Part shown: piece by piece, positions 1 through 64,000 of the stretch
How the letters are laid out: each line of letters opens with the position of its first letter
How positions within the stretch are numbered: position 1 is the first letter of the stretch
Source of the DNA: Labedella populi
GTDB taxonomy: Bacteria > Actinomycetota > Actinomycetes > Actinomycetales > Microbacteriaceae
DNA length: 64,000 nucleotides
Assembly: GCF_004078655.1 (NCBI RefSeq)
Contig: NZ_RZNC01000002.1
Coordinates: 124,001 to 188,000 of the forward strand
Reading direction: 5' to 3'
Made by a program: the position numbers and the translations under genes
Notes under the pieces: generated by a model
The model's input: only the letters and a program-made list of their open reading frames with translations
What the model was told of the DNA's origin: nothing
The model's database searches: none

Positions 1-26
1 GCCCCCGGAGCATTGCTCCGGGGGCC
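1..26. terminator. Strong hairpin, probably the terminator of the gene left of the window
   Basis: An 11-bp perfect stem (1-11 with 15-25) has a 3-nt loop ATT and is followed by TTCGTCG. No gene inside the window ends toward it on the plus strand, so it probably ends a plus-strand gene to the left; rplQ is the usual neighbour of truA in actinobacteria (inference). It may also help stop minus-strand opgH transcripts, which end at 93. Confidence 0.75.
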
Positions 27-92
27 TTCGTCGTGAACGACGGACGAACGGTCGGTGCCGACGTGGAGACGGTCGGCGCCGCGAGATGCGGG

Positions 93-2129
93 TCAGTGGT
101 GGACGGGCGCCGGGGTGCCGTGGGAGGCGCGGTCGAGGCGGACGGGCAGCCGACGGTACGTCGCGAGGAAATCGGGGGACGCGAGCGCGAGTGCTCGATC
201 GCGGGGGTCGATACTGGCCCACGCGCCCTCTCGCACGAGCCGCGCCACACGCTCGGGAACCGGGGCCGGACGGGTCGCCGCGGTCTCGAGCACTGCGAGA
301 TGGACGGAATGGGCACGTCCGTCCGTCAGAACGCGCCGCAGCCCGTCGACGACGAGGGGAGCCTGAGCTCCGGCGAGTTCGTCCGCGCGAGTGACCACGC
401 GGGGCGGTGCGACCTCCTCGGGGACGCGGACGAGCCGACCCAGGAGGGACGACGGTGCGTCGGTTCCGGACGACCACGCGGTCAGGAGAGGTGCCGCGAG
501 CAATGAGGCGATCATCGCGGCGAGCCAGAACGCGGATCCCGGAACGAGGAGCGCCGTGGCGAGGAGCGCGAGACCCAGCACAACATGCGGTGCGTGGACG
601 CGCAGGAGGGCGATGCGGCTCGGCCGTCCGCCGTCTCGGCGTTGCACTCCCCACGTCACCGTCGCGCCACTCAGGATGCCGACAAGTGAGGTCGTCTGCA
701 TGACCATCGTGACCGGAGCCATCGCGGCCGAGACCACGATCTCGACGAGGCCGCTGAGGAGCACGGCACCTCCGCCCCCGAGTGCCCGTCGCGTGTCGCG
801 GTCGCGCAGGATCACGATGATCCCGAGAGCGCGGGGTGCGAACACGAGTGCCGACGAAGCGGCGAACACGATGATCGCCGCGAGGGGGTCGACTGCGCGA
901 TGCCCGGCGCTCGTCGAGTCGATCAGGGCGGAGACTACCCCGGCGAGGATGAAGAGCAGCCAGACGGGTGACATGAGGTAGGACGCCGCCCCCATGAAGA
1001 GGTGGAGCCTGCTCAGGGGGTGGAGCCCGGCCGTGGTCAGAAGTCGCAGATGCTGCAGGTTGCCGGCGGCCCACCGACGATCACGCTGGGCGTAGTCGAG
1101 GAGGGTCGGTGGCAGGCGCTCGTAGCTTCCGGCGAGTTCCGGGAGCATCCAGACCTCATAACCCGCCCGACGCATCAGGGCGGCCTCGACGAAGTCGTGG
1201 CTCAGGATCTCGCCCGAGAACGGTCCGGTGCCGCTGAGGACGGGGAGCCCGCAGTATCGGGCGAAAGCGGCTGTGCGGATGATGGCGTTGTGTCCCCAGT
1301 AGTTGGAGTCGCCGCGTTGCCATGCGGACATCCCCGCCGTCACGACCGTGCCGTACGCGAACCCCGCGAATTGTTGGAGTCGGGCGAAGCGGGTCGACCC
1401 GTCGATGGACGTCGGCGGCGCCTGGAGGATACCGACGCCCCGGTTCAACTCCATGATCCGCGTCATCATGATGATGGTGTCGGCCTCCATGAGACTGTCG
1501 GCGTCGAGGACGATGAAGTACTCGTAGCCGGCTCCCCAGCGGCGGCAGAACTCCGCGAGATTCCCGGCCTTCTTGCCGGTGTTGTCCGTGCGGCGACGGT
1601 AGAAGACCTGGCAGACGGAGGCCAGATGGCCGCGCAGTTCCGTCCAGGCGATCTCCTCGGCGACCTGGATGTCGGGATCGACGGTGTCGCTCAGGATGAA
1701 GAAGTCGATGAGCTCGGGATGCCGACTGCGGCCGATCGACTCACCGATGGCTCTGATATTGGCGAAGACGGCATGCGGATCCTCGTTCCGCATGGGGACG
1801 ACGAGAGCGACGCGACTCGTGATCGCTTGCGTATCCGCCGCACCGACCGGTCCGCGCAGCCCCGAGACGGGACCATGCGCGACGAGCCGTCGATATCCGA
1901 CGACCGCCGTCCAGAACGCGAAGGCGATCCACGCGAAGCAGACACCGAAGAGCATCAGCTGCGCGAACTCCGCGGCGTTCAGGCCGCCGGGCACGAGCGC
2001 CCACCACGCCCCCGATGTCCCGGCGAGAGTCGTGATCGCCGTCCCGGTGAGCACGATGGCGCGCGCTGCGCCCGAGGGCGCGTCGGGGTGCTGGAAGGCG
2101 ATCGCGGTGGTCGCGTGTCGACCGCTCAT
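93..2129 (-). CDS. OpgH/MdoH-like membrane glucosyltransferase (GT2 family)
   Basis: Predicted processive GT2 glycosyltransferase of the OpgH/MdoH glucan family, 678 aa. Two N-terminal membrane segments (about residues 22-48 and 55-78) precede a cytoplasmic GT-A domain. Visible catalytic motifs are DADS (209-212), SHDF (310-313) and a Q-x3-RW motif, QRDRRW (348-353). Several further membrane segments follow after about 370, then a hydrophilic C-terminal tail. The ATG at 2129 overlaps the stop of the upstream gene (ATGA), so the two are probably translationally coupled. In proteobacteria OpgH makes periplasmic beta-glucan with OpgG. No OpgG is seen here, and a Gram-positive cell has no such periplasm, so the product is unknown. 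A longer reading back to 2318 adds an Arg/Pro-rich segment that looks non-coding. Confidence 0.85.
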   Translation of the reverse strand: MSGRHATTAIAFQHPDAPSGAARAIVLTGTAITTLAGTSGAWWALVPGGLNAAEFAQLMLFGVCFAWIAFAFWTAVVGYRRLVAHGPVSGLRGPVGAADTQAITSRVALVVPMRNEDPHAVFANIRAIGESIGRSRHPELIDFFILSDTVDPDIQVAEEIAWTELRGHLASVCQVFYRRRTDNTGKKAGNLAEFCRRWGAGYEYFIVLDADSLMEADTIIMMTRIMELNRGVGILQAPPTSIDGSTRFARLQQFAGFAYGTVVTAGMSAWQRGDSNYWGHNAIIRTAAFARYCGLPVLSGTGPFSGEILSHDFVEAALMRRAGYEVWMLPELAGSYERLPPTLLDYAQRDRRWAAGNLQHLRLLTTAGLHPLSRLHLFMGAASYLMSPVWLLFILAGVVSALIDSTSAGHRAVDPLAAIIVFAASSALVFAPRALGIIVILRDRDTRRALGGGGAVLLSGLVEIVVSAAMAPVTMVMQTTSLVGILSGATVTWGVQRRDGGRPSRIALLRVHAPHVVLGLALLATALLVPGSAFWLAAMIASLLAAPLLTAWSSGTDAPSSLLGRLVRVPEEVAPPRVVTRADELAGAQAPLVVDGLRRVLTDGRAHSVHLAVLETAATRPAPVPERVARLVREGAWASIDPRDRALALASPDFLATYRRLPVRLDRASHGTPAPVHH

Positions 2130-2617
2130 CGTGTCGGGACCCAGCTGACCCGCCGGATCGTCGGTTCCGCCCGCCGCCGTCGCGGACCCGCCAGGTCTTG
2201 CGCCGGCATGGGGAGGGGACGCTCGACGGGCACGACCGACGAGGAACCGGCGGCGAGGGCGGCGCGGTGCGCTGCCGGCAGCGAATCCGGTTCGGTGAAG
2301 AGTGTGTCCGCACTCCACATCGCGGCGCCGCTGATGACGAAGGCGGTTCGCGCCTCCTCGATCGTCACGTCGCGATGGAACCCGTGATGGGATCGATGGA
2401 CGGACGTGACCCAGTCGCTCAGATGAGCCGCCGCGTCCTCGACGGACATCGCACCGCGCTCTCGGCGGAGGCGGACGATGACCTCGTCCACGCGGTCGGC
2501 GGGGTAGCCGAGGCCGCGGACGAAGTCCTCGAGGTGGAGACGGGACGCCTCGAACCCGGTGGCGGAGGACGCGTCCCCCGCGCCGGAGACGCGCGCGTCC
2601 GTGGTGTGTCGGATCAT
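2126..2617 (-). CDS. Hypothetical protein coupled to the OpgH-like gene
   Basis: A 163-aa protein of unknown family. The ATG at 2617 is chosen because AGGGGG lies about 7 nt upstream on the minus strand. The stop overlaps the opgH start by 4 bp (ATGA). There is no signal peptide or membrane segment. A central part (about residues 25-100) looks like a small helical domain with acidic/arginine-rich helices (DRVDEVIVRLRRERG), and the C-terminal third is rich in Pro and Arg and looks unstructured. The tight coupling suggests a regulatory or accessory role for the glucosyltransferase, but that is inference. Confidence 0.75.
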   Translation of the reverse strand: MIRHTTDARVSGAGDASSATGFEASRLHLEDFVRGLGYPADRVDEVIVRLRRERGAMSVEDAAAHLSDWVTSVHRSHHGFHRDVTIEEARTAFVISGAAMWSADTLFTEPDSLPAAHRAALAAGSSSVVPVERPLPMPAQDLAGPRRRRAEPTIRRVSWVPTR

Positions 2618-2796
2618 GTGGTTCCCCCTGGTACCTGACGATGACGAGTCCTCCGCGCGCCGTCGAGCGGTGCCGGACACGGCCGGCTTGAAAAGCGTAG
2701 TAATCCTCATGTTTTGGCGGATAGGGCTGTGGATAACTCGGCTGTGGACGACGGGTGGGGGCGTCGTGGACGACGGACGAGACGACCGCGGTGTCC

Positions 2797-2802
2797 TAGG
2801 CT
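2797..2802 (+). promoter_or_regulatory. -10 element TAGGCT upstream of truA
   Basis: TAGGCT ends 6 nt before an ATG at 2809. A transcript starting about 7 nt after the hexamer would begin at that ATG, giving a leaderless mRNA. The same arrangement recurs many times in this window. No clear -35 is seen. Confidence 0.55.
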
Positions 2803-2808
2803 CGAGAC

Positions 2809-2931
2809 ATGCCCGCCGCCGTACCCGTGTCTGAGCGCATCGGTGCGCCGACGACGCGCTCCGTCCCCGTCCACGCCGGAATCGGCTCCACCGCGGCGAC
2901 GCCATCACTCGCATTCGTCGCCGACCGGTGA
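2809..2931 (+). CDS. Short leaderless upstream ORF before truA (40 aa)
   Basis: The ORF ATG 2809 to TGA 2931 encodes 40 aa beginning MPAAVPVSERIG. It starts where transcription from the TAGGCT box would begin and ends 10 nt before the truA ATG. About 33 of 39 codons end in G or C, as in the real genes here. The competing in-frame 5' extension of truA across the same bases gives an Arg/Pro/Ser/His-rich peptide typical of a shadow frame. The peptide matches nothing I recognise and may only deliver ribosomes to truA. The rest of the 2618-2941 gap holds no other gene. A possible minus-strand -10 (TACGCT, 2694-2699) may serve the opgH unit. Confidence 0.45.
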   Translation: MPAAVPVSERIGAPTTRSVPVHAGIGSTAATPSLAFVADR

Positions 2932-2941
2932 GGGCGGCGGA

Positions 2942-3850
2942 ATGACGGCAGGGGAGGGCGACGCGTCGCTCACGCGTTATCGGCTCGACATCGCCTACGA
3001 CGGCTCGAGGTTCTCCGGCTGGTCGAGGCAGCCGGGACTCCGCACCGTCCAGGGCGTGCTCGAAGCGGCGATCGACCAGTCGTTCGGGGGCTTCGGGACG
3101 GCGTCGAGCCTTGTCGTCGCCGGGCGCACCGACGCCGGCGTCCACGCCGTCGGTCAGGTGGCGCACCTCGATCTCGACGTCGATCGCTCGCGACGGCTCG
3201 GACGCAATCGTGGGGCGACGACGGACCCCGGTTCGGCCCTCGGGCGACGCATCAACGGGATCCTCGGTCCGTACTCCGATGTCGTGGTCTCGCGCGCCTC
3301 GCTCGCGCCCGCGGGGTTCGACGCCCGCTTCGGTGCGTTGTGGCGGCGGTACGAGTACCGCGTGGCGGACTACGTCACCGGGCGGAACCCGCTCGAGCGG
3401 GCCTTCACGGCGTGGGTCCCCGCGACGCTCGATCTCGACGCCATGCGGGAAGCCGCGGCCGCGCTGCTCGGTCTCCACGATTTCGGGGCCTATTGCAAGC
3501 CGAGAGAGGGGGCGACGACGATCCGCACCCTGCTCGATTTCGACTGGCACCGAGACGACGACGGTGTGCTGAAGGCGCGAGTGAGGGCCGATGCGTTCTG
3601 TCACAGCATGGTGAGGTCGATCGTCGGCGCCTGCATCGCCGTCGGCGGAGGGCGCATGACGATCTCCGAGGTCATGCGGCTCCGTGACGACGCCGCGCGG
3701 GTCGGACGGTTCGCGGTCATGCCGGCACGGGGGCTCACATTCGTGGAGGTCGCCTACCCGCCGGACGACCAGCTCGCCGCTCGCGCCGAGCTCACGCGGG
3801 CGCGCCGCACGCTGGAGCGCGAGCTTGCCGATGAGGACGGCATCGACTAG
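2942..3850 (+). CDS. truA: tRNA pseudouridine(38-40) synthase TruA
   Basis: Isomerises uridine to pseudouridine at positions 38-40 of the tRNA anticodon stem. The 302-aa protein carries the family active site AGRTDAGVHA, with catalytic Asp64. The two halves of the pseudouridine synthase fold are recognisable, as is the late TruA motif with FCHSMVRSIVG. The ATG at 2942 is preferred over an in-frame upstream extension because the conserved domain starts at about residue 12 and GAGGGCGG lies just upstream. It lies ahead of rplM-rpsI, the usual actinobacterial order. Transcription probably starts at 2809 and reads through a short ORF first. Confidence 0.93.
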   Translation: MTAGEGDASLTRYRLDIAYDGSRFSGWSRQPGLRTVQGVLEAAIDQSFGGFGTASSLVVAGRTDAGVHAVGQVAHLDLDVDRSRRLGRNRGATTDPGSALGRRINGILGPYSDVVVSRASLAPAGFDARFGALWRRYEYRVADYVTGRNPLERAFTAWVPATLDLDAMREAAAALLGLHDFGAYCKPREGATTIRTLLDFDWHRDDDGVLKARVRADAFCHSMVRSIVGACIAVGGGRMTISEVMRLRDDAARVGRFAVMPARGLTFVEVAYPPDDQLAARAELTRARRTLERELADEDGID

Positions 3851-3852
3851 AG

Positions 3853-3881
3853 TTGACCCTTGGTGTGCGTCCATCTGAGAC
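3853..3881 (+). promoter_or_regulatory. Candidate promoter for rplM-rpsI
   Basis: TTGACC (3853-3858), a 17-bp spacer and TGAGAC (3876-3881) form a plausible sigma-A promoter just after truA. This would leave a leader of about 95 nt before rplM. The -10 is weak. The leader could hold autoregulatory structure, but I cannot define any. Confidence 0.35.
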
Positions 3882-3983
3882 GCTCACTCGAAGTTGAGCC
3901 CTCCACCTGCGGCGTTCTCGTCGAGAACTCCCAACGGAGCGGGATTCACGATCGACCAACTCCGATAAGAAAGCAGCACTACT

Positions 3984-4430
3984 GTGACGCGCACATTCAC
4001 CCCCAAGCCCGCGGAGATCCAGCGCGACTGGGTCGTCATCGACGCCGAGGACATCGTCCTCGGCCGTCTCGCGAGCCACGCCGCCACCCTCCTGCGCGGC
4101 AAGCACAAGCCGATCTTCGCCCCCCACGTCGACACGGGTGACTTCGTCATCATCGTGAACGCCGACAAGGTCGCCCTCACGGGCTCGAAGGCCCTCCAGA
4201 AGAAGGCCTACCGCCACTCGGGCTACCCGGGCGGCCTCAGCTCCGTCACGTACGCAGAGCTCCTCGAGAAGAACCCCGTCCGCGCCGTCGAGAAGGCGAT
4301 CCGTGGCATGCTCCCGAAGAACTCGATCGGTCGCGCCCAGCTCCGCAAGCTGAAGGTGTACACCGGCAGCGAGCACCCCCACGCTGCGCAGCAGCCCAAG
4401 ACGTACACCCTCGGCCAGGTCGCGCAGTAA
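3984..4430 (+). CDS. rplM: 50S ribosomal protein L13
   Basis: Large-subunit ribosomal protein L13 that binds 23S rRNA early in assembly. The 148-aa length is normal. Family features include the N-terminal [17 protein letters not shown] segment, HSGYPGGL, and a C-terminal VYTGSEHPH. The start is the GTG at 3984. rpsI follows 32 nt later, the nearly universal L13-S9 pair. Such genes are often autoregulated; nothing specific is seen here. Confidence 0.97.
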
Positions 4431-4462
4431 GCGCCGCCGAAAACGACAAAGGATTCCACACC

Positions 4463-4948
4463 GTGGCTCAGATCATCGATTCCCTCGACCAGACCCCCGA
4501 CAGCTTCTCGACCGAGACGCCCGCGAGCGAGAACACGGCGGCCCCGCGCCCCGTCCTCAACGTCCCCGGCGCGGCCGTCGGCCGTCGCAAGCAGGCGATC
4601 GCCCGCGTGCGCATCGTCCCCGGTTCGGGCACCGCGACCGTCAACGGCCGCGAGCTCGCCGAGTACTTCCCGAACAAGCTTCACCAGCAGCTCATCAACG
4701 ACCCGTTCAAGGTCCTCGACCTCCTGGGCAGCTACGACGTCATCGCGCGCATCTCGGGTGGTGGCCCCTCCGGTCAGGCCGGAGCGCTTCGCCTCGCGAT
4801 CGCCCGTGCGCTCAACGAGATCGACCGTGAGAACAACCGCCCGACGCTCAAGGCTGCCGGCTTCCTGACGCGCGACGCGCGCGTGATCGAGCGCAAGAAG
4901 GCGGGTCTCAAGAAGGCCCGTAAGGCCTCGCAGTTCTCGAAGCGCTAA
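4463..4948 (+). CDS. rpsI: 30S ribosomal protein S9
   Basis: Small-subunit protein S9, whose C-terminal basic tail reaches the P-site tRNA. The 161-aa protein has an acidic, poorly conserved N-terminal extension of about 35 residues, usual in actinobacteria, then the S9 core from [11 protein letters not shown], and ends in the conserved [12 protein letters not shown] tail. GTG start at 4463, co-transcribed with rplM. Confidence 0.97.
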
Positions 4949-4971
4949 AGCGCGAGAGCGGACCACAACTC

Positions 4972-6336
4972 GTGGCACGTCTGTTCGGTACGGACGGCGT
5001 CCGCGGCCTGGCGAACACCGACCTCACCGCCGATCTGGCGTTGGGTCTCGCCCAGGCCACGGCCGTCGTCCTCGGCAAGGGACGCAGTGCTGAAGCCCGA
5101 CGGGCCGCCGGTAGGCGGCCCGTCGCGGTTCTCGCCCGCGACCCCCGCATCTCCGGCGAGTTCCTCTCCGCGGCAGTCGCCGCAGGACTCGCGAGCTCCG
5201 GTGTCGACGTCCTCGACGCCGGTGTTCTACCGACGCCGGCAGCCGCGTTCCTGATCCAGGACATCGGTGCTGACTTCGGCGTCATGATCTCGGCATCGCA
5301 CAACCCCGCGCCCGACAACGGCATCAAGATCTTCGCGCGAGGCGGTACCAAGCTCCCCGACGTCGTCGAGGAGCGCATCGAGTCGTACCTCGAGCGCGAC
5401 ATCCTCATGCCCACGGGAGGCGACGTCGGTCGCATCCGTCGGTTCGCCGACGCGGAGGACCGGTACGTCGTCCACTTGCTCGGCAGCCTCGAGAAGCAGC
5501 GCCTCGACGGGATACACGTCGTGCTCGATTGCGCGAACGGTGCGGCATCCGGGGTCTCGCCGGAGACCTTCCGCGACGCCGGTGCCCAGGTCACCGTCAT
5601 CGGCAACGAGCCGGACGGCATGAACATCAACGAGGGTGTCGGCTCGACGCACCTCGACCTGCTGGCGCGGACGGTCGTCGAACTCGGCGCCGACGTCGGC
5701 ATCGCCCACGACGGCGACGCCGATCGATGCCTCGCGGTCGACGCATCGGGTCGGGTCATCGACGGCGACCAGATCATGGCGATCCTCGCGGTGTCCATGA
5801 AGCGCCGAGGTGTGCTCGCCTCCGACACGCTCGTCGCGACGGTCATGAGCAACCTCGGACTCAAGATCGCGATGGCCGAGAACGGCATCTCCATGGTCGA
5901 GACGCGCGTCGGCGATCGCTATGTTCTCGGCGCGATGAGCGACGGCGGTTTCTCCCTCGGCGGGGAGCAGTCCGGTCACGTCGTCATGAGCCGCTACGCC
6001 ACCACGGGCGATGGCATCCTCACGGGGCTGCACGTGCTCGCCGAGATGGCGCGGACGGGCCGCTCCCTCGCCGACCTCGCGTCGGTCATGACCGTGTACC
6101 CGCAGATCCTCGTCAACGTCAGCGGGGTCGACCGATCGGCGCTCGAGTCCGACGAGGTCCTCGCCGACGCCGTGCGTGGTGTCGAGGCCGAGCTGGGCGG
6201 CACCGGCCGCGTGCTCCTCCGGCCGAGCGGCACCGAGCCGCTCGTGCGTGTGATGGTGGAGGCTGCGGACCAGGCCACGGCGGATCGGCACGCCCACGCT
6301 CTCGCCGACATCGTCCGGACACGACTGGCCGTCTGA
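4972..6336 (+). CDS. glmM: Phosphoglucosamine mutase GlmM
   Basis: Converts glucosamine-6-phosphate to glucosamine-1-phosphate on the route to UDP-GlcNAc and peptidoglycan. The 454-aa protein shows the N-terminal FGTDGVRG, the phosphoserine loop ISASHNP (active Ser109), the metal-binding DGDADR loop, a GEQSGH sugar loop and the C-terminal phosphate-binding RPSGTEP. GTG start at 4972, 23 nt after rpsI. It works in the same pathway as glmS at 9056. Confidence 0.96.
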
Positions 6337-6402
6337 GCCCAGGTCGCTCCGGTGGGGCGGTCGGCCCGCGGCCGCATCGTCGGGTGGTGGACGCCGTCCG
6401 GG

Positions 6403-6408
6403 TATATT
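6403..6408 (+). promoter_or_regulatory. -10 element TATATT before a 20-codon ORF
   Basis: TATATT is the most AT-rich hexamer in this intergenic stretch and lies 6 nt before the ATG at 6415. It fits a leaderless start for the short ORF that overlaps the serine hydrolase gene. Confidence 0.5.
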
Positions 6409-6414
6409 CCTCTC

Positions 6415-6477
6415 ATGCCCTCGTTCGAGGCGGGGGTCCATCGGTATGAGGGAGCCCCGTGGAACATCGTCGTGTGA
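6415..6477 (+). CDS. Short leaderless ORF overlapping the serine hydrolase start (20 aa)
   Basis: ATG 6415 to TGA 6477 encodes 20 aa (MPSFEAGVHRYEGAPWNIVV). It begins about where transcription from TATATT should start and overlaps the first 19 nt of the downstream gene in another frame. A GAGGGAG ribosome site for the downstream GTG lies inside it. Its likely role is translational coupling or control, not a functional peptide (inference). Confidence 0.35.
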   Translation: MPSFEAGVHRYEGAPWNIVV

Positions 6478-8048
6478 GAGCCGCCATCGCAGCCGTCGCT
6501 GCCGCCGTCATCCTGAGCGGCCTCGTGCCGATGGACGGGCCCGCGGTCGCGTCGGGCGTCTCAGCGCTGAGTGCCGACGTCCGGAGCGCCGGGACCGTCG
6601 ACCCGACGGAGGCGCCGGAGCCGACGGATCCGGCCGTCCCGACGGACCCGCAGGCTCCGACGGATCCGGCCGTCCCGACGGAGACGCCTGGGCCCTCCGA
6701 GCCGCCCCGTCCCGAGGAGACGCCGGAGCCGTCGGTGACCCCGGCCCCGGAGGACCCGTCGTCACCCGTTCCGGGAGGCGAGAAGCCGTCGGAGCCGTCC
6801 GACGTCGGACCGGCCCAGGTGCCCCCGGGAACCCAAGCGGTCGAGTTCCAGGCGCCCAAGCCGGTTCTCCAGGGGACGTTCCGGGACGGCTCGACGGTGC
6901 AGGTGTCGGCCGGGTACTGGACGCCGACGCCGACGACCGTCTCCTTCCAATGGTTCGCGGACGGCAAGGCCATCGCGAAGGCGACATCGCGCGCGCTCAA
7001 GATCGGAGCGAATCTCGTCGGGAAGCGGTTGAGCGCGAAGGTCACGGGAACACGAGAGGGCTACACCTCGAAGACGACGACCACCGATCAGTCGAAGTAC
7101 GTCATGCGTGGGGTCACCGACGAGGCGCTCCTCCTCTCGAAGCTCAAGACGCGGCTTTCGGAGCACGGTGAAAAGTACACGATCGCGGTGCGCGAGCTCA
7201 ACGGCGCGCAGCGGAGCGTTTCCGTGTACGGCGGGTCGGAGCGCGAGCCGGCGAGCACGAGCAAGCTCTTCATCGCCTACGCGGCGCTCGACAACATCGA
7301 CACCGGCCGCTTGAGCTTCAGCACGAGATTGTCATCGGGGACGTCCGTCCGCGATTGCCTCCGCGCCCTCATCGAGGTGTCGGACAACTACTGCGCGCGT
7401 GACCTGCTCGCCCACATCGGTCGTACCAAACTCAACACGAAGCTCGCGAACGAGGGGTACCCCGGCACCGAGTTCCGCAGCTCGACGAACTCCTCGGGCT
7501 GGAACAAGACCTCGACGGCCAACGACCTGGCCCTGCTCCTGTCGCGACTCGAGCGCGGGCAGCTGCTGAGCAGAGCGAACACCTCGTACCTGACCGGTCT
7601 CATGAAGCAGCAGGTGTGGCGCACGCGGCTCGCGTCCGGACTGCCCGCGGGTGTGGACTCGGCATCGAAGCCCGGCGAGCTGTGGCTCTCCTCCGGAATG
7701 GTGCAGCTCGACGTGGGAATCGTCTACGGACCGAAGAGCACCTATGTCCTCACCGTCATGGGGCAGCGGAACGCGACGAAGACGGCGATCAAGGAGATCT
7801 CGAAGACCGTCTTCCTCCACCTGCAGGGGTACCCGTCGTCGACGCCGACGGTGACCTATCCGGCCGCGCAGATGAAGACGAGCTCGCGGACGGCGATCAA
7901 GTCCTCACCCGGTGGGACGACGACCGCGATGATCGCGGCCGGCGCAAAGGTCGAGGTCATCAACAGTCAGCGCGCGTGGTACTACGTGAAGGTGAACGGG
8001 CGCACCGGGTGGATCCCGTTCACCAACCTGAGGAGCCGCTGGGGCTGA
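6459..8048 (+). CDS. Secreted class-A beta-lactamase-like serine hydrolase with Ig-like and SH3b domains
   Basis: A 529-aa exported protein, probably acting on the cell wall. Order: signal peptide (about 1-32); Pro/Thr/Glu-rich linker with PTDP repeats (about 48-122); an Ig-like module (about 133-210) of a type frequent in actinobacterial surface proteins; a class-A beta-lactamase-like domain (about 220-450) with STSK (Ser266, Lys269), SDN (308-310) and SKPG (403-406) in place of KTG; and a C-terminal SH3b-type wall-binding domain (about 455-529). The motifs support an acyl-serine hydrolase fold; whether it hydrolyses beta-lactams, peptidoglycan peptides or esters cannot be told. The GTG at 6459 has GAGGGAG upstream. 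Confidence 0.85.
   Translation: MEHRRVRAAIAAVAAAVILSGLVPMDGPAVASGVSALSADVRSAGTVDPTEAPEPTDPAVPTDPQAPTDPAVPTETPGPSEPPRPEETPEPSVTPAPEDPSSPVPGGEKPSEPSDVGPAQVPPGTQAVEFQAPKPVLQGTFRDGSTVQVSAGYWTPTPTTVSFQWFADGKAIAKATSRALKIGANLVGKRLSAKVTGTREGYTSKTTTTDQSKYVMRGVTDEALLLSKLKTRLSEHGEKYTIAVRELNGAQRSVSVYGGSEREPASTSKLFIAYAALDNIDTGRLSFSTRLSSGTSVRDCLRALIEVSDNYCARDLLAHIGRTKLNTKLANEGYPGTEFRSSTNSSGWNKTSTANDLALLLSRLERGQLLSRANTSYLTGLMKQQVWRTRLASGLPAGVDSASKPGELWLSSGMVQLDVGIVYGPKSTYVLTVMGQRNATKTAIKEISKTVFLHLQGYPSSTPTVTYPAAQMKTSSRTAIKSSPGGTTTAMIAAGAKVEVINSQRAWYYVKVNGRTGWIPFTNLRSRWG
6621..6682 (+). repeat. 36-bp period tandem repeat in the linker of the serine hydrolase
   Basis: A 26-nt unit at 6621-6646 recurs exactly at 6657-6682 (period 36 bp, 12 codons). 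It encodes the repeated PTDP-type linker. In-frame gain or loss of a unit would change only linker length. Confidence 0.8.
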
Positions 8049-8063
8049 GCCGCCGCGCGGAGC

Positions 8064-8095
8064 GTCCTCCTCCCTCAGATCTTCCGGAGGAGGAC
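8064..8095. terminator. Hairpin between the convergent serine hydrolase gene and coaA
   Basis: GTCCTCCTCC (8064-8073) pairs with GGAGGAGGAC (8086-8095) across a 12-nt loop containing the coaA stop codon. It lies between two convergent genes and could end transcription both ways. No long T tract follows. Confidence 0.4.
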
Positions 8096-9022
8096 CTTCC
8101 GCACCGTGTGATCGGAGTCCTTCACGAGCACGAGTTTCGCCCGGGCGCGCGTCGGCCGGATGTTCTCGACGAGGTTCGGCTCGTTGACGGTGGTCCAGAA
8201 GTAGCGCGCCCGCTCGCGCGCTTGCTCGTCGTCGAGGTCGGAGAAGACCTGGAAGTACGAATGGGGATTCGTGAACGCGCCGCGCTTCAGCGCCATGAAG
8301 CGCTCCTCGAACCATGACGCGATGTCGGTGGTCCGCGCGTCGACGTAGATGCTGAAGTCGAAGAGGTCCGACACGCTCATCTGACCCGTCAGGGGCGGCT
8401 GGAGCACGTTGAGTCCCTCGACGATCAGGACGTCGGGCCGCCGGACGACGACGCTCGCGGTCGGCATGATGTCGTAGACGAGGTGGGAGTAGAAGGGCGC
8501 GCGCACCTCGGCGGCGCCGCTCTTGACCTCCGTGACGAAGCGCAGGAGCGCGCGCCGGTCGTAGGACTCCGGGAATCCCTTCCGGCTCATGATCCCGCGC
8601 CGCTCGAGTTCCGCGTTGGGGTAGAGGAAGCCATCCGTCGTCACGAGTTCGACATGCGGCGTGTCCGGCCAGCGCGACATGAGCTCGCGGAGCAGCCGCG
8701 ACACGGTGGACTTGCCCACGGCGACAGAACCGGCGACCCCGATGACGAAGGGTGTCCGGACGTTGTCCTCACCGAGGAACGCCGTCCGCTCGTCGTGGAG
8801 CCGCTTCGCCGACCGAGCGTAGAGGCTGAGGAGCCTGCTGAGCGGAAGGTAGACCTCGGCCACCTCGCGCATGTCGAGTCGATCGCCGATGCCGCGGAGC
8901 TGCACGATCTCGGCGTCGGTGAGGGGTGACACGGCGCCGGGAGCGAGGCGGGCCCAGTCGGCGCGATCGATCTCGTCGAAAGGGGTCGTCTGGGAGTGGG
9001 TGGCGGCGCTCGCGTCGGGCAT
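8075..9022 (-). CDS. coaA: Type I pantothenate kinase
   Basis: Phosphorylates pantothenate with ATP, the first committed step of coenzyme A synthesis. The 315-aa protein has the Walker A loop GVAGSVAVGKST (95-106) and the CoaA blocks TTDGFLYPN, RKGFPESYD and the late FEERF...NPHSYF region. The ATG at 9022 is supported by TAGATT (9030-9035) seven nt upstream, fitting a leaderless mRNA. A much longer minus-strand reading extending over glmS to 11239 is a shadow frame. Confidence 0.95.
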   Translation of the reverse strand: MPDASAATHSQTTPFDEIDRADWARLAPGAVSPLTDAEIVQLRGIGDRLDMREVAEVYLPLSRLLSLYARSAKRLHDERTAFLGEDNVRTPFVIGVAGSVAVGKSTVSRLLRELMSRWPDTPHVELVTTDGFLYPNAELERRGIMSRKGFPESYDRRALLRFVTEVKSGAAEVRAPFYSHLVYDIMPTASVVVRRPDVLIVEGLNVLQPPLTGQMSVSDLFDFSIYVDARTTDIASWFEERFMALKRGAFTNPHSYFQVFSDLDDEQARERARYFWTTVNEPNLVENIRPTRARAKLVLVKDSDHTVRKVLLRKI

Positions 9023-9029
9023 GCAACCG

Positions 9030-9048
9030 AATCTACTGCGGGTAGGGT
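9030..9048. promoter_or_regulatory. Divergent leaderless promoters for coaA and glmS
   Basis: Only 33 bp separate the two start codons. Minus strand: TAGATT at 9030-9035, 7 nt from the coaA ATG. Plus strand: TAGGGT at 9043-9048, 7 nt from the glmS ATG. Each promoter's upstream region overlaps the other's -10, so the two polymerases should interfere. Confidence 0.55.
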
Positions 9049-9055
9049 GGAGAGC

Positions 9056-10906
9056 ATGTGTGGAATCGTGGGTTACGTCGGTCCGCTCGACAGCATCGAT
9101 GTGCTCATGGGCGGTCTCGGGCGTCTTGAATACCGGGGCTACGACTCCGCCGGCGTCGCGGTCATCGACGGGCAGGGTGCGCTGCACACGCGCAAACGCG
9201 CGGGCAAGCTCGCCGTCCTGAGCGGAGATCTCGCCGCCGGCAACCTTCCTGAGAGTCACACCGGTATCGGGCACACCCGGTGGGCGACGCACGGCGGACC
9301 GACCGATGCGAACGCGCACCCCCACCTCGGCGACGACGGCCGACTCGCTCTCATCCACAACGGCATCATCGAGAACTTCGCGGCCATCAAGGCTGAGCTC
9401 GTCGAACAGGGCGAGACGTTCCGCAGCGAGACGGACACGGAGGTTGCCGCGGTGCTCCTCGGTCGCGAGTACCGGGCGACGGGCGACCTGCGCGCAGCGT
9501 TCCGACGGGTCGTCGGCCGTTTCGAGGGCGCCTTCACGCTCCTCGCCGTCCACCAGGACGAGCCGGGCCTCGTCGTCGGCGCGCGCCGCAACTCCCCGCT
9601 CGTCATCGGTCTCGGCGACGGCGAGAACTTCCTCGGTTCGGACGTCGCCGCATTCGTCGAGCACACGCGACGCGCCCTCGCCATCGGGCAGGACCAGATG
9701 GTCGCGATCACGCCCTCGGCCGTCGAGATCACCGACTTCTCGGGCACGCCCGTCGAGGCGGAGCCCTTCGAGGTCAGCTGGGACGCGTCCGCCGCCGAGA
9801 AGGGCGGCTGGTCGAGCTTCATGGCGAAGGAGATCAGCGAGGAGCCCGAGGCCGTCGCGAAGACCATCCTCGGCCGCGTCGACGACCGCGGCACGGTGAC
9901 GATCCCCGAGCTCGACGGCCTCGACGAACTGTTCCTCGACATCGACCGCATCGTCGTGATCGCGTGTGGCACGGCGTCCTACGCGGGAGCGGTCGGCAAG
10001 TACGCGATCGAGAAGTGGGCGAAGGTGCCCGTCGACGTCGAGTTGAGTCACGAGTTCCGGTACCGCGAGCCGGTCATCACGCCACGGACGCTCGTCATCT
10101 CCATCAGCCAGTCCGGCGAGACCATGGACACGCTCATGGCCGTGAAGTTCGCCCGTGAGTCGGGAGCGCGCACCGTCTCCATCTGCAACACGCAAGGGGC
10201 GACGATCCCGCGGGAGTCCGACGCCGTCGTCTACACGCACGCGGGCCCTGAGGTCGCCGTCGCATCGACGAAGGCCTTCGTCGCGCAGATCACCGCGCTG
10301 TACCTGCTCGCGCTGCACGTCGCCCGTGTCCGTGGCGCGCTCAGCGCCGAGGTCATCGCCGAGCAGGCCGCCGAACTGCAGGCGATCCCGGACAAGATCG
10401 CCGCTGTGCTGGAGAACAACGACACGATCGAGCAGCTCGCCCACTGGATGGCCGACACCCGCGCCGTGCTCTTCCTCGGTCGCCACGTCGGCTTCCCGAT
10501 CGCGATGGAGGGTGCTCTGAAGCTCAAAGAGCTCGCGTACATCCACGCGGAGGGCTTCGCCGCCGGTGAGCTCAAGCACGGCCCGATCGCGCTCATCGAG
10601 CCGGGCCAGCCCGTCTTCGTCGTCGTCCCGAGCCCTCGCGGTGCGCAGACGATCCACTCCAAGGTCGTCTCGAACATCGAGGAGATCCGTGCGCGCGGAG
10701 CCCGCATCATCGCGATCGCGGAGGAAGGCGACGTCGCCGTTCTGCCCTCGGCCGACGAGGTCATCCGGATCCCGCTCGCGGGGCCGCTCTTCGAGCCGCT
10801 TTTGAGCGTCGTCCCGCTGCAGGTGTTCGCAATGGCCCTCGCGTCGGCGAAGGGGCTCGACGTCGACCAGCCGCGCAACCTCGCCAAGTCCGTGACGGTC
10901 GAGTAG
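9056..10906 (+). CDS. glmS: Glutamine-fructose-6-phosphate aminotransferase (isomerising)
   Basis: Makes glucosamine-6-phosphate from fructose-6-phosphate and glutamine, the entry to amino-sugar and wall synthesis. The 616-aa protein starts MCGIVGYVG, so Cys2 becomes the N-terminal glutaminase nucleophile. The glutaminase domain (1 to about 230) is followed by two SIS sugar-isomerase domains (with CGTASYAG and SQSGETMDT) and the C-terminal PRNLAKSVTVE. No glmS ribozyme is seen; the leader appears absent. Heads a string running to tsaD. Confidence 0.97.
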   Translation: MCGIVGYVGPLDSIDVLMGGLGRLEYRGYDSAGVAVIDGQGALHTRKRAGKLAVLSGDLAAGNLPESHTGIGHTRWATHGGPTDANAHPHLGDDGRLALIHNGIIENFAAIKAELVEQGETFRSETDTEVAAVLLGREYRATGDLRAAFRRVVGRFEGAFTLLAVHQDEPGLVVGARRNSPLVIGLGDGENFLGSDVAAFVEHTRRALAIGQDQMVAITPSAVEITDFSGTPVEAEPFEVSWDASAAEKGGWSSFMAKEISEEPEAVAKTILGRVDDRGTVTIPELDGLDELFLDIDRIVVIACGTASYAGAVGKYAIEKWAKVPVDVELSHEFRYREPVITPRTLVISISQSGETMDTLMAVKFARESGARTVSICNTQGATIPRESDAVVYTHAGPEVAVASTKAFVAQITALYLLALHVARVRGALSAEVIAEQAAELQAIPDKIAAVLENNDTIEQLAHWMADTRAVLFLGRHVGFPIAMEGALKLKELAYIHAEGFAAGELKHGPIALIEPGQPVFVVVPSPRGAQTIHSKVVSNIEEIRARGARIIAIAEEGDVAVLPSADEVIRIPLAGPLFEPLLSVVPLQVFAMALASAKGLDVDQPRNLAKSVTVE

Positions 10907-10930
10907 CCGTTCCCTGGCGGAGGTGTCCCC

Positions 10931-11293
10931 GTGATCGTCGGAATCGGAGTGGATGTCGTGGACCTCGCGCGCTTCGAGCGCGCGGTCGCACGCACTCCGC
11001 GGTTGCGTGATCGCTTGTTCGCCCAGAGCGAACGGAGCCTTCCGCTCCGCTCGCTCGCGGCGCGGTTCGCGGCGAAGGAGGCGCTCATGAAGGCGCTCGG
11101 CTCGGCCGAGGGTCTCGTGTGGATCGACATCGCGGTCGTCCCGGGCACGGGCGGGGCGCCGTCGTTCGCCCTCTCGGGCTCGACGGCGCGCGTCGTCGCC
11201 GAACGCGGCATCGACGCGCTGCACCTCTCGATGACGCACGATGCGGGAATCGCCGTCGCCTACGTCGTCGCGGAGTCGAGGGGAGCATCATGA
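10931..11293 (+). CDS. acpS: Holo-[acyl-carrier-protein] synthase
   Basis: Transfers 4'-phosphopantetheine from CoA to acyl carrier protein. The 120-aa protein has the AcpS signatures GIGVDVVDLARFE and FAAKEALMKALG. The GTG at 10931 has GGAGGTG about 6 nt upstream. It overlaps alr by 4 bp (ATGA). Its CoA substrate depends on coaA nearby. Confidence 0.95.
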   Translation: MIVGIGVDVVDLARFERAVARTPRLRDRLFAQSERSLPLRSLAARFAAKEALMKALGSAEGLVWIDIAVVPGTGGAPSFALSGSTARVVAERGIDALHLSMTHDAGIAVAYVVAESRGAS

Positions 11294-12405
11294 GCGGTTT
11301 CCGCGAGGCCGTCGTCGATCTCGACGTGGTCGCGTCCAACGTCGCCGCGCTCCGCGCACGCGCGGGAGGTCCGCGCGTCATCGGCGTCGTCAAGGCCGAC
11401 GGGTACGGTCACGGCGCCGTCCCGGTCGCCCGTGCCGCGCTACGGGGCGGTGCCGAGATGCTCGGAACGGCCGACATCTCGGAGGCGCTCGAACTGCGCG
11501 CCGCGGGGATCGCGGCCCCCGTGCTCAGCTGGCTGCACGACCCGGACGCGGACTTCCGAGCCGCTCTCGACGCGGACGTCCGACTCGGCGTGTCGAGCAC
11601 TCGCGAGCTCGAGCGCGTCGCGGCGGTCGCAGATCCCGGTCGTCCCGCGCTCGTGCATGTGAAGTTCGACACAGGACTCAGCCGGAACGGTGTCGCGCGG
11701 TCCGAGTGGGTCGAGGTCGTCGACGCCCTCGTCGTCGCCGTCGAGGCGGGAGTCGTCGTGCTCGACGGGTGCTTCACGCACCTCTCGAACACGTCGGACG
11801 CTGACGACCGGGCGGCGGTCGAGTTCTTCGACGAGGCGCTTGCGCTCGTCCGGTCGCGCGGGCTGAGCCCCCGGATGGTGCACGCCGCGGCGACAGCGGC
11901 CGCTGTGGCGGTGCCCGAGTCCCGCTTCGACACGATCCGACTCGGGATCGGGATGTACGGCTTCTCCCCGGTGCCGGGGGTCACCCCCGGCGACCTCGGG
12001 ATCCGACCCGCGATGCGGCTCGTCTCGCGGGTCGCCGCACTCAAGACCGTCGACGCCGGATCGGGCGTGTCGTACGGCTACCAGTACCGCACCCACGACC
12101 GGTCGAGGCTCGCCCTCGTGCCGCTCGGTTACGCCGACGGGATCCCGCGTCAGGCCTCGTCGCTCGGCGAGGTCTCGATCCGCGGTGTCCGCCACCGAGT
12201 GGCCGGTCGGATCGCCATGGACCAGTTCGTCGTCGACGTGGGGGAGGCGCCCGTCGAGGTCGGTGACGAGGTCGTGGTCTTCGGCGACCCTGCGACGGGC
12301 GTGCCGTCGGCAACGGAGTGGGCGGAGCACGCGGCCACGATCGACTACGACATCGTCACGCGCATCGGCCGGCGGGTGCGGCGCACGTACACGGGGGAAC
12401 GATGA
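11290..12405 (+). CDS. alr: Alanine racemase
   Basis: PLP enzyme producing D-alanine for peptidoglycan. The 371-aa protein has the PLP-lysine motif VVKADGYGHG (Lys35) in the N-terminal barrel, and the C-terminal beta domain with the catalytic tyrosine region (GVSYGYQYR) and IAMDQFVVDVG. The ATG at 11290 overlaps the acpS stop, and its own stop overlaps tsaE (ATGA). Confidence 0.96.
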   Translation: MSGFREAVVDLDVVASNVAALRARAGGPRVIGVVKADGYGHGAVPVARAALRGGAEMLGTADISEALELRAAGIAAPVLSWLHDPDADFRAALDADVRLGVSSTRELERVAAVADPGRPALVHVKFDTGLSRNGVARSEWVEVVDALVVAVEAGVVVLDGCFTHLSNTSDADDRAAVEFFDEALALVRSRGLSPRMVHAAATAAAVAVPESRFDTIRLGIGMYGFSPVPGVTPGDLGIRPAMRLVSRVAALKTVDAGSGVSYGYQYRTHDRSRLALVPLGYADGIPRQASSLGEVSIRGVRHRVAGRIAMDQFVVDVGEAPVEVGDEVVVFGDPATGVPSATEWAEHAATIDYDIVTRIGRRVRRTYTGER

Positions 12406-12899
12406 TCGACCCCGCTCGCCACGTCGTCGCGACGTCCGAGGACATGCACGCGCTCGGGGTCGAGTTCGGATCGCGTCTCTCGGCAGGAGACGTCGTCGTC
12501 CTCACGGGGCCGCTCGGCGCGGGCAAGACGACGCTGACCCGAGGCATCGGGGAGGGGCTGGGCGTGCGGGGCCCCGTCCAGTCTCCGACGTTCGTGATCG
12601 CGCGTACCCACCCGAGCCTCGTCGGTGGTCCTCCACTCGTCCATGTCGATGCGTACCGGCTCGGGGACGCCCGGGAGTTCGACGACCTCGATCTCGACCT
12701 GGAACGGTCGGTCGTCGTCGTCGAGTGGGGGCGAGCGGTCGTGGCCACCGTCGTCGCGGAGTGGATCGACATCGAGATCACGCGACCGACCGGGGGATCC
12801 GGTTCCGCGGAGCCGGGGGACGTCCGCGACGAGGACGAGGTCCGGGACGAGCCGCGCGTGGTCGTCGTGAGCGGCGGCTCGTCGGTTCCACGCGGGTAG
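12402..12899 (+). CDS. tsaE: tRNA t6A ATPase subunit TsaE
   Basis: ATPase of the bacterial t6A37 tRNA modification machinery, acting with TsaB and TsaD. The 165-aa protein shows the P-loop GPLGAGKT (36-43), the SPTFVIART segment and HVDAYRLG. Overlaps alr by 4 bp. The last 25 or so residues are acidic and not part of the usual fold. Confidence 0.93.
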   Translation: MIDPARHVVATSEDMHALGVEFGSRLSAGDVVVLTGPLGAGKTTLTRGIGEGLGVRGPVQSPTFVIARTHPSLVGGPPLVHVDAYRLGDAREFDDLDLDLERSVVVVEWGRAVVATVVAEWIDIEITRPTGGSGSAEPGDVRDEDEVRDEPRVVVVSGGSSVPRG

Positions 12900-12902
12900 G
12901 CT
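12897..12902 (+). promoter_or_regulatory. -10 element TAGGCT for tsaB
   Basis: TAGGCT overlaps the tsaE stop codon region and ends 7 nt before the tsaB GTG, fitting an internal leaderless promoter inside the operon. Confidence 0.5.
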
Positions 12903-12909
12903 GGCAGGC

Positions 12910-13524
12910 GTGATTCTCGCGATCGACTCGTCCATCGGGACGTCCGTCGCGCTCTCCGACGCGACGGGACGGCTCCTGAGCGAGCGCTCCGAAGCCGGCC
13001 ACCTCTCGCACGCCGAGGTGATCGGCGACCTCATCGGGGCGGTACTCCGCGAGGCAAACGCGGACCGGGCCGACGTGACAGCCGTCGCGAGCGGAATGGG
13101 GCCCGGTCCCTTCACGGGCCTCCGTATCGGCATCGCGGCGGCCCGCGCCTTCGGTGTCGCTCGCCGCGTTCCCGTCGTTCCCGTCGTGAGCCATGACGCG
13201 ATCGCGGCGGCGCGCCTCGATCGACCGGTCGATGGCGACCTCGTCGTGGTGACCGACGCGCGGCGCCGGGAGGTGGCCTGGTCCAGGTATTCCGGCGTCG
13301 ACGCGAGCGGACCCGTGCGCGTGAGCGGACCCGAGCTCGCGGCGCGTGAGGGATTCGACGTCGTCGATGCCGAGAGGCTCGACGCGGCGGAGGTCCCGGC
13401 GGCACTCGTGGCCCGGCTCGCGGCACTGACGCTCACCGGCGCGCGGCACCACGAGACGGACGACGTGATCTACCTCCGCGCCCCCGACGTCACGCTATCA
13501 ACGCGCAAGCGGGTGACGCCGTGA
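12910..13524 (+). CDS. tsaB: tRNA t6A complex protein TsaB
   Basis: Non-catalytic partner of TsaD in threonylcarbamoyladenosine synthesis. The 204-aa ASKHA-fold protein begins [13 protein letters not shown] and carries the [13 protein letters not shown] motif typical of TsaB/YeaZ. GTG start at 12910, 10 nt after tsaE; overlaps rimI by 4 bp (GTGA). Confidence 0.94.
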
Positions 13525-14015
13525 CGGTCTCGCTGCGGCCGGCGACGTCGGCGGACCTGGACGCCATCCTCGCTCTCGAGGAGGAGACCTTCCTGAGCGA
13601 TGCGTGGTCGCGCGAGCAGATGGAGGCCGAACTCGCGAGCGCGCACACGAGTTACGTCGCGGTGACCGACGACGTCGAGGGCGTCGTGGGCTACGGAGGG
13701 GTCCTCGCGCCGAGCGGGTCGGAGGACGCGGACATCCAGACGATCGCTGTCGCCCCGTCGTTCCGGCGCGCCGGCCTCGGCCGCGCCGTCATGGCGGAGC
13801 TCATCGGAGCCGCGCGTCTCGCCGGCGCCCGGCGCGTGTTCCTCGAGGTCCGCGAGGACAACCCGGCCGCGCATGCCCTCTACGCGGACCTCGGATTCGT
13901 CGACATCGGGATCCGGCCGCACTACTACCAGCCGGACGACGTCGACGCGATCGTGATGCGACTCGAGTTCGAGGACGCATCGGCCTCGGCCGTCGGCCCG
14001 GTGGGAGCGTCATGA
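13521..14015 (+). CDS. rimI: Ribosomal protein S18-alanine N-acetyltransferase-like RimI
   Basis: GNAT acetyltransferase predicted to acetylate the N-terminal Ala of ribosomal protein S18, as inferred from its place between tsaB and tsaD. The 164-aa protein has the acetyl-CoA loop [15 protein letters not shown] and the late [18 protein letters not shown] motif. GTG start overlapping tsaB; stop overlaps the tsaD ATG. Confidence 0.9.
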
Positions 14016-15070
14016 CCGCAAACGCACCTCTCGTCCTCGGCATCGAGACGAGCTGCGACGAGACCGGCATCGGCATCGTCCATGGTCGACGGCTGCTGTC
14101 GAACCGGATCGCCTCCTCGATGGACGAGCACGCCCGCTACGGCGGCGTCGTGCCGGAGGTCGCGGCGCGAGCACACCTCGAAGCGCTCGTCCCCACGATC
14201 GACGCGGCCGTCGCTGAGGCAGGCATCGAGCTCGAGGATCTCGACGCCGTCGCCGTCACGATCGGCCCCGGCCTCGCGGGAGCGCTCATGGTCGGCGTGG
14301 GAGCGGCGAAGGCGCTCGCCGTAGGGCTCGGCAAACCGCTGTATGCCGTGAACCACCTCGTCGGACACGTCGGTGCCGATCTCCTGACGGTCGACTCCGG
14401 GCGGATCGAGTACCCGACCGTGGCGCTCCTCGTATCGGGAGGCCACACGTCGCTCCTCCTCGTGCGCGACCTCGTCGACGACGTCGAGCTGCTCGGCGAG
14501 ACCATCGACGACGCGGCGGGCGAAGCGTTCGACAAGGTCGCACGCGTCCTCGGTCTGCCGTATCCGGGGGGACCCGAGATCGATCGGGCCGCCGCGACGG
14601 GCGATCCCACCGCGATCCGCTTCCCGCGCGGGCTCACGGCCCCGAAGGACCTCGAGCGCCATCGCTACGACTTCTCGTTCTCGGGGCTCAAGACCGCCGT
14701 GGCGCGGTGGGTCGAGAAGCGCGAGGCCGACGGCGAGCCGGTCCCGGTCGACGATGTCGCCGCGTCCTTCCGGGAAGCGGTCGTCGACGTGCTCATCACG
14801 AAGGCGCTGGCCGCCTGCCGCGACACGGGCGTACCCCGGCTCCTGCTCGGCGGGGGAGTAGTCGCGAACCGCCGGCTGCGCGAGGTGGCGGCCGCGCGCG
14901 CCGCCGAGGCGGGCGTCGAGCTCCGGATCCCTCCACTCGGTCTCTGCACGGACAACGGTGCGATGATCGCCGTACTGGCCGCCGAGCGGATCCGAGCGGG
15001 TCACGCGCCCTCCTCCCTGCTCGCCGCGGCCGACTCGACGCTCCCGGTCACCGACATCCAGGTGCCGTGA
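14012..15070 (+). CDS. tsaD: tRNA N6-adenosine threonylcarbamoyltransferase TsaD
   Basis: Catalytic subunit that transfers threonylcarbamoyl to A37 of ANN-decoding tRNAs. The 352-aa protein shows the N-terminal [23 protein letters not shown] and NHLVGHVGA metal-site regions, and [11 protein letters not shown]. The ATG at 14012 overlaps the rimI stop. Completes the tsaE-tsaB-rimI-tsaD set. Confidence 0.96.
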
Positions 15071-15131
15071 CACGGCGAGAAGGCGACGCGGCCCACTCGG
15101 TTGGGCCGACATCGATCGACAGGAGGACGTC

Positions 15132-15551
15132 ATGAGCGATCCCCGCTTCCCCTCGTCCGAGCAGCCGCCGTCCGACGCTCCGTCCTTCGCGGCGCCGTCC
15201 GAACCCGGCTTCGCGCCCGGCCCGCCCCACGCGGCGAATGGACGCGGCACGTTCGGGGATCCGGCGGCGGGCTGGCCCGCCGCCGGGACGGTGCCTTTCA
15301 CTCCGCATCGCCGATCAGCGAGCCGGACCGCGATCGCGGCGTTCGTGCTCTCGATCGTCGGAGCCCTCGTCGGGCTCGCCATCGGGTGGGGCTTCCCTTT
15401 GTCGATCGCGGGGCTCGTCCTCGCCCTCCGCGGTCGACGGGGACCGGGCCCGTCGCGAACGCTCGCGACGTGGTCCATCGTGCTCGCAGCGGTGAGTGGA
15501 CTCTCGTCCGTCGGCTGGCTCGCGTACAGCCTCGTCTCGCTCCTCGCGTAG
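15132..15551 (+). CDS. Small two-helix membrane protein (DUF4190-like)
   Basis: A 139-aa protein: a Pro/Ser/Ala-rich cytoplasmic N-terminus of about 60 residues, then two hydrophobic helices (about 66-92 and 106-136) with a short RGRRGPGPSR loop. The pattern resembles DUF4190-type proteins common in actinobacteria. ATG at 15132 preceded by AGGAGG. Function unknown. Confidence 0.75.
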   Translation: MSDPRFPSSEQPPSDAPSFAAPSEPGFAPGPPHAANGRGTFGDPAAGWPAAGTVPFTPHRRSASRTAIAAFVLSIVGALVGLAIGWGFPLSIAGLVLALRGRRGPGPSRTLATWSIVLAAVSGLSSVGWLAYSLVSLLA

Positions 15552-15586
15552 GGGACCGCGCGAGCGCGCGATCCGGTCTCCGACCG

Positions 15587-16771
15587 TCAGACGCGTTCGG
15601 CGAGCAGGGCACGGTGGCGGCCCGCGACGCGCGTGAGGACGACCGTCGCAGCGTTGGGCCCCGAGAGTGCCATGCGTTTGCGGAAGACGGCGGGATCGAT
15701 GTCCGCCCCGCGCTTCTTGACCTCGAGGACCCCGACCTTCCGCGTCCTGAGCTCGCGCTTGACCGTCTTCTCATCGAGTGGGAGGTCGGCGACGACCCGG
15801 AACACCGACGCGAACGGCGTCGTGACGAGGGTGTCCGACGTGAGATACGCGATGCGGTCGCTCACCATGCCGGCGCCGATGCGACGGCCGAGATCGCCGA
15901 TCAGCCGTGCGCGGATGACCGAGCCGTCCGGCTCGTAGAGGTACTCGCCGAGGCGCCTCACGGATTCGTCCTCACTGTCGGCGCCGGCCGAGAGCTCGTT
16001 CGTGCCGTCGTCCGACACGACGAGCGCCGAACGTCGCACGCCGTCGCGCGCAAGGGACCCCGTCCAGACGCCGAGCTCGACCACCTCGCCGTCGACGCTC
16101 ACCCACTGCGCTTCGGCATCCGTGGGGAGACGCGAACGGTCGAAGCCCGGCCCGAGCTTGACACCGACCGGGAGGCGCTCCGCGTGCTCCCACAGCCGGG
16201 CGAGCGACGGTGAGTAGTCGTCGGGATCCGTGAGACGGGACGTCTCGGCATGGCCGGCGGTGCGCCGGGCTGGATCCGCGAAGACCGCGTCGAAGCCGGA
16301 GATGTCGACGTCTCCGGCGTCGGCGTGCCGGACGGTGGAGGAGGGGAAGGGGGCGAGGTTGTAGCTCGCGATGGCAGCGGTGACCTCGTCGATCTCGACG
16401 GCCGTGACGGCGAGGTCGAGACTCGCGAGCGCGAGGGCGTCGCCGCCGATCCCGCATCCGAGATCGATGACGGAGCGCAGGCCGGCCGAGGCGTATCGAC
16501 CCGCGTGCAGCGCGGCCACCCGCAGCCGGGTGGCCTGCTCGAGGCCGGCGGGCGTGAAGAGCATGCGATCGGCGAACGGCCCGAACTTCCGGCGGGCCTT
16601 CGACCGGAGCCGGGCCTGTCCGAGGACGGCGGCGACGAGTCCGGCGGAGTGTCCCTCGGCGCGGAGGCGGGAGACCGTTGTAAGGATGTCCATCGGCTGC
16701 GTGAAGGACACCGAGTCCAGCAGGGTGAGGCCCTCAGGCGTGAGCAGTTCAACGAGTTCCGCCCTGTCCAT
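15587..16771 (-). CDS. Class I SAM-dependent methyltransferase with THUMP-like C-terminal domain
   Basis: A 394-aa protein. Residues about 1-90 form a helical N-domain, followed by a Rossmann methyltransferase with the SAM loop VIDLGCGIGGDALALA, acidic ribose-binding VTAVEID, and DPARR in the motif IV position. The C-terminal part (about 300-394) matches the THUMP-like domain of an actinobacterial family. An RNA substrate is likely by analogy, not proven. The start is supported by TAGCGT (16778-16783, minus) 6 nt upstream. It converges on the DUF4190-like gene. Confidence 0.8.
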   Translation of the reverse strand: MDRAELVELLTPEGLTLLDSVSFTQPMDILTTVSRLRAEGHSAGLVAAVLGQARLRSKARRKFGPFADRMLFTPAGLEQATRLRVAALHAGRYASAGLRSVIDLGCGIGGDALALASLDLAVTAVEIDEVTAAIASYNLAPFPSSTVRHADAGDVDISGFDAVFADPARRTAGHAETSRLTDPDDYSPSLARLWEHAERLPVGVKLGPGFDRSRLPTDAEAQWVSVDGEVVELGVWTGSLARDGVRRSALVVSDDGTNELSAGADSEDESVRRLGEYLYEPDGSVIRARLIGDLGRRIGAGMVSDRIAYLTSDTLVTTPFASVFRVVADLPLDEKTVKRELRTRKVGVLEVKKRGADIDPAVFRKRMALSGPNAATVVLTRVAGRHRALLAERV

Positions 16772-16777
16772 CCCGCC

Positions 16778-16783
16778 ACGCTA
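16778..16783 (-). promoter_or_regulatory. -10 element TAGCGT for the methyltransferase gene
   Basis: On the minus strand TAGCGT lies 6 nt from the ATG at 16771, matching the leaderless pattern. It is 19 bp from the first CIRCE of the divergent groES gene. Confidence 0.5.
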
Positions 16784-16801
16784 CCAGCGGGGGAGCGCAT
16801 G

Positions 16802-16828
16802 TTGGCACTCACGTTGCACGAGTGCCAA
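16802..16828 (+). promoter_or_regulatory. CIRCE operator 1 upstream of groES
   Basis: TTGGCACTC (16802-16810), 9-nt spacer, GAGTGCCAA (16820-16828): a perfect inverted repeat of the HrcA-binding CIRCE type. It covers the -35 region of the groES promoter. Confidence 0.88.
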
Positions 16829-16842
16829 CGCATCCGTAGACT
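16814..16842 (+). promoter_or_regulatory. groES sigma-A promoter
   Basis: TTGCAC (16814-16819), a 17-bp spacer and TAGACT (16837-16842). Transcription should start near 16849, inside the second CIRCE, so HrcA bound at either site would block polymerase. Confidence 0.7.
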
Positions 16843-16846
16843 GGCG

Positions 16847-16873
16847 TTAGCACTCTCGTGGTGAGGGTGCTAA
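16847..16873 (+). promoter_or_regulatory. CIRCE operator 2 upstream of groES
   Basis: TTAGCACTC (16847-16855), 9-nt spacer, GGGTGCTAA (16865-16873), with one mismatch from the canonical second half. It sits at the transcription start and in the 5' leader. Confidence 0.9.
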
Positions 16874-16904
16874 CTTCAGTCTTCGCACAAGAAAGAGGTC
16901 AACC

Positions 16905-17201
16905 GTGTCGGTCTCCATCAAGCCGCTCGAGGATCGCATCGTCATCCAGCAGGTCGAAGCGGAGCAGGTGACTGCTTCCGGTCTGGTCATCCCGGACACC
17001 GCCAAGGAGAAGCCCCAGGAGGGTGAAGTCGTCGCCGTCGGCCCCGGCCGCATCGACGACAACGGCAACCGCGTCCCCCTCGACGTCGCCGTCGGCGACC
17101 GGGTGCTCTACTCGAAGTACGGCGGAACCGAGGTCAAGTTCGGCGGCGACGAGTTCCTCGTCCTGTCGGCTCGCGACGTCCTCGCGGTCGTCGTCCGCTG
17201 A
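16905..17201 (+). CDS. groES: Co-chaperonin GroES
   Basis: 10-kDa lid of the GroEL chaperonin. The 98-aa protein has the mobile-loop region ([20 protein letters not shown]) and the C-terminal domain with [18 protein letters not shown] at 16905 with AAAGAGGT upstream. Unusually for many bacteria, groEL does not follow; a terminator and then rarD do. Repressed by HrcA, judging from two CIRCE elements. Confidence 0.96.
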
Positions 17202-17216
17202 CGCTCCCCTCGGCCT

Positions 17217-17259
17217 GACGGGCCCGTTCGACTCCGGTCGGACGGGCCCGTCTCGTTTT
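17217..17259 (+). terminator. Rho-independent terminator after groES
   Basis: A 10-bp stem GACGGGCCCG (17217-17226) / CGGGCCCGTC (17243-17252) with a 16-nt loop is followed by TCGTTTTC. It lies 15 nt past the groES stop and makes groES monocistronic. Confidence 0.8.
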
Positions 17260-17322
17260 CCCGTCGGCTCGCCCCGGCGGTCTCCAACGGTCGTCGGTCG
17301 AGGGAGGAATCGCTGCCCCCGG

Positions 17323-17328
17323 TAGGAT
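17323..17328 (+). promoter_or_regulatory. -10 element TAGGAT for rarD
   Basis: TAGGAT ends 6 nt before the GTG at 17335, consistent with a leaderless transcript. Confidence 0.5.
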
Positions 17329-17334
17329 CAGACG

Positions 17335-18300
17335 GTGACGGCAGAGGGTGGGACGGCGGCGAGGCGGTCCTCGTCCCGCGTCGACGGGCCGGGAGTGGGG
17401 TCGAGCGGCGGACTCGCCTATGCGGCGTCGGCCTACGTCCTCTGGGGTCTCCTCCCGCTCTTCTTCCTCGCGCTCGTCCCGGCTGGGCCCATCGAGGTGG
17501 TCGCGTGGCGGATCGTCTTCTCTCTCGTCTTCTGTCTCGCGCTCCTCACGGTGACGCGCTCGTGGTCGCGACTTGGTGCGGTCCTCCGCGACGGCCGCAC
17601 CATGGCGGTCATGGTGGTCGCTTCGCTGCTGATCTTCGTCAATTGGCAGACCTACGTGCTCGGCGCCCTCACGGGACACGTCGTCGATGCGGCGCTCGGC
17701 TATTTCATCAACCCGATCTTCACGGTCGTCATCGGGGTGGTGCTCCTTCGGGAGCGGCTCAGGCGCGCGCAGTGGCTCGCGGTGGGGATCGCACTCGTCG
17801 CGGTCGTGGTCCTCGCCGTCGGGTACGGCGACATCCCCTGGATCGCGCTCATCCTCGCCACGTCCTTCTCGCTCTACGGATACATCAAGAAGCGCGTCGG
17901 GGGCAGCGTCGACGCACTGTCGGGCCTCACGATCGAGAGCTTCTCGCTCATCCCGCTGGCGATCGTCGGGCTCGTGATCGTGTCCCTGACGACGGGCGTG
18001 ACGTTCGGTGCGGCCGGACCGTGGCACGTGCTGCTCATCGTCCTCTCCGGCGTCATCACCGCCGTCCCGCTCCTCTTCTTCGCCGCAGCGTCGAGGCGGC
18101 TCCCGCTCGTCACGATGGGCCTCGTTCAGTTCCTTGCTCCGGTGCTCCAGTTCATCGTCGGTGTCGTCGTCCAACAGGAGGCGATGCCCGTCGAGCGCTG
18201 GATCGGCTTCGCCCTCGTCTGGTTCGCGCTCGTGGTGCTCGTCCTCGACCTCGTGATGGCCACACGAGCGTCCCGTTCTCCCGGCGCCGTCTCGCGCTGA
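17335..18300 (+). CDS. rarD: RarD-type EamA-family transporter
   Basis: Inner-membrane permease of the drug/metabolite transporter superfamily, 321 aa with about ten membrane helices in two EamA repeats after a hydrophilic N-terminus of some 25 residues. The segment YVLWGLLPLFF near the start and NWQTYVLGALTGHVVDAALGYFINP are typical of RarD. The substrate is unknown despite the chloramphenicol-related name. GTG start at 17335. Confidence 0.87.
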   Translation: MTAEGGTAARRSSSRVDGPGVGSSGGLAYAASAYVLWGLLPLFFLALVPAGPIEVVAWRIVFSLVFCLALLTVTRSWSRLGAVLRDGRTMAVMVVASLLIFVNWQTYVLGALTGHVVDAALGYFINPIFTVVIGVVLLRERLRRAQWLAVGIALVAVVVLAVGYGDIPWIALILATSFSLYGYIKKRVGGSVDALSGLTIESFSLIPLAIVGLVIVSLTTGVTFGAAGPWHVLLIVLSGVITAVPLLFFAAASRRLPLVTMGLVQFLAPVLQFIVGVVVQQEAMPVERWIGFALVWFALVVLVLDLVMATRASRSPGAVSR

Positions 18301-18307
18301 TCGACGG

Positions 18308-18341
18308 ATTCCGTGGCTGCGCCGGCTCGGAACCACGGAAT
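18308..18341 (+). terminator. Candidate hairpin after rarD
   Basis: ATTCCGTGG (18308-18316) pairs with CCACGGAAT (18333-18341) across a 16-nt loop. No T tract follows. It ends exactly where the GlnR-like boxes begin. Confidence 0.4.
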
Positions 18342-18373
18342 GTAACGATTCGGTCGCGTTACATGGCCGTAAC
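18342..18373 (+). promoter_or_regulatory. Two adjacent GlnR-like boxes upstream of the ABC binding-protein gene
   Basis: GTTAC-N6-GTAAC at 18358-18373 matches the actinobacterial GlnR pattern GTNAC-N6-GTNAC. Directly before it, GTAAC-N6-GTCGC (18342-18357) matches with one mismatch. Their half-sites also form an inverted repeat, TGTAACG / CGTTACA (18341-18347 / 18357-18363). The boxes cover the presumed -35, so GlnR would act as a nitrogen-responsive activator or repressor (inference). Confidence 0.55.
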
Positions 18374-18386
18374 AGCACCGTATTGT
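18358..18386 (+). promoter_or_regulatory. Candidate promoter of the binding-protein gene
   Basis: GTTACA (18358-18363), a 17-bp spacer and TATTGT (18381-18386). The leader would be about 85 nt. The -35 is poor and coincides with a GlnR-like half-site, as expected for an activator-dependent promoter. Confidence 0.45.
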
Positions 18387-18477
18387 TTCTGGTTCTACCC
18401 GCCATTAGCTTTGGCTGCACGCGTCGGTAGACCCTGCTGCCGCGATCTTCTCTATTTGAGGTAATTGAAGGAGCACC

Positions 18478-19830
18478 ATGAGCGCATTCGCGAGCCCCTC
18501 GCGTTCACTCCGCCGGCGCGTCGGCGTCGGTATCGCCACGGTCGGTATCGGCACGCTGCTGCTGACCGCCTGTTCGGCATCCGGCGGAGGGACCGACGAG
18601 GAAGAGCCCGACGCGAGCACGACGGCATGTGGACCCGAAGCCGCCGAGACCACGACGGAGCTCGAGCCCGCGGAGATCACCGCAGCTCAGGATCGCGAGA
18701 CGACCCTGACCCTCGGCTCGATCCTGCCCACGACGGGAACCCTCGCGTTCCTCGGCCCGCCCGAGATCGCAGGCGTCGACCTCGCCATCGCGGACATCAA
18801 CGCGTCCGAGACCGGTGTGCTCGGCGGAAACGCCGCCGTCATTCACCGCGACTCGGGTGACACCACAACGGACATCGCGACGCAGTCCGCGACCGACCTG
18901 CTCAGCCAGGGCGTGTCCGGCATCGTCGGCGCCGCGTCCTCCGGCGTCTCGTTCACCTTCATCGACCAGGTCACGGGCGCTCAGGTCGTCCAGATCTCGC
19001 CGGCGAACACCTCGCCCGACTTCACGACCTACGACGACGGCGGCTACTACTGGCGCACCGCGCCGTCCGACGTCCTCCAGGGGCGCGTGCTCGGCAACCT
19101 CATGGTCGACGACGGCGCGACCAACATCGGTCTCCTCTACCTCAACGATGCGTACGGTACCGGCCTCGCCGAGAACGTGAAGACGGCCGTCGAGGCAGCG
19201 GGCGGCACGATCGTCGCGGAAGAGGCCTTCAACGAGGGTGACAGCCAGTTCAGCTCGCAGATCGACGCGGTCATGGCCGAGGACCCCGACGCCATCGCGC
19301 TCATCGCGTTCGATCAGACGAAGGTCATCATCCCCGAGCTCGTCGGCACCCAGGGCTTCCCGGGTGAGGACGTCTACTTCGTCGACGGCAACCTCGCCGA
19401 CTATTCGGCCGACTTCGACGAAGGCACGCTCAACTGTGCTCAGGGCACCCTCCCCGGCGTTCTCGCGAACGACGACTTCAAGTCGCGCCTCCTCGGCATC
19501 AACTCCGACCTGACCGACTACAGCTACGCTGCGGAGTCCTACGACGCCGTCATGCTCATGGCTCTCGCCGCGATCGCCGCGGACGACGCTTCGGGCCCCG
19601 GCATCCAGAGCCAGCTGCAGGCCGTCTCCACCGAGGGCGAGAAGTGCGAATCGTTCGACGCGTGCGCCACGCTCCTCGCCGACGGCACGGACATCGACTA
19701 CGACGGTGTCTCCGGTCCGATCACGTTCGACGAGAACGGTGACCCGACCGAGGCCTACATCGGCATCTACCAGTACGGCGAGGGCAACACCTACGCCCCC
19801 GTGACGAGCGAGTTCGGCTCGCTCGGCTAA
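18478..19830 (+). CDS. Branched-chain amino-acid type ABC transporter substrate-binding lipoprotein
   Basis: Extracytoplasmic solute receptor of the LivJ/LivK (Peripla_BP_6) class, 450 aa. An Arg-rich n-region and hydrophobic stretch lead to the lipobox LLTAC, with Cys32 as lipid anchor. The mature protein starts with an acidic Ser/Gly linker and then LTLGSILPTTGTLAFLG. Other family marks are the LLYLNDAYGTGLAENVK and YAAESYDAVMLMALAAIAA segments. The rest of the transporter lies on the opposite strand, 20.1-24.2 kb, so the receptor has its own control, probably nitrogen-linked. Substrate (branched amino acids, amides or urea-like compounds) is not decided by sequence. Confidence 0.88.
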   Translation: MSAFASPSRSLRRRVGVGIATVGIGTLLLTACSASGGGTDEEEPDASTTACGPEAAETTTELEPAEITAAQDRETTLTLGSILPTTGTLAFLGPPEIAGVDLAIADINASETGVLGGNAAVIHRDSGDTTTDIATQSATDLLSQGVSGIVGAASSGVSFTFIDQVTGAQVVQISPANTSPDFTTYDDGGYYWRTAPSDVLQGRVLGNLMVDDGATNIGLLYLNDAYGTGLAENVKTAVEAAGGTIVAEEAFNEGDSQFSSQIDAVMAEDPDAIALIAFDQTKVIIPELVGTQGFPGEDVYFVDGNLADYSADFDEGTLNCAQGTLPGVLANDDFKSRLLGINSDLTDYSYAAESYDAVMLMALAAIAADDASGPGIQSQLQAVSTEGEKCESFDACATLLADGTDIDYDGVSGPITFDENGDPTEAYIGIYQYGEGNTYAPVTSEFGSLG

Positions 19831-19847
19831 GTCGCCGCACCTCCACG

Positions 19848-19881
19848 ACGGGGCGTCGGATCTTCGGATCCGGCGCCCCGT
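19848..19881. terminator. Terminator after the binding-protein gene
   Basis: A 15-bp stem (19848-19862 with 19867-19881, one G-T wobble) has a TTCG tetraloop, followed by TCGTGT. It lies 18 nt past the stop codon. The rest of 19882-20066 shows no gene. Confidence 0.75.
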
Positions 19882-20066
19882 TCGTGTCGCCAAGGAGCAC
19901 CGCCGGGCGGTATCCGAGTTGTGTGCTCGTCGGGTGTCAGGATGCCTGGCGAGGGCCGTGGAGGGGCGAGGTGGGCGTGCTGCGACGGCGCGCACCGGCT
20001 CATCATGGCGTCATCGATGCGCCGACTGCGTCCCTCAGGACGCGCTCCACGACGTCGTGCACGCAC

Positions 20067-20104
20067 GAGGAAGGCCCCCGGGCAACTGTCCGGGGGCCTT
20101 CCTC
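20067..20104. terminator. Bidirectional terminator downstream of the livF-like gene
   Basis: A perfect 15-bp stem (20067-20081 with 20090-20104) with an 8-nt loop lies 22 nt beyond the minus-strand livF stop. It separates the two converging units of the ABC transporter. Confidence 0.75.
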
Positions 20105-20125
20105 GTGGGTGGGATCAGTCGCGTT

Positions 20126-20905
20126 CTAGTGCCCCTGATCCGCCGCGAGCGTCCCGAGGTAGAGCTCGATGACCTTCGGGTCCTGAGCGAGCTCCTTCCC
20201 GGTGCCCGTGTAGGCGTCCCGCCCCTGGTCGAGGACGTACGCCCGGTCGCAGATCTGCAGGCAGCGCCGCGCGTTCTGCTCCACCATGATGACCGAGACG
20301 CCGGCACGGTTGATCTGGTGGACGCGCAGGAACGTCTCGTCCTGGCGGACGGGGGAGAGTCCGGCCGACGGTTCGTCGAGCAGGAGCACGGACGGGTCGA
20401 TCATGAGCGCTCGGCCCATGGCCACCATCTGCCGCTCGCCACCCGACAGGGAACCCGCCCGCTGCTTGCGGCGCGAGCCGAGCTCCGGGAACAACGTCGC
20501 GACGAACTCGAACCGCTCGGCGAAGAGCGAGGGCTTGAGGAAGAGCCCCATCTCGAGGTTCTCCTCGATCGTGAGCGTCGGGAAGACGTTGTTGTTCTGC
20601 GGGACCATGCCGACGCCCTTCGCGACGAGCTTGTTCGCCTTGAGCCCCGTGATGTCCTCGCCCTTGAGCGTGACCTTTCCGCCGCGGATGTTCACCTGGC
20701 CGAAGATCGCCTTGAGGAGCGTGGACTTGCCGGCGCCGTTCGGACCGATGATGCCGATGAGCTCGCCGGGGTAGGCGTCGATCGAGCAGCCGTTCAGGAT
20801 GTTGACGCCCGGGAGGTAACCGCCGACGAGATCCTCGGTGCGGAGGACCGCCTCGGGACGCTCGGCCGTCGCGGTACCGGCCGCCTGGATGCTCGCGTCG
20901 CTCAT
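20126..20905 (-). CDS. livF: Branched-chain amino-acid ABC transporter ATPase, LivF type
   Basis: Second ATP-binding subunit of the importer, 259 aa. Walker A GPNGAGKST, the signature LSGGERQM and Walker B VLLLDEPSAGLSP are all intact; the LivF-specific MVEQNARRCLQICDRAYVL region follows. ATG at 20905, overlapping livG by 4 bp. Last gene of livH-livM-livG-livF on the minus strand. Confidence 0.92.
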   Translation of the reverse strand: MSDASIQAAGTATAERPEAVLRTEDLVGGYLPGVNILNGCSIDAYPGELIGIIGPNGAGKSTLLKAIFGQVNIRGGKVTLKGEDITGLKANKLVAKGVGMVPQNNNVFPTLTIEENLEMGLFLKPSLFAERFEFVATLFPELGSRRKQRAGSLSGGERQMVAMGRALMIDPSVLLLDEPSAGLSPVRQDETFLRVHQINRAGVSVIMVEQNARRCLQICDRAYVLDQGRDAYTGTGKELAQDPKVIELYLGTLAADQGH

Positions 20906-21864
20906 GACTTGTCCTCCTTGTGGTGCTTGTGCTCGTGGACCTCTTCGGCCGCGGCCCGGGCATCCTCGACAAGGTTGGGGCCGCCCGTGAGGTCGCCGAG
21001 ATCCGTGTCGTGGTGAGCGCCGAGATACGCGTCGATCACGGCGGGGTCCTTCATCACCGTCTCCGGCGGGCCTTCGGCCACGACCTTGCCCTCGGCCATG
21101 ACGATGACCCAGTCGGAGATGTGCGTCACCATGTGCATGTCGTGCTCGACGAACAGGACGGACGTACCGTCCGACTTCAGGTTCTTGATGTGACCGAGGA
21201 GCGATTGCGTCAGAGCCGGGTTCACACCCGCCATGGGCTCGTCGAGCATGATGAGCTCCGGATCACTCATGAGCGCGCGTGCCATCTCGAGGAGCTTGCG
21301 CTGACCGCCCGAGAGCGATGCGGCGTAGTCCTCGCGCTTCGCGTCGAGCTTGAACCGTGCGAGCAGCTCGTCGGCCTTGATCGTGATCTCGGCCTCCCGC
21401 GACTTCCACAGCGGACGCACGAGAGCCGTGAAGATGTTCTCACCGGGCTGCTTCGTCGCTCCGAGCAGCATGTTCTGCAGCACCGTCAGGCGGCCGAGCG
21501 ACTTCGTGAGCTGGAACGTCCGCACCATGCCGGCACGCGCGACCTTGAACGCGGGCACTCCCGCGAGGGAGCGGCCGTTGAAGTTCCACGTCCCGGTGTT
21601 GGGCTTGTCGAAGCCGGTGAGGAGGTTGAACATCGTCGTCTTACCGGCGCCGTTCGGGCCGATGAGTGCCGTGATCTTCCCGCGCGGGATCTCGAGGTGC
21701 GCGACATCGACGGCGGTGAGGCCGCCGAAGGTCCGGGAGACGCCGTCGGCGACGACGATCGGATCGACCTTCGCGCAACCGGGGCCGACGGTGCCCGTCA
21801 CGAGCGGGTGGGTCGAGGGGATGGCGGGCGCCGTCGTTCCACCCGCGGCGTTGTCGCTAGACAC
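20902..21864 (-). CDS. livG: Branched-chain amino-acid ABC transporter ATPase, LivG type
   Basis: First ATP-binding subunit, 320 aa. A variable N-terminus of about 35 residues precedes the ATPase core with GPNGAGKTTMFNLLTG, LSGGQRKLLEMARAL and IMLDEPMAGVNP, and a C-terminal LivG tail (YLGAHHD) extended by an acidic/His-rich segment ending HEHKHHKEDKS. Overlaps livF by 4 bp and livM by 8 bp, so translation is coupled. Confidence 0.92.
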   Translation of the reverse strand: MSSDNAAGGTTAPAIPSTHPLVTGTVGPGCAKVDPIVVADGVSRTFGGLTAVDVAHLEIPRGKITALIGPNGAGKTTMFNLLTGFDKPNTGTWNFNGRSLAGVPAFKVARAGMVRTFQLTKSLGRLTVLQNMLLGATKQPGENIFTALVRPLWKSREAEITIKADELLARFKLDAKREDYAASLSGGQRKLLEMARALMSDPELIMLDEPMAGVNPALTQSLLGHIKNLKSDGTSVLFVEHDMHMVTHISDWVIVMAEGKVVAEGPPETVMKDPAVIDAYLGAHHDTDLGDLTGGPNLVEDARAAAEEVHEHKHHKEDKS

Positions 21865-22837
21865 TGAAGCTCAGCTCCTTCTTGTTGCCGAAGATGCCCT
21901 GTGGCCTGAAGATCACGAGCAGCATGAGGGCCAGTCCCACGAGCATGAAGCGGATCTGGCCCGCTTGCGTCGTGGACAGGAATCCGAGGAATCCGGACTC
22001 GATGGCGCCGTAGAGCACGCCCTGGGTGAGGGAGAGGACGACCCAGAAGATCATCGCGCCGATGATGGGACCGAAGATCGTGGCAGCTCCGCCGAGGAGC
22101 ATGATCGTCCAGATGAAGAACGTCAGGCCCGTCGTGTAGTTCGCGGGCTGGACCGCGCGGGGGAGGATGAAGATGATGCCGGCGATCGACCCCATGACTC
22201 CACCCATGACGAGCGCCTGCATCTTGTACGAGAAGACGTTCTTGCCGAGACTGCGCACGGCGTCCTCGTCCTCGCGGATGCCCTTCACGATGCGGCCCCA
22301 CGGGCTGCGCATGAGCAGGAAGACGAGGACGCTCGCGAGGATCACGAGGCCCCAGCCGACGATGCGCACCCACCAGTCGTAGGAGTTGTAGGTGAACGGT
22401 CCGAAGCCGTAGGTGCCGTCCGGGAGCGGGTTGCTCGCGGCGAAGGTGCCCTTGAACCCGCTCAATCCGTTCGCCGCTCCGGTGACCTCCGTCAGTCCGG
22501 TCGTCGTCACGATGTACCGGACGACCTCAGCGGCGGCGATCGTCACGATGGCCAGGTAGTCCGCCCGCAATCTCAGCGTCGGGATCCCGAGGAACAGCGC
22601 GAACAGGACGGACGCGATGAGCGCACACAGGATCGCGACCGGCAGTGGCGCGCCGAACTCGATGGTCGGGATCGCGAAGCCGTACGCCCCGATGAGCATG
22701 AAGGCCGCTTGACCGAAGTTCAGCAGGCCGGTGTAGCCGAAGTGCACGCCGAGGCCGATGGCGGCGAGGGCGTAGGCCGCGGTGGTCGGGCTGATGAGCT
22801 CGCCGACGGCGTTGCCGAGAATGTTTCCCCAGTCCAT
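21857..22837 (-). CDS. livM: Branched-chain amino-acid ABC transporter permease, LivM type
   Basis: Membrane subunit, 326 aa with about 8-9 helices. Family marks include GLLNFGQAAFMLIGAYGFAI, IPTLRLRADYLAIVTIA (the EAA-like coupling region lies near GIREDEDAVRSLGKN), and the C-terminal FRPQGIFG. The ATG at 22837 lies 10 nt after the livH stop. Confidence 0.92.
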   Translation of the reverse strand: MDWGNILGNAVGELISPTTAAYALAAIGLGVHFGYTGLLNFGQAAFMLIGAYGFAIPTIEFGAPLPVAILCALIASVLFALFLGIPTLRLRADYLAIVTIAAAEVVRYIVTTTGLTEVTGAANGLSGFKGTFAASNPLPDGTYGFGPFTYNSYDWWVRIVGWGLVILASVLVFLLMRSPWGRIVKGIREDEDAVRSLGKNVFSYKMQALVMGGVMGSIAGIIFILPRAVQPANYTTGLTFFIWTIMLLGGAATIFGPIIGAMIFWVVLSLTQGVLYGAIESGFLGFLSTTQAGQIRFMLVGLALMLLVIFRPQGIFGNKKELSFSV

Positions 22838-22847
22838 GATTTCCTTC

Positions 22848-24167
22848 CTAGCCGATCCGCTCGCGGCGGCCGAGAATGCCCTGAGGGCGCAGCAGCAGAA
22901 CGAAGATCAAGACGATGAGCGCGGCCGCGTACTTGAGGTCTGCGGGGATGACGAGCGTGGACAGCTCGACGAAGAGACCGACGACGATCGAGCCGACGAG
23001 CGCTCCATACGCCGAGCCGAGACCGCCGAGGGTCACCGCCGCGAACATCAGGAGCAGGACCTGGAAGCCCATGTCCCACGAGACCTGGCGGTAGAGGGCG
23101 AGCATGACGCCGGCGAGAGCGGCGAGACCGCCGGCAATGACCCAGACGATGCGGATGATGCGGTCGACGTCGATTCCCGACGCCGCCGCGAGTGCCGCGT
23201 TGTCCGACACCGCGCGGGTCGCCTTGCCGATGCGCGTCCGCGTGAGGAAGAGCGCGACGGCCACGAGCACGACGACAGACAGCACCATGCTGAGAATCGA
23301 TCCCGTCGTGATGCGCACCGGCCCGAGGACGACGGCGTCGGAGAGCCCGACGTTCATCGTCTTCGTGTCGCCGCCGACGTTGAAGAGGTAGAAGTAGCGC
23401 AGGAGCAGGGCGAGACCGATGCTCACGATCATCGCCTGGACGAGCTTCACGCCCTTCTTGCGCAGCGGCCGCCAGAGGACCGTGTCGTGCACGTACCCGA
23501 ACGCCGCTCCGAGGATGACCACGATGGGGATCGCGATGAAGATGTTGAGTCCGAGGAGGACGGCGAAGACCCAGGCGAGGATGCCGCCGAAGGTCACGAG
23601 CTCGCCGTGCGCGAAGTTGTTGAGGCCCGTGGTGCCGAAGATGAGGGTGATGCCGATCGCCGCGAGGGCGACCAGCAGCCCGAAGTTGAGGCCCGAGACC
23701 AATCGCTGCATGAAGAGGTCGAAGAACCCCGAGGTCTGTCGGGTGTCCTCTCCCAGGGGGAAGAGGCGGGAGATGCTGCTCGTCTGCCACTCGTCCGCGG
23801 ACACGTCGGCGGTCGTGCGGTCGGGATCGCGGAGTTCGATCCCGGCGGGGAGCGTGTCCGTGTCGAGGGTGACCGTGTAATCGCCCTTCTCGGGAACCTC
23901 GACGCTCCAGCGGCCGTTCTCGTCGGACGTCGCCGTGTCGGAGAACCCGCCACCCTCGACGTCGATGTCGACGCCCTCGACGGGGTCGTCGCCGTCGCGG
24001 AGGACTCCTCCGATGGTGAGGACGGGGCCCGACGGTTCCTCACTCGGGTCGGTCGACGCCGACGCGGCCGACGTCCCGATTCCGAGGAGCGCGAGAGCCG
24101 CGAAGAGCGTCGCGAGGACAAGGGCCACGGGCCGCGGGACGGATCCCGTTGTTCTAGCTGCGTGCAA
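22848..24167 (-). CDS. livH: LivH-type ABC permease fused to an N-terminal extracellular domain
   Basis: Permease of the Liv importer, unusually long at 439 aa (LivH is normally about 290-310). The TTG at 24167 is chosen because GGAGGT lies 6 nt upstream and a signal peptide follows directly (about 1-37, ending SAASAS). Residues about 48-105 form a beta-sandwich-like domain of the carboxypeptidase regulatory type (TIGGVLRDGDDPVEGVDIDV, then GRWSVEVPEKGDYTVTLD). From about 150 the LivH core begins, with GLNNFAHGELVTFG and a C-terminal LLRPQGILGRRERIG. The extra domain would lie outside the cell and could contact the binding lipoprotein. Confidence 0.82.
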   Translation of the reverse strand: MHAARTTGSVPRPVALVLATLFAALALLGIGTSAASASTDPSEEPSGPVLTIGGVLRDGDDPVEGVDIDVEGGGFSDTATSDENGRWSVEVPEKGDYTVTLDTDTLPAGIELRDPDRTTADVSADEWQTSSISRLFPLGEDTRQTSGFFDLFMQRLVSGLNFGLLVALAAIGITLIFGTTGLNNFAHGELVTFGGILAWVFAVLLGLNIFIAIPIVVILGAAFGYVHDTVLWRPLRKKGVKLVQAMIVSIGLALLLRYFYLFNVGGDTKTMNVGLSDAVVLGPVRITTGSILSMVLSVVVLVAVALFLTRTRIGKATRAVSDNAALAAASGIDVDRIIRIVWVIAGGLAALAGVMLALYRQVSWDMGFQVLLLMFAAVTLGGLGSAYGALVGSIVVGLFVELSTLVIPADLKYAAALIVLIFVLLLRPQGILGRRERIG

Positions 24168-24249
24168 GGATTTACCTCCAAGAGGGCGACGGCGTTGTCG
24201 CCGGTGCCTCGTCCAGTGCCATGTGACGGTGCTTGAGGCTACGTCCTCT

Positions 24250-24264
24250 ACATGACGGTCATGT
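24250..24264. promoter_or_regulatory. Perfect palindrome in the livH/guaB divergent region
   Basis: ACATGAC-G-GTCATGT is a perfect 15-bp palindrome lying 83 bp upstream of the livH start and about 70 bp upstream of the guaB -10. It looks like an operator; the regulator is unknown. The rest of 24168-24408 holds no gene. Confidence 0.45.
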
Positions 24265-24332
24265 TTCGCGCCGTTGTCGAAAGGCGTGCCGTAATTATGC
24301 ACTGTGGGAATAGCCGGGCGTGCATCGAGCTT

Positions 24333-24338
24333 TAAGAT
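24333..24338 (+). promoter_or_regulatory. Candidate -10 for guaB
   Basis: TAAGAT lies in an AT-richer patch 70 nt before the guaB ATG, implying a leader of about 64 nt. No confident -35. Confidence 0.35.
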
Positions 24339-24399
24339 GGAACAAACCGGCCGGGCCCGACGACTGCGCCCGCAGGACCGCGGGAACATCGCACACTGA

Positions 24400-25908
<1,509 letters not shown>

Positions 25909-25940
25909 GTGTCCCGCCGTTCGACTCGAGCACCTCCTCC

Positions 25941-25975
25941 ATCGGGCTCGTCCGCACACAGCGGGCGAGCCCGAT
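25941..25975 (+). terminator. Terminator after guaB
   Basis: A 15-bp stem (25941-25955 / 25961-25975, one wobble) with a 5-nt loop ACACA, 32 nt past the guaB stop. Confidence 0.65.
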
Positions 25976-25999
25976 CCCGTTCGTGTCGGCACACGCCGA

Positions 26000-26005
26000 T
26001 AGGCT
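26000..26005 (+). promoter_or_regulatory. -10 element TAGGCT for guaB3
   Basis: TAGGCT ends 6 nt before the GTG at 26012, which selects that start among GTG 26009, GTG 26012 and ATG 26018. Confidence 0.5.
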
Positions 26006-26011
26006 GGGGTG

Positions 26012-27136
26012 GTGAGCATGGAAGTTGAGATCGGCCGCGCCAAGCGCGCCCGCCGGGCATACTCGTTCGACGACATCGCGATCGTGCCGTCCCGGCGCAC
26101 GCGCGACCCCGAGGACGTGTCGGTCACGTGGAGCATCGACGCCTACCAGTTCGCGACGCCGATCATCGCTGCGCCGATGGATTCCGTCGTGTCCCCGCAG
26201 ACGGCGATCATGATCGGCCAGCTGGGTGGGCTCGGGGTGCTCGACCTCGAGGGCGTCTGGACGCGATTCGAGGACCCGGAGCCGGTGCTCGCGGAGATCC
26301 GCTCTCTTCCCGCCGATCGTGCGACGGCGCGCATGCAGGAGCTGTACGCCGCTCCCATCCGTCCCGAACTCGTGACGCAGCGCATCGCCGAGATCCGTGA
26401 GGCGGGGGTGACCGTCGCGGGAGCGCTGTCGCCGCAGCGCACGCAGGAGCTGTACCGCACCGTCGTCGAGGCCGGCGTCGACCTCTTCGTCATCCGTGGC
26501 ACGACCGTCTCGGCCGAGCACGTGTCGAAGAACCAGGAGCCGCTCAACCTCAAGAAATTCATCTACGAGCTCGACGTGCCCGTCATCGTCGGCGGCGCGG
26601 CGACCTACACGGCGGCGCTGCACCTCATGCGCACGGGAGCGGCGGGCGTACTCGTCGGCTTCGGCGGCGGCGCGGCATCGACCACGCGTGCGAGCCTCGG
26701 AATCCACGCGCCCATGGCCACCGCCGTCGCAGACGTCGCGGGGGCTCGTCGCGACTACATGGACGAGTCGGGCGGGCGGTACGTCCACGTCATCGCCGAC
26801 GGGGGACTCGGTTCGGCCGGAGACATCGTCAAGGCGATCGCGTGTGGAGCCGACGCCGTCATGCTCGGCACGACGCTGGCTCGCGCGACCGACGCGCCCG
26901 GCGGAGGGTTCCACTGGGGGACCGAGGCGTATCACTCCCAGCTGCCGCGCGGGCGACGCGTGCCCGTCGAGCAGGTCGGTTCGCTCGAAGAGGTGCTCTA
27001 CGGACCCGCGACGACGGCCGAGGGGAGCGCCAACCTGGTGGGCGCGCTCCGCCGCTCGATGGCCACCACCGGGTACAGCGATCTCAAAGAGTTCCAGCGC
27101 GTGGAGGTGGTTGTCGCCCCCTACCCCGTGCAGTAG
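26012..27136 (+). CDS. guaB3: GuaB3-family IMP dehydrogenase-related protein
   Basis: A 374-aa IMPDH/GMPR-barrel protein of the GuaB3 type common in actinobacteria. It lacks CBS domains. The loop that holds the catalytic Cys in GuaB reads GFGGGAASTTRASLG here, so Ser or Ala takes the Cys place. It keeps the phosphate-binding barrel motifs (VIADGGLGSAGDIVKAIACGA) and ends near SDLKEFQRVEV. GuaB3 proteins elsewhere have been linked to GMP reductase activity; the actinobacterial role is unsettled. GTG 26012 chosen from its -10 box. Confidence 0.88.
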   Translation: MSMEVEIGRAKRARRAYSFDDIAIVPSRRTRDPEDVSVTWSIDAYQFATPIIAAPMDSVVSPQTAIMIGQLGGLGVLDLEGVWTRFEDPEPVLAEIRSLPADRATARMQELYAAPIRPELVTQRIAEIREAGVTVAGALSPQRTQELYRTVVEAGVDLFVIRGTTVSAEHVSKNQEPLNLKKFIYELDVPVIVGGAATYTAALHLMRTGAAGVLVGFGGGAASTTRASLGIHAPMATAVADVAGARRDYMDESGGRYVHVIADGGLGSAGDIVKAIACGADAVMLGTTLARATDAPGGGFHWGTEAYHSQLPRGRRVPVEQVGSLEEVLYGPATTAEGSANLVGALRRSMATTGYSDLKEFQRVEVVVAPYPVQ

Positions 27137-27185
27137 CGTCGAAATGGAGCCGAGAGGCTCCCGACGAGCACGCCTGGAGGCGATG

Positions 27186-28916
27186 ATGGCCCAGAATTCT
27201 GTATCCCGGTCCAACAAGATCGGTCCGGAGGAGCGAGCCGCGGCGATCGAGGCTCTGAAGTCCAAAGAGCTCGACATTCTCGTCGTCGGTGGCGGGATCG
27301 TGGGCACGGGTGCCGCGCTCGACGCCGTCACGCGCGGTCTCTCGACGGGGCTCCTCGAGGCCCGGGACTGGGCCAGCGGCACGTCGAGCCGGTCGTCGAA
27401 GCTCGTCCACGGCGGAATCCGTTACCTCGAGCAACTGGACTTCGGTCTCGTGCGCGAAGCGCTCATCGAGCGCGGTCTCCTCCTGCAGCGGATCGCACCC
27501 CACCTCGTCAAGCCCGTGCGCTTCCTCTACCCGCTCACGAAGCCCGTGTGGGAGCGCTTCTACATCGGTGCCGGCATGTTCCTTTACGACATCTTCAGCT
27601 ACTCCGGCGGCCGCCCGCCCGGTGTCCCGCACCACCGCCACCTGACGAAGCGCCAGATCCAGCGCTCGATCCCGTCGCTCGCCGCGAATGCCTTCACCGG
27701 GGGGCTCACGTATTACGACGCCCAGGTGGACGACGCCCGCTACGTGTCCTCGCTCGCCCGCACGGCATCGTTCTACGGCGCGCACGTCGCGAGCCGCGTG
27801 CGAGTGGAGGGTTTCGTGAAGGTCGGCCAGCGCGTCGTCGGAGTCGAGGCGCACGATCTGCAGTCGGGGGAGCGCTTCGAGATCCGGGCGAAGCAGGTCG
27901 TGAACGCGACCGGCGTGTGGACGGATGACACCCAGGCGATGGTCGGCGAGCGCGGCCAGTTCAAGGTGCGTGCGTCGAAGGGTGTGCACTTGCTCGTGCC
28001 GCGGGATCGCTTCCAGTCCACGATGGGGATGATCCTGCGCACGGAGAAGAGCGTGCTCTTCGTCATCCCGTGGGGTCGCCATTGGATCATCGGGACGACG
28101 GACACCGACTGGAACCTCGACAAGGCGCACCCGGCAGCGACGGCGGCGGACATCGACTACATCCTCGAGCACGTCAACCAGGTGCTCGCCGTCCCGCTCA
28201 CGAGGGAGGACGTCGAGGGTGTGTACGCGGGGCTGCGGCCTCTGCTCGCCGGTGAGAGCGATCAGACCTCGAAGCTCTCGCGTGAGCACATCGTGACGCA
28301 CTCGGTCCCGGGGCTCGTCGTCGTCGCCGGCGGGAAGTGGACGACCTACCGGGTCATGGCGAAGGACGCGATCGACGCTGCCGCCGACGCCCTGGACGGG
28401 AAGATCCCGCCGTCGACGACGCAGGACATCGCGCTCCTCGGAGCCGAGGGTTACCAGGCAGCGTGGAACAAGCGCGGCAAGATCGCGCGGGCATTCGGCG
28501 TGCACAAGGTCCGTATCGAGCACCTCCTCAACCGCTACGGCGTGCTGACCGACGAACTGCTCGACCTCGTGAGGTCGCGGCCGGAGCTCGCGGAGCCGCT
28601 GCCGGGCGCCGACGACTACATCCAGGCGGAGGTCGTCTACGCGGCCTCGCACGAGGGTGCGCTCCACCTCGAGGACGTGCTGGCTCGACGGACGCGTATC
28701 TCGATCGAGGCGTGGGACCGAGGCGTCTCCGCGGCACCCGTGGCGGCGGGCCTCATGGCCGAGGTGCTCGGCTGGGACGAGGAGCGCACGGAGAGCGAAG
28801 TGCAGAACTACCTCAAGCGCGTCGCCGCCGAGCGCCTCTCGCAGGAGCAGCCGGACGATGCCGCAGCGGATCGCGTCCGCCTCGAGGCCCCGGACATCGC
28901 CTCCGTCACCGAATAA
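27186..28916 (+). CDS. glpD: Glycerol-3-phosphate dehydrogenase (FAD-dependent, aerobic)
   Basis: Membrane-associated flavoenzyme oxidising glycerol-3-phosphate to DHAP and feeding electrons to quinone. The 576-aa protein has the N-terminal FAD site VVGGGIVGTGAALDAV, then SSRSSKLVHGGIRYLEQ, NATGVWTD, and GGKWTTYRVMAKDA. The C-terminal domain (about 390-545) is the GlpD_C helical region. ATG 27186 preferred over the adjacent ATG 27183 because GGAGG then lies at a better distance. A TAGCGT hexamer (27134-27139) overlaps the guaB3 stop and may be its -10. The nearby GDPD enzyme (36075) could supply glycerol-3-phosphate. Confidence 0.95.
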   Translation: MAQNSVSRSNKIGPEERAAAIEALKSKELDILVVGGGIVGTGAALDAVTRGLSTGLLEARDWASGTSSRSSKLVHGGIRYLEQLDFGLVREALIERGLLLQRIAPHLVKPVRFLYPLTKPVWERFYIGAGMFLYDIFSYSGGRPPGVPHHRHLTKRQIQRSIPSLAANAFTGGLTYYDAQVDDARYVSSLARTASFYGAHVASRVRVEGFVKVGQRVVGVEAHDLQSGERFEIRAKQVVNATGVWTDDTQAMVGERGQFKVRASKGVHLLVPRDRFQSTMGMILRTEKSVLFVIPWGRHWIIGTTDTDWNLDKAHPAATAADIDYILEHVNQVLAVPLTREDVEGVYAGLRPLLAGESDQTSKLSREHIVTHSVPGLVVVAGGKWTTYRVMAKDAIDAAADALDGKIPPSTTQDIALLGAEGYQAAWNKRGKIARAFGVHKVRIEHLLNRYGVLTDELLDLVRSRPELAEPLPGADDYIQAEVVYAASHEGALHLEDVLARRTRISIEAWDRGVSAAPVAAGLMAEVLGWDEERTESEVQNYLKRVAAERLSQEQPDDAAADRVRLEAPDIASVTE

Positions 28917-28921
28917 CCCAA

Positions 28922-28967
28922 AGAGCTACACCCGCACGAGGGCGCCAGGTCTACCGGGCGCCCTCGT
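28922..28967 (-). repeat. Left inverted repeat and hairpin framing the DUF559/AbiEi-like gene
   Basis: Starts 5 bp after the glpD stop. An outer tail AGAGCTACACCCGC (28922-28935) is followed by an 11-bp hairpin (28936-28946 / 28957-28967). The first 26 bp (28922-28947) recur exactly, inverted, at 30041-30066. The hairpin may serve as terminator for glpD and the convergent gene, whose stop lies in its loop. Confidence 0.8.
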
Positions 28968-29898
28968 TGCCGCCCAGGCGCCGTCGGGGAGCTCCTGCGC
29001 GACTGACGAGGTCGAGGAGCCGAGGAGCGGGCCCGGTGAGATCGTCCCAGGTCGCGCGCACGACGCGGAGCCCCACGGCTCTGAGGCGGTCCTCGCGGCG
29101 CTTCTCGCGCCAGACCACGTCCTCAGGGCTGCCACCGGTGTACTCGAGAGTCGCATATTTCCGGAAGCCGTCGAACTCGAGGACGATCCCGGCGTCCAAC
29201 CAGGCGAAGTCGACGTACCCGACGAGTCCGTCGCTGTCGTCGATGCGATGTTGAAGGGTCGGAGCGACGAACCCGGCATCGTGAAGGAGCAGGCGGACGA
29301 ACGATTCTCCGCCGTTCGCGGCGTCGGGGGCGACGATAGCGAGCAGTGCCCGCGACTGGTGCGAACCGCGACCGGTTCCGAGTCGACGATCCTCCTCGAG
29401 CAGGCGGTCGGTGGTCGTGTGGCCGAGTCGCACGGCGTGATCCGCCATGGACAGTGCGGATGCGCGGGAACCGGTCCGCGCGACGTCGACGATCGTCCGC
29501 TCGAGACTCGTGCAGCGGACACCGTCGATCACGTCGACCTCCGGCGGGTGGGATGTGCGGTGGCGCGTGTAGACGCCGCTCGATCGCCCGCCGCCACGTT
29601 CGGAGACGACGGTGTGGACGGTCTCGGGCCAACCGCCCACGATCGGGAGGCGTCTCATCGCGGCCGCCGAGTAGTGGCTGAGAGTCGGTGTCGTGGGAGA
29701 GCAGGCGAGAGTCGCGTGTATGAAGGCGCGATAGCGCTCATCATGACCCATCGCTGCCCAGTCGCTCGTCGGAATGTACACGCCGCGACGTACGCGCTGC
29801 AGGTCGAGTCTCGTGTCGGTCGGCCGCGCGCGGCCACCCGTGCGTCGTGAGGAGGACAGCTCGAAGGGGATGTGCGGTGATTCGAAGAGTGATGGCAT
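28951..29898 (-). CDS. AbiEi-antitoxin-like / DUF559 nuclease-fold protein
   Basis: A 315-aa protein of a type frequent in actinobacterial accessory regions. The N-terminal half (about 25-150) resembles the AbiEi-type wHTH/antitoxin region (RVRRGVYIPTSDW, TPTLSHYSAAAMRRLPI, GVRCTSLERTIVDVAR). The C-terminal part (about 205-300) resembles the DUF559/Vsr-like PD-(D/E)XK fold: VDFAWLDAGIVLEFDG gives Asp and Glu in the expected places, then KRREDRLRAVGLRVVRATWDDL. No partner toxin gene is adjacent. ATG at 29898; no strong ribosome site. A perfect inverted repeat frames it. Role could be defence, DNA repair or a selfish element; not decided. Confidence 0.7.
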   Translation of the reverse strand: MPSLFESPHIPFELSSSRRTGGRARPTDTRLDLQRVRRGVYIPTSDWAAMGHDERYRAFIHATLACSPTTPTLSHYSAAAMRRLPIVGGWPETVHTVVSERGGGRSSGVYTRHRTSHPPEVDVIDGVRCTSLERTIVDVARTGSRASALSMADHAVRLGHTTTDRLLEEDRRLGTGRGSHQSRALLAIVAPDAANGGESFVRLLLHDAGFVAPTLQHRIDDSDGLVGYVDFAWLDAGIVLEFDGFRKYATLEYTGGSPEDVVWREKRREDRLRAVGLRVVRATWDDLTGPAPRLLDLVSRAGAPRRRLGGNEGAR

Positions 29899-30021
29899 GC
29901 CGGGAGGATGGCGGTGCTCGTCGCCGGCGTGTCATGAGTCGGCGGAGATGGGTGTGGATGGCGTGCCGGTGACGGTGTGAACGACGGGTTCGCATTCGCT
30001 GCGAGGGCACCTCCTTGGTAG

Positions 30022-30066
30022 TGAGGGCGCTCGTTGTATGTGGCGCCCTCGTGCGGGTGTAGCTCT
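30022..30066 (+). repeat. Right inverted repeat and hairpin framing the DUF559/AbiEi-like gene
   Basis: A hairpin (GAGGGCGC 30023-30030 with GCGCCCTC 30043-30050) followed by the outer tail GCGGGTGTAGCTCT (30053-30066). Bases 30041-30066 are the exact reverse complement of 28922-28947. Between the gene start (29898) and this repeat I see no other gene; a minus-strand reading across 29741-30253 looks like a shadow. Confidence 0.8.
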
Positions 30067-30133
30067 GTGGGGGAGTTCGCGCGCGGCGTACGGCGTGAGG
30101 CGGCGCGGCGGACGGGCGGCGGCGGCGGGCGGG

Positions 30134-30139
30134 TAGGCT
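30134..30139 (+). promoter_or_regulatory. -10 element TAGGCT for the khtT-khtU-surf1 unit
   Basis: TAGGCT lies 28 nt before the ATG at 30168. AGAAGGAG (30153-30160) then serves as ribosome site, so this gene has a conventional short leader. Confidence 0.5.
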
Positions 30140-30167
30140 GGACTCACTCGAGAGAAGGAGTGGTGCG

Positions 30168-30695
30168 ATGGTCGACGTTCGGAGGGTCAAGCTCCCCGGT
30201 GTCGGTGTCCTGCACTCCTTCATCACCGACGACGGCGGCAAGGTCGGAGTCATCGCCCATCGTTCCGGTCACAGCGACCTCATCACCTTCTCGGACGATG
30301 AGGACGGCTCCGACGCCACGAAGGTATCGCTCCGGCTCTCGGAGGACGAGGCGCACACCCTCGCCGAACTCCTCGGCGGAACGCGGATCACCGAGTCGCT
30401 GACGGCGCTCGATCAGCTCCCGGGGCTCTCGATCGACTGGTTCACGGTCGACTACGAGGACCACATCGCGGGGCAGCCCCTCGGCGATCCCGCTGAGCAC
30501 GGCATCATCGGCCTGACGGTCGTCGCGGTCGTCCGCGGCGAGTCGACGAACCCGGCACCCGCGGCGGACTTCCGTGTCTTCCCCGGCGACATCCTCGTCG
30601 TGGCCGGCAGTCCCGAGAAGGTGGCGAAGGCGTTCTCGTTCTTCCGCACGGGAGAGGCGAAGAAGGCCCCCGTCGACGTGTCGCCCGGGAACTAG
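30168..30695 (+). CDS. khtT: TrkA-C domain regulatory subunit of a cation:proton antiporter (KhtT-like)
   Basis: A 175-aa soluble protein. The C-terminal half (about 95-165) is a TrkA-C (RCK-C) domain: GIIGLTVVAVVRGESTNPAPAADFRVFPGDILVVAGSPE. The N-terminal half is a KhtT-type extension. It lies 3 nt upstream of a CPA2 antiporter, the KhtT-KhtU arrangement known for K+/H+ exchange. It probably senses a nucleotide or pH and gates the antiporter. Confidence 0.8.
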   Translation: MVDVRRVKLPGVGVLHSFITDDGGKVGVIAHRSGHSDLITFSDDEDGSDATKVSLRLSEDEAHTLAELLGGTRITESLTALDQLPGLSIDWFTVDYEDHIAGQPLGDPAEHGIIGLTVVAVVRGESTNPAPAADFRVFPGDILVVAGSPEKVAKAFSFFRTGEAKKAPVDVSPGN

Positions 30696-30698
30696 CGC

Positions 30699-32063
30699 AT
30701 GCCGCTTGCCGCCGCCGTCGAGGGATCGCACTTCGGCGCCGACATGGTCGTCGTCGGGCTCCTGTTCGTCCTCGCCTGGGGGCTCGGTCGACTCGGGAAG
30801 CTCATCGGCCTCCCGGCCATCCCCGTCTACATGCTCGTCGGTCTGCTCGCGTCCCCCTACACCGGGTGGTTCCCCCTCGACCTCGACGGCGACTACATCG
30901 GCCTCATCGCGGTCATGGGGCTCGTCCTCCTGCTGTTCAACCTCGGGCTCGAATTCGATCAGGACGAGTTCTTCGGAAACGCCGGCAAGCTGCTCGTCTC
31001 CGGCGGGACGTACATCCTCGTCAACATGGCGGTCGGCCTGGGGTTCGGTTTCCTCGTCGGGTGGGGAACTCCGGAGGCGCTCATCATCGCGGGCATCACC
31101 GCCACGTCCTCGAGCGCCATCGTGACGAAGCTCCTCATCGAGCTCGGCCGCCTCACGAATCGCGAGACGCCCATGATCCTCGGCATCACCGTCGTCGAGG
31201 ACGTGTTCATCGCGATCTACCTCGCCATCGTCGGTGTCGTGCTCTCGGGCGAGACCGAACTCTGGCCGGTCGTCGGACGCCTCGCGCTGTCCTTCACCTT
31301 CATCGTCGTGATGTTCGCGCTCGCCCGCTTCGGCGGGCGGATCGTCTCGCGGCTCATGCGCACGAAGGACGACGAGCTGTTCACGATCCTGTTCTTCGGG
31401 CTCGCCGTCCTCTTCGGAGGCATCGGCGAGCTCCTCGGCGTGACCGACGCCATCGGTGCATTCCTCATCGGTCTCGTCCTCGGTGCCACGCGTTTCCGCA
31501 ACCGGATCGAGACGATCGCCGTGCCGCTGCGTGACGTCTTCGGCGCATTCTTCTTCCTCAACTTCGGACTCGCCCTCGACGCCTCGGCGTTCGGCGGCGT
31601 CCTCGTCCCCGTCCTCGGCGCGGTGCTCATGACCGTCGTGCTCAACATCATCGCGGGACAGGTGGTCGCGAGACTCAACGGTCTCGGGGCGCAGGAGGGC
31701 ATCAACACGACGGTCATCCTTCAGAACCGGGGAGAGTTCGCGCTCATCCTCGCGACGCTCTCGCTCTCGGCGGGACTGGACGAACGCATCCAGCCGTTCG
31801 CGGGGCTCTATGTCCTGATCCTGTCGATCGGCGGTCCCATGCTCGCAGCGCAGTCCGAGCGCATCGGGGAGTTGCTGCTCCCGTCGCGTCGTCGGCGTCG
31901 TCGGCGTCGTCGCGCGTCGCTCCTCGGAGCGGGGGAGCCTGCTCGACGGACACCTCGAGGAGACGCGATGTCGGCGGAGGACATCGCCCTCGTCGAAGCG
32001 GCCATGGCGGGAGACCTCGACGATCGCGACGGGCGAGAACGGGACGGGCACGCGAATGGTTGA
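30699..32063 (+). CDS. khtU: CPA2-family cation:proton antiporter (KhtU-like)
   Basis: A 454-aa membrane protein with about 12-13 helices of the Na+/H+ exchanger (CPA2) fold. Early helices include IPVYMLVGLLASPYTGW and LLLFNLGLEFDQDEF; mid-protein GITATSSSAIVTKLL is the conserved unwound region. Unlike KefB/C it has no C-terminal RCK domain; the adjacent gene supplies one. After the last helix a run of nine arginines begins a basic and then acidic cytoplasmic tail. Overlaps the next gene by 8 bp. Confidence 0.85.
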   Translation: MPLAAAVEGSHFGADMVVVGLLFVLAWGLGRLGKLIGLPAIPVYMLVGLLASPYTGWFPLDLDGDYIGLIAVMGLVLLLFNLGLEFDQDEFFGNAGKLLVSGGTYILVNMAVGLGFGFLVGWGTPEALIIAGITATSSSAIVTKLLIELGRLTNRETPMILGITVVEDVFIAIYLAIVGVVLSGETELWPVVGRLALSFTFIVVMFALARFGGRIVSRLMRTKDDELFTILFFGLAVLFGGIGELLGVTDAIGAFLIGLVLGATRFRNRIETIAVPLRDVFGAFFFLNFGLALDASAFGGVLVPVLGAVLMTVVLNIIAGQVVARLNGLGAQEGINTTVILQNRGEFALILATLSLSAGLDERIQPFAGLYVLILSIGGPMLAAQSERIGELLLPSRRRRRRRRRASLLGAGEPARRTPRGDAMSAEDIALVEAAMAGDLDDRDGRERDGHANG

Positions 32064-32904
32064 CGCGGCGACGGACGACCGGGTCGTCCCGGAGGCGCCC
32101 CTGTGGCGGACGCTCGTGCGCCCGCGGTGGCTTGCTCTCCTCGCGCTCGCGCTCGTCATCGCCGCGGCCTTCGCGGCCCTCGGGCAGTGGCAGCTCTCCC
32201 GCGCGGTGGACTCGAACGATCCCGGGTTGTCCATCGGCGTCGACGAGAGCCCGACTCCGGTCGAGGACGTCGTGCGACCCGGCGAGCCGATCCGCACCGA
32301 CGACGTCGGTCGGCTCGTCGACGCCACCGGCCAGTGGGTGCCGGGCGACTTCCTCGTGATCTCCGACCGAGTGAACGACGGACGCACGGGCTGGTGGGTC
32401 GCAGGCCACCTCGCGACGGGTGCGGACGCCGACGGTCCCTCTCTCGCCGTCGCTCTCGGCTGGAGCGCCGAGGAGGGGACGGCGAGGCGAGTCACCGAGG
32501 AATGGAACGCGGGCGGCGCGCCGACGGGCGTCGTCACCCTCACGGGGCGCATCGTCGACTCGGAGGCGCCGGAGCTGCCCGATGAGGACGCCGCGGATCC
32601 CTTCACGATGACGACGCTGTCGGAAGCGGCTCTCGTCAACATCTGGCGCGAGACCGCCTCTCCCGACATCTACGGCGTGAATCTCATCTCTGCGGCTGCC
32701 CCGAACGGACTCGAGTCGATCTTCTCCCCACGACCCGAGGCGCAGACGACGCTCAACTGGCTGAACGTGTTCTACGCCCTCGAGTGGGTCGTCTTCGCGG
32801 GCTTCGCCGTCTACTTCTGGTACCGCCTCGGCCGCGACGCGTGGGAGCGCGAGGCCGAGGAGAAGGTGCTCGCCGAGTCGACGCTCGCTGAGTCCTCCTC
32901 GTGA
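32056..32904 (+). CDS. SURF1-family cytochrome oxidase biogenesis protein
   Basis: A 282-aa protein of the SURF1 family, which helps insert heme into aa3-type oxidase. N- and C-terminal membrane helices (about 22-42 and 235-257) enclose an extracytoplasmic domain. The SURF1 mark GQWQLSRA follows the first helix, and [11 protein letters not shown] and a late [12 protein letters not shown] fit the family. The 8-bp overlap with the antiporter gene suggests co-translation. Confidence 0.85.
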
Positions 32905-32927
32905 CGGGCCTCGCGGTCGGGGGCGAC

Positions 32928-32933
32928 TAAACT
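32928..32933 (+). promoter_or_regulatory. -10 element TAAACT for DUF3817-guaA
   Basis: TAAACT ends 6 nt before the ATG at 32940, fitting a leaderless transcript. Confidence 0.5.
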
Positions 32934-32939
32934 GGCAGC

Positions 32940-33379
32940 ATGCCCCTCGAACCACGCGAAAGCGATCTGCCGCGCGTCCGCGGCGCGCTTCGCTTCTACA
33001 CGGTCGCGTCGATCATCACGGGCGTCATGCTCCTGCTCCTGTGCCTCGAGATGATCGTCAAGTACGGCCTCGGCTACGAGCTCGAACTCGCCGGACCCTA
33101 CGGCTTCCTCGCTTTCGTCCCCCGGGAGACGGCCGTCGCCGTCAACCTGTCGACCGGCATCCTCATCGCCCACGGTTGGTTCTACGTGGTCTACCTCTTC
33201 AGCGATTTCCGGCTCTGGTCGCTCATGCGCTGGCCGTTCTGGAAGTTCCTGCTCATCGCCGCGGGCGGCATCGTCCCGCTGCTCTCCTTCTTCCTCGAGG
33301 CCCGGATCGGGCGCGAGGTCACCTCGTACCTCGAACGCCGATCCGCGGCGTCGACCCCGTCAGTGGAGGCCACGACAGC

Positions 33380-33383
<4 letters not shown>
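32940..33383 (+). CDS. DUF3817 membrane protein
   Basis: A 147-aa protein with three to four helices of the DUF3817 family, nearly always found next to guaA in actinobacteria. Segments [20 protein letters not shown] and [16 protein letters not shown] fit the family. Overlaps guaA by 4 bp (ATGA). Function unknown; the constant linkage hints at a link to guanine nucleotide metabolism or mere operon history. Confidence 0.85.
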
Positions 33384-34966
<1,583 letters not shown>

Positions 34967-35018
34967 TCCCGCCCCGCGCCTGATTCGGGCTGTGCCGGAC
35001 ACGGAGCGCGGGAGCACA

Positions 35019-35057
35019 ACACGAAGGGCCGGGAGAGGATCTCCCGGCCCTTCGTGT
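35019..35057. terminator. Bidirectional terminator between guaA and the BI-1-like gene
   Basis: An 18-bp perfect stem (35019-35036 / 35040-35057) with a 3-nt loop between two convergent genes. Confidence 0.85.
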
Positions 35058-35073
35058 GTGCGGTGACGACGCG

Positions 35074-35877
35074 TCAGTCGCGAGCGATCGCGAACATGCG
35101 CAGCAGCTCCATGTAGAGCCAGATGACAGTGACCATGATGCCGAAGGCGCCGGTCCAGCCGTACTTGCGGGGAGCGCGGTTGCGCACGCCCTGCTGGATC
35201 ATGTCGAAGTCGAGCACGAGCGAGTACGCGGCCATGAGGACCACGAAGACTCCGAGGATGAGACCGAGCGGGATGCCCATGATCTCGACCTCGCTGCGGA
35301 GACCGAAGGGGCTGTCGATCGCGCCGAACATGACGAGACCCACGTTGACGAGCGAGAAGACGGCGTAGCCCACCATCGCGATGAGGAAGATCTTCGTCGC
35401 CCGCTTCGAGGCGCGGATCTTGCCGCTCGCGAAGAGCGCCAGGGTCACACCGACGACGACGAGGGTCGCGATGACGGCCTGGCTCACGATGCCGGGCCAC
35501 TGCAGCTCGAAGATGCTCGAGATACCGCCGACGAAGAGGCCCTGGGCGCCCGCGTACGACAGGATGAGCGCGGGTGACGGCTCGCGCTTGAAGATGTTGA
35601 CGAGGGCGAGCACGAAGCCCACGATCGCCGCGGGGATCGCGAGTGCCGGGAAGATCCAGCCGACGACGGCGGTGACGAGGAGAACACCGAACGAGATGCC
35701 CGTCTTGGCGATGGTGTCCTCGACCGTCATCCGGTCGGTCTGCGTGGAGCCGGCCGCCGGGCGGTTGTACATCTGGACGAGTTCCTCGGCGCTGAGGCCT
35801 TGCTGCGCGTGGTTCAGCGTCGCAGCCTGACCCCCCTGGAACGCGTTGTTTCTAAAGGCGGGGTTGTTGGAAGCCAT
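35074..35877 (-). CDS. Bax inhibitor-1/YccA family membrane protein
   Basis: A 267-aa protein. About 70 polar residues (with SAEELVQMYNRPAA) precede seven predicted helices. This matches the BI-1/YccA-like group of actinobacteria. In other organisms such proteins are linked to calcium leak or membrane-protease control; the role here is unknown. ATG at 35877; the upstream region 35878-36061 holds no gene. Confidence 0.82.
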   Translation of the reverse strand: MASNNPAFRNNAFQGGQAATLNHAQQGLSAEELVQMYNRPAAGSTQTDRMTVEDTIAKTGISFGVLLVTAVVGWIFPALAIPAAIVGFVLALVNIFKREPSPALILSYAGAQGLFVGGISSIFELQWPGIVSQAVIATLVVVGVTLALFASGKIRASKRATKIFLIAMVGYAVFSLVNVGLVMFGAIDSPFGLRSEVEIMGIPLGLILGVFVVLMAAYSLVLDFDMIQQGVRNRAPRKYGWTGAFGIMVTVIWLYMELLRMFAIARD

Positions 35878-36061
35878 TGCTGTAGGTCCTACTCTCAGTC
35901 GGTGCGGCTGGGATGCGGCGCTTCCTGTGCGGGAGCGATGCGTCCACGCTATCCCACAACGCTGGGAGACCGCTTCCGATTCCCGCGCCATTCCGGGCCT
36001 CGACGGGGTTCGAGCGGAGGCGGGCTACCGGTTCGCACGCGGCCTCGCGAGGGTGACTCGT

Positions 36062-36067
36062 TAGTGT
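36062..36067 (+). promoter_or_regulatory. -10 element TAGTGT for the GDPD gene
   Basis: TAGTGT ends 7 nt before the ATG at 36075 and supports that start over the in-frame GTG at 36066. Confidence 0.45.
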
Positions 36068-36074
36068 GGGGAGC

Positions 36075-37106
36075 ATGCCGGCAGCCCCTCGAGAGAACCC
36101 CCTCGTCATCGGCCACCGCGGTGCTCCCGGGTACCGCCCGGAGCACAGCAGGTCGAGCTACGAACTCGCCTTCGCGCTCGGTGCCGACTCCGTCGAGCCG
36201 GATGTCGTCGCGACGAAGGATGGCGAGCTCGTCTTGCGGCATGAGAATGAGATCTCCGGTACGACCGACGTCGCCGAGCGCCCGGAGTTCGCCCATCTGC
36301 GCACGACCAAGAGGGTCGACGACGCGGAGCTCACGGGATGGTTCACGGAGGACTTCACATGGGAGGAGCTCGGCACGCTCACCGTGCGAGAGCGCATCCC
36401 CGGTGTCCGGCCGTCGTCGGCCTCCTTCGACGGGCGGCAGGGGATCCTCCGGCTGCGTGACCTCGTGGAGATCGTCGACGAGGCCTCCGACTCGCAGAGC
36501 CGGGAACTCGGGATGACCGTCGAACTCAAGCACGCCACGTACTTCGACGGCGTGGGCCTTCCCCTCGACGAACTCGTCGATGCCGAGTTGAGGCGCCTCG
36601 GATGGGGCGCCCGTCCCGAACTCATCGTGGAGAGCTTCGAGAAGACGGTGCTCTCGCGGCTCGCCGGCCGGGGCCTGTCCGCCGAGTACGTCTACCTGGT
36701 CGAGCGCTCCGGGGCCGCGGCCGATCTCGTCGCGCGCGACGGCGCCACCGCGAGGAGCTACGCCGACGAGCTGACGGACGCCGGCCTCGACGCCCTCGCC
36801 GGCCTCGTGGACGGGGTCAGCGCCGACAAGGCTCTCGTCCTCGCGCTCGACGACGACGGGATCGCCAACGGCACGACGGACCTCGTGTCGCGACTGCACG
36901 CTCGTGGCCTCCGGGCGTACTCCTGGACGCTCCGCCCCGAGAACCGCTTCCTGGCCGCGAACTTCCGGCGCGGCACGGCCGACGCGTTCGGTGACTGGCA
37001 GTCGGAGTTCGAGCTCGTGCTGCGCACGGGGATCGACGGCGTCTTCCTCGACCATCCGGACCTCGGCGTCGCCGCTCGCGACGCGCTCGCGGGTCGTCGC
37101 CCCTGA
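36075..37106 (+). CDS. Glycerophosphodiester phosphodiesterase family protein
   Basis: A 343-aa GDPD-family TIM barrel that would cleave glycerophosphodiesters to glycerol-3-phosphate and an alcohol. Catalytic and metal motifs are visible: IGHRGAPGYRPEHS (His17-Arg18), SVEPDVVATKDGELVLRHE, and the late VELKHATYF. No signal peptide is seen, so it is probably cytoplasmic. Its product is a substrate of GlpD (27186). Confidence 0.87.
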   Translation: MPAAPRENPLVIGHRGAPGYRPEHSRSSYELAFALGADSVEPDVVATKDGELVLRHENEISGTTDVAERPEFAHLRTTKRVDDAELTGWFTEDFTWEELGTLTVRERIPGVRPSSASFDGRQGILRLRDLVEIVDEASDSQSRELGMTVELKHATYFDGVGLPLDELVDAELRRLGWGARPELIVESFEKTVLSRLAGRGLSAEYVYLVERSGAAADLVARDGATARSYADELTDAGLDALAGLVDGVSADKALVLALDDDGIANGTTDLVSRLHARGLRAYSWTLRPENRFLAANFRRGTADAFGDWQSEFELVLRTGIDGVFLDHPDLGVAARDALAGRRP

Positions 37107-37152
37107 CATGACGGGGCGTGCACGGGACGGGGGGAGTGTCGGACCCCGCCGG

Positions 37153-37158
37153 TAGACT
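37153..37158 (+). promoter_or_regulatory. -10 element TAGACT for the UvrD/PcrA helicase gene
   Basis: TAGACT lies 9 nt before the ATG at 37168, slightly more than the usual 6-7 nt leaderless gap in this window. Confidence 0.4.
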
Positions 37159-37167
37159 GGAATCGAC

Positions 37168-39624
37168 ATGTCGAGCAGCTCCTCTCCCGCCCAGACCCCT
37201 TCCTCCCGCGACTCTGAGCGAGGGCGCGAATCGTCGACGCCGCTGATCGTCGATCCGTCGACACCGCTCCAGGTCGGCGGCGGCTACGGCGGAGACGGCG
37301 GCGATCCTCTCCTCGACGGCCTGAACCCTCAGCAGCGCGAGGCCGTCGAGTACCGCGGCCCGGCCCTGCTCATCGTGGCCGGCGCGGGTTCCGGAAAGAC
37401 GAGCGTTCTCACGCGGCGCATCGCGGGGCTCCTCCGATCCGGCGAGGCGTTCCCCAGCCAGATCCTCGCGATCACGTTCACGAACAAGGCGGCCGCCGAG
37501 ATGCGCGAGCGCGTCGGCCACCTCGTCGGACGAGCGGCCGACGGCATGTGGATCTCGACGTTCCACTCGGCGTGTGTACGCATCCTCCGGCGGGAGGCGG
37601 AGAACTTCGGGTTCAAGGCCGGGTTCACCATCTACGACTCCGCCGACACCCGAGTGCTTCTGAAGCGCATCATCAAGGAGCTCGACGCCGACGTGCTCGG
37701 CTTCACGCCCGGCAATGCCGGGGCGCGCATCTCGAAGCTCAAGAACGAACTCGGCGACGTCGACTCCTTCGCGCGCAACATGAACGTGAACGACCCCAAC
37801 GAGGTCGCGTTCCTCGAGATCTTCCGGCGCTACACCCGAGAGCTCACGTCGGCGAACGCATTCGACTTCGACGACCTCATCAGCCAGACGGTGTTCCTCT
37901 TCCGGGCGTTCCCGCACATCGCCGCGCTCTATCAGAGACGGTTCCGCCACGTGCTCGTCGACGAGTACCAGGACACGAACCACGCGCAGTACTCCCTCAT
38001 TCGCGAGCTCACGCGCCCGGTACCCGCGGATGTCGTCGCGCGCGCGGGTTTCGACACGCCCGTCCGCACCGGCGACGGGAGCATCGAGGGGGCCTCCCTC
38101 ACGGTCGTCGGCGACTCGGACCAGTCGATCTACGCCTTCCGCGGCGCCGACATCCGCAACATCGTCGAGTTCGAGCGCGACTTCCCCGGGGCGACGGTGA
38201 TCCTCCTCGAGCAGAACTACCGATCGACCCAGAACATCCTGTCGGCGGCCAACGCCGTCATCTCCCACAACTTCGATCGGAAGGACAAGAAGCTGTGGAC
38301 GTCCGTCGGCGACGGGGACAAGATCGTCGGCTACACCGGATATTCCGGGCACGACGAGGCGCAGTTCGTCGCCGACGAGATCGAGAAGCTGCACCGCGAG
38401 GGCATGCCGTACAGCCAGATGGCGGTGTTCTACCGCACGAACGCGCAGACGCGAGCGCTCGAGGAGATCTTCATCCGCTCGGCGCTGCCGTATCGCGTGA
38501 TGGGCGGCACGAAGTTCTATGAGCGCGCCGAGATCAAGGACGCGATGGCGTACCTCACGGCCGTCGTGAACCCGGCGGACGCCCTCGCCATCCGCCGCAT
38601 CCTCAACACACCGAAGCGCGGCATCGGTCCCGCGACCGAGACCCAGCTGCAGAGCTTCGCCGACAACGCGGAGACGTCGCTGCGGGAGGCCCTCCGCGAG
38701 TCCGGCACGCTCGGATTCGGACCGAAGGTCGCGGGAGCGATCCGCACCCTGAGCGACCTCCTCGACGAGGCGTCGGCGCTCGCCGCCGAGGGCAAGGTGA
38801 GCGACGTCCTCACGCTGCTCGTCACGAAGAGCGGCCTCGTCGATGCCCTCCGGATGAGCCGTGACCCGCAAGACGAGGCGCGCGCCGAGAACATCGAGGA
38901 GCTCGTCGCCGTGACGAAGGAGTACGAGCGGAACAACCCCGACGGGACCCTCATCGACTTCCTCACCGAGGTGTCGCTCGTGGCGGCGGCGGACGAACTC
39001 GACGACTCGTCGGGAACGGTGTCGCTCATGACGCTGCACACGGCGAAGGGACTCGAGTTCGACGCGGTCTTCCTCACCGGTGTCGAGGAGGAGCTGCTCC
39101 CGCACAAGATGTCGGCGAACGAGCCCGGCGGTCCCGCGGAAGAGCGCCGGCTGTTCTACGTCGGCATCACGCGCGCTCGGAAGAAGCTGCACATCTCGCT
39201 CGCGATGTCGCGCGCGCAGTTCGGCGAGACCGCGGTCGCGATGCCGAGCCGCTTCCTTCAGGAGGTCCCGGACGAGCTCATCGAGTGGCGCCAGTCGCCC
39301 GGGGCGGCGCGCTCCCGTGGAGGCTACGGGCAGGGGGCCCTGAACGGGCCGCGGGGCTGGAAGGGTCCGAACAACGACCGCGACGGCGGCTTCGCGCTTC
39401 CCCGGGCGGAGAAGAAGGTGTGGCCGAACGCCGTCACGGGCACGGTGAGGGACAACGGCGATCTGGAACTCGCGGCGGGCGACCGGATCCGGCACACCGA
39501 TTTCGGAGAGGGGCGTGTGCTCGCGGTGACGGGCGAGGGCACGAAGCGCGTCGCGCACGTCGCGTTCGACGCCGCCGGCCAGAAGAAGCTCCTCATCAAG
39601 ATCGCTCCCATCGAGAAGCTCTGA
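37168..39624 (+). CDS. pcrA: ATP-dependent DNA helicase PcrA/UvrD
   Basis: SF1A 3'-5' helicase for DNA repair and conflict resolution, 818 aa. A disordered N-terminus of about 45 residues precedes LNPQQREAV, Walker A AGAGSGKT (71-78), ITFTNKAAAEMRERV, the DEYQDTNHAQY motif II, GDSDQSIYAFRGA (motif III), and VSLMTLHTAKGLEFDAVF (motif V). The C-terminus (about 715-818) carries a Gly/Arg-rich linker and a Tudor-like fold (GDRIRHTDFGEGRVLAVTGEG), typical of PcrA. Confidence 0.95.
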   Translation: MSSSSSPAQTPSSRDSERGRESSTPLIVDPSTPLQVGGGYGGDGGDPLLDGLNPQQREAVEYRGPALLIVAGAGSGKTSVLTRRIAGLLRSGEAFPSQILAITFTNKAAAEMRERVGHLVGRAADGMWISTFHSACVRILRREAENFGFKAGFTIYDSADTRVLLKRIIKELDADVLGFTPGNAGARISKLKNELGDVDSFARNMNVNDPNEVAFLEIFRRYTRELTSANAFDFDDLISQTVFLFRAFPHIAALYQRRFRHVLVDEYQDTNHAQYSLIRELTRPVPADVVARAGFDTPVRTGDGSIEGASLTVVGDSDQSIYAFRGADIRNIVEFERDFPGATVILLEQNYRSTQNILSAANAVISHNFDRKDKKLWTSVGDGDKIVGYTGYSGHDEAQFVADEIEKLHREGMPYSQMAVFYRTNAQTRALEEIFIRSALPYRVMGGTKFYERAEIKDAMAYLTAVVNPADALAIRRILNTPKRGIGPATETQLQSFADNAETSLREALRESGTLGFGPKVAGAIRTLSDLLDEASALAAEGKVSDVLTLLVTKSGLVDALRMSRDPQDEARAENIEELVAVTKEYERNNPDGTLIDFLTEVSLVAAADELDDSSGTVSLMTLHTAKGLEFDAVFLTGVEEELLPHKMSANEPGGPAEERRLFYVGITRARKKLHISLAMSRAQFGETAVAMPSRFLQEVPDELIEWRQSPGAARSRGGYGQGALNGPRGWKGPNNDRDGGFALPRAEKKVWPNAVTGTVRDNGDLELAAGDRIRHTDFGEGRVLAVTGEGTKRVAHVAFDAAGQKKLLIKIAPIEKL

Positions 39625-39668
39625 TCCCTCGCGCCTCGAATCACGGCCGCGGCGTGCGGTGAGACCGG

Positions 39669-40460
39669 TCAGGCGGCGCACCGTGAACGACGGCGCCGGA
39701 GGGAGGCGACTGCCGGAGCGTGACGCAGCCCGGTCGGAAGCATCGGCCACGCCACTCGAGCGATCGTGAGCACCGCGCGGAAGAGTCGCCGCCGGATCGG
39801 GCCCCACGGAAGGTCGAAGGCCGAGCGGAGGCGGTCGTCGAGGAGGCCCGCCGTCACGAGGCGCGCGAGCGGCATGACGCCGCGCAGCCAGAAGGGGGCG
39901 CCGGGGGCCCGCGGATGCAGGAGGTCGTGGGCGACGCGGCGGGCCTCGTCGCTCACGGTCAGCGCGGCCAGGCGCTCGTCCCACCAGGCGCGAAACTCGG
40001 CCCTCGTGGCCGGCCACAGTTCTCCCGGCATGCCGAGGGCGGTGCCGAGCACCGCGTACTCCCGGTAGACGCGTTCCGCCTCGTCGGGATCGAGCGGGCG
40101 CAGCACGAGGTCGTGCATCACCATCGCCGAGTCGTAGAGCGTCGCGGCCACCCAGAGCTGCAGCCCCGGATCGTCGGCCGCGTACGGGAGCGGTTCGCCC
40201 TCGCTCGAGCGGACCGGCGCGTGTGCTTTCTCGACGTGGCGGCGCGCGGCGTCGCGCTCCTCGGTGGTCCCGTAGACGACGAGGTAGATGTAGTCGAGCG
40301 TGCCGGCGAGGCGTCGGAGCGGCGCGGCGACGAAGTCACTGTGACGCGCGACACCGCGGGCGACGGCGGGCTCGGCCAGTTGCAGGAGGATCGCGCGTCC
40401 GCCGGCGGCCACGATGATGGCCTCCGCCGCGATGTCCCTGATCCCCGCCACGCGCCTCAT
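39669..40460 (-). CDS. DUF2236 / oxygenase MpaB family protein
   Basis: A 263-aa helical protein of the DUF2236 (MpaB/latex-oxygenase-related) family. It has the family's HSDFVAAPLRRLAGTLDYIYLVVYGT region, HVEKAHAPVR and LWVAATLYDSAMVMHDLV. Some relatives are heme-b enzymes with a conserved Arg/His; substrate unknown here. ATG at 40460, with TATCGT (40467-40472, minus) 6 nt upstream. Confidence 0.8.
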   Translation of the reverse strand: MRRVAGIRDIAAEAIIVAAGGRAILLQLAEPAVARGVARHSDFVAAPLRRLAGTLDYIYLVVYGTTEERDAARRHVEKAHAPVRSSEGEPLPYAADDPGLQLWVAATLYDSAMVMHDLVLRPLDPDEAERVYREYAVLGTALGMPGELWPATRAEFRAWWDERLAALTVSDEARRVAHDLLHPRAPGAPFWLRGVMPLARLVTAGLLDDRLRSAFDLPWGPIRRRLFRAVLTIARVAWPMLPTGLRHAPAVASLRRRRSRCAA

Positions 40461-40466
40461 CCCTCA

Positions 40467-40472
40467 ACGATA
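40467..40472 (-). promoter_or_regulatory. -10 element TATCGT for the DUF2236 gene
   Basis: Minus-strand TATCGT ends 6 nt before the ATG at 40460; leaderless pattern. Confidence 0.45.
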
Positions 40473-40498
40473 CGGACGGGAGGGTGTGCGCAACCCTC

Positions 40499-40538
40499 GA
40501 GCGCTCCGACGGGAGCGCTCGTTCCGGCGGAGTAGAGT
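40499..40538 (+). promoter_or_regulatory. Palindrome and -10 upstream of sucC
   Basis: GAGCGCTCC (40499-40507) and GGAGCGCTC (40512-40520) form an inverted repeat with a 4-nt centre. TAGAGT (40533-40538) is the likely -10, so the palindrome covers the -35 and could be an operator. The leader to sucC is about 86 nt. The palindrome could also be a plain hairpin. Confidence 0.4.
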
Positions 40539-40630
40539 GGGACGCGGCTTTTTCCCCGGATCGCGACCCGGTGCGAGGGACTGCCGCACGGTCACGACCA
40601 CAATTGCATCGACGCGGATAGGAACATCAC

Positions 40631-41794
40631 GTGGACCTCTACGAGTACCAGGCCCGAGATCTTTTCGAGAAGTACGAGGTGCCGGTACTCCCGGGCATCG
40701 TCGCGACGACACCCGAGGAGGTGCGCGCCGCGGCCGAGAAGCTCGGAGGCGTCGTCGTCGTCAAGGCGCAGGTCAAGGTCGGCGGTCGAGGCAAGGCCGG
40801 CGGAGTCAAGGTCGTGAAGAACCCGGACGAGGCCGAAGAGGCCGCGAAGGCCATCCTCGGCCTCGACATCAAGGGCCACACCGTCCGCACCGTCATGGTC
40901 GCGGCGGGCGCGCGCATCGCGCAGGAGTTCTACTTCTCCGTGCTGCTCGACCGGGCCAACCGCTCCTACCTGTCGCTCACGAGCGTCGAGGGCGGTATGG
41001 AGATCGAGCAACTCGCCGTCGAGAAGCCCGAGGCGCTCGCACGGATCCAGGTCGACCCGATCACGGGCATCGACGAGTCGAAGGCCCGGGAGATCGCGGT
41101 CGCCGCGAACTTCCCGGCGGAACTCGTCGACAAGGTCGCGGACGTCTTCGTGAGGCTCTACGCCGTGTACACGGGCGAGGACGCGACCCTCGTCGAGGTG
41201 AACCCGCTCGTCCTGACCGAGGACGGCGACATCATCGCGCTCGACGGGAAGGTCTCGCTCGACGAGAACGCCGCGTTCCGTCACCCCGAGCACGACGAGC
41301 TGAAGGACACGGCCGCGGAGGACCCCCTCGAGCTCAAGGCCAAGGAGAACGATCTCAACTACGTCAAGCTCGACGGCCAGGTCGGCATCATCGGCAACGG
41401 CGCCGGACTCGTCATGTCGACGCTCGACGTCGTCGCCTACGCCGGTGAGGCGCACGGCGGGGTCAAGCCCGCGAACTTCCTCGACATCGGCGGCGGAGCG
41501 TCGGCCGAGGTCATGGCCGCCGGTCTCGACGTCATCCTCGGCGACGAACAGGTCAAGAGCGTCTTCGTCAACGTCTTCGGCGGGATCACCGCGTGTGATG
41601 CCGTCGCGAACGGCATCGTGAAGGCGCTCGAGATCATCGGGGACGGAGCGACCAAGCCCCTCGTCGTCCGCCTCGACGGCAACAACGTCGAGGAGGGCCG
41701 CCGCATCCTGCGCGAGGCGAACCACCCGCTCGTGACGCTCGCCGCCACGATGGACGAAGGCGCCGACAAGGCCGCCGAACTGGCCAACGCGTAA
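40631..41794 (+). CDS. sucC: Succinyl-CoA synthetase beta subunit (ADP-forming)
   Basis: TCA-cycle enzyme subunit; binds nucleotide and succinate. The 387-aa protein has an ATP-grasp N-terminus ([41 protein letters not shown]) and the CoA-ligase C-domain with [20 protein letters not shown] start at 40631 just after ATAGGAACATCAC. Followed by sucD after 33 nt. Confidence 0.97.
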
Positions 41795-41827
41795 CCGGAC
41801 GACCACCACAGAAGGAATCAGAAGAAC

Positions 41828-42715
<888 letters not shown>

Positions 42716-42734
42716 TCCCGGACCAGCAGTCGTC

Positions 42735-42770
42735 GGCGCCCCCGACCGGATTCCTCCGGTCGGGGGCGTC
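42735..42770. terminator. Terminator after sucD
   Basis: A stem of about 14 bp (CGCCCCCGACCGGA 42737-42750 with TCCGGTCGGGGGCG 42755-42768) with a TTCC loop, 19 nt past the sucD stop. Confidence 0.75.
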
Positions 42771-42841
42771 GCTCGTCGCCGGCTGAGGCGAGACGGTCTT
42801 ACTCGTCGGGGCGGCGGACCGTCCGGCGCGGCATCTCCGGG

Positions 42842-42847
42842 TAGGCT
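42842..42847 (+). promoter_or_regulatory. -10 element TAGGCT for the PerM-like gene
   Basis: TAGGCT lies 9 nt before the ATG at 42857. Confidence 0.4.
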
Positions 42848-42856
42848 CGCCGAGCT

Positions 42857-44086
42857 ATGAATCGTACGACCGTCGCGCTGCTCGCCGCCCTCGAGGCGTT
42901 CATCGTCGTCGCGATCGGGATCGCGATCGCCCTCGTCCCGCTGACGCTACTTTGGGCAGTCCAGTACGGCTTCGCCCTCGATTGGTCGGTCTTCTGGCGC
43001 GCGGCCGTCGACGTCTGGCTGCTCGGTCACGGAGCGGACCTCACGGTCGCTCTCGACCCGGTGACGGTGGCCCGACTCGGAGTCCTCGAGGCGGGGGAGC
43101 CGTTCACCGTCTCGCTCGCCCCGCTCGGCGTCGGCCTCGTCACCGTGCTGCTGGGTGCCCGGACCGGCGGTCGAGCGGCCGACTCCGGACTCTGGATCAC
43201 CGGCGTCGTCGCGGCGACCGCCACGGTCCTCGTCCTCTCGGCGATCGTGACCGCGACCGCCCGACAGGACGTCGTCAGCCCGTCGCTCCTCGGGGGCATC
43301 GGCTCGCCGGCCCTCGTCTACCTCGTCGGGCTCGGCGTCGGGCTCATCGGCGCTCGACTGCGCCGCGGCGACGAGCCACTGGGCGGACGTGCGGCGGCGG
43401 CGGTCGAGCATCTCACCGACCGACTCGGTGCACGCGGCCGCGGGATCATCGCGGCCTCCCTGCGGGGCGGCGCGATCGTGGCCGCCGGCATCGTCGGAGT
43501 CGCGGCGGTCACCGTCGCGATCGTCCTCGTCGCCTCGTTCGGCACGATCGTGGGACTCTACGAGAGCTCCGGCGTCGGCGTCACCGGCGGCATCGCGGTG
43601 ACGATCGCCCAACTCGCCTATCTGCCGAATCTCGTCGTGTGGTGTGCGTCGTGGCTCCTCGGCCCGGGTTTCGCGATCGGAGTCGGAACGAGTGTCTCTC
43701 CCGCGGCGACGCTCTTGGGCCCGGTTCCCGGGATCCCCGTTCTCGGAGCGATCCCGACGGGCGACCTGCCGCTCGGCTTCCTCGGGTTGATCATCCCCGT
43801 CCTCGTGGGGTTCCTCGGCGCCGCCGCCGTGAGGCCCGCCGTCGTGCGCGCGGTGGGAACACGCGGCCTCGTCGGGTCCCTCGCCCTGACGGCCGTCGGT
43901 ATCGCCCTCGTCGCGAGTGTGCTCATGGGACTGCTCGCGTTCGCATCGGCGGGCGCCATCGGCCCCGAGCGGCTCCAGGAGGTCGGGCCCGCGCCGCTCG
44001 GGGTGGCCCTCGCGACTCTCGCGACGACGGGAATCGCCGCGCTCGTCGGCATGGCGTCGGGCCGGTACGGTGCCGCCGAGGACTGA
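42857..44086 (+). CDS. DUF6350 / PerM-like polytopic membrane protein
   Basis: A 409-aa protein with about ten predicted helices. Its place between sucD and purN matches mycobacterial PerM (Rv0955), a divisome-associated protein, and DUF6350 genes of other actinobacteria. Loops are short and no catalytic motif is seen. A role in division is inferred from synteny only. Confidence 0.7.
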   Translation: MNRTTVALLAALEAFIVVAIGIAIALVPLTLLWAVQYGFALDWSVFWRAAVDVWLLGHGADLTVALDPVTVARLGVLEAGEPFTVSLAPLGVGLVTVLLGARTGGRAADSGLWITGVVAATATVLVLSAIVTATARQDVVSPSLLGGIGSPALVYLVGLGVGLIGARLRRGDEPLGGRAAAAVEHLTDRLGARGRGIIAASLRGGAIVAAGIVGVAAVTVAIVLVASFGTIVGLYESSGVGVTGGIAVTIAQLAYLPNLVVWCASWLLGPGFAIGVGTSVSPAATLLGPVPGIPVLGAIPTGDLPLGFLGLIIPVLVGFLGAAAVRPAVVRAVGTRGLVGSLALTAVGIALVASVLMGLLAFASAGAIGPERLQEVGPAPLGVALATLATTGIAALVGMASGRYGAAED

Positions 44087-44114
44087 GCGGGGCAGGGCGC
44101 CTCGGTCACCCCGC

Positions 44115-44120
44115 TAGGAT
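44115..44120 (+). promoter_or_regulatory. -10 element TAGGAT for purN-purH
   Basis: TAGGAT ends 6 nt before the purN GTG at 44127; leaderless pattern. Confidence 0.5.
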
Positions 44121-44126
44121 TGCGGG

Positions 44127-44708
44127 GTGCTGTCGCTCGTTGTCCTCATCTCCGGAGGTGGGTCAAACCTCCGTGCCCTTCTCGAGGCGCAAGCCGACGA
44201 GGGCTTCCCGGCGCGCATCGTCGCGGTCGGCGCGGATCGTGATGCCGACGGACTCGCCCACGCCGAGGAGTTCGGCGTCCCGACCTTCACCGTGCCGTAT
44301 GCGGACTTCGGCAGCCGGGACGAGTGGGGCGATGCGCTGCTCGAGCGGGTCCGGGAGTGGCAGCCCGACCTCGTGGTGCTCTCGGGACTCATGAGGCTCC
44401 TGCCGCACCGGGTCGTGTCCGCGCTGTCTCCGCGGCTCATCAACACGCACCCCGCTTATCTCCCCGAGTTCCCGGGTGCGCACGCCGTCCGCGACGCGAT
44501 CGCCGCCGGTGCCCCCGAGAGCGGCGCCTCGATCATCGTCGTCGCCGACGGCGTCGACGACGGCCCGATCATCGTGCAGGAGCGGGTGCCGGTCCTCCCG
44601 AGTGACGACGAGAGCGCCCTCCACGAACGCATCAAACCCGTCGAACGGCGCCTGCTCGTGCAGACGGTCATCGACATCGCCAACGGCCTCGACCTCGAGG
44701 CCCTCTAA
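44127..44708 (+). CDS. purN: Phosphoribosylglycinamide formyltransferase
   Basis: Uses 10-formyl-THF to formylate GAR in purine synthesis. The 193-aa protein starts [17 protein letters not shown] and shows the active region [23 protein letters not shown] and [21 protein letters not shown] at 44127. Followed by purH after 14 nt. Confidence 0.96.
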
Positions 44709-44722
44709 CAAGGAGCACCAGC

Positions 44723-46324
<1,602 letters not shown>

Positions 46325-46341
46325 GCGCGAGTCTGCACCGT

Positions 46342-46386
46342 CCGAGCGAGGCGAGGTCCGGCCGCACGGGGACTCGCCTCGCTCGG
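46342..46386 (+). terminator. Terminator after purH
   Basis: A 14-bp stem (46342-46355 / 46373-46386) with a 17-nt loop, 18 nt past the purH stop. Its right arm runs into a tandem repeat. Confidence 0.6.
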
Positions 46387-46426
46387 GTGGGTGTGCGTCT
46401 CGGTTCGGGTGGGTGTCCCTCTCGGA
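46383..46426 (+). repeat. Two 22-bp tandem direct repeats upstream of the DDAH-like gene
   Basis: Copies at 46383-46404 and 46405-46426 match at 19 of 22 positions, both starting TCGGGTGGGTGT and ending TCTCGG plus one base. They abut the -10 hexamer, so the second copy covers the -35. The 22-bp period is two helical turns, as for an activator or repressor binding side by side. Confidence 0.6.
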
Positions 46427-46432
46427 TAGGCT
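46427..46432 (+). promoter_or_regulatory. -10 element TAGGCT for the DDAH-like gene
   Basis: TAGGCT ends 7 nt before the ATG at 46440; leaderless pattern. Confidence 0.5.
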
Positions 46433-46439
46433 CGAAGCC

Positions 46440-47648
46440 ATGTCCGTATCCTGGGGCCGTCGCCTCCTCGCCTCCGTCCTCAGTGGTGTCGCATCGGCCG
46501 GTCTCGTCCACCTCGCCATGCTCGTGGCCTTCTGGATCGCCGACAGTTCGAACCCGGCGATCATCGGGGCGGCGCACCAGTACTTCCTGAGCGCGTCGCT
46601 CATCGCGTTCGTCGTCGTGTTCGCGTTCGGGGTCTTCGGTCTCCTCGACCGCTGGTGGGGAGCGCTCGTCGCGGGAGTCGCCGCGGGGATCATCGCGCCG
46701 CTCGCGGGGACCTCGCTCCAGGTGGTCACGCAAGGCGTACCGATCGATGACACGTTCGTGCCCTCGATCGCCGCGACGCTGCTCACCGTCAACTTCGGCT
46801 TCCTCGTCGCGGCCGTCGCCGTCGTATCGACGGTCGGCCGCCTCGTGTACCGCGCCGTCGTCGGCGGGGGCGGCACCGACGAGGCCCCCACGCGCGTGGC
46901 GCTCGTGCGGCTGCCGGCGAAGAACCTCGCCGACGGGCAGACGACGCATCTCGAACGGTCCCCGATCGACACGGACCTGGCCGACTCGCAGTGGGACGCG
47001 TATGTCGCCGCCTTCACGGAGCACGGCTGGACGACGCAGGAAGTGCCGTACGCCGAGCGGCTTGCGGACTCGGTCTTCGTCGAGGACGCCGTCGTCGTGA
47101 TCGACGACCTCGCGATCATCGCACGGTCGGGAAGCGAGGCGCGGCGGGGCGAGACCGATGGAGTCGAAGAGGTGCTCACCGCCCGCGGCCTGGACATCGA
47201 GCGCATCTCGAACCCGGGGACACTCGACGGCGGCGACGTGCTCGTCGTGGGGAAGACGGTCTACGTCGGCCGGTCGAGCCGCACCAACGCCGACGGGATC
47301 GCCCAGTTCCGCGCCCTGCTCGTTGCGCGCGGCTTCGAGGTCGTCGCAGTGCCGGTGACGAGGGCCCTCCACTTGAAGTCGACCGTCACGGCCCTTCCCG
47401 ACGGAACGGTCATCGGTCGCGATGACCTCGTCGACGAGCCGCGCCTCTTCGCGCGGTTCCTCCCGGTGCCCGAGAGGGAGGGCGTCGCCGTCGTGGCTCT
47501 CGACCCCGAGACGCTCCTCATGTCGGCGGCCGCCCCCGAGACGGCCGAGCTGCTTCGAGAGCTCGGGTACGACGTGGTCACCGTGGACATCTCCGAGTTC
47601 GAGAAGCTCGAGGGCTGCGTCACCTGCTTGTCGGTCCGACTCGGTTGA
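46440..47648 (+). CDS. Dimethylarginine dimethylaminohydrolase-like domain fused to an N-terminal membrane domain
   Basis: A 402-aa fusion. Residues 1 to about 142 hold four predicted membrane helices; about 150-402 are an amidinotransferase-fold domain like DDAH, which hydrolyses methylated arginines to citrulline. Domain marks: substrate-site SVFVEDAVVVIDDLAI, GTLDGGDVLVVGKTVYVG, His311 in LHLKSTVTALPDG, and nucleophile Cys396 in CVTCLSVRLG. Usual DDAH proteins are soluble and about 255-285 aa. The active-site residues are intact, so the enzyme is probably active at the inner face of the membrane. Alone in its unit, with direct repeats upstream. Confidence 0.82.
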   Translation: MSVSWGRRLLASVLSGVASAGLVHLAMLVAFWIADSSNPAIIGAAHQYFLSASLIAFVVVFAFGVFGLLDRWWGALVAGVAAGIIAPLAGTSLQVVTQGVPIDDTFVPSIAATLLTVNFGFLVAAVAVVSTVGRLVYRAVVGGGGTDEAPTRVALVRLPAKNLADGQTTHLERSPIDTDLADSQWDAYVAAFTEHGWTTQEVPYAERLADSVFVEDAVVVIDDLAIIARSGSEARRGETDGVEEVLTARGLDIERISNPGTLDGGDVLVVGKTVYVGRSSRTNADGIAQFRALLVARGFEVVAVPVTRALHLKSTVTALPDGTVIGRDDLVDEPRLFARFLPVPEREGVAVVALDPETLLMSAAAPETAELLRELGYDVVTVDISEFEKLEGCVTCLSVRLG

Positions 47649-47722
47649 GTCCTCGTCGGCCCGACTCGGTCGACCGCGTCGCTCCGTCGCGACATGTTCA
47701 CCGACGGACGTCGACATCGCTC

Positions 47723-47752
47723 TTGCACCGCGCGCTGCTCTGTGAATATCCT
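47723..47752 (+). promoter_or_regulatory. Promoter of the leader peptide-ABC exporter unit
   Basis: TTGCAC (47723-47728), an 18-bp spacer and TATCCT (47747-47752) give a good sigma-A promoter. Transcription would start near 47759, making a leader of about 320 nt before the first ABC gene. This is much longer than for the genes around it. Confidence 0.6.
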
Positions 47753-47822
47753 GAAAGGCTGCGTGCGTCGTGATCTCGTCACCCCGCGCGGCTCACGAGT
47801 CGTCGATACAGGGGAGGGTCAC

Positions 47823-47918
47823 ATGAACACAGTCATCGCGCCGAAAACGGGACTGGGCATGCCGACGGACCCGGCCGGCGGGTTCCGCTCCGTCTCGAGC
47901 GCGTCGCTCGTCGGGTAG
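47823..47918 (+). CDS. Candidate leader peptide (31 aa) upstream of the ABC exporter pair
   Basis: ATG 47823 to TAG 47918 encodes 31 aa starting [12 protein letters not shown] and ending SSASLVG, with an excellent ribosome site GGGGAGGG 5 nt upstream. It is alone in a 430-bp gap (47649-48078) after a strong promoter. Its second half overlaps a possible hairpin (GACGGA near 47863 with TCCGTC near 47890). No signal peptide or known bacteriocin motif is seen. BmrB before the BmrCD exporter of Bacillus subtilis is a known parallel for a translated leader controlling an ABC pair by attenuation. A short secreted peptide is the alternative. Confidence 0.5.
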
Positions 47919-48078
47919 ACCTGCCGACCGCACCCTCACGCCCCTGCCTCGCCGCCCCGTGCGGATCGCCGCCCCCGCTCCTCTCACTCAGCGACGGGCC
48001 GCACCGGCTCCTCCGCTTGACTCTCGTCGACGTCTCCGTCGCGACTCCGCGCCGTCCGCACGCGCAAGGAAGCTCCTC
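47919..48078 (+). other. C-rich untranslated leader before the ABC exporter
   Basis: No gene. Bases 47921-47990 contain 40 C and only 14 G in 70, a skew like that of Rho-utilisation sites, unlike the balanced C/G of the coding regions. It directly follows the leader peptide stop. An AAGGA site (48066-48070) then precedes the ABC start. Confidence 0.5.
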
Positions 48079-49920
48079 ATGCCTGACCGTTCCCCCTCGA
48101 CTCCGCCCCGCCGGCTCAGCACGGCTGCGGCGCTCTGGCGCATCTATCCGTGGGCGAAGCCGGCCATCCCGAGCATCGCCCTCGGCATGGTCGCAGCTCT
48201 CGTCGCTGCACTCGTCGCCCTGTCGATCCCGCTCGTCCTCGAGAACCTCGTCGACAACGCGCTCGAGACGGGCGAGTCCGCCAACATCTGGCCGGCGGTG
48301 CTCCTCGTCCTCGGCCTCGGAGTACTCGAGGCCGTGATGATCGCGCTCCGCCGCTGGTTCGTGCTGACGCCGGGGACCCACGTCGAAGCGCGACTGCGCA
48401 ATTCCTTCTACGCGAAGCTGCAGGACCTCCCCGTCGCCTTCCATGATCGCTGGCAGTCCGGTCAGCTCCTGTCACGTGCGATGAGCGACCTCAGCCTCAT
48501 CCGCCGGTGGCTCTCCTTCGGTCTCGTCCTCTTCGTCGTCAACACCGTGACGATCGTCGTCGGCGGAGTCGTCCTGTTCACGTGGAGCCCCCTGCTCGGC
48601 GCGATCTTCATCGTCTGCGCCGTCCCGATCTGGATCTACGGCTTCGTCTTCGAGAAGAAGTACTCGCGGATCGCCCGGAGGAGCCAGGACCAGGCCGGAG
48701 ACCTCGCGACGGCGGTCGAGGAGTCGGTGCACGGGATCCGTGTCCTCAAGGCGTTCGGTCGGGGCAAGCACGCGCTCGAGAATTTCGCTTCGCAGGCCGA
48801 GAGCCTGCGCGGGACCGAGATCGAGAAGGCGAAGGCCATCGCCGGGATCTGGTACTGGCTCCTCCTCCTCCCCGACATCGCGTTCGCGTTGTGCCTCTTC
48901 GGCGGGGTGTGGCTTGCGGCGTCGGGCGAACTCACGGTCGCGCAGCTCTTCGCGTTCTTCGCGACGGCGGCGATCCTCCGCTGGCCGATCGAGTCGATCG
49001 GGTTCCTGCTCGCGATGACCTTCGACACGCGGACCGCGACGGACCGGTTCTTCGAGGTGATGGACGAGGTCAACACCATCACCGATCCCGCGCAGCCCGC
49101 GAGCGTCGACGAGCCGCGGGGACGCCTCGTGTTCGACGACGTGCACTTCCGGTTCCAGGACACCGCGGAGGGTCAGCCCGACCTGCTCGACGGGGTCTCG
49201 CTCGAACTGTTGCCGGGCGAGACCATGGCGCTCATCGGGATCACGGGGTCCGGCAAATCCACTCTCACGGCGCTGACCACTCGGCTCTACGAGGTCACCG
49301 GGGGACGCATCACGATCGACGGTGTCGACGTCCGGGACCTCTCACGGCTCGAACTCCGTCGGCACATCGCGATGGCGTTCGAGGACGCGACGCTCTTCTC
49401 GGCGACGATCCGGGAGAACGTGCTCCTCGGCCGCGACGACATCGATCTGCACTCGCCCGAGGCGGACGCAGCTCTCGAGGAGGCCCTCGACATCGCGCAA
49501 GCGGGGTTCGCGCGCGAGCTGCCGGACGGCATCGAGACGACCGTCGGGGAGGAGGGGCTGAGCCTCTCGGGCGGGCAGAGACAGCGACTCGCGCTGGCAC
49601 GTGCCGTGGCCGCGAGGCCCGCGGTCCTCGTGCTCGACGATCCGCTCTCCGCGCTCGACGTCGACACGGAGGCGCTCGTGGAGGCCGCCTTGCGCCGCGT
49701 GCTCGCGAGCACGACGGCGCTCATCGTGGCGCACCGCCCGTCGACGGTCATGCTCGCCGATCGTGTCGCACTCCTCGAGCGCGGCCGCATCACGGCCGTC
49801 GGCACCCACAGCGAACTGCTCGCGTCGAGTGAGCACTACCGATTCGTCATCTCGAGCCTCGACGACGACGACCCGCTCGTCCCCACCGAGGGCGACGGAC
49901 GACAGGAGGTTACCTCATGA
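48079..49920 (+). CDS. ABC exporter half-transporter, subunit 1
   Basis: A 613-aa type IV ABC half-transporter: six-helix ABC_membrane domain (about 20-330) then ATPase domain (about 360-590). Walker [10 protein letters not shown] is intact; the signature [14 protein letters not shown] is canonical; Walker B reads [12 protein letters not shown], so Asp replaces the catalytic Glu. That makes its composite site degenerate, as in heterodimeric exporters such as BmrC and TM287. ATG 48079 is chosen over an in-frame GTG at 47959 because the earlier part is C-rich leader. Overlaps the next gene by 4 bp. Confidence 0.88.
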
Positions 49921-51734
49921 GCTCGGCATCCGTCCTCGGCGTGAGCGGTGAGGAGCGCGACGACTTCTCGAAGGAGGAATCGCGGCAGATCCGCCGGCGC
50001 TCGCTTCGCCTTCTCGGTTCGCTGCTCGGTCCGCTCAAGGTCCGCGTGTTCTGGACGATGCTCGTGGTCGTCGTCTCGACGGCCGCGCAGGTCGCGGGGC
50101 CGGCCCTCATTGCGTTCGGGATCGACACGGGCCTCCCGGCGGTGCTCGAACGAGCCGATTGGATGCCGATCGTCCTCATCGTCGCGATCTATCTCGTGAC
50201 GGGTCTCATCGGTGCGGTCCTCATCGCGTGGTACACGGTCCTGAGCGCGCGCATCAGTCAGGCGATCCTCATCGACCTGCGGAAGCGCGTGTTCCTCCAG
50301 ACGCAGAGGCTCAGTCTCGAGTTCCATGAGAGCTACACCTCAGGCCGCATCATCTCGCGCCAGACGAGCGACCTCGACTCCATCAAGGAGCTTCTCGACT
50401 CGGGGATCAATCAGCTCGTCTCGGGCTTCCTCTACATGACCTTCACGGGCATCGCCCTCTTCCTCCTCGATTGGACGAGCGGGCTCGTCCTGCTCGTCTC
50501 GCTCATCCCGCTGCTCATCCTCACCCGGTGGTTCCAGAAGCGGTCGCAGTCCGTGTTCCGCGAGACGCGTGTCACGTCCGCGCGGGTCATCGTGCAATTC
50601 GTGGAGACGATGACGGGAATCCGGGCGGTGAAGGCGTTCCGAAAGGAGAAGCGGAACGAGGCGACGTACGGTGCTCTCGTCGAGGACTACCGCGACGCGA
50701 ACGCCCGGGCAATCCGCTTGTTCGGGTTCTTCGATCCCGGGCTCGTGCTGATCGGGAACGTCACGGTCGCCGCCGTCCTGCTCGTCGGGGGATTCCGTGT
50801 CGTCGACGGCGCGATCGAGATCGGTGCGCTCCTCGCCGCCGTGCTCTACACGCGTCGCTTCTTCGACCCGATGGAGGAGATGGCGATGTTCTACAACTCC
50901 TACCAGTCGGCGGCGGCAGCGCTCGAGAAGATCTCCGGGGTGCTCGAGGAGCGACCGAGTGTGCCGGATCCGACGAGCCCGATCGATCTGTGGCAGGCGA
51001 GGGGGCACGTCTCGTTCGAGGGCGTGCGCTTCGCCTACAACCATGACAGCGTCGTGCTGCCGAGCTTCACGCTCGACATCCCTGCCGGGCAGACGATCGC
51101 TCTGGTCGGGACGACGGGGGCGGGGAAATCGACGCTCGCGAAGCTCATCTCGCGCTTCTACGATCCGACCGACGGGCGCGTCCTCCTCGACGGCGTCGAC
51201 CTCCGGAAGCTGCATCCGAAGGATCTGCGGCGTGCGATCGTGATGGTCACGCAGGAGGCGTACCTGTTCTCCGGCACGGTCGCGGACAACATCGCGCTCG
51301 GCAAGCCCGGAGCGAGTCGAGACGAGATCGAGCGTGCCGCGCAAGCGGTGGGAGCGGACACGTTCATCGACGCGTTGCCGAAGGGCTACGACACCGACGT
51401 CAACAAGCGCGGCGGTCGCGTCTCGGCGGGTCAACGCCAGTTGATCTCGTTCGCGCGGGCGTTCCTCGCCGACCCGTCGGTGCTGATTCTCGACGAAGCG
51501 ACGGCGTCGCTCGACATCCCGAGCGAGCGGCTCGTCCAGGAGGCGTTGCAGACGCTTCTCGCCGACCGCACCGCCGTGATCATCGCGCACCGACTCTCGA
51601 CGGTCGCGATCGCCGACCGTGTGCTCGTGATGGAGCACGGTCGAATCGTCGAGGACGGCACCCCCGCCGACCTCATTAGCGGGTCGGGTCGCTTTGCGCG
51701 CATGCACGCGGCGTGGAGGGACTCCCTCGTCTGA
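49917..51734 (+). CDS. ABC exporter half-transporter, subunit 2
   Basis: A 605-aa half-transporter pairing with the previous gene. Six-helix membrane domain (about 35-330) and ATPase (about 360-595). Walker [10 protein letters not shown] and Walker [13 protein letters not shown] keep the catalytic Glu, while the signature is [14 protein letters not shown] instead of LSGGQ. Together with subunit 1 this gives one working and one degenerate ATP site. Substrate unknown; multidrug or peptide export is plausible. Confidence 0.88.
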
Positions 51735-51756
51735 CCTGCCGCGCTCGTGACGCCGA

Positions 51757-51786
51757 GGTGCCGGGGGACCGAAGTCCTCCGGCACC
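51757..51786. terminator. Terminator between the ABC pair and the convergent lipoprotein gene
   Basis: A 13-bp stem (51757-51769 / 51774-51786, one wobble) with a CGAA tetraloop. Confidence 0.7.
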
Positions 51787-51796
51787 CCGCCGTCTC

Positions 51797-52306
51797 TCAG
51801 GGGAGGGATGGCGGGTTCTCGGACGTCGCGCCGACGCCGGAGGATCCCTGCGTCGGGGAATCGGAGGCTCCGGGGGTGAAGCCGTAAACGACGTCGCCGT
51901 CGACGAAGGCGGTCCACCCGGCGTCGCACGTGACGAGCGTGGCGGGGAGGGTCTCGGGCCACCAGGTGTCCTCGAGGGGAGCCTCCGCAACGATTTCCGA
52001 CTCCGAGACGTTCGGCGTCCGGGCGTCGGTGTCGCAAGCTCCGCTCGCGAAGTGCGAGGCCGAGCGGTAGGTCAGGATCGACGAGTCGTCGGCGAGGTCG
52101 GTCGTGTACCGAATGTCGGTCGCGTCATCCGGTACCCACGAGGGCGCGGGGAGTGTGGTGTCGGTGCGGAACTCGTCAATGCTGCCGTAGGCCGCGCTTG
52201 TCGTCGATCCGAACGCCAGCTGGAGGCTGGAGCACGACGCGAGCAACGGGGCGGCGAGGACCGCGAGAGCGACGAAGGCCGTGAGACGGACGGGGCGGGA
52301 GACCAT
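51797..52306 (-). CDS. Putative lipoprotein of unknown function
   Basis: A 169-aa protein with a type II signal peptide: Arg-rich start, hydrophobic run, lipobox LLASC with Cys25. The mature part has two further cysteines (in GACD and LVTCD), a WWPE motif and a Ser/Gly-rich tail, with no known domain. ATG 52306 is chosen because the signal peptide begins there; a longer in-frame reading to 52366 adds a polar stretch that would spoil it. Confidence 0.7.
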   Translation of the reverse strand: MVSRPVRLTAFVALAVLAAPLLASCSSLQLAFGSTTSAAYGSIDEFRTDTTLPAPSWVPDDATDIRYTTDLADDSSILTYRSASHFASGACDTDARTPNVSESEIVAEAPLEDTWWPETLPATLVTCDAGWTAFVDGDVVYGFTPGASDSPTQGSSGVGATSENPPSLP

Positions 52307-52396
52307 GAACCAAGCCTCACGGGATCGCGGTGCCACGTCGTCAGCCTGCGGAGGGAACCGTCTCATCCTGCAGCACGACTCGCGGGTCGCGGGTGG

Positions 52397-52738
52397 TCAG
52401 ATCCACGCGGAGCGGGCGATCCGGTAGCCGGTCGGCGTGTCGACGAGCGGAGTGCCCTCCTCCTCGTAGTGGGGCCGAGCCGTGACCTCGAGGCCGATGG
52501 GCGGGAGTCCGCCCGAGCGCACCACCCGCCACCAGGGAACGGAGTGCCCGGCATGGGCCATGACGCGGCCCACTCCGCGGGCCGACCGCGACCCGAGCGC
52601 CGCGGCGATGGAGCCGTAGCTCATGACATGACCGGGAGGGATCGCCGCGGCGACTGCGAGGACCTCCTCGACGAAGTCGTCACCGGTGGGAGGACCGCTC
52701 GGCTCGCCGTCCCGCGACTGGGACGAATCGACCCGCAT
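52397..52738 (-). CDS. Alkyltransferase-like (ATL) DNA-binding protein
   Basis: A 113-aa protein of the MGMT C-terminal family. The alkyl-acceptor motif PCHRV of true methyltransferases reads VPWWRVV here, so Cys is replaced by Trp, the hallmark of ATL proteins, which bind O6-alkylguanine without removing the alkyl group and recruit nucleotide excision repair. HVMSYGSIAAALGSRSARGVG is the DNA-binding helix-turn-helix region. ATG 52738 lies 4 nt after the GNAT stop, so the two form an operon. Confidence 0.85.
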   Translation of the reverse strand: MRVDSSQSRDGEPSGPPTGDDFVEEVLAVAAAIPPGHVMSYGSIAAALGSRSARGVGRVMAHAGHSVPWWRVVRSGGLPPIGLEVTARPHYEEEGTPLVDTPTGYRIARSAWI

Positions 52739-52742
52739 CGGT

Positions 52743-53195
52743 TCAGAGGGCGAGCTCTGCGACGGTCTCGCCGTACGAGGTCTCGCCGACGGGCACGAAT
52801 CCCACGCGGAGGAAGAATGCCTCTGGACCGCTCTCACCGGGCTCGTAGATCACATCGAGGTGGTTGAACCCTCGGTCCCGCGCCTCGGACCGGAGCGCCT
52901 CGACAGCGAAGGTGCCGATGCCGCGGCCCTGGTCGTCGGCGTCGACGTTGATCCGCCAGAGGATGCTGCGGAACTCCTCCTGCTCGGCGTTCGGGTCGAA
53001 GTTGCCCTGAATGAAGCCGACGACCTCATCGCCGTCGAGGATGACGCGTTGCCAGCTCGTCGTCGGGTCGACGACCGCTGCGGCGACGGCGTATGAGACG
53101 GGGGCGACGAACTGCTCCTGGCCCGGTTTGAGCGTGAGCGTGTTGACCGCGACGATTGTGGACGCCGACAGTTCCTCGAGTCTCAGCTCAGCCAT
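52743..53195 (-). CDS. GNAT-family N-acetyltransferase
   Basis: A 150-aa acetyltransferase. The acetyl-CoA loop appears as [26 protein letters not shown], and the family's late segment as [16 protein letters not shown]. The substrate is unknown; distantly like spermidine or phosphinothricin acetyltransferases. ATG at 53195 with TAGCCT (53202-53207, minus) 6 nt upstream. Confidence 0.85.
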
Positions 53196-53201
53196 GTCAA
53201 C

Positions 53202-53207
53202 AGGCTA
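53202..53207 (-). promoter_or_regulatory. -10 element TAGCCT for the GNAT-ATL unit
   Basis: Minus-strand TAGCCT ends 6 nt from the ATG at 53195; leaderless pattern. Confidence 0.45.
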
Positions 53208-53261
53208 CCGGTCGAGGCGGTCGGCAGGGAAGGATGGAGCCCCCGCGGGCGGCATCACCCG

Positions 53262-53287
53262 CAGTTGTCTCGACGTCGAGACAACTG
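53262..53287. promoter_or_regulatory. Perfect 26-bp palindrome upstream of icd
   Basis: CAGTTGTCTCGAC (53262-53274) is followed at once by its exact reverse complement (53275-53287). It lies 10 bp before the icd -10 and covers the -35 region, so a dimeric repressor bound there would block transcription. A homodimeric regulator such as a TetR-type protein is plausible. Confidence 0.7.
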
Positions 53288-53297
53288 GGGCGCGCGG

Positions 53298-53303
53298 TAA
53301 GCT
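53298..53303 (+). promoter_or_regulatory. -10 element TAAGCT for icd
   Basis: TAAGCT lies 40 nt before the TTG start, giving a leader of about 34 nt that includes AGGAGTT. Confidence 0.45.
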
Positions 53304-53343
53304 GGTGCGGCGAGATCCGCCCGTATTCCCTACAGGAGTTGTT

Positions 53344-54564
53344 TTGTCGAAAATCAAGGTTGAAGGCACGGTCGTCGAGCTCGACGGCGACGAGATGACC
53401 CGCATCATCTGGCAGGCCATCAAGGACACCCTCATCCACCCGTACCTCGACGTGAACCTCGAGTACTACGACCTCGGTATCGAGAAGCGGGACGAGACCG
53501 ACGACCAGATCACGATCGACGCGGCCGAGGCCATCAAGAAGCACGGCGTCGGTGTGAAGTGCGCGACCATCACACCGGACGAGGCCCGCGTCGAGGAGTT
53601 CGGCCTCAAGAAGATGTGGCGGTCGCCGAACGGCACGATCCGGAACATCCTCGGCGGTGTCATCTTCCGCGAGCCCATCATCATCTCGAACATCCCGCGC
53701 CTGGTCCCGGGCTGGAACAAGCCGATCATCGTCGGTCGCCACGCCTTCGGTGACCAGTACCGCGCGACCGACTTCCGCTTCGAGGGCGAGGGCACGCTCA
53801 CGATGACCTTCACGCCGAAGGACGGTTCGGAGCCGCAGCAGTTCGAGGTCTTCCAGTCGCCCGGTTCCGGCGTCGCAATGGGGATGTACAACCTCGACGA
53901 GTCGATCCGCGACTTCGCCCGTGCCTCGCTCAACTACGGTCTCGCCCGGAACTACCCGGTCTACCTCTCGACGAAGAACACGATCCTCAAGGCGTACGAC
54001 GGCCGCTTCAAGGACATCTTCCAGGAGGTCTTCGAGGCCGAGTTCAAGCAGCAGTTCGACGACGCCGGCCTCACGTACGAGCACCGCCTCATCGACGACA
54101 TGGTCGCGTCGGCGCTCAAGTGGGAGGGTGGCTACGTCTGGGCCACGAAGAACTACGACGGTGATGTCCAGTCGGACACCGTCGCTCAGGGCTTCGGCTC
54201 GCTCGGCCTCATGACGAGCGTGCTCTCCACCCCGGACGGCAAGGTCGTCGAGGCGGAGGCCGCCCACGGCACGGTCACGCGGCACTACCGCCAGCACCAG
54301 GCCGGCAAACCCACGTCGACGAACCCGATCGCCTCGATCTACGCGTGGACACGGGGACTCGCGCACCGCGGCAAGCTCGACGGCAACCAGGAACTCATCG
54401 ACTTCGCGGCGACCCTCGAGGACGTCGTCATCAAGACGGTCGAGTCGGGCAAGATGACGAAGGACCTCGCGCTCCTCGTCGGCCCCGAGCAGCCGTACCA
54501 GACGACGGAGGAGTTCCTCGCGACGCTCGACGCGAACCTGCAGGAGCGCATGGCCGGCGCCTGA
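53344..54564 (+). CDS. icd: NADP-dependent isocitrate dehydrogenase (eukaryotic-like dimeric type)
   Basis: TCA enzyme making 2-oxoglutarate. The 406-aa length and motifs ([64 protein letters not shown]) place it in the dimeric IDH1-like group, not the monomeric 80-kDa type of corynebacteria. TTG start at 53344, fixed by AGGAGTT just upstream and the [19 protein letters not shown]-terminus. Control likely through the palindrome. Confidence 0.95.
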
Positions 54565-54634
54565 TCCTCGGCATGACGCACGAAGCCCCTCCCCGCTGAT
54601 GCGGGGAGGGGCTTCGTGCGTCATGCCGATCAGG
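54560..54634. terminator. Very long palindromic terminator between icd and hsp20
   Basis: A 27-bp perfect stem (54570-54596 / 54601-54627) with a 4-nt loop TGAT is extended by CCTGATC (54560-54566) and GATCAGG (54628-54634) after a 3-nt bulge. Both stop codons, icd TGA 54562-54564 and hsp20 at 54630-54632, lie in the outer stem. Confidence 0.85.
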
Positions 54635-55094
54635 ACGCTTCGTTGACCTGAAGCGTGGAGCTCTGGTCGAGAGCCTGGCCCTGGTCGGACTGCTCGGCTC
54701 CGGAGCCGACGGCGATCTTCCGCGGCTTGGCCTTCTCGCTCACGGGGATCGTCACGGAGAGCACGCCGTTCGCATAGTTCGCGGTGATGTTCTCGGTGTC
54801 GACGCCCTGGCCGAGGTTCAGCTGGCGGAGGAAGGAACCGGACTCGCGCTCCTTGGCGAGCCACGCGACGCCCTCGCCTTGCGTGAGGGTGCGCTCGGCG
54901 CGGATGGTGAGGAGCTGGCCGTCGATGTCGATGTCGACGGAGCCGGGGTCGATGCCGGGCAGGTCTGCGGCCATCACGTAGTGGTCGCCGTCGCGGTAGA
55001 GGTCCATCGGCATGAGGCGGGGTCCCCGTCGGGTGTCGAGGAACGCACCGGCGACGCGGTCGAGCTCGCGGAATGGGTCGAAGTTCATGGCCAT
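54630..55094 (-). CDS. Small heat-shock protein Hsp20
   Basis: ATP-independent holdase of the alpha-crystallin family, 154 aa. It starts MAMNFDPFRELDR, with the alpha-crystallin domain at about 35-130 (DLYRDGDHYVMAADLPGIDP, ANGVLSVTIPV) and a Gln/Ser-rich tail. ATG 55094 chosen for AAGGAG upstream; a reading to 55166 would run across the promoter operators. Controlled by CIRCE and HAIR-like elements. Confidence 0.93.
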   Translation of the reverse strand: MAMNFDPFRELDRVAGAFLDTRRGPRLMPMDLYRDGDHYVMAADLPGIDPGSVDIDIDGQLLTIRAERTLTQGEGVAWLAKERESGSFLRQLNLGQGVDTENITANYANGVLSVTIPVSEKAKPRKIAVGSGAEQSDQGQALDQSSTLQVNEAS

Positions 55095-55146
55095 CGATTT
55101 CTCCTTCGTCGGGGCCGCTGGGCGGCCGGATGTACGGTTCTCCAGA

Positions 55147-55167
55147 GTTGAGTGGGGTTCGCTCAAC
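55147..55167 (-). promoter_or_regulatory. HAIR-like element in the hsp20 leader
   Basis: GTTGAGT-N7-GCTCAAC is an inverted repeat that resembles the HspR site CTTGAGT-N7-ACTCAAG (11 of 14 positions). It lies just after the presumed transcription start (about 55169). Confidence 0.55.
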
Positions 55168-55175
55168 CTGAGATC

Positions 55176-55204
55176 AGATTAGCACTCTCGTGGGCCGAGT
55201 GCCA
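55176..55204 (-). promoter_or_regulatory. hsp20 promoter
   Basis: Minus strand: TGGCAC (55199-55204) as -35, 17-bp spacer, TAATCT (55176-55181) as -10. The CIRCE overlaps both hexamers. Confidence 0.55.
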
Positions 55205-55205
55205 G
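55179..55205 (-). promoter_or_regulatory. CIRCE operator of hsp20
   Basis: TTAGCACTC (55179-55187), 9-nt spacer, GAGTGCCAG (55197-55205): an HrcA site with two mismatches from the canonical TTAGCACTC-N9-GAGTGCTAA. Confidence 0.75.
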
Positions 55206-55356
55206 ATTTCACGTTCGCCGTGGGCGATCGTCGCGCCATTCGTGTCCCCGCGCCGAAGTGGAGCGTCATCCGGCCTTTTTCGCGCGTCGTTGTGCGTTCC
55301 GAGAGCGTGTCCGCCATTCACCCGACACACGAACGGCCGTAACGCGACGTTTACAC

Positions 55357-55392
55357 GTGGCCCTCGCTCGGGGGCCACTTGTGCGCTAGTTT
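55357..55392 (+). promoter_or_regulatory. Hairpin and candidate -10 upstream of the subtilase gene
   Basis: GTGGCCC (55357-55363) and GGGCCAC (55372-55378) form an inverted repeat, followed by TAGTTT (55387-55392), a possible -10. The leader would be about 75 nt. The rest of 55206-55472 shows no gene. Confidence 0.35.
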
Positions 55393-55472
55393 CGTTCCCG
55401 GGTACCCGAAGCCCGCGCAATACGAGGCCGTATTGATCGGCGTCGTCAGTTCACGAGACGGGGAAGGTATCC

Positions 55473-58400
55473 GTGAGATATTCCATTCCGCGTGGCCCAC
55501 GGGGCGACGCACGCGGAGCGGGGGCACGCCGAGTGCTCTCCGCTTCAGTCACCGCAACACTCGCGATCTCCGCGATCGCATTCACCGGCGGCACCGCGAC
55601 GGCCGCTCCCACGCCGTTCGCGCAAAGCGGCAAGACGACGTTCGACGCGGGGCGCTACGTCGTGACCCTCGCCGACGACCCGGCCGCCACCTACGACGGC
55701 GGCGTCTCGGGTTTCGATGCCACGAAGCCGGACCCGGGGGGTCGGTTGAACCCCGGCGCGACGGACGTCACGGAATACACGGACTACCTCGCCGCCGAGC
55801 AGGAGGACGTCGCGGCCGAGGTCGACGCGACGATCGACTACTCCTACACGCTCACGGTGAACGGCTTCGCCGCCGACCTCTCGAGCGAACAGGCGAGCGC
55901 GCTCGCCGCCGACAAGCGCGTCATCTCCCTCGAGGAGGAGGAGATCCTGCACACGACCGCCCAGTCCTCGACGGACTTCCTCGGCCTCTCGGGCGACGGC
56001 GGCGTGTGGGAGAGCGTCGGCGGAGTCGATGCGGCCGGTGCCGGCGTCGTCGTCGGCGTCCTCGACACGGGCATCGCACCCGAGAACCCCTCGTTCGCCG
56101 GTGAGTCGCTCGGAACGACCCCGGGAGACGCACCCTTCCTCGACGGCGAGGAGATCGTGTTCTCGAAGGGCGACGGCGGCACATTCCGAGGCGTGTGCGA
56201 GGAGGGCGAGCAGTTCGCCGCCTCCTCGTGCAGCACGAAGGTGATCGGCGCGCGGTACTACGTCGACGGCTTCGGCGCCGACCGCATCGGCGACGCGAGC
56301 GTCGGCGAGTACGTGTCGCCGCGTGACGGCGACGGCCACGGCTCCCACACCGCGAGCACGGCGGCCGGCAACCACGCCGTCGACGCGAGCGTCGGGGGAG
56401 TCGGCTACGGGCAGATCTCCGGGGTCGCCCCGGCGGCGAAGATCGCGGCGTACAAGGTCTGCTGGTCGGGGCCGGATCCCGCCGTGACGACCGACGACGG
56501 CTGCGCGACGACCGACCTCCTGGCCGGCATCGAGCAGGCCGTGACCGATGGCGTCGACGTCATCAACTACTCCATCGGCGGCGGCGCCGCGGAGACGACC
56601 GTCTCCGCGACCGACTACGCGTTCTTCGGTGCCGCGGCGGCGGGGATCTTCGTCTCGGCCTCGGCCGGGAACGACGGCCCCGGGGAATCGACCCTCGACA
56701 ATGCGTCGCCGTGGATCACGACGGTCGCGGCCTCCACCATCCCGAGCTACGAGGCCACCGTCGAGTTGGGTGACGGTTCCGCCTACCCCGGCGCCTCCAT
56801 CACGGTCGACCGCTCCGAGGGGGCGACACCCTTCACCGGGCCGCTCGTCTGGGCCGACGACGTCGCCGCGGAGGGAGTCGCGGACGCCAACCTCTGCGGC
56901 CCGGGTTCGCTCGATCCCGCCGCCGTCGAGGGCATGATCGTCGTGTGTGATCGCGGAACGTACGATCGCACGGCGAAGTCGGCAGAGGTCGCACGGGCCG
57001 GGGGCATCGGCATGCTTCTCGTCAACCCCGTCGCAGGCTCGATCGATCTCGACGAGCACAGCGTGCCCACGGTCCACGTCGACGTGCAGTTCCGCGACGC
57101 GATCGTCGCGTACGCGCAGACCGAGGGAGCCACGGCGACCTTCCTGCCGGACAACGTGTCCGACTACCCGTCACCGCCGACCCCGCAGGTCGCGGGCTTC
57201 TCGAGCCGCGGACCCGTGCTCGCGGACGGAAGCGACATTCTGAAGCCGGACGTCTCCGCTCCGGGCGTCGCGATCCTCGCGGGAGGGGCGAACGCCGAAG
57301 GCGCGGAGCCCACCTTCAAGTTCCTGTCGGGGACGTCGATGGCGGCACCGCACGTCGCGGGCCTCGGTGCGCTCTATCTCGGCGTGCACCCCACCGCCGC
57401 TCCCGCCGAGATCAAGTCGGCGCTCATGACGACCGCGTCGGACACCGTCGATGCGGCGGGTCACGACGTGAGCGATCCCTTCGTCCAGGGTGCCGGGCAG
57501 GTCGAGCCCGGATCGTTCCTCGACACCGGTCTGCTGTACCTCAACGGTGTCGACGACTGGGAGTCCTACATCGAGGGCGTCGGCTTCGAGTTGTCACCCG
57601 ATGTCGAACCGATCGATCCGTCGAGCCTCAATCTGGCCTCGATCGCGATCGGAGCGCTCACCGCTCCGGAGACGGTCACCCGGACGGTGACCGCGACCAC
57701 GGCGGGGACGTACACGGCTCGGCCGATCGACATCCCGGGCATCACGGCCGAGGTGACGCCGTCGTCGTTCACCGTCGCGGAGGGCGAGTCCGTCTCGTAC
57801 ACCGTGACGTTCACGCGGACGGACGCTCCCCTCGACGAGTTCGCGACCGGGTCGCTCGTCTGGGAGGGTGACGACGGCACCACGGTGCGCTCGCCGATCG
57901 CGGTGCAGCCGGTCACGATCGTCGCTCCCGACGAGGTCGCGGGTGAGGGCGTCTCGGGCTCCGTCGAGATCGAGGTGACCCCGGGCGGTTCGGGTGCGAT
58001 TCCGCTCTCGGCTCAGGGCCTCGCGCCGGCGATCCTCGTGGAGGGCGACGGTTCGGCGGAGGGCCACACGGGGTCCGGATCGGGTGGTGACGAGTTCACC
58101 TACCCCGTCTCGGTGGCCGACGGGGCGTCTTTCGCGCGATTCTCGCTCATCGCCGTCGACAAGACGGCCGACCTCGATCTGGTCGTCTATCAACTCGATG
58201 CGGCCGGTGAGCCGGTCGCGGGATGGCAGTCGGCGACCGGATCGGCCGACGAGCAGGTCGACATCTGGGCGCCGGAGGCGGGCGACTACCTCGTCGTCGC
58301 GAGTGTCTACAGCGGTACGACGGCGTTCGACGTGAAGACGGCCTCCGTGGTCCCCGGGGCGGGTGAGGGCGGCTTCGCGGTCGATCCGACCGAGCTCGAG

Positions 58401-59096
58401 GGCGTGCAGGGCGAGCCGATCGCCTACACCGTCTCGTGGACCGGCCTCGCACCGCTCTCGGACTACGTCGGTGTCATCGTGTACGGCGACACAGGGGAGG
58501 CGACGGTGGTGTCCGTCGCGAGCGGAGAGGCGCCCGCTCCCGACTCTCCCGTCAACACGACTCCCCCGACCATCGGCGGAACGCCCGAGGTGGGCGAGAA
58601 GCTGACGGCGGACCCAGGGGAGTGGGACACCGAGGGGGTCGCGTTCGCCTATCAGTGGCAGGCGGACGGCGTCGACATCCCGGGAGCCACGAAGGCGACC
58701 TACAAGGTGAAGAGGGCCGACCAGGGCAAGACCATCACCGTCGTCGTGACGGCGACGGCCGAGGGTCTGGCTCCGGGCGCCGCCACGTCGGCGGGAGTCG
58801 TCGTCGCGTTCGTCTCGAAGGTCTCGCTCTCGGTCTCGCCGACGGTCGGGTTCAGCTGGTCGACCCGCACCGCAACGGTCAGGGTGACGAGCGACTCGGA
58901 CGCCCCCGGAACCGGGACTGTCGTCATCACGGCCGGAGGGAAGTCGGTCGAGGCCGTGCTCGATGCGAACGGGACCGCCACCGTGAAGCTGCCGAAGCTC
59001 GGCTCGGGAGTGCACACGGTGCGAGCAGCCTACGAGGGTGACGCCACGCACGAGGCGGCGACCAGCCCCAAGCGGCTCGTCGTGGTCATCTTCTAG
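55473..59096 (+). CDS. Large secreted subtilisin-like serine protease (S8) with Ig-like C-terminal modules
   Basis: A 1207-aa exported protease. Order: signal peptide (1 to about 45), inhibitor I9-type propeptide (about 60-160), S8 catalytic domain with Asp198 (VLDTG), His289 (DGDGHGSHTAS) and Ser622 (FLSGTSMAAPH), a PA insert (about 455-560), a Fn3-like domain (about 690-810), a pre-peptidase C-like beta domain (about 840-960), an Ig-like module (about 1035-1110; YQWQADGVDIPGATK) and a last Ig-like repeat (about 1115-1207). The layout is like cucumisin-type bacterial subtilases. GTG 55473 has GGGAAGG upstream. Probably cleaved and active outside the cell; no wall-sorting signal is seen. Confidence 0.92.
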   Translation: MRYSIPRGPRGDARGAGARRVLSASVTATLAISAIAFTGGTATAAPTPFAQSGKTTFDAGRYVVTLADDPAATYDGGVSGFDATKPDPGGRLNPGATDVTEYTDYLAAEQEDVAAEVDATIDYSYTLTVNGFAADLSSEQASALAADKRVISLEEEEILHTTAQSSTDFLGLSGDGGVWESVGGVDAAGAGVVVGVLDTGIAPENPSFAGESLGTTPGDAPFLDGEEIVFSKGDGGTFRGVCEEGEQFAASSCSTKVIGARYYVDGFGADRIGDASVGEYVSPRDGDGHGSHTASTAAGNHAVDASVGGVGYGQISGVAPAAKIAAYKVCWSGPDPAVTTDDGCATTDLLAGIEQAVTDGVDVINYSIGGGAAETTVSATDYAFFGAAAAGIFVSASAGNDGPGESTLDNASPWITTVAASTIPSYEATVELGDGSAYPGASITVDRSEGATPFTGPLVWADDVAAEGVADANLCGPGSLDPAAVEGMIVVCDRGTYDRTAKSAEVARAGGIGMLLVNPVAGSIDLDEHSVPTVHVDVQFRDAIVAYAQTEGATATFLPDNVSDYPSPPTPQVAGFSSRGPVLADGSDILKPDVSAPGVAILAGGANAEGAEPTFKFLSGTSMAAPHVAGLGALYLGVHPTAAPAEIKSALMTTASDTVDAAGHDVSDPFVQGAGQVEPGSFLDTGLLYLNGVDDWESYIEGVGFELSPDVEPIDPSSLNLASIAIGALTAPETVTRTVTATTAGTYTARPIDIPGITAEVTPSSFTVAEGESVSYTVTFTRTDAPLDEFATGSLVWEGDDGTTVRSPIAVQPVTIVAPDEVAGEGVSGSVEIEVTPGGSGAIPLSAQGLAPAILVEGDGSAEGHTGSGSGGDEFTYPVSVADGASFARFSLIAVDKTADLDLVVYQLDAAGEPVAGWQSATGSADEQVDIWAPEAGDYLVVASVYSGTTAFDVKTASVVPGAGEGGFAVDPTELEGVQGEPIAYTVSWTGLAPLSDYVGVIVYGDTGEATVVSVASGEAPAPDSPVNTTPPTIGGTPEVGEKLTADPGEWDTEGVAFAYQWQADGVDIPGATKATYKVKRADQGKTITVVVTATAEGLAPGAATSAGVVVAFVSKVSLSVSPTVGFSWSTRTATVRVTSDSDAPGTGTVVITAGGKSVEAVLDANGTATVKLPKLGSGVHTVRAAYEGDATHEAATSPKRLVVVIF

Positions 59097-59111
59097 CAGC
59101 AGGCCCACCAG

Positions 59112-59153
59112 ACGGAACGGCCCCGCATGACGGATCATGCGGGGCCGTTCCGT
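59112..59153. terminator. Bidirectional terminator after the subtilase gene
   Basis: A 19-bp perfect stem (59112-59130 / 59135-59153) with a CGGA loop, between convergent genes. Confidence 0.85.
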
Positions 59154-59166
59154 GCGCGGAGGCGGA

Positions 59167-59589
59167 TCAGCCGCACGCCTCCTGGATGGCCGCGGCCTTC
59201 TCCTGGAAGTCGGTGACCGACGCCATCACGGATTCGCTGTCGGCGTTCGCGGGGTCGCCGGCGGCCGCGGACACCTCGTCGACGTAGGTGCCGAGGGAAT
59301 CCTCGGTGTCCTCGGCGAGGGCCTTGATTTCCTCGTTGCTGATGCCGTCGACCGTCTCGCCGAACGTGTCGCGGAAGCTTTCGAGCGCCTCCACGGCGCC
59401 CTCGGGGTCGGTCGCGAGAGTGGAGATGCTCGAGTTGAGCTCCTCACTCGCCGCGGTGAGTTCCTCGTTGAGCTGCGTGCAGGCTTCGTCCTTCGACTGT
59501 CCGGCCGTGCAGCCGGTCAGGAGCAGGGCGCCGGCCGCCACGAGGCCGACGACGGCGCGTCGCGCGCGCAGGGAGGTGGTGATGGTCAT
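59167..59589 (-). CDS. Small putative lipoprotein, helical
   Basis: A 140-aa protein with lipobox LLTGC (Cys27). The mature part (about 30-140) is mostly amphipathic helix, rich in Glu, Ala and Ser, with two further Cys (in DEACTQ and near the end, QEACG) that might pair. No known domain. A minus-strand TAGGGT (59624-59629) may be its -10. Confidence 0.75.
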   Translation of the reverse strand: MTITTSLRARRAVVGLVAAGALLLTGCTAGQSKDEACTQLNEELTAASEELNSSISTLATDPEGAVEALESFRDTFGETVDGISNEEIKALAEDTEDSLGTYVDEVSAAAGDPANADSESVMASVTDFQEKAAAIQEACG

Positions 59590-59734
59590 GGGGTCCCCGT
59601 TCTGTGAGTGAGCAACGTCCCCGACCCTAACAGCGGGCGGCGAGCGCGCCAGGGGGCTGGCGCGGCCCGACCGGGGCGCCCGAACGAGTCACCGGCTCGA
59701 TGACTCATCGCGTCGGCAGCGGTGAGAAGGCGAC

Positions 59735-60694
59735 TCACCGCTGCACCGGCTCGTGCGCGGGGAGGTGGAGACGGCGGAGATCCTCGCGAGTGGGTGCGGC
59801 CTCCCAATCACCGTCGACGGTGCACGCGAAGGCCCCGCACTCCGTGGCGACACGCAAGCGGTCCTCAAGTGACGACCCGCGCACCGTCTCGGCCAACCAT
59901 CCCGCGACGAACGCGTCCCCCGCACCGACCGTGTCGACGACGTCCACACGCAGGGCCTCTCGGTCGGCGCGCCCGCTGTCGTCCTCCGCGAGTGAGCCGA
60001 GGGCACCGCGCTTGACCACCGCGCAGCGCGGTCCGAGGCGCCGTAGCGCGTCGAGCTGGCGCGCCGGAGCGGTCTCGTTCGTGAGGATCTCGGCCTCGTC
60101 GACGCCGGCGAAGATGACGTCGGCCCGCTCTGCGAGGGCGCGGTAGGCGACGGCGGCGCCCGTGCCGTCCGCCCAGAGGGCACTGCGGTGGTTGACGTCG
60201 AACGACACGACCACGCCGGAGGCGTGTGCTCGGGTGATCGCAGCGTGCACCGCGGTCAGCAGCGAGCCGCCGAGGCCGGCCGAGATGCCGGTGATGTGCA
60301 GCACCCGCGCGCGCTCGACGAGTCCGGGTGCGATCTCGTCGGGCACCAAGTGGCTGCCTGCGTGGTCTCTGCGGTAGTAGGTGATGCGACTCGTGCCGGG
60401 CGTCGGCCGTTCCTTCAGCATCAGGGCGGTGGCGGCATGCGCATCGACCAGCGGATGGGTCTCGACGCGCTCGGCGCGCAGCTCGCGGACGATGAGGTCC
60501 CCCACGCCGTCAGCGCCGACCTTGCCGATCCATCCGGCCGTGCCGCCGAGGCGGGCGACCCCGATGGCGACGTTGCTCTCGGCGCCGCCGAAGCCGAGCC
60601 GCATGTCGCGGGCATGAGCGAGGCGACCGTTGCGGGTCGTGACCAGCAGCCCGAGGCTCTCACCGATCGACAGCACGTCCAGTTCGCGCTTCAC
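59735..60694 (-). CDS. kdgK: PfkB-family kinase, probably 2-dehydro-3-deoxygluconokinase
   Basis: Phosphorylates KDG to KDPG. The 319-aa protein has the PfkB early motif (LGFGGAESNVAIGVARLGG) and the late active-site signature VDTVGAGDAFVAGWLAE with the catalytic Asp in GAGD. KDG specificity comes from the adjacent KDPG aldolase; other sugar-acid substrates are possible. Overlaps eda by 4 bp. Last gene of the iclR-ridA-eda-kdgK string. Confidence 0.88.
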   Translation of the reverse strand: MKRELDVLSIGESLGLLVTTRNGRLAHARDMRLGFGGAESNVAIGVARLGGTAGWIGKVGADGVGDLIVRELRAERVETHPLVDAHAATALMLKERPTPGTSRITYYRRDHAGSHLVPDEIAPGLVERARVLHITGISAGLGGSLLTAVHAAITRAHASGVVVSFDVNHRSALWADGTGAAVAYRALAERADVIFAGVDEAEILTNETAPARQLDALRRLGPRCAVVKRGALGSLAEDDSGRADREALRVDVVDTVGAGDAFVAGWLAETVRGSSLEDRLRVATECGAFACTVDGDWEAAPTREDLRRLHLPAHEPVQR

Positions 60695-61308
60695 GCCGCA
60701 TTACGCCCATCGGCGATGCCGAGGGCCGCGCGTACGGCGGACGCGACGGCGCCGGCGCCCTGCGGTGCCGCGGCGGTGATCCAGCTGCCGCTCACGGCGA
60801 ACACCGCGGGATGCGCGAGGTGTGCGGCGAGGTTCTGCGGGCGCACGCCACCCGACGGCATGAACCGCACGCCGCGATAGACATCACCGTAGGCGTCCAG
60901 CAGTGCGAGGCCGTCGAAGACGCCGGCGGGAAAGAGCTTCAGTCGGTCGAGACCCAGAGCCATGGCAGCCTGTACCTCGGTGGGGGTGAGCACTCCGGGG
61001 ATCACCGGGAAGCCGGCATCGCTGACGTAGCCGACGACCTCGGGATCGAGGCCCGGGGTCACGACGAACGTGGCGCCGGCGTCGAGAGCCCGGCGCGCGA
61101 GGTCGACGCTGAGCACGGTACCCGCTCCGACGTGCAGATCGCCGCGGGCCGCGAGGCGCTTCACGGCGGGCATGCCGTGGGCACCTCGCAGCGCGACCTC
61201 CACGACCGGCAGCCCGCCCGCGGTCAGGCCGTCGCCGATCGCGTCGATGTGGTCGGGGTCGCCGATGGAGGCCAGCGGCACCAGCCGGTGCGAGGGCAGG
61301 GGCAGCAT
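60691..61308 (-). CDS. eda: KDPG/KHG aldolase
   Basis: Splits KDPG into pyruvate and glyceraldehyde-3-phosphate. The 205-aa class I aldolase has Schiff-base Lys124 in LKLFPAG and catalytic Glu37 in VVEVALRG. GAGTVLS and GGVRPQN phosphate-site loops are present. ATG 61308 shares a base with the ridA stop (TGATG). Confidence 0.92.
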   Translation of the reverse strand: MLPLPSHRLVPLASIGDPDHIDAIGDGLTAGGLPVVEVALRGAHGMPAVKRLAARGDLHVGAGTVLSVDLARRALDAGATFVVTPGLDPEVVGYVSDAGFPVIPGVLTPTEVQAAMALGLDRLKLFPAGVFDGLALLDAYGDVYRGVRFMPSGGVRPQNLAAHLAHPAVFAVSGSWITAAAPQGAGAVASAVRAALGIADGRNAA

Positions 61309-61712
61309 CAGCCCGTGACGGCGAGCGCGTCGATCTCCACCAGCATCTCCTCGCGAGGGAGCCCGGTGAACACCGTCGTGCGGGACGGCAGCACGCCCGA
61401 GGGGCAGCGGTCCGACACGAACGACCCGTAGGCGTCATTCATCGCCGCGAAGTCATCGCGGGTCGTGAGGTAGACGCGCAGGATCATGACGTCGTCGAAG
61501 CTCGCGCCCGCGGCGGTGAGGATGGCCTCGACGTTGAGCAGGGTGCGCACGGTCTGGGCCGCGACGTCGCCGCGGTGCAGGTACTCGCCGGTGGCCGGGT
61601 CGACGGGGCCTTGACCCGACACCTGTACGAAGGGGCCGCGGCGCACGCCCTGCGAGAAGGTGTGTGCGGGAGCGGGGGCGTCGGCGGTGGAGATGGCGGT
61701 ACGGTCGGTCAT
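61308..61712 (-). CDS. RidA/YjgF-family protein
   Basis: A 134-aa member of the RidA (Rid7/YER057c) family; some deaminate reactive enamine/imine intermediates, others are specialised. Family marks: FVQVSGQGPVDPATGEY, and the late RTTVFTGLPREEMLVEIDALAV, where Arg and Glu fit the active site. ATG 61712 chosen because the conserved domain starts soon after; it overlaps the iclR stop by 4 bp. In this cluster it may deal with an enamine by-product of sugar-acid breakdown (inference). Confidence 0.85.
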   Translation of the reverse strand: MTDRTAISTADAPAPAHTFSQGVRRGPFVQVSGQGPVDPATGEYLHRGDVAAQTVRTLLNVEAILTAAGASFDDVMILRVYLTTRDDFAAMNDAYGSFVSDRCPSGVLPSRTTVFTGLPREEMLVEIDALAVTG

Positions 61713-62497
61713 ACGGTTTCGCTTTCGTCGGGGGTCGGGGGGATGAACGTCTGCGGGCTGTGGAAACCGAGATCGGCGGAGACGGCGGCGACCGTGTCGA
61801 GAAGTTCCGGGAGCAGACCGAGCACCTCGTCGTAGGAAAGCAGGATGTTCGGCACCGACACCGACATGGCGGCCGCGATTCGGCCGTCTGCCGCACGCAC
61901 CGGCGCCGCGATGCAATTCATGAACGTCTCGTGCTCTTCGTGGTCGACGGCCCACCCGCGCTCGGCGGCCTCGGCGATGGCCGCCTCCAGCGTCTGTCGT
62001 TCCCGCACGGTGCGCCCCGTGTAGGCGGTGAAATCGTGCGCTCCCAGTACATGACGACGCTCGTCGTCATCAATGTCGCCGAGCAGCACTTTCGCGACGG
62101 CGGTGGCATGGAGTGGGGCGGGAAGTCCGACTCGAGAGTACATGCGCAGCTTGTGCCCGGAGTCGACCTTGTCGACGTAGGTGACCACGCCGTCGCGGTA
62201 CTCCGCCAGGTGCACCGTCTGCCCGATCTGCCGAGCCAGCGCCCGCATGTGCGGCGCAGCAGCCTCGCGGACGTCGTCCGTCTCGGGGGCGTTGTGCGAG
62301 AAGCGGTACAGCGTCGGGCCGATGCGATAGCGGTGCTGGCTGTCGCGCGTGACGTAGCCTCGCGCCTCGAGCACCCGCAGCAGGCGGAGCACCGTCGTTT
62401 TGTGCACCTCGAGCCTCGCGGCGAGCTCGTCGAGGGAACCGCAACCCTCAGCGACGAGGTCCAAGGCGTCGAGGGAGCGCTCGAGCGATTGGCTCAT
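61709..62497 (-). CDS. IclR-family transcriptional regulator
   Basis: A 262-aa regulator: N-terminal winged HTH (about 3-65; SLDELAARLEVHKTTVLRLLRVLEARGYV) and C-terminal effector domain (about 80-255), which in relatives binds small organic acids. ATG 62497 chosen because the HTH starts at once; its ATG overlaps the stop of a 13-codon upstream ORF, and no good ribosome site is seen. Probably controls the KDG genes downstream and itself. Confidence 0.88.
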   Translation of the reverse strand: MSQSLERSLDALDLVAEGCGSLDELAARLEVHKTTVLRLLRVLEARGYVTRDSQHRYRIGPTLYRFSHNAPETDDVREAAAPHMRALARQIGQTVHLAEYRDGVVTYVDKVDSGHKLRMYSRVGLPAPLHATAVAKVLLGDIDDDERRHVLGAHDFTAYTGRTVRERQTLEAAIAEAAERGWAVDHEEHETFMNCIAAPVRAADGRIAAAMSVSVPNILLSYDEVLGLLPELLDTVAAVSADLGFHSPQTFIPPTPDESETV

Positions 62498-62535
62498 GCG
62501 CACACCGGAGCGGGGTGGGGAGTCGGGTCGGACAC
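62494..62535 (-). CDS. Leaderless 13-codon ORF overlapping the iclR start
   Basis: GTG 62535 to TGA 62494 encodes MSDPTPHPAPVCA. TACGAT (62542-62547, minus) ends 6 nt before the GTG, and the TGA overlaps the iclR ATG (ATGA). Since iclR has no clear ribosome site, reinitiation after this ORF may be its only entry. Confidence 0.45.
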   Translation of the reverse strand: MSDPTPHPAPVCA

Positions 62536-62541
62536 TCGACA

Positions 62542-62547
62542 ATCGTA
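62542..62547 (-). promoter_or_regulatory. -10 element TACGAT of the iclR-ridA-eda-kdgK unit
   Basis: Minus-strand TACGAT, 6 nt before the GTG of the 13-codon ORF. The operator-like repeats lie just upstream and cover the -35. Confidence 0.5.
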
Positions 62548-62566
62548 GGGGGAATGAGCGGACACT

Positions 62567-62591
62567 GCAACAGGCGTTGCGCCATACGCAA
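62567..62591 (-). promoter_or_regulatory. Overlapping inverted repeats, probable IclR operator
   Basis: GCAAC-N4-GTTGC (62567-62580) overlaps TTGCG-N5-CGCAA (62577-62591). They lie 20-44 bp upstream of the -10 and so cover the -35, as for an autoregulated IclR promoter. The site is inferred from symmetry and position only. Confidence 0.5.
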
Positions 62592-62647
62592 TCGTGAAAG
62601 GCGGCACGATCCGAAGGGCCCTCCCGCTCGGCGAGGCCGCTCGCCGA

Positions 62648-63733
62648 TCAGATCGTCGCGATCGTCCGGCTGAGGAGGAGATCGGCCATGCCGATGAGGA
62701 CGACGTCCTCATCGTGCGAGCCCGGACGCACTCGGCACGGGTGCCCGGTTCCGATTCGTCGGAGACCGGCGATCGCCGTCTCCGCGGCGGCGGCGATCGC
62801 CGCGACGTCCAGGTCGTGTGGCCCCTCGATGACGATCTCGGGCACGTCGAGCATCGCGACCACGGGGGCGAGCTGCTCGCCGAGCACCGCGCCGACCCTC
62901 TGCAGGAGGCCAAGGTCGCCCCCCTGCTCGAGCAGGTGCTGGATCGTCGCCTCCACCGTCACGGGAGAGTCACCCGGACCGGGCATGGTGATGTGGCCGA
63001 GCTCGCCGGCTGCGTTGTTCGCACCGCGGACGAGATGACCGTTCACGATGGCGGCGCCTCCGAGGCCGGTGCCGATGCGCACGAGGAGCAGATCCTCACT
63101 GCCGTCCACATTCAATTCGGCGGTGACCGCAGCGTTCGCGTCATTCTCGACGATCGTCGGCACACCGAATCGCTCGGAAACCTGGGTCGCGAGCGGTAGC
63201 CGTCGCCACCCGAGATTGGTGGACTCGACGACCGTTCCGCTGCCGTCGACGATGCCGGGGGAGCCGATGCCGATCCCGCCGATCCGGGGGGCTGTGGCGG
63301 ATTGCAGACGGGCTATCAGGTTCACGACGGCGGTCAGCGCCCCTCCGCCCGTCAGATCGCCGCGGACCTCGGCTCGGTGCAGGATCTCCCCGGTGATGGA
63401 GAGCACGGCGCCGTGGAAGCGGTGGGGCTGGCTCAGGTCGATGGCGATGATGGCGAACGCGAGCGGATTGACCTGCAGGGGAGTGGCGGGCTTTCCCGGA
63501 CGGCCCTTCGACTCGCGGGCGCCGGTCTCGATGAGGAGGCCGTCTCCGACGAGACCGCCGACGAGGTCCGACACCGTGATGCGCGAGAGCCCCGTGATGC
63601 GCGCGACGTCGGCGCGACTCACGTCGGGTGTGCGCAGGACCGTGCGCAGGACGAGGGTGCGGTTGTGTGCACGGGCGTCGGTCGGCAGCAGCTTCTTCGA
63701 GTCGGAGCGAGTCCACGGGTCCGGCAGAACCAT
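62648..63733 (-). CDS. ROK-family transcriptional regulator
   Basis: A 361-aa protein: N-terminal winged HTH (about 20-75; SRADVARITGLSRITVSDLVGGLVGDGLL) and a ROK sugar-kinase-like domain (about 85-355) with IGIGSPGIVDGSG, VENDANAAVTAEL and GTGLGGAAIVNGHLVRGANNAAGELGH. The zinc-site cysteines of typical ROK proteins (CxCGxxGC) are absent: the region after GELGH reads ITMPGPGD. ATG 63733 chosen for GGACGGAG upstream; an in-frame ATG at 63772 is the alternative. It follows a partial gene after about 50 bp. Confidence 0.87.
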   Translation of the reverse strand: MVLPDPWTRSDSKKLLPTDARAHNRTLVLRTVLRTPDVSRADVARITGLSRITVSDLVGGLVGDGLLIETGARESKGRPGKPATPLQVNPLAFAIIAIDLSQPHRFHGAVLSITGEILHRAEVRGDLTGGGALTAVVNLIARLQSATAPRIGGIGIGSPGIVDGSGTVVESTNLGWRRLPLATQVSERFGVPTIVENDANAAVTAELNVDGSEDLLLVRIGTGLGGAAIVNGHLVRGANNAAGELGHITMPGPGDSPVTVEATIQHLLEQGGDLGLLQRVGAVLGEQLAPVVAMLDVPEIVIEGPHDLDVAAIAAAAETAIAGLRRIGTGHPCRVRPGSHDEDVVLIGMADLLLSRTIATI

Positions 63734-63784
63734 CGCCAAACTCCGTCCTTCCCCGATGCGGGCGTGAGTCATGGGGCCACCCGA

Positions 63785-64000
63785 CTACATGATGTCACAC
63801 GCACGCAGAAGCGCTGCGATGACGACATCTTCTTCGCCGGGGCGGACGGGTTGTGGATTGAGGGCGACGGCGCTTCCGGCGACGAGTACGGCGACGCGTG
63901 GTTCCTGCCTCCACATCGCGTCGCGGACCTCGGTGGCGCGTGTCACCGAACCCAGACCGACCAGCGCGCGGCTGTGAGGTTGTCCCGCCTCGCTCGGAAA
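63785..64000 (-). CDS. C-terminal 71 codons of a gene cut by the window end
   Basis: An open frame runs from the window edge to a TAG at 63785-63787. The end reads VAVLVAGSAVALNPQ and then PVRPGEEDVVIAALLRACDIM. Codons are mostly G/C-ending, as in real genes here. The last part slightly resembles the ROK protein's own ending (VRPGSHDEDVVLIGMADLL), so it might be another ROK-type protein, but that is weak. It lies 51 bp upstream of the ROK start, probably in the same unit. Confidence 0.55.
   Translation of the reverse strand, partial: FPSEAGQPHSRALVGLGSVTRATEVRDAMWRQEPRVAVLVAGSAVALNPQPVRPGEEDVVIAALLRACDIM

What the first reader, a model, noticed from the sequence alone, without database searches (positions are those of the whole stretch)
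28922..30066. Nuclease-fold/AbiEi-like gene framed by exact 26-bp inverted repeats with hairpins
A 1145-bp unit is bounded by 26-bp repeats that are exact reverse complements, each joined to a palindromic hairpin on its inner side. The unit starts 5 bp after glpD and holds one gene only. The gene combines an antitoxin-like HTH and a DUF559 fold. This resembles a transposon with its terminal repeats, yet no transposase is present. It could be a non-autonomous mobile cassette, a defence gene moving by its ends, or a gene whose own nuclease acts on the repeats.
Basis: partly seen in the sequence, partly recalled or inferred. Interest (0 to 1): 0.62.

Follow-up and report, generated by a model that had tools for sequence, protein, structure and literature searches.

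The report
Nuclease gene framed by dispersed repeats
A bacterial gene for a nuclease-like protein sits between two mirror copies of a short hairpin repeat that is scattered through the genome, and many relatives of the gene in other bacteria sit between their own, different repeats, which suggests an unnoticed nuclease-repeat partnership resembling the known pairs of transposases and REP repeats.

Summary
In detail: exact 26-bp inverted repeats, each the head of a ~73-bp hairpin repeat, frame one gene. A lone cassette it is not: the repeat is a dispersed family (35-114 matches per genome in four Labedella genomes; 114 of 150 copies read follow a gene's stop codon) and also frames unrelated genes. 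But the gene is no bystander. It combines an AbiEi-like part with a Vsr/PD-(D/E)XK-like part whose acidic residues are invariant in 37 homologues. In 40 homologue loci (one of them Labedella) 27 share a long repeat on both sides, 19 of them inverted, against 1 of 110 neighbouring ORFs; sequences differ by lineage. In five Geodermatophilaceae genomes the framing repeat is dispersed too (32-94 matches). One genome with two nuclease paralogues has two arm dialects; 10 of 14 dispersed copies follow one, two resemble the other. Two Labedella paralogue types have their own dispersed repeats, and one whole unit is absent from two relatives. No Y1 (RAYT-type) transposase was found in the four Labedella genomes. 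Best reading: a nuclease-repeat partnership that works like RAYT-REP with an unrelated enzyme. The association is well supported; that the nuclease binds, cuts or spreads the repeat is inferred.

The parts
28917..28989 (+). Left copy of the dispersed repeat (head, hairpin arms 1 and 2, third arm), directly after the stop of the upstream gene
   Evidence: R1 E 9.6e-21; alignment A1; fold z -4.22
29999..30071 (-). Right copy of the same repeat, inverted, in the divergent region between the nuclease gene and the TrkA_C gene
   Evidence: R1 E 1.3e-19; fold z -3.02
28922..28947 (+). Exact 26-bp inverted repeat, left arm
30041..30066 (-). Exact 26-bp inverted repeat, right arm
28951..29898 (-). P0001, 315 aa: AbiEi-like N-terminal part plus Vsr/PD-(D/E)XK-like C-terminal part; its last codons and stop lie inside the left repeat
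27183..28916 (+). Context: FAD-dependent oxidoreductase with glycerophosphate-oxidase C-terminal domain (glpD-like)
   Evidence: Pfam DAO and DAO_C
30168..30695 (+). Context: TrkA_C-domain gene (khtT-like), divergent from P0001
   Evidence: Pfam TrkA_C

Best explanation
P0001 belongs to a family of AbiEi/Vsr-like proteins, found mainly in Actinobacteria, many of which are paired with a palindromic repeat of their own: two copies frame the gene and, in the lineages tested, dozens more are scattered in the genome. SHOWN here by sequence: the framing; the dispersal in two bacterial families; repeat dialects that go with the resident nuclease; preference for gene 3' ends; presence or absence of one whole unit. 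INFERRED: the AbiEi-like part binds the repeat half-sites, the Vsr-like part nicks or cuts there, and this has spread and homogenised the repeats, much as RAYT proteins are held to do for REPs. Copies lie just after stop codons, where their hairpins probably serve as transcript ends and are kept.
For: Framing: 27 of 40 homologue loci against 1 of 110 neighbouring ORFs (Fisher p 7e-19, loci not independent); inverted alone 19 of 40 against 0 of 110. Dispersal: 73, 114, 63 and 35 matches in four Labedella genomes; 94, 59, 67, 32 and 70 in five Geodermatophilaceae genomes for their own, different repeat. Dialects: genome G152 has two paralogues with different arms; 10 of 14 dispersed copies read there carry the GTCCTCC half-site seen in an arm of one, 2 of the other 4 resemble the arms of the second, and 0 of 23 copies read from the other four genomes carry GTCCTCC. 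In Labedella, heads of cross-dialect orthologues agree less (0.70) than same-genome paralogues (0.81), while loops and linkers are more alike between orthologues. Two paralogue types have their own dispersed repeats. Protein: PADLOC AbiEi E 2.2e-13; AbiEi 6y8q Z 11.0 (rmsd 6.0, 156 aligned), I-Bth0305I catalytic domain Z 10.3 (rmsd 2.6, 95), Vsr 1cw0 Z 8.9 (rmsd 3.5, 105); E198, D230, E241, D243, K247 in 37 of 37. AbiEi proteins bind inverted repeats (PMC7319586, passages). No Y1 transposase in 4 of 4 Labedella genomes. L032 unit absent in two relatives.
Against: No biochemical evidence of binding, cutting or movement. 13 of 40 homologues are not framed, including 9 of 9 Curtobacterium, and 8 of the 27 framed ones pass the threshold only as direct repeats. 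P0001-type repeats also frame ordinary genes. In G002 the gene is frame-broken, yet repeats persist; G003 keeps an L032-type repeat though the L032 unit is absent there. P0001 diverges 2 to 2.7 times faster than the median protein but along the species tree, so its divergence alone shows no special co-evolution with the dialect. No target duplication seen. Foldseek gave no match at E <= 0.001 (best 2.7e-3).
Confidence: 0.5

Rival explanations
1. The repeats are a dispersed family of transcription terminators or 3'-end elements maintained for the host, and the nuclease gene lies between two of them without acting on them.
For: 114 of 150 copies read follow a same-direction gene, 49 of them at 4 or 5 nt and 10 at 1 nt from the stop; housekeeping genes are among those that precede them (Der-type GTPase, DnaE, NusB); where a species lacks the copy, a strong ordinary hairpin can stand in its place (L211, L209).
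Against: Does not explain why homologues are framed by unrelated, lineage-specific repeats (27 of 40 against 1 of 110), nor the dialects in G152, nor the conserved unpaired head.
Confidence: 0.25
2. A transposon-like unit: gene plus terminal inverted repeats move together, and dispersed single repeats are solo ends or miniature derivatives.
For: Arms of P0001 and of the Geodermatophilaceae genes are inverted with heads outward and lie close to the gene; the whole L032 unit is present in G000 and G001 and absent in G003 and G002 with the flanks kept.
Against: The P0001 and L033-type units sit at one locus in 4 of 4 species; no clear target duplication; P0001 gave no match in plasmids or phages at the limits used; repeats far outnumber genes.
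Confidence: 0.15
3. A free-standing homing-like endonuclease that cuts empty repeats and copies its gene into them.
For: Fold match to the I-Bth0305I catalytic domain (Z 10.3); repeats are abundant potential targets.
Against: Few genes per genome against dozens of repeats; orthologous units fixed at one site; the empty site of L032 in G003 shows no related repeat by eye.
Confidence: 0.07

Closest known systems
REP/REPIN repeats with RAYT (Y1 HUH) transposases
   Same: Dispersed extragenic palindromes, single or in inverted pairs, near gene 3' ends; a low-copy, vertically kept gene framed by the same repeat; repeat class matched to its gene
   Different: Protein is AbiEi/Vsr-like, not HUH; no Y1_Tnp found in 4 of 4 Labedella genomes; no GTAG/CGTC tag at the foot of the hairpin
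CGTC-tagged REPs and TIR families (PMC3733652, passages)
   Same: CGTC REPs are reported to lack a dedicated transposase; TIR families frame transposase genes
   Different: No such tag on this hairpin; framed gene is not a tyrosine transposase
AbiE type IV toxin-antitoxin (AbiEi)
   Same: N-terminal part matches AbiEi by profile and fold; AbiEi binds inverted repeats at its promoter (PMC7319586, passages)
   Different: C-terminal Vsr-like part; no toxin gene directly adjacent
Vsr / DUF559 / I-Bth0305I-type nucleases
   Same: C-terminal core by fold and invariant acidic residues
   Different: No Pfam DUF559 hit by sequence; joined to an AbiEi-like part and paired with repeats
DNA uptake sequences of Neisseria (sizes, numbers and dialects recalled; terminator role seen in a passage of PMC2267715)
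   Same: Dispersed, dialect-bearing, can form terminators in closely spaced complementary pairs
   Different: About 73 bp rather than about 10; dozens of copies rather than thousands; nuclease gene framed by the repeat

Membership tests
REP/RAYT system | Dispersed extragenic palindromic repeat | tested here: met
REP/RAYT system | Y1 HUH tyrosine transposase in the genome, framed by the repeat | tested here: not met
   PF01797: 0 of 4 Labedella genomes at E <= 0.001; controls rang in 5 of 14. Not searched in Geodermatophilaceae
REP/RAYT system | GTAG or CGTC tag at one end of the palindrome (PMC3733652, passages) | tested here: not met
   TA is invariant and CTAC nearly so in 31 copies (GTAG on the other strand), but it lies 7 nt from the stem
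Insertion sequence or MITE | Terminal inverted repeats | tested here: met
Insertion sequence or MITE | Known transposase in the unit | tested here: not met
   P0001 has no Pfam, NCBIfam or PHROG hit; PADLOC AbiEi only
Insertion sequence or MITE | Target-site duplication | tested here: inconclusive
   None seen by eye at L206/L207 or L214/L215; few sites
AbiE type IV toxin-antitoxin | AbiEi antitoxin domain | tested here: met
   PADLOC E 2.2e-13; 6y8q Z 11.0; Pfam AbiEi_1 in 6 and AbiEi_4 in 4 of 37 homologues at E <= 0.1, P0001 itself none
AbiE type IV toxin-antitoxin | Adjacent AbiEii (DUF1814) toxin gene | tested here: not met
   The five neighbours tested are DAO, IMPDH, TrkA_C, Na_H_Exchanger and SURF1 genes; the rest of the genome was not searched
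Vsr/DUF559 nuclease | Profile match to DUF559 | tested here: inconclusive
   No Pfam hit for P0001, PF04480 0 matches in the genome; fold match to Vsr Z 8.9
Vsr/DUF559 nuclease | Nuclease activity | not testable with these tools
   Only residue conservation: E198, D230, E241, D243 in 37 of 37

The most novel reading that the evidence does not exclude
Bacteria, above all Actinobacteria, carry a second, HUH-independent class of REPIN-like system: AbiEi/Vsr-type nucleases that recognise, nick and spread their own palindromic repeat, with repeat dialects co-evolving with each nuclease, several such pairs co-existing in one genome, and copies placed at stop codons where they become part of the host's gene ends.
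Probability: 0.4. Interest if true: 0.88.

Novelty: new variant of a known kind. Interest (0 to 1): 0.74.

Why it matters
If the partnership is real, RAYT-REP is not the only way a bacterial genome comes to host a long-lived population of short palindromes, and a family of actinobacterial proteins recognisable so far only as AbiEi-like gains a testable substrate. It could also explain some dispersed 3'-end hairpin families in high-GC genomes, and it offers several natural nuclease-target pairs, including two in one genome, for specificity tests.

Tried and rejected
Rejected: a lone, recently moved cassette at this locus (gene and both arms in 4 of 4 Labedella genomes). Rejected: long intervals between paired repeats as transposon bodies; of ten proteins tested from such intervals, seven gave ordinary families and three no hit. 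Rejected as special evidence: the divergence of P0001, which follows the species tree. No Rfam match at gathering threshold in the window and no compensating change in the stem, so an RNA-only explanation is not supported. Hairpin strength at ordinary gene ends had no shuffled control and is not used as proof. Plasmid (E 1e-10) and phage (E 1e-5) collections: no match.

Errors made and put right: the P0001 translation was one base off, redone; L209 and L212 were shown in the wrong orientation, redone; the look for paralogue repeats in the window used the wrong record, redone (no hit). My notebook says 16 of 38; a recount of its scores gives 17 of 38. Twelve of the 52 homologue loci were left out (short flanks or partial matches). 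Genes come from a home-made codon-bias finder, which missed P0001 in two species. R1 was built from G000 copies only and at most 150 candidates a genome were scored (32), which lowers counts; some palindromic places are listed on both strands, which raises them. At E <= 1e-15 the listed rows hold, by hand count, 36, 6, 25, 12 and 21 separate places in G151 to G155. One search drew 150 genomes of 85 genera: 3 hits, all in the window's genus; G002 is not among the rows shown.

Literature (open-access library only): the listings and abstract starts showed no paper pairing AbiEi/Vsr or DUF559 proteins with dispersed repeats; passages, not whole texts, were seen of PMC3733652, PMC2267715, PMC7319586 and PMC8049555.

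Full report
WHAT IS THERE. The window lies in a genome of the genus Labedella (Microbacteriaceae): the 90%-identical homologue is on a Labedella phragmitis contig of the same length and place as that of G003, a genome of the window's genus. Exact 26-bp inverted repeats at 28922-28947 and 30041-30066 open two copies of a ~73-bp repeat, 28917-28989 and 29999-30071. The consensus of 31 copies has a conserved unpaired head (GCTACACCCG), then CGAGGGCGCCA, a variable loop, GCGCCCTCG, a linker and a third GCGCCCTCG: one forward and two reverse half-sites. The stem shows no compensating changes, so conservation is of sequence, not of pairing alone.

THE REPEAT IS A DISPERSED FAMILY. The 26-mer with up to 3 mismatches has 30 places in the genome (reversed control 0). 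Model R1 at E <= 0.01 gives 73, 114, 63 and 35 matches in the four genomes of the genus (candidates capped, some places on both strands). A draw of 150 family genomes from 85 genera gave 3 with a match, all in this genus. In 150 copies read with their surroundings, 114 follow a same-direction gene with the head facing its stop; 25 lie 4 nt, 24 lie 5 nt and 10 lie 1 nt from the stop codon. By context 67 are between convergent genes, 69 co-directional and 14 divergent. TAA stops are 27 of 49 in the 4-5 nt class against 33 of 592 elsewhere (about 10.9 of 21.1 when one copy per orthologous group is drawn). Genes nearby are ordinary and mixed.

STABLE SITES, CHANGING DIALECT. The 150 copies form 86 orthologous groups; 11 are in all four species, among them both arms around P0001. 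G000 and G003 mostly use CTACACCCG(CA), G001 and G002 mostly CTACTCCCG(AG). Between orthologues of different dialect the head agrees at 0.70, less than between paralogues of one genome (0.81), while loop and linker agree more between those orthologues (0.61 and 0.56) than between paralogues (0.55 and 0.51). Heads therefore change in concert at sites that stay put. Sites also turn over: G000 has an inverted pair between convergent genes where G003, G002 and G001 have other intergenic DNA, and G003 has an ordinary strong hairpin after a gene that carries the repeat in the other three.

THE GENE. P0001 (315 aa) has no Pfam, NCBIfam or PHROG hit but matches PADLOC AbiEi at 2.2e-13; among 37 homologues Pfam AbiEi_1 is found in 6 and AbiEi_4 in 4 at E <= 0.1. 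The predicted model (pLDDT 86.2) aligns its first part to the AbiEi antitoxin 6y8q (Z 11.0, rmsd 6.0, 156 aligned) and its second part to the I-Bth0305I catalytic domain (Z 10.3, rmsd 2.6, 95) and to Vsr (Z 8.9, rmsd 3.5, 105); Foldseek alone gave nothing at E <= 0.001, its two best being Rv2827c (an AbiEi relative) and Vsr. E198, D230, E241, D243 and K247 are the same in all 37 aligned homologues. Orthologues: 90% (G003), 65% (G001), and 60-66% in three frames in G002. Against median protein identities of 94.7, 86.2 and 86.9% it diverges 2 to 2.7 times faster, along the species tree.

THE KEY TEST. I asked whether homologues elsewhere are also framed. A first pass found inverted arms scoring 17 or more in 17 of 38 loci, against a maximum of 15 in 114 control windows of the same loci. 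A second pass with neighbouring ORFs as control, at that threshold, found a shared inverted or direct repeat in 27 of 40 homologue loci and in 1 of 110 control ORFs (p 7e-19); inverted alone, 19 of 40 against 0 of 110; the other 8 pass only as direct repeats, which palindromes can also give. One of the 40 is the L. phragmitis orthologue and one comes from a MAG labelled Spirochaetaceae; 12 of the 52 loci found were left out. Inverted arms are mostly 61-93 bp and start -35 to 104 nt from the stop codon. Sequences differ by lineage, but in Geodermatophilus and Blastococcus they show the same plan: an outer head (GATCAGG..CCTGATC), one forward and two reverse half-sites (GTCCTGGCTCA). Nine of nine Curtobacterium homologues are not framed.

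DISPERSAL ELSEWHERE. A model of the Geodermatophilaceae arms (R2) finds 94, 59, 67, 32 and 70 matches at E <= 0.001 in the five genomes that hold those genes (same caveats). Of 29 copies read, 16 have a same-direction stop within 120 nt before the head, 15 of them at 10-22 nt. One genome, G152, holds two nuclease paralogues whose arms differ. Of 14 dispersed copies read there, all that the listing showed, 10 carry GTCCTCC, the half-site seen in an arm of the first; of the other 4, two resemble the arms of the second and two the repeat of the other species. None of 23 copies read from the other four genomes (8 of them gene-framing arms) has GTCCTCC (p 3e-6). Labedella paralogues repeat the pattern: the L033-type gene (4 of 4 species at one locus) and the L032-type gene have their own palindromes, with 6 and 8 further copies in 930 kb of fetched Labedella DNA, 11 of 14 near a stop codon. 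By eye, the six L033-type copies share the spelling of the arms of their own species.

MOVEMENT. The L032 unit, gene plus both arms, is present in G000 and G001 and absent in G003 and G002 with the flanks kept; no clear target duplication. G003 nevertheless keeps an L032-type repeat. P0001 had no match in plasmid or phage collections at the limits used. No Y1 transposase was found in the four Labedella genomes, while the controls rang in 5 of 14.

READING. Framing, dispersal, matching dialects and gene-end placement together resemble what is described for RAYT and REP: single-copy, vertically inherited transposases tied to a repeat population (PMC8049555, passages); REPs mostly downstream of genes and sometimes supplying stop codons (PMC3733652, passages). 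The enzyme is unrelated. AbiEi proteins bind inverted repeats at their own promoters (PMC7319586, passages), so the repeat upstream of P0001 also suggests self-regulation (inference). I put the partnership itself at about 0.8 and active spread by the nuclease at about 0.4.

LIMITS.

Noticed in passing
L144:6669-7614 (G002:C1): The P0001 orthologue of G002 reads in three frames (two frame breaks), though its framing repeats are kept; decay or sequencing error cannot be told apart.
   Followed up: partly
L029/L030 (G000:C13) and L150/L149 (G003:C14): DNA and proteins are 99-100% identical between two species whose median protein identity is 94.7%; possibly a recent exchange.
   Followed up: no
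Gene ends beside repeats in four Labedella genomes: TAA stop codons are about ten times commoner at genes with a repeat 4-5 nt after the stop (27 of 49 against 33 of 592). Unexplained.
   Followed up: partly
L210, downstream of the gene (G000:C1): A different palindrome, GAGCTTGTCGAAG...CTTCGACAAGCTC, lies after the repeat; recalled as a common dispersed hairpin in related genera, not checked.
   Followed up: no
L209 (G001:C2), intergenic region facing G000's repeat pair: A long imperfect hairpin (TGAGGTG...CACCTCA) stands where G000 has the repeat pair; related words appear in L212, perhaps another repeat family.
   Followed up: no
L025:4761-6040 (G000:C10): A hemerythrin-domain gene is framed by the P0001-type repeat in inverted orientation, so framing by this repeat is not limited to the nuclease.
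   Followed up: partly
L248 (G152:C30): A second nuclease paralogue in a Geodermatophilus genome; its homology is split in two pieces, so it may be frame-broken.
   Followed up: no
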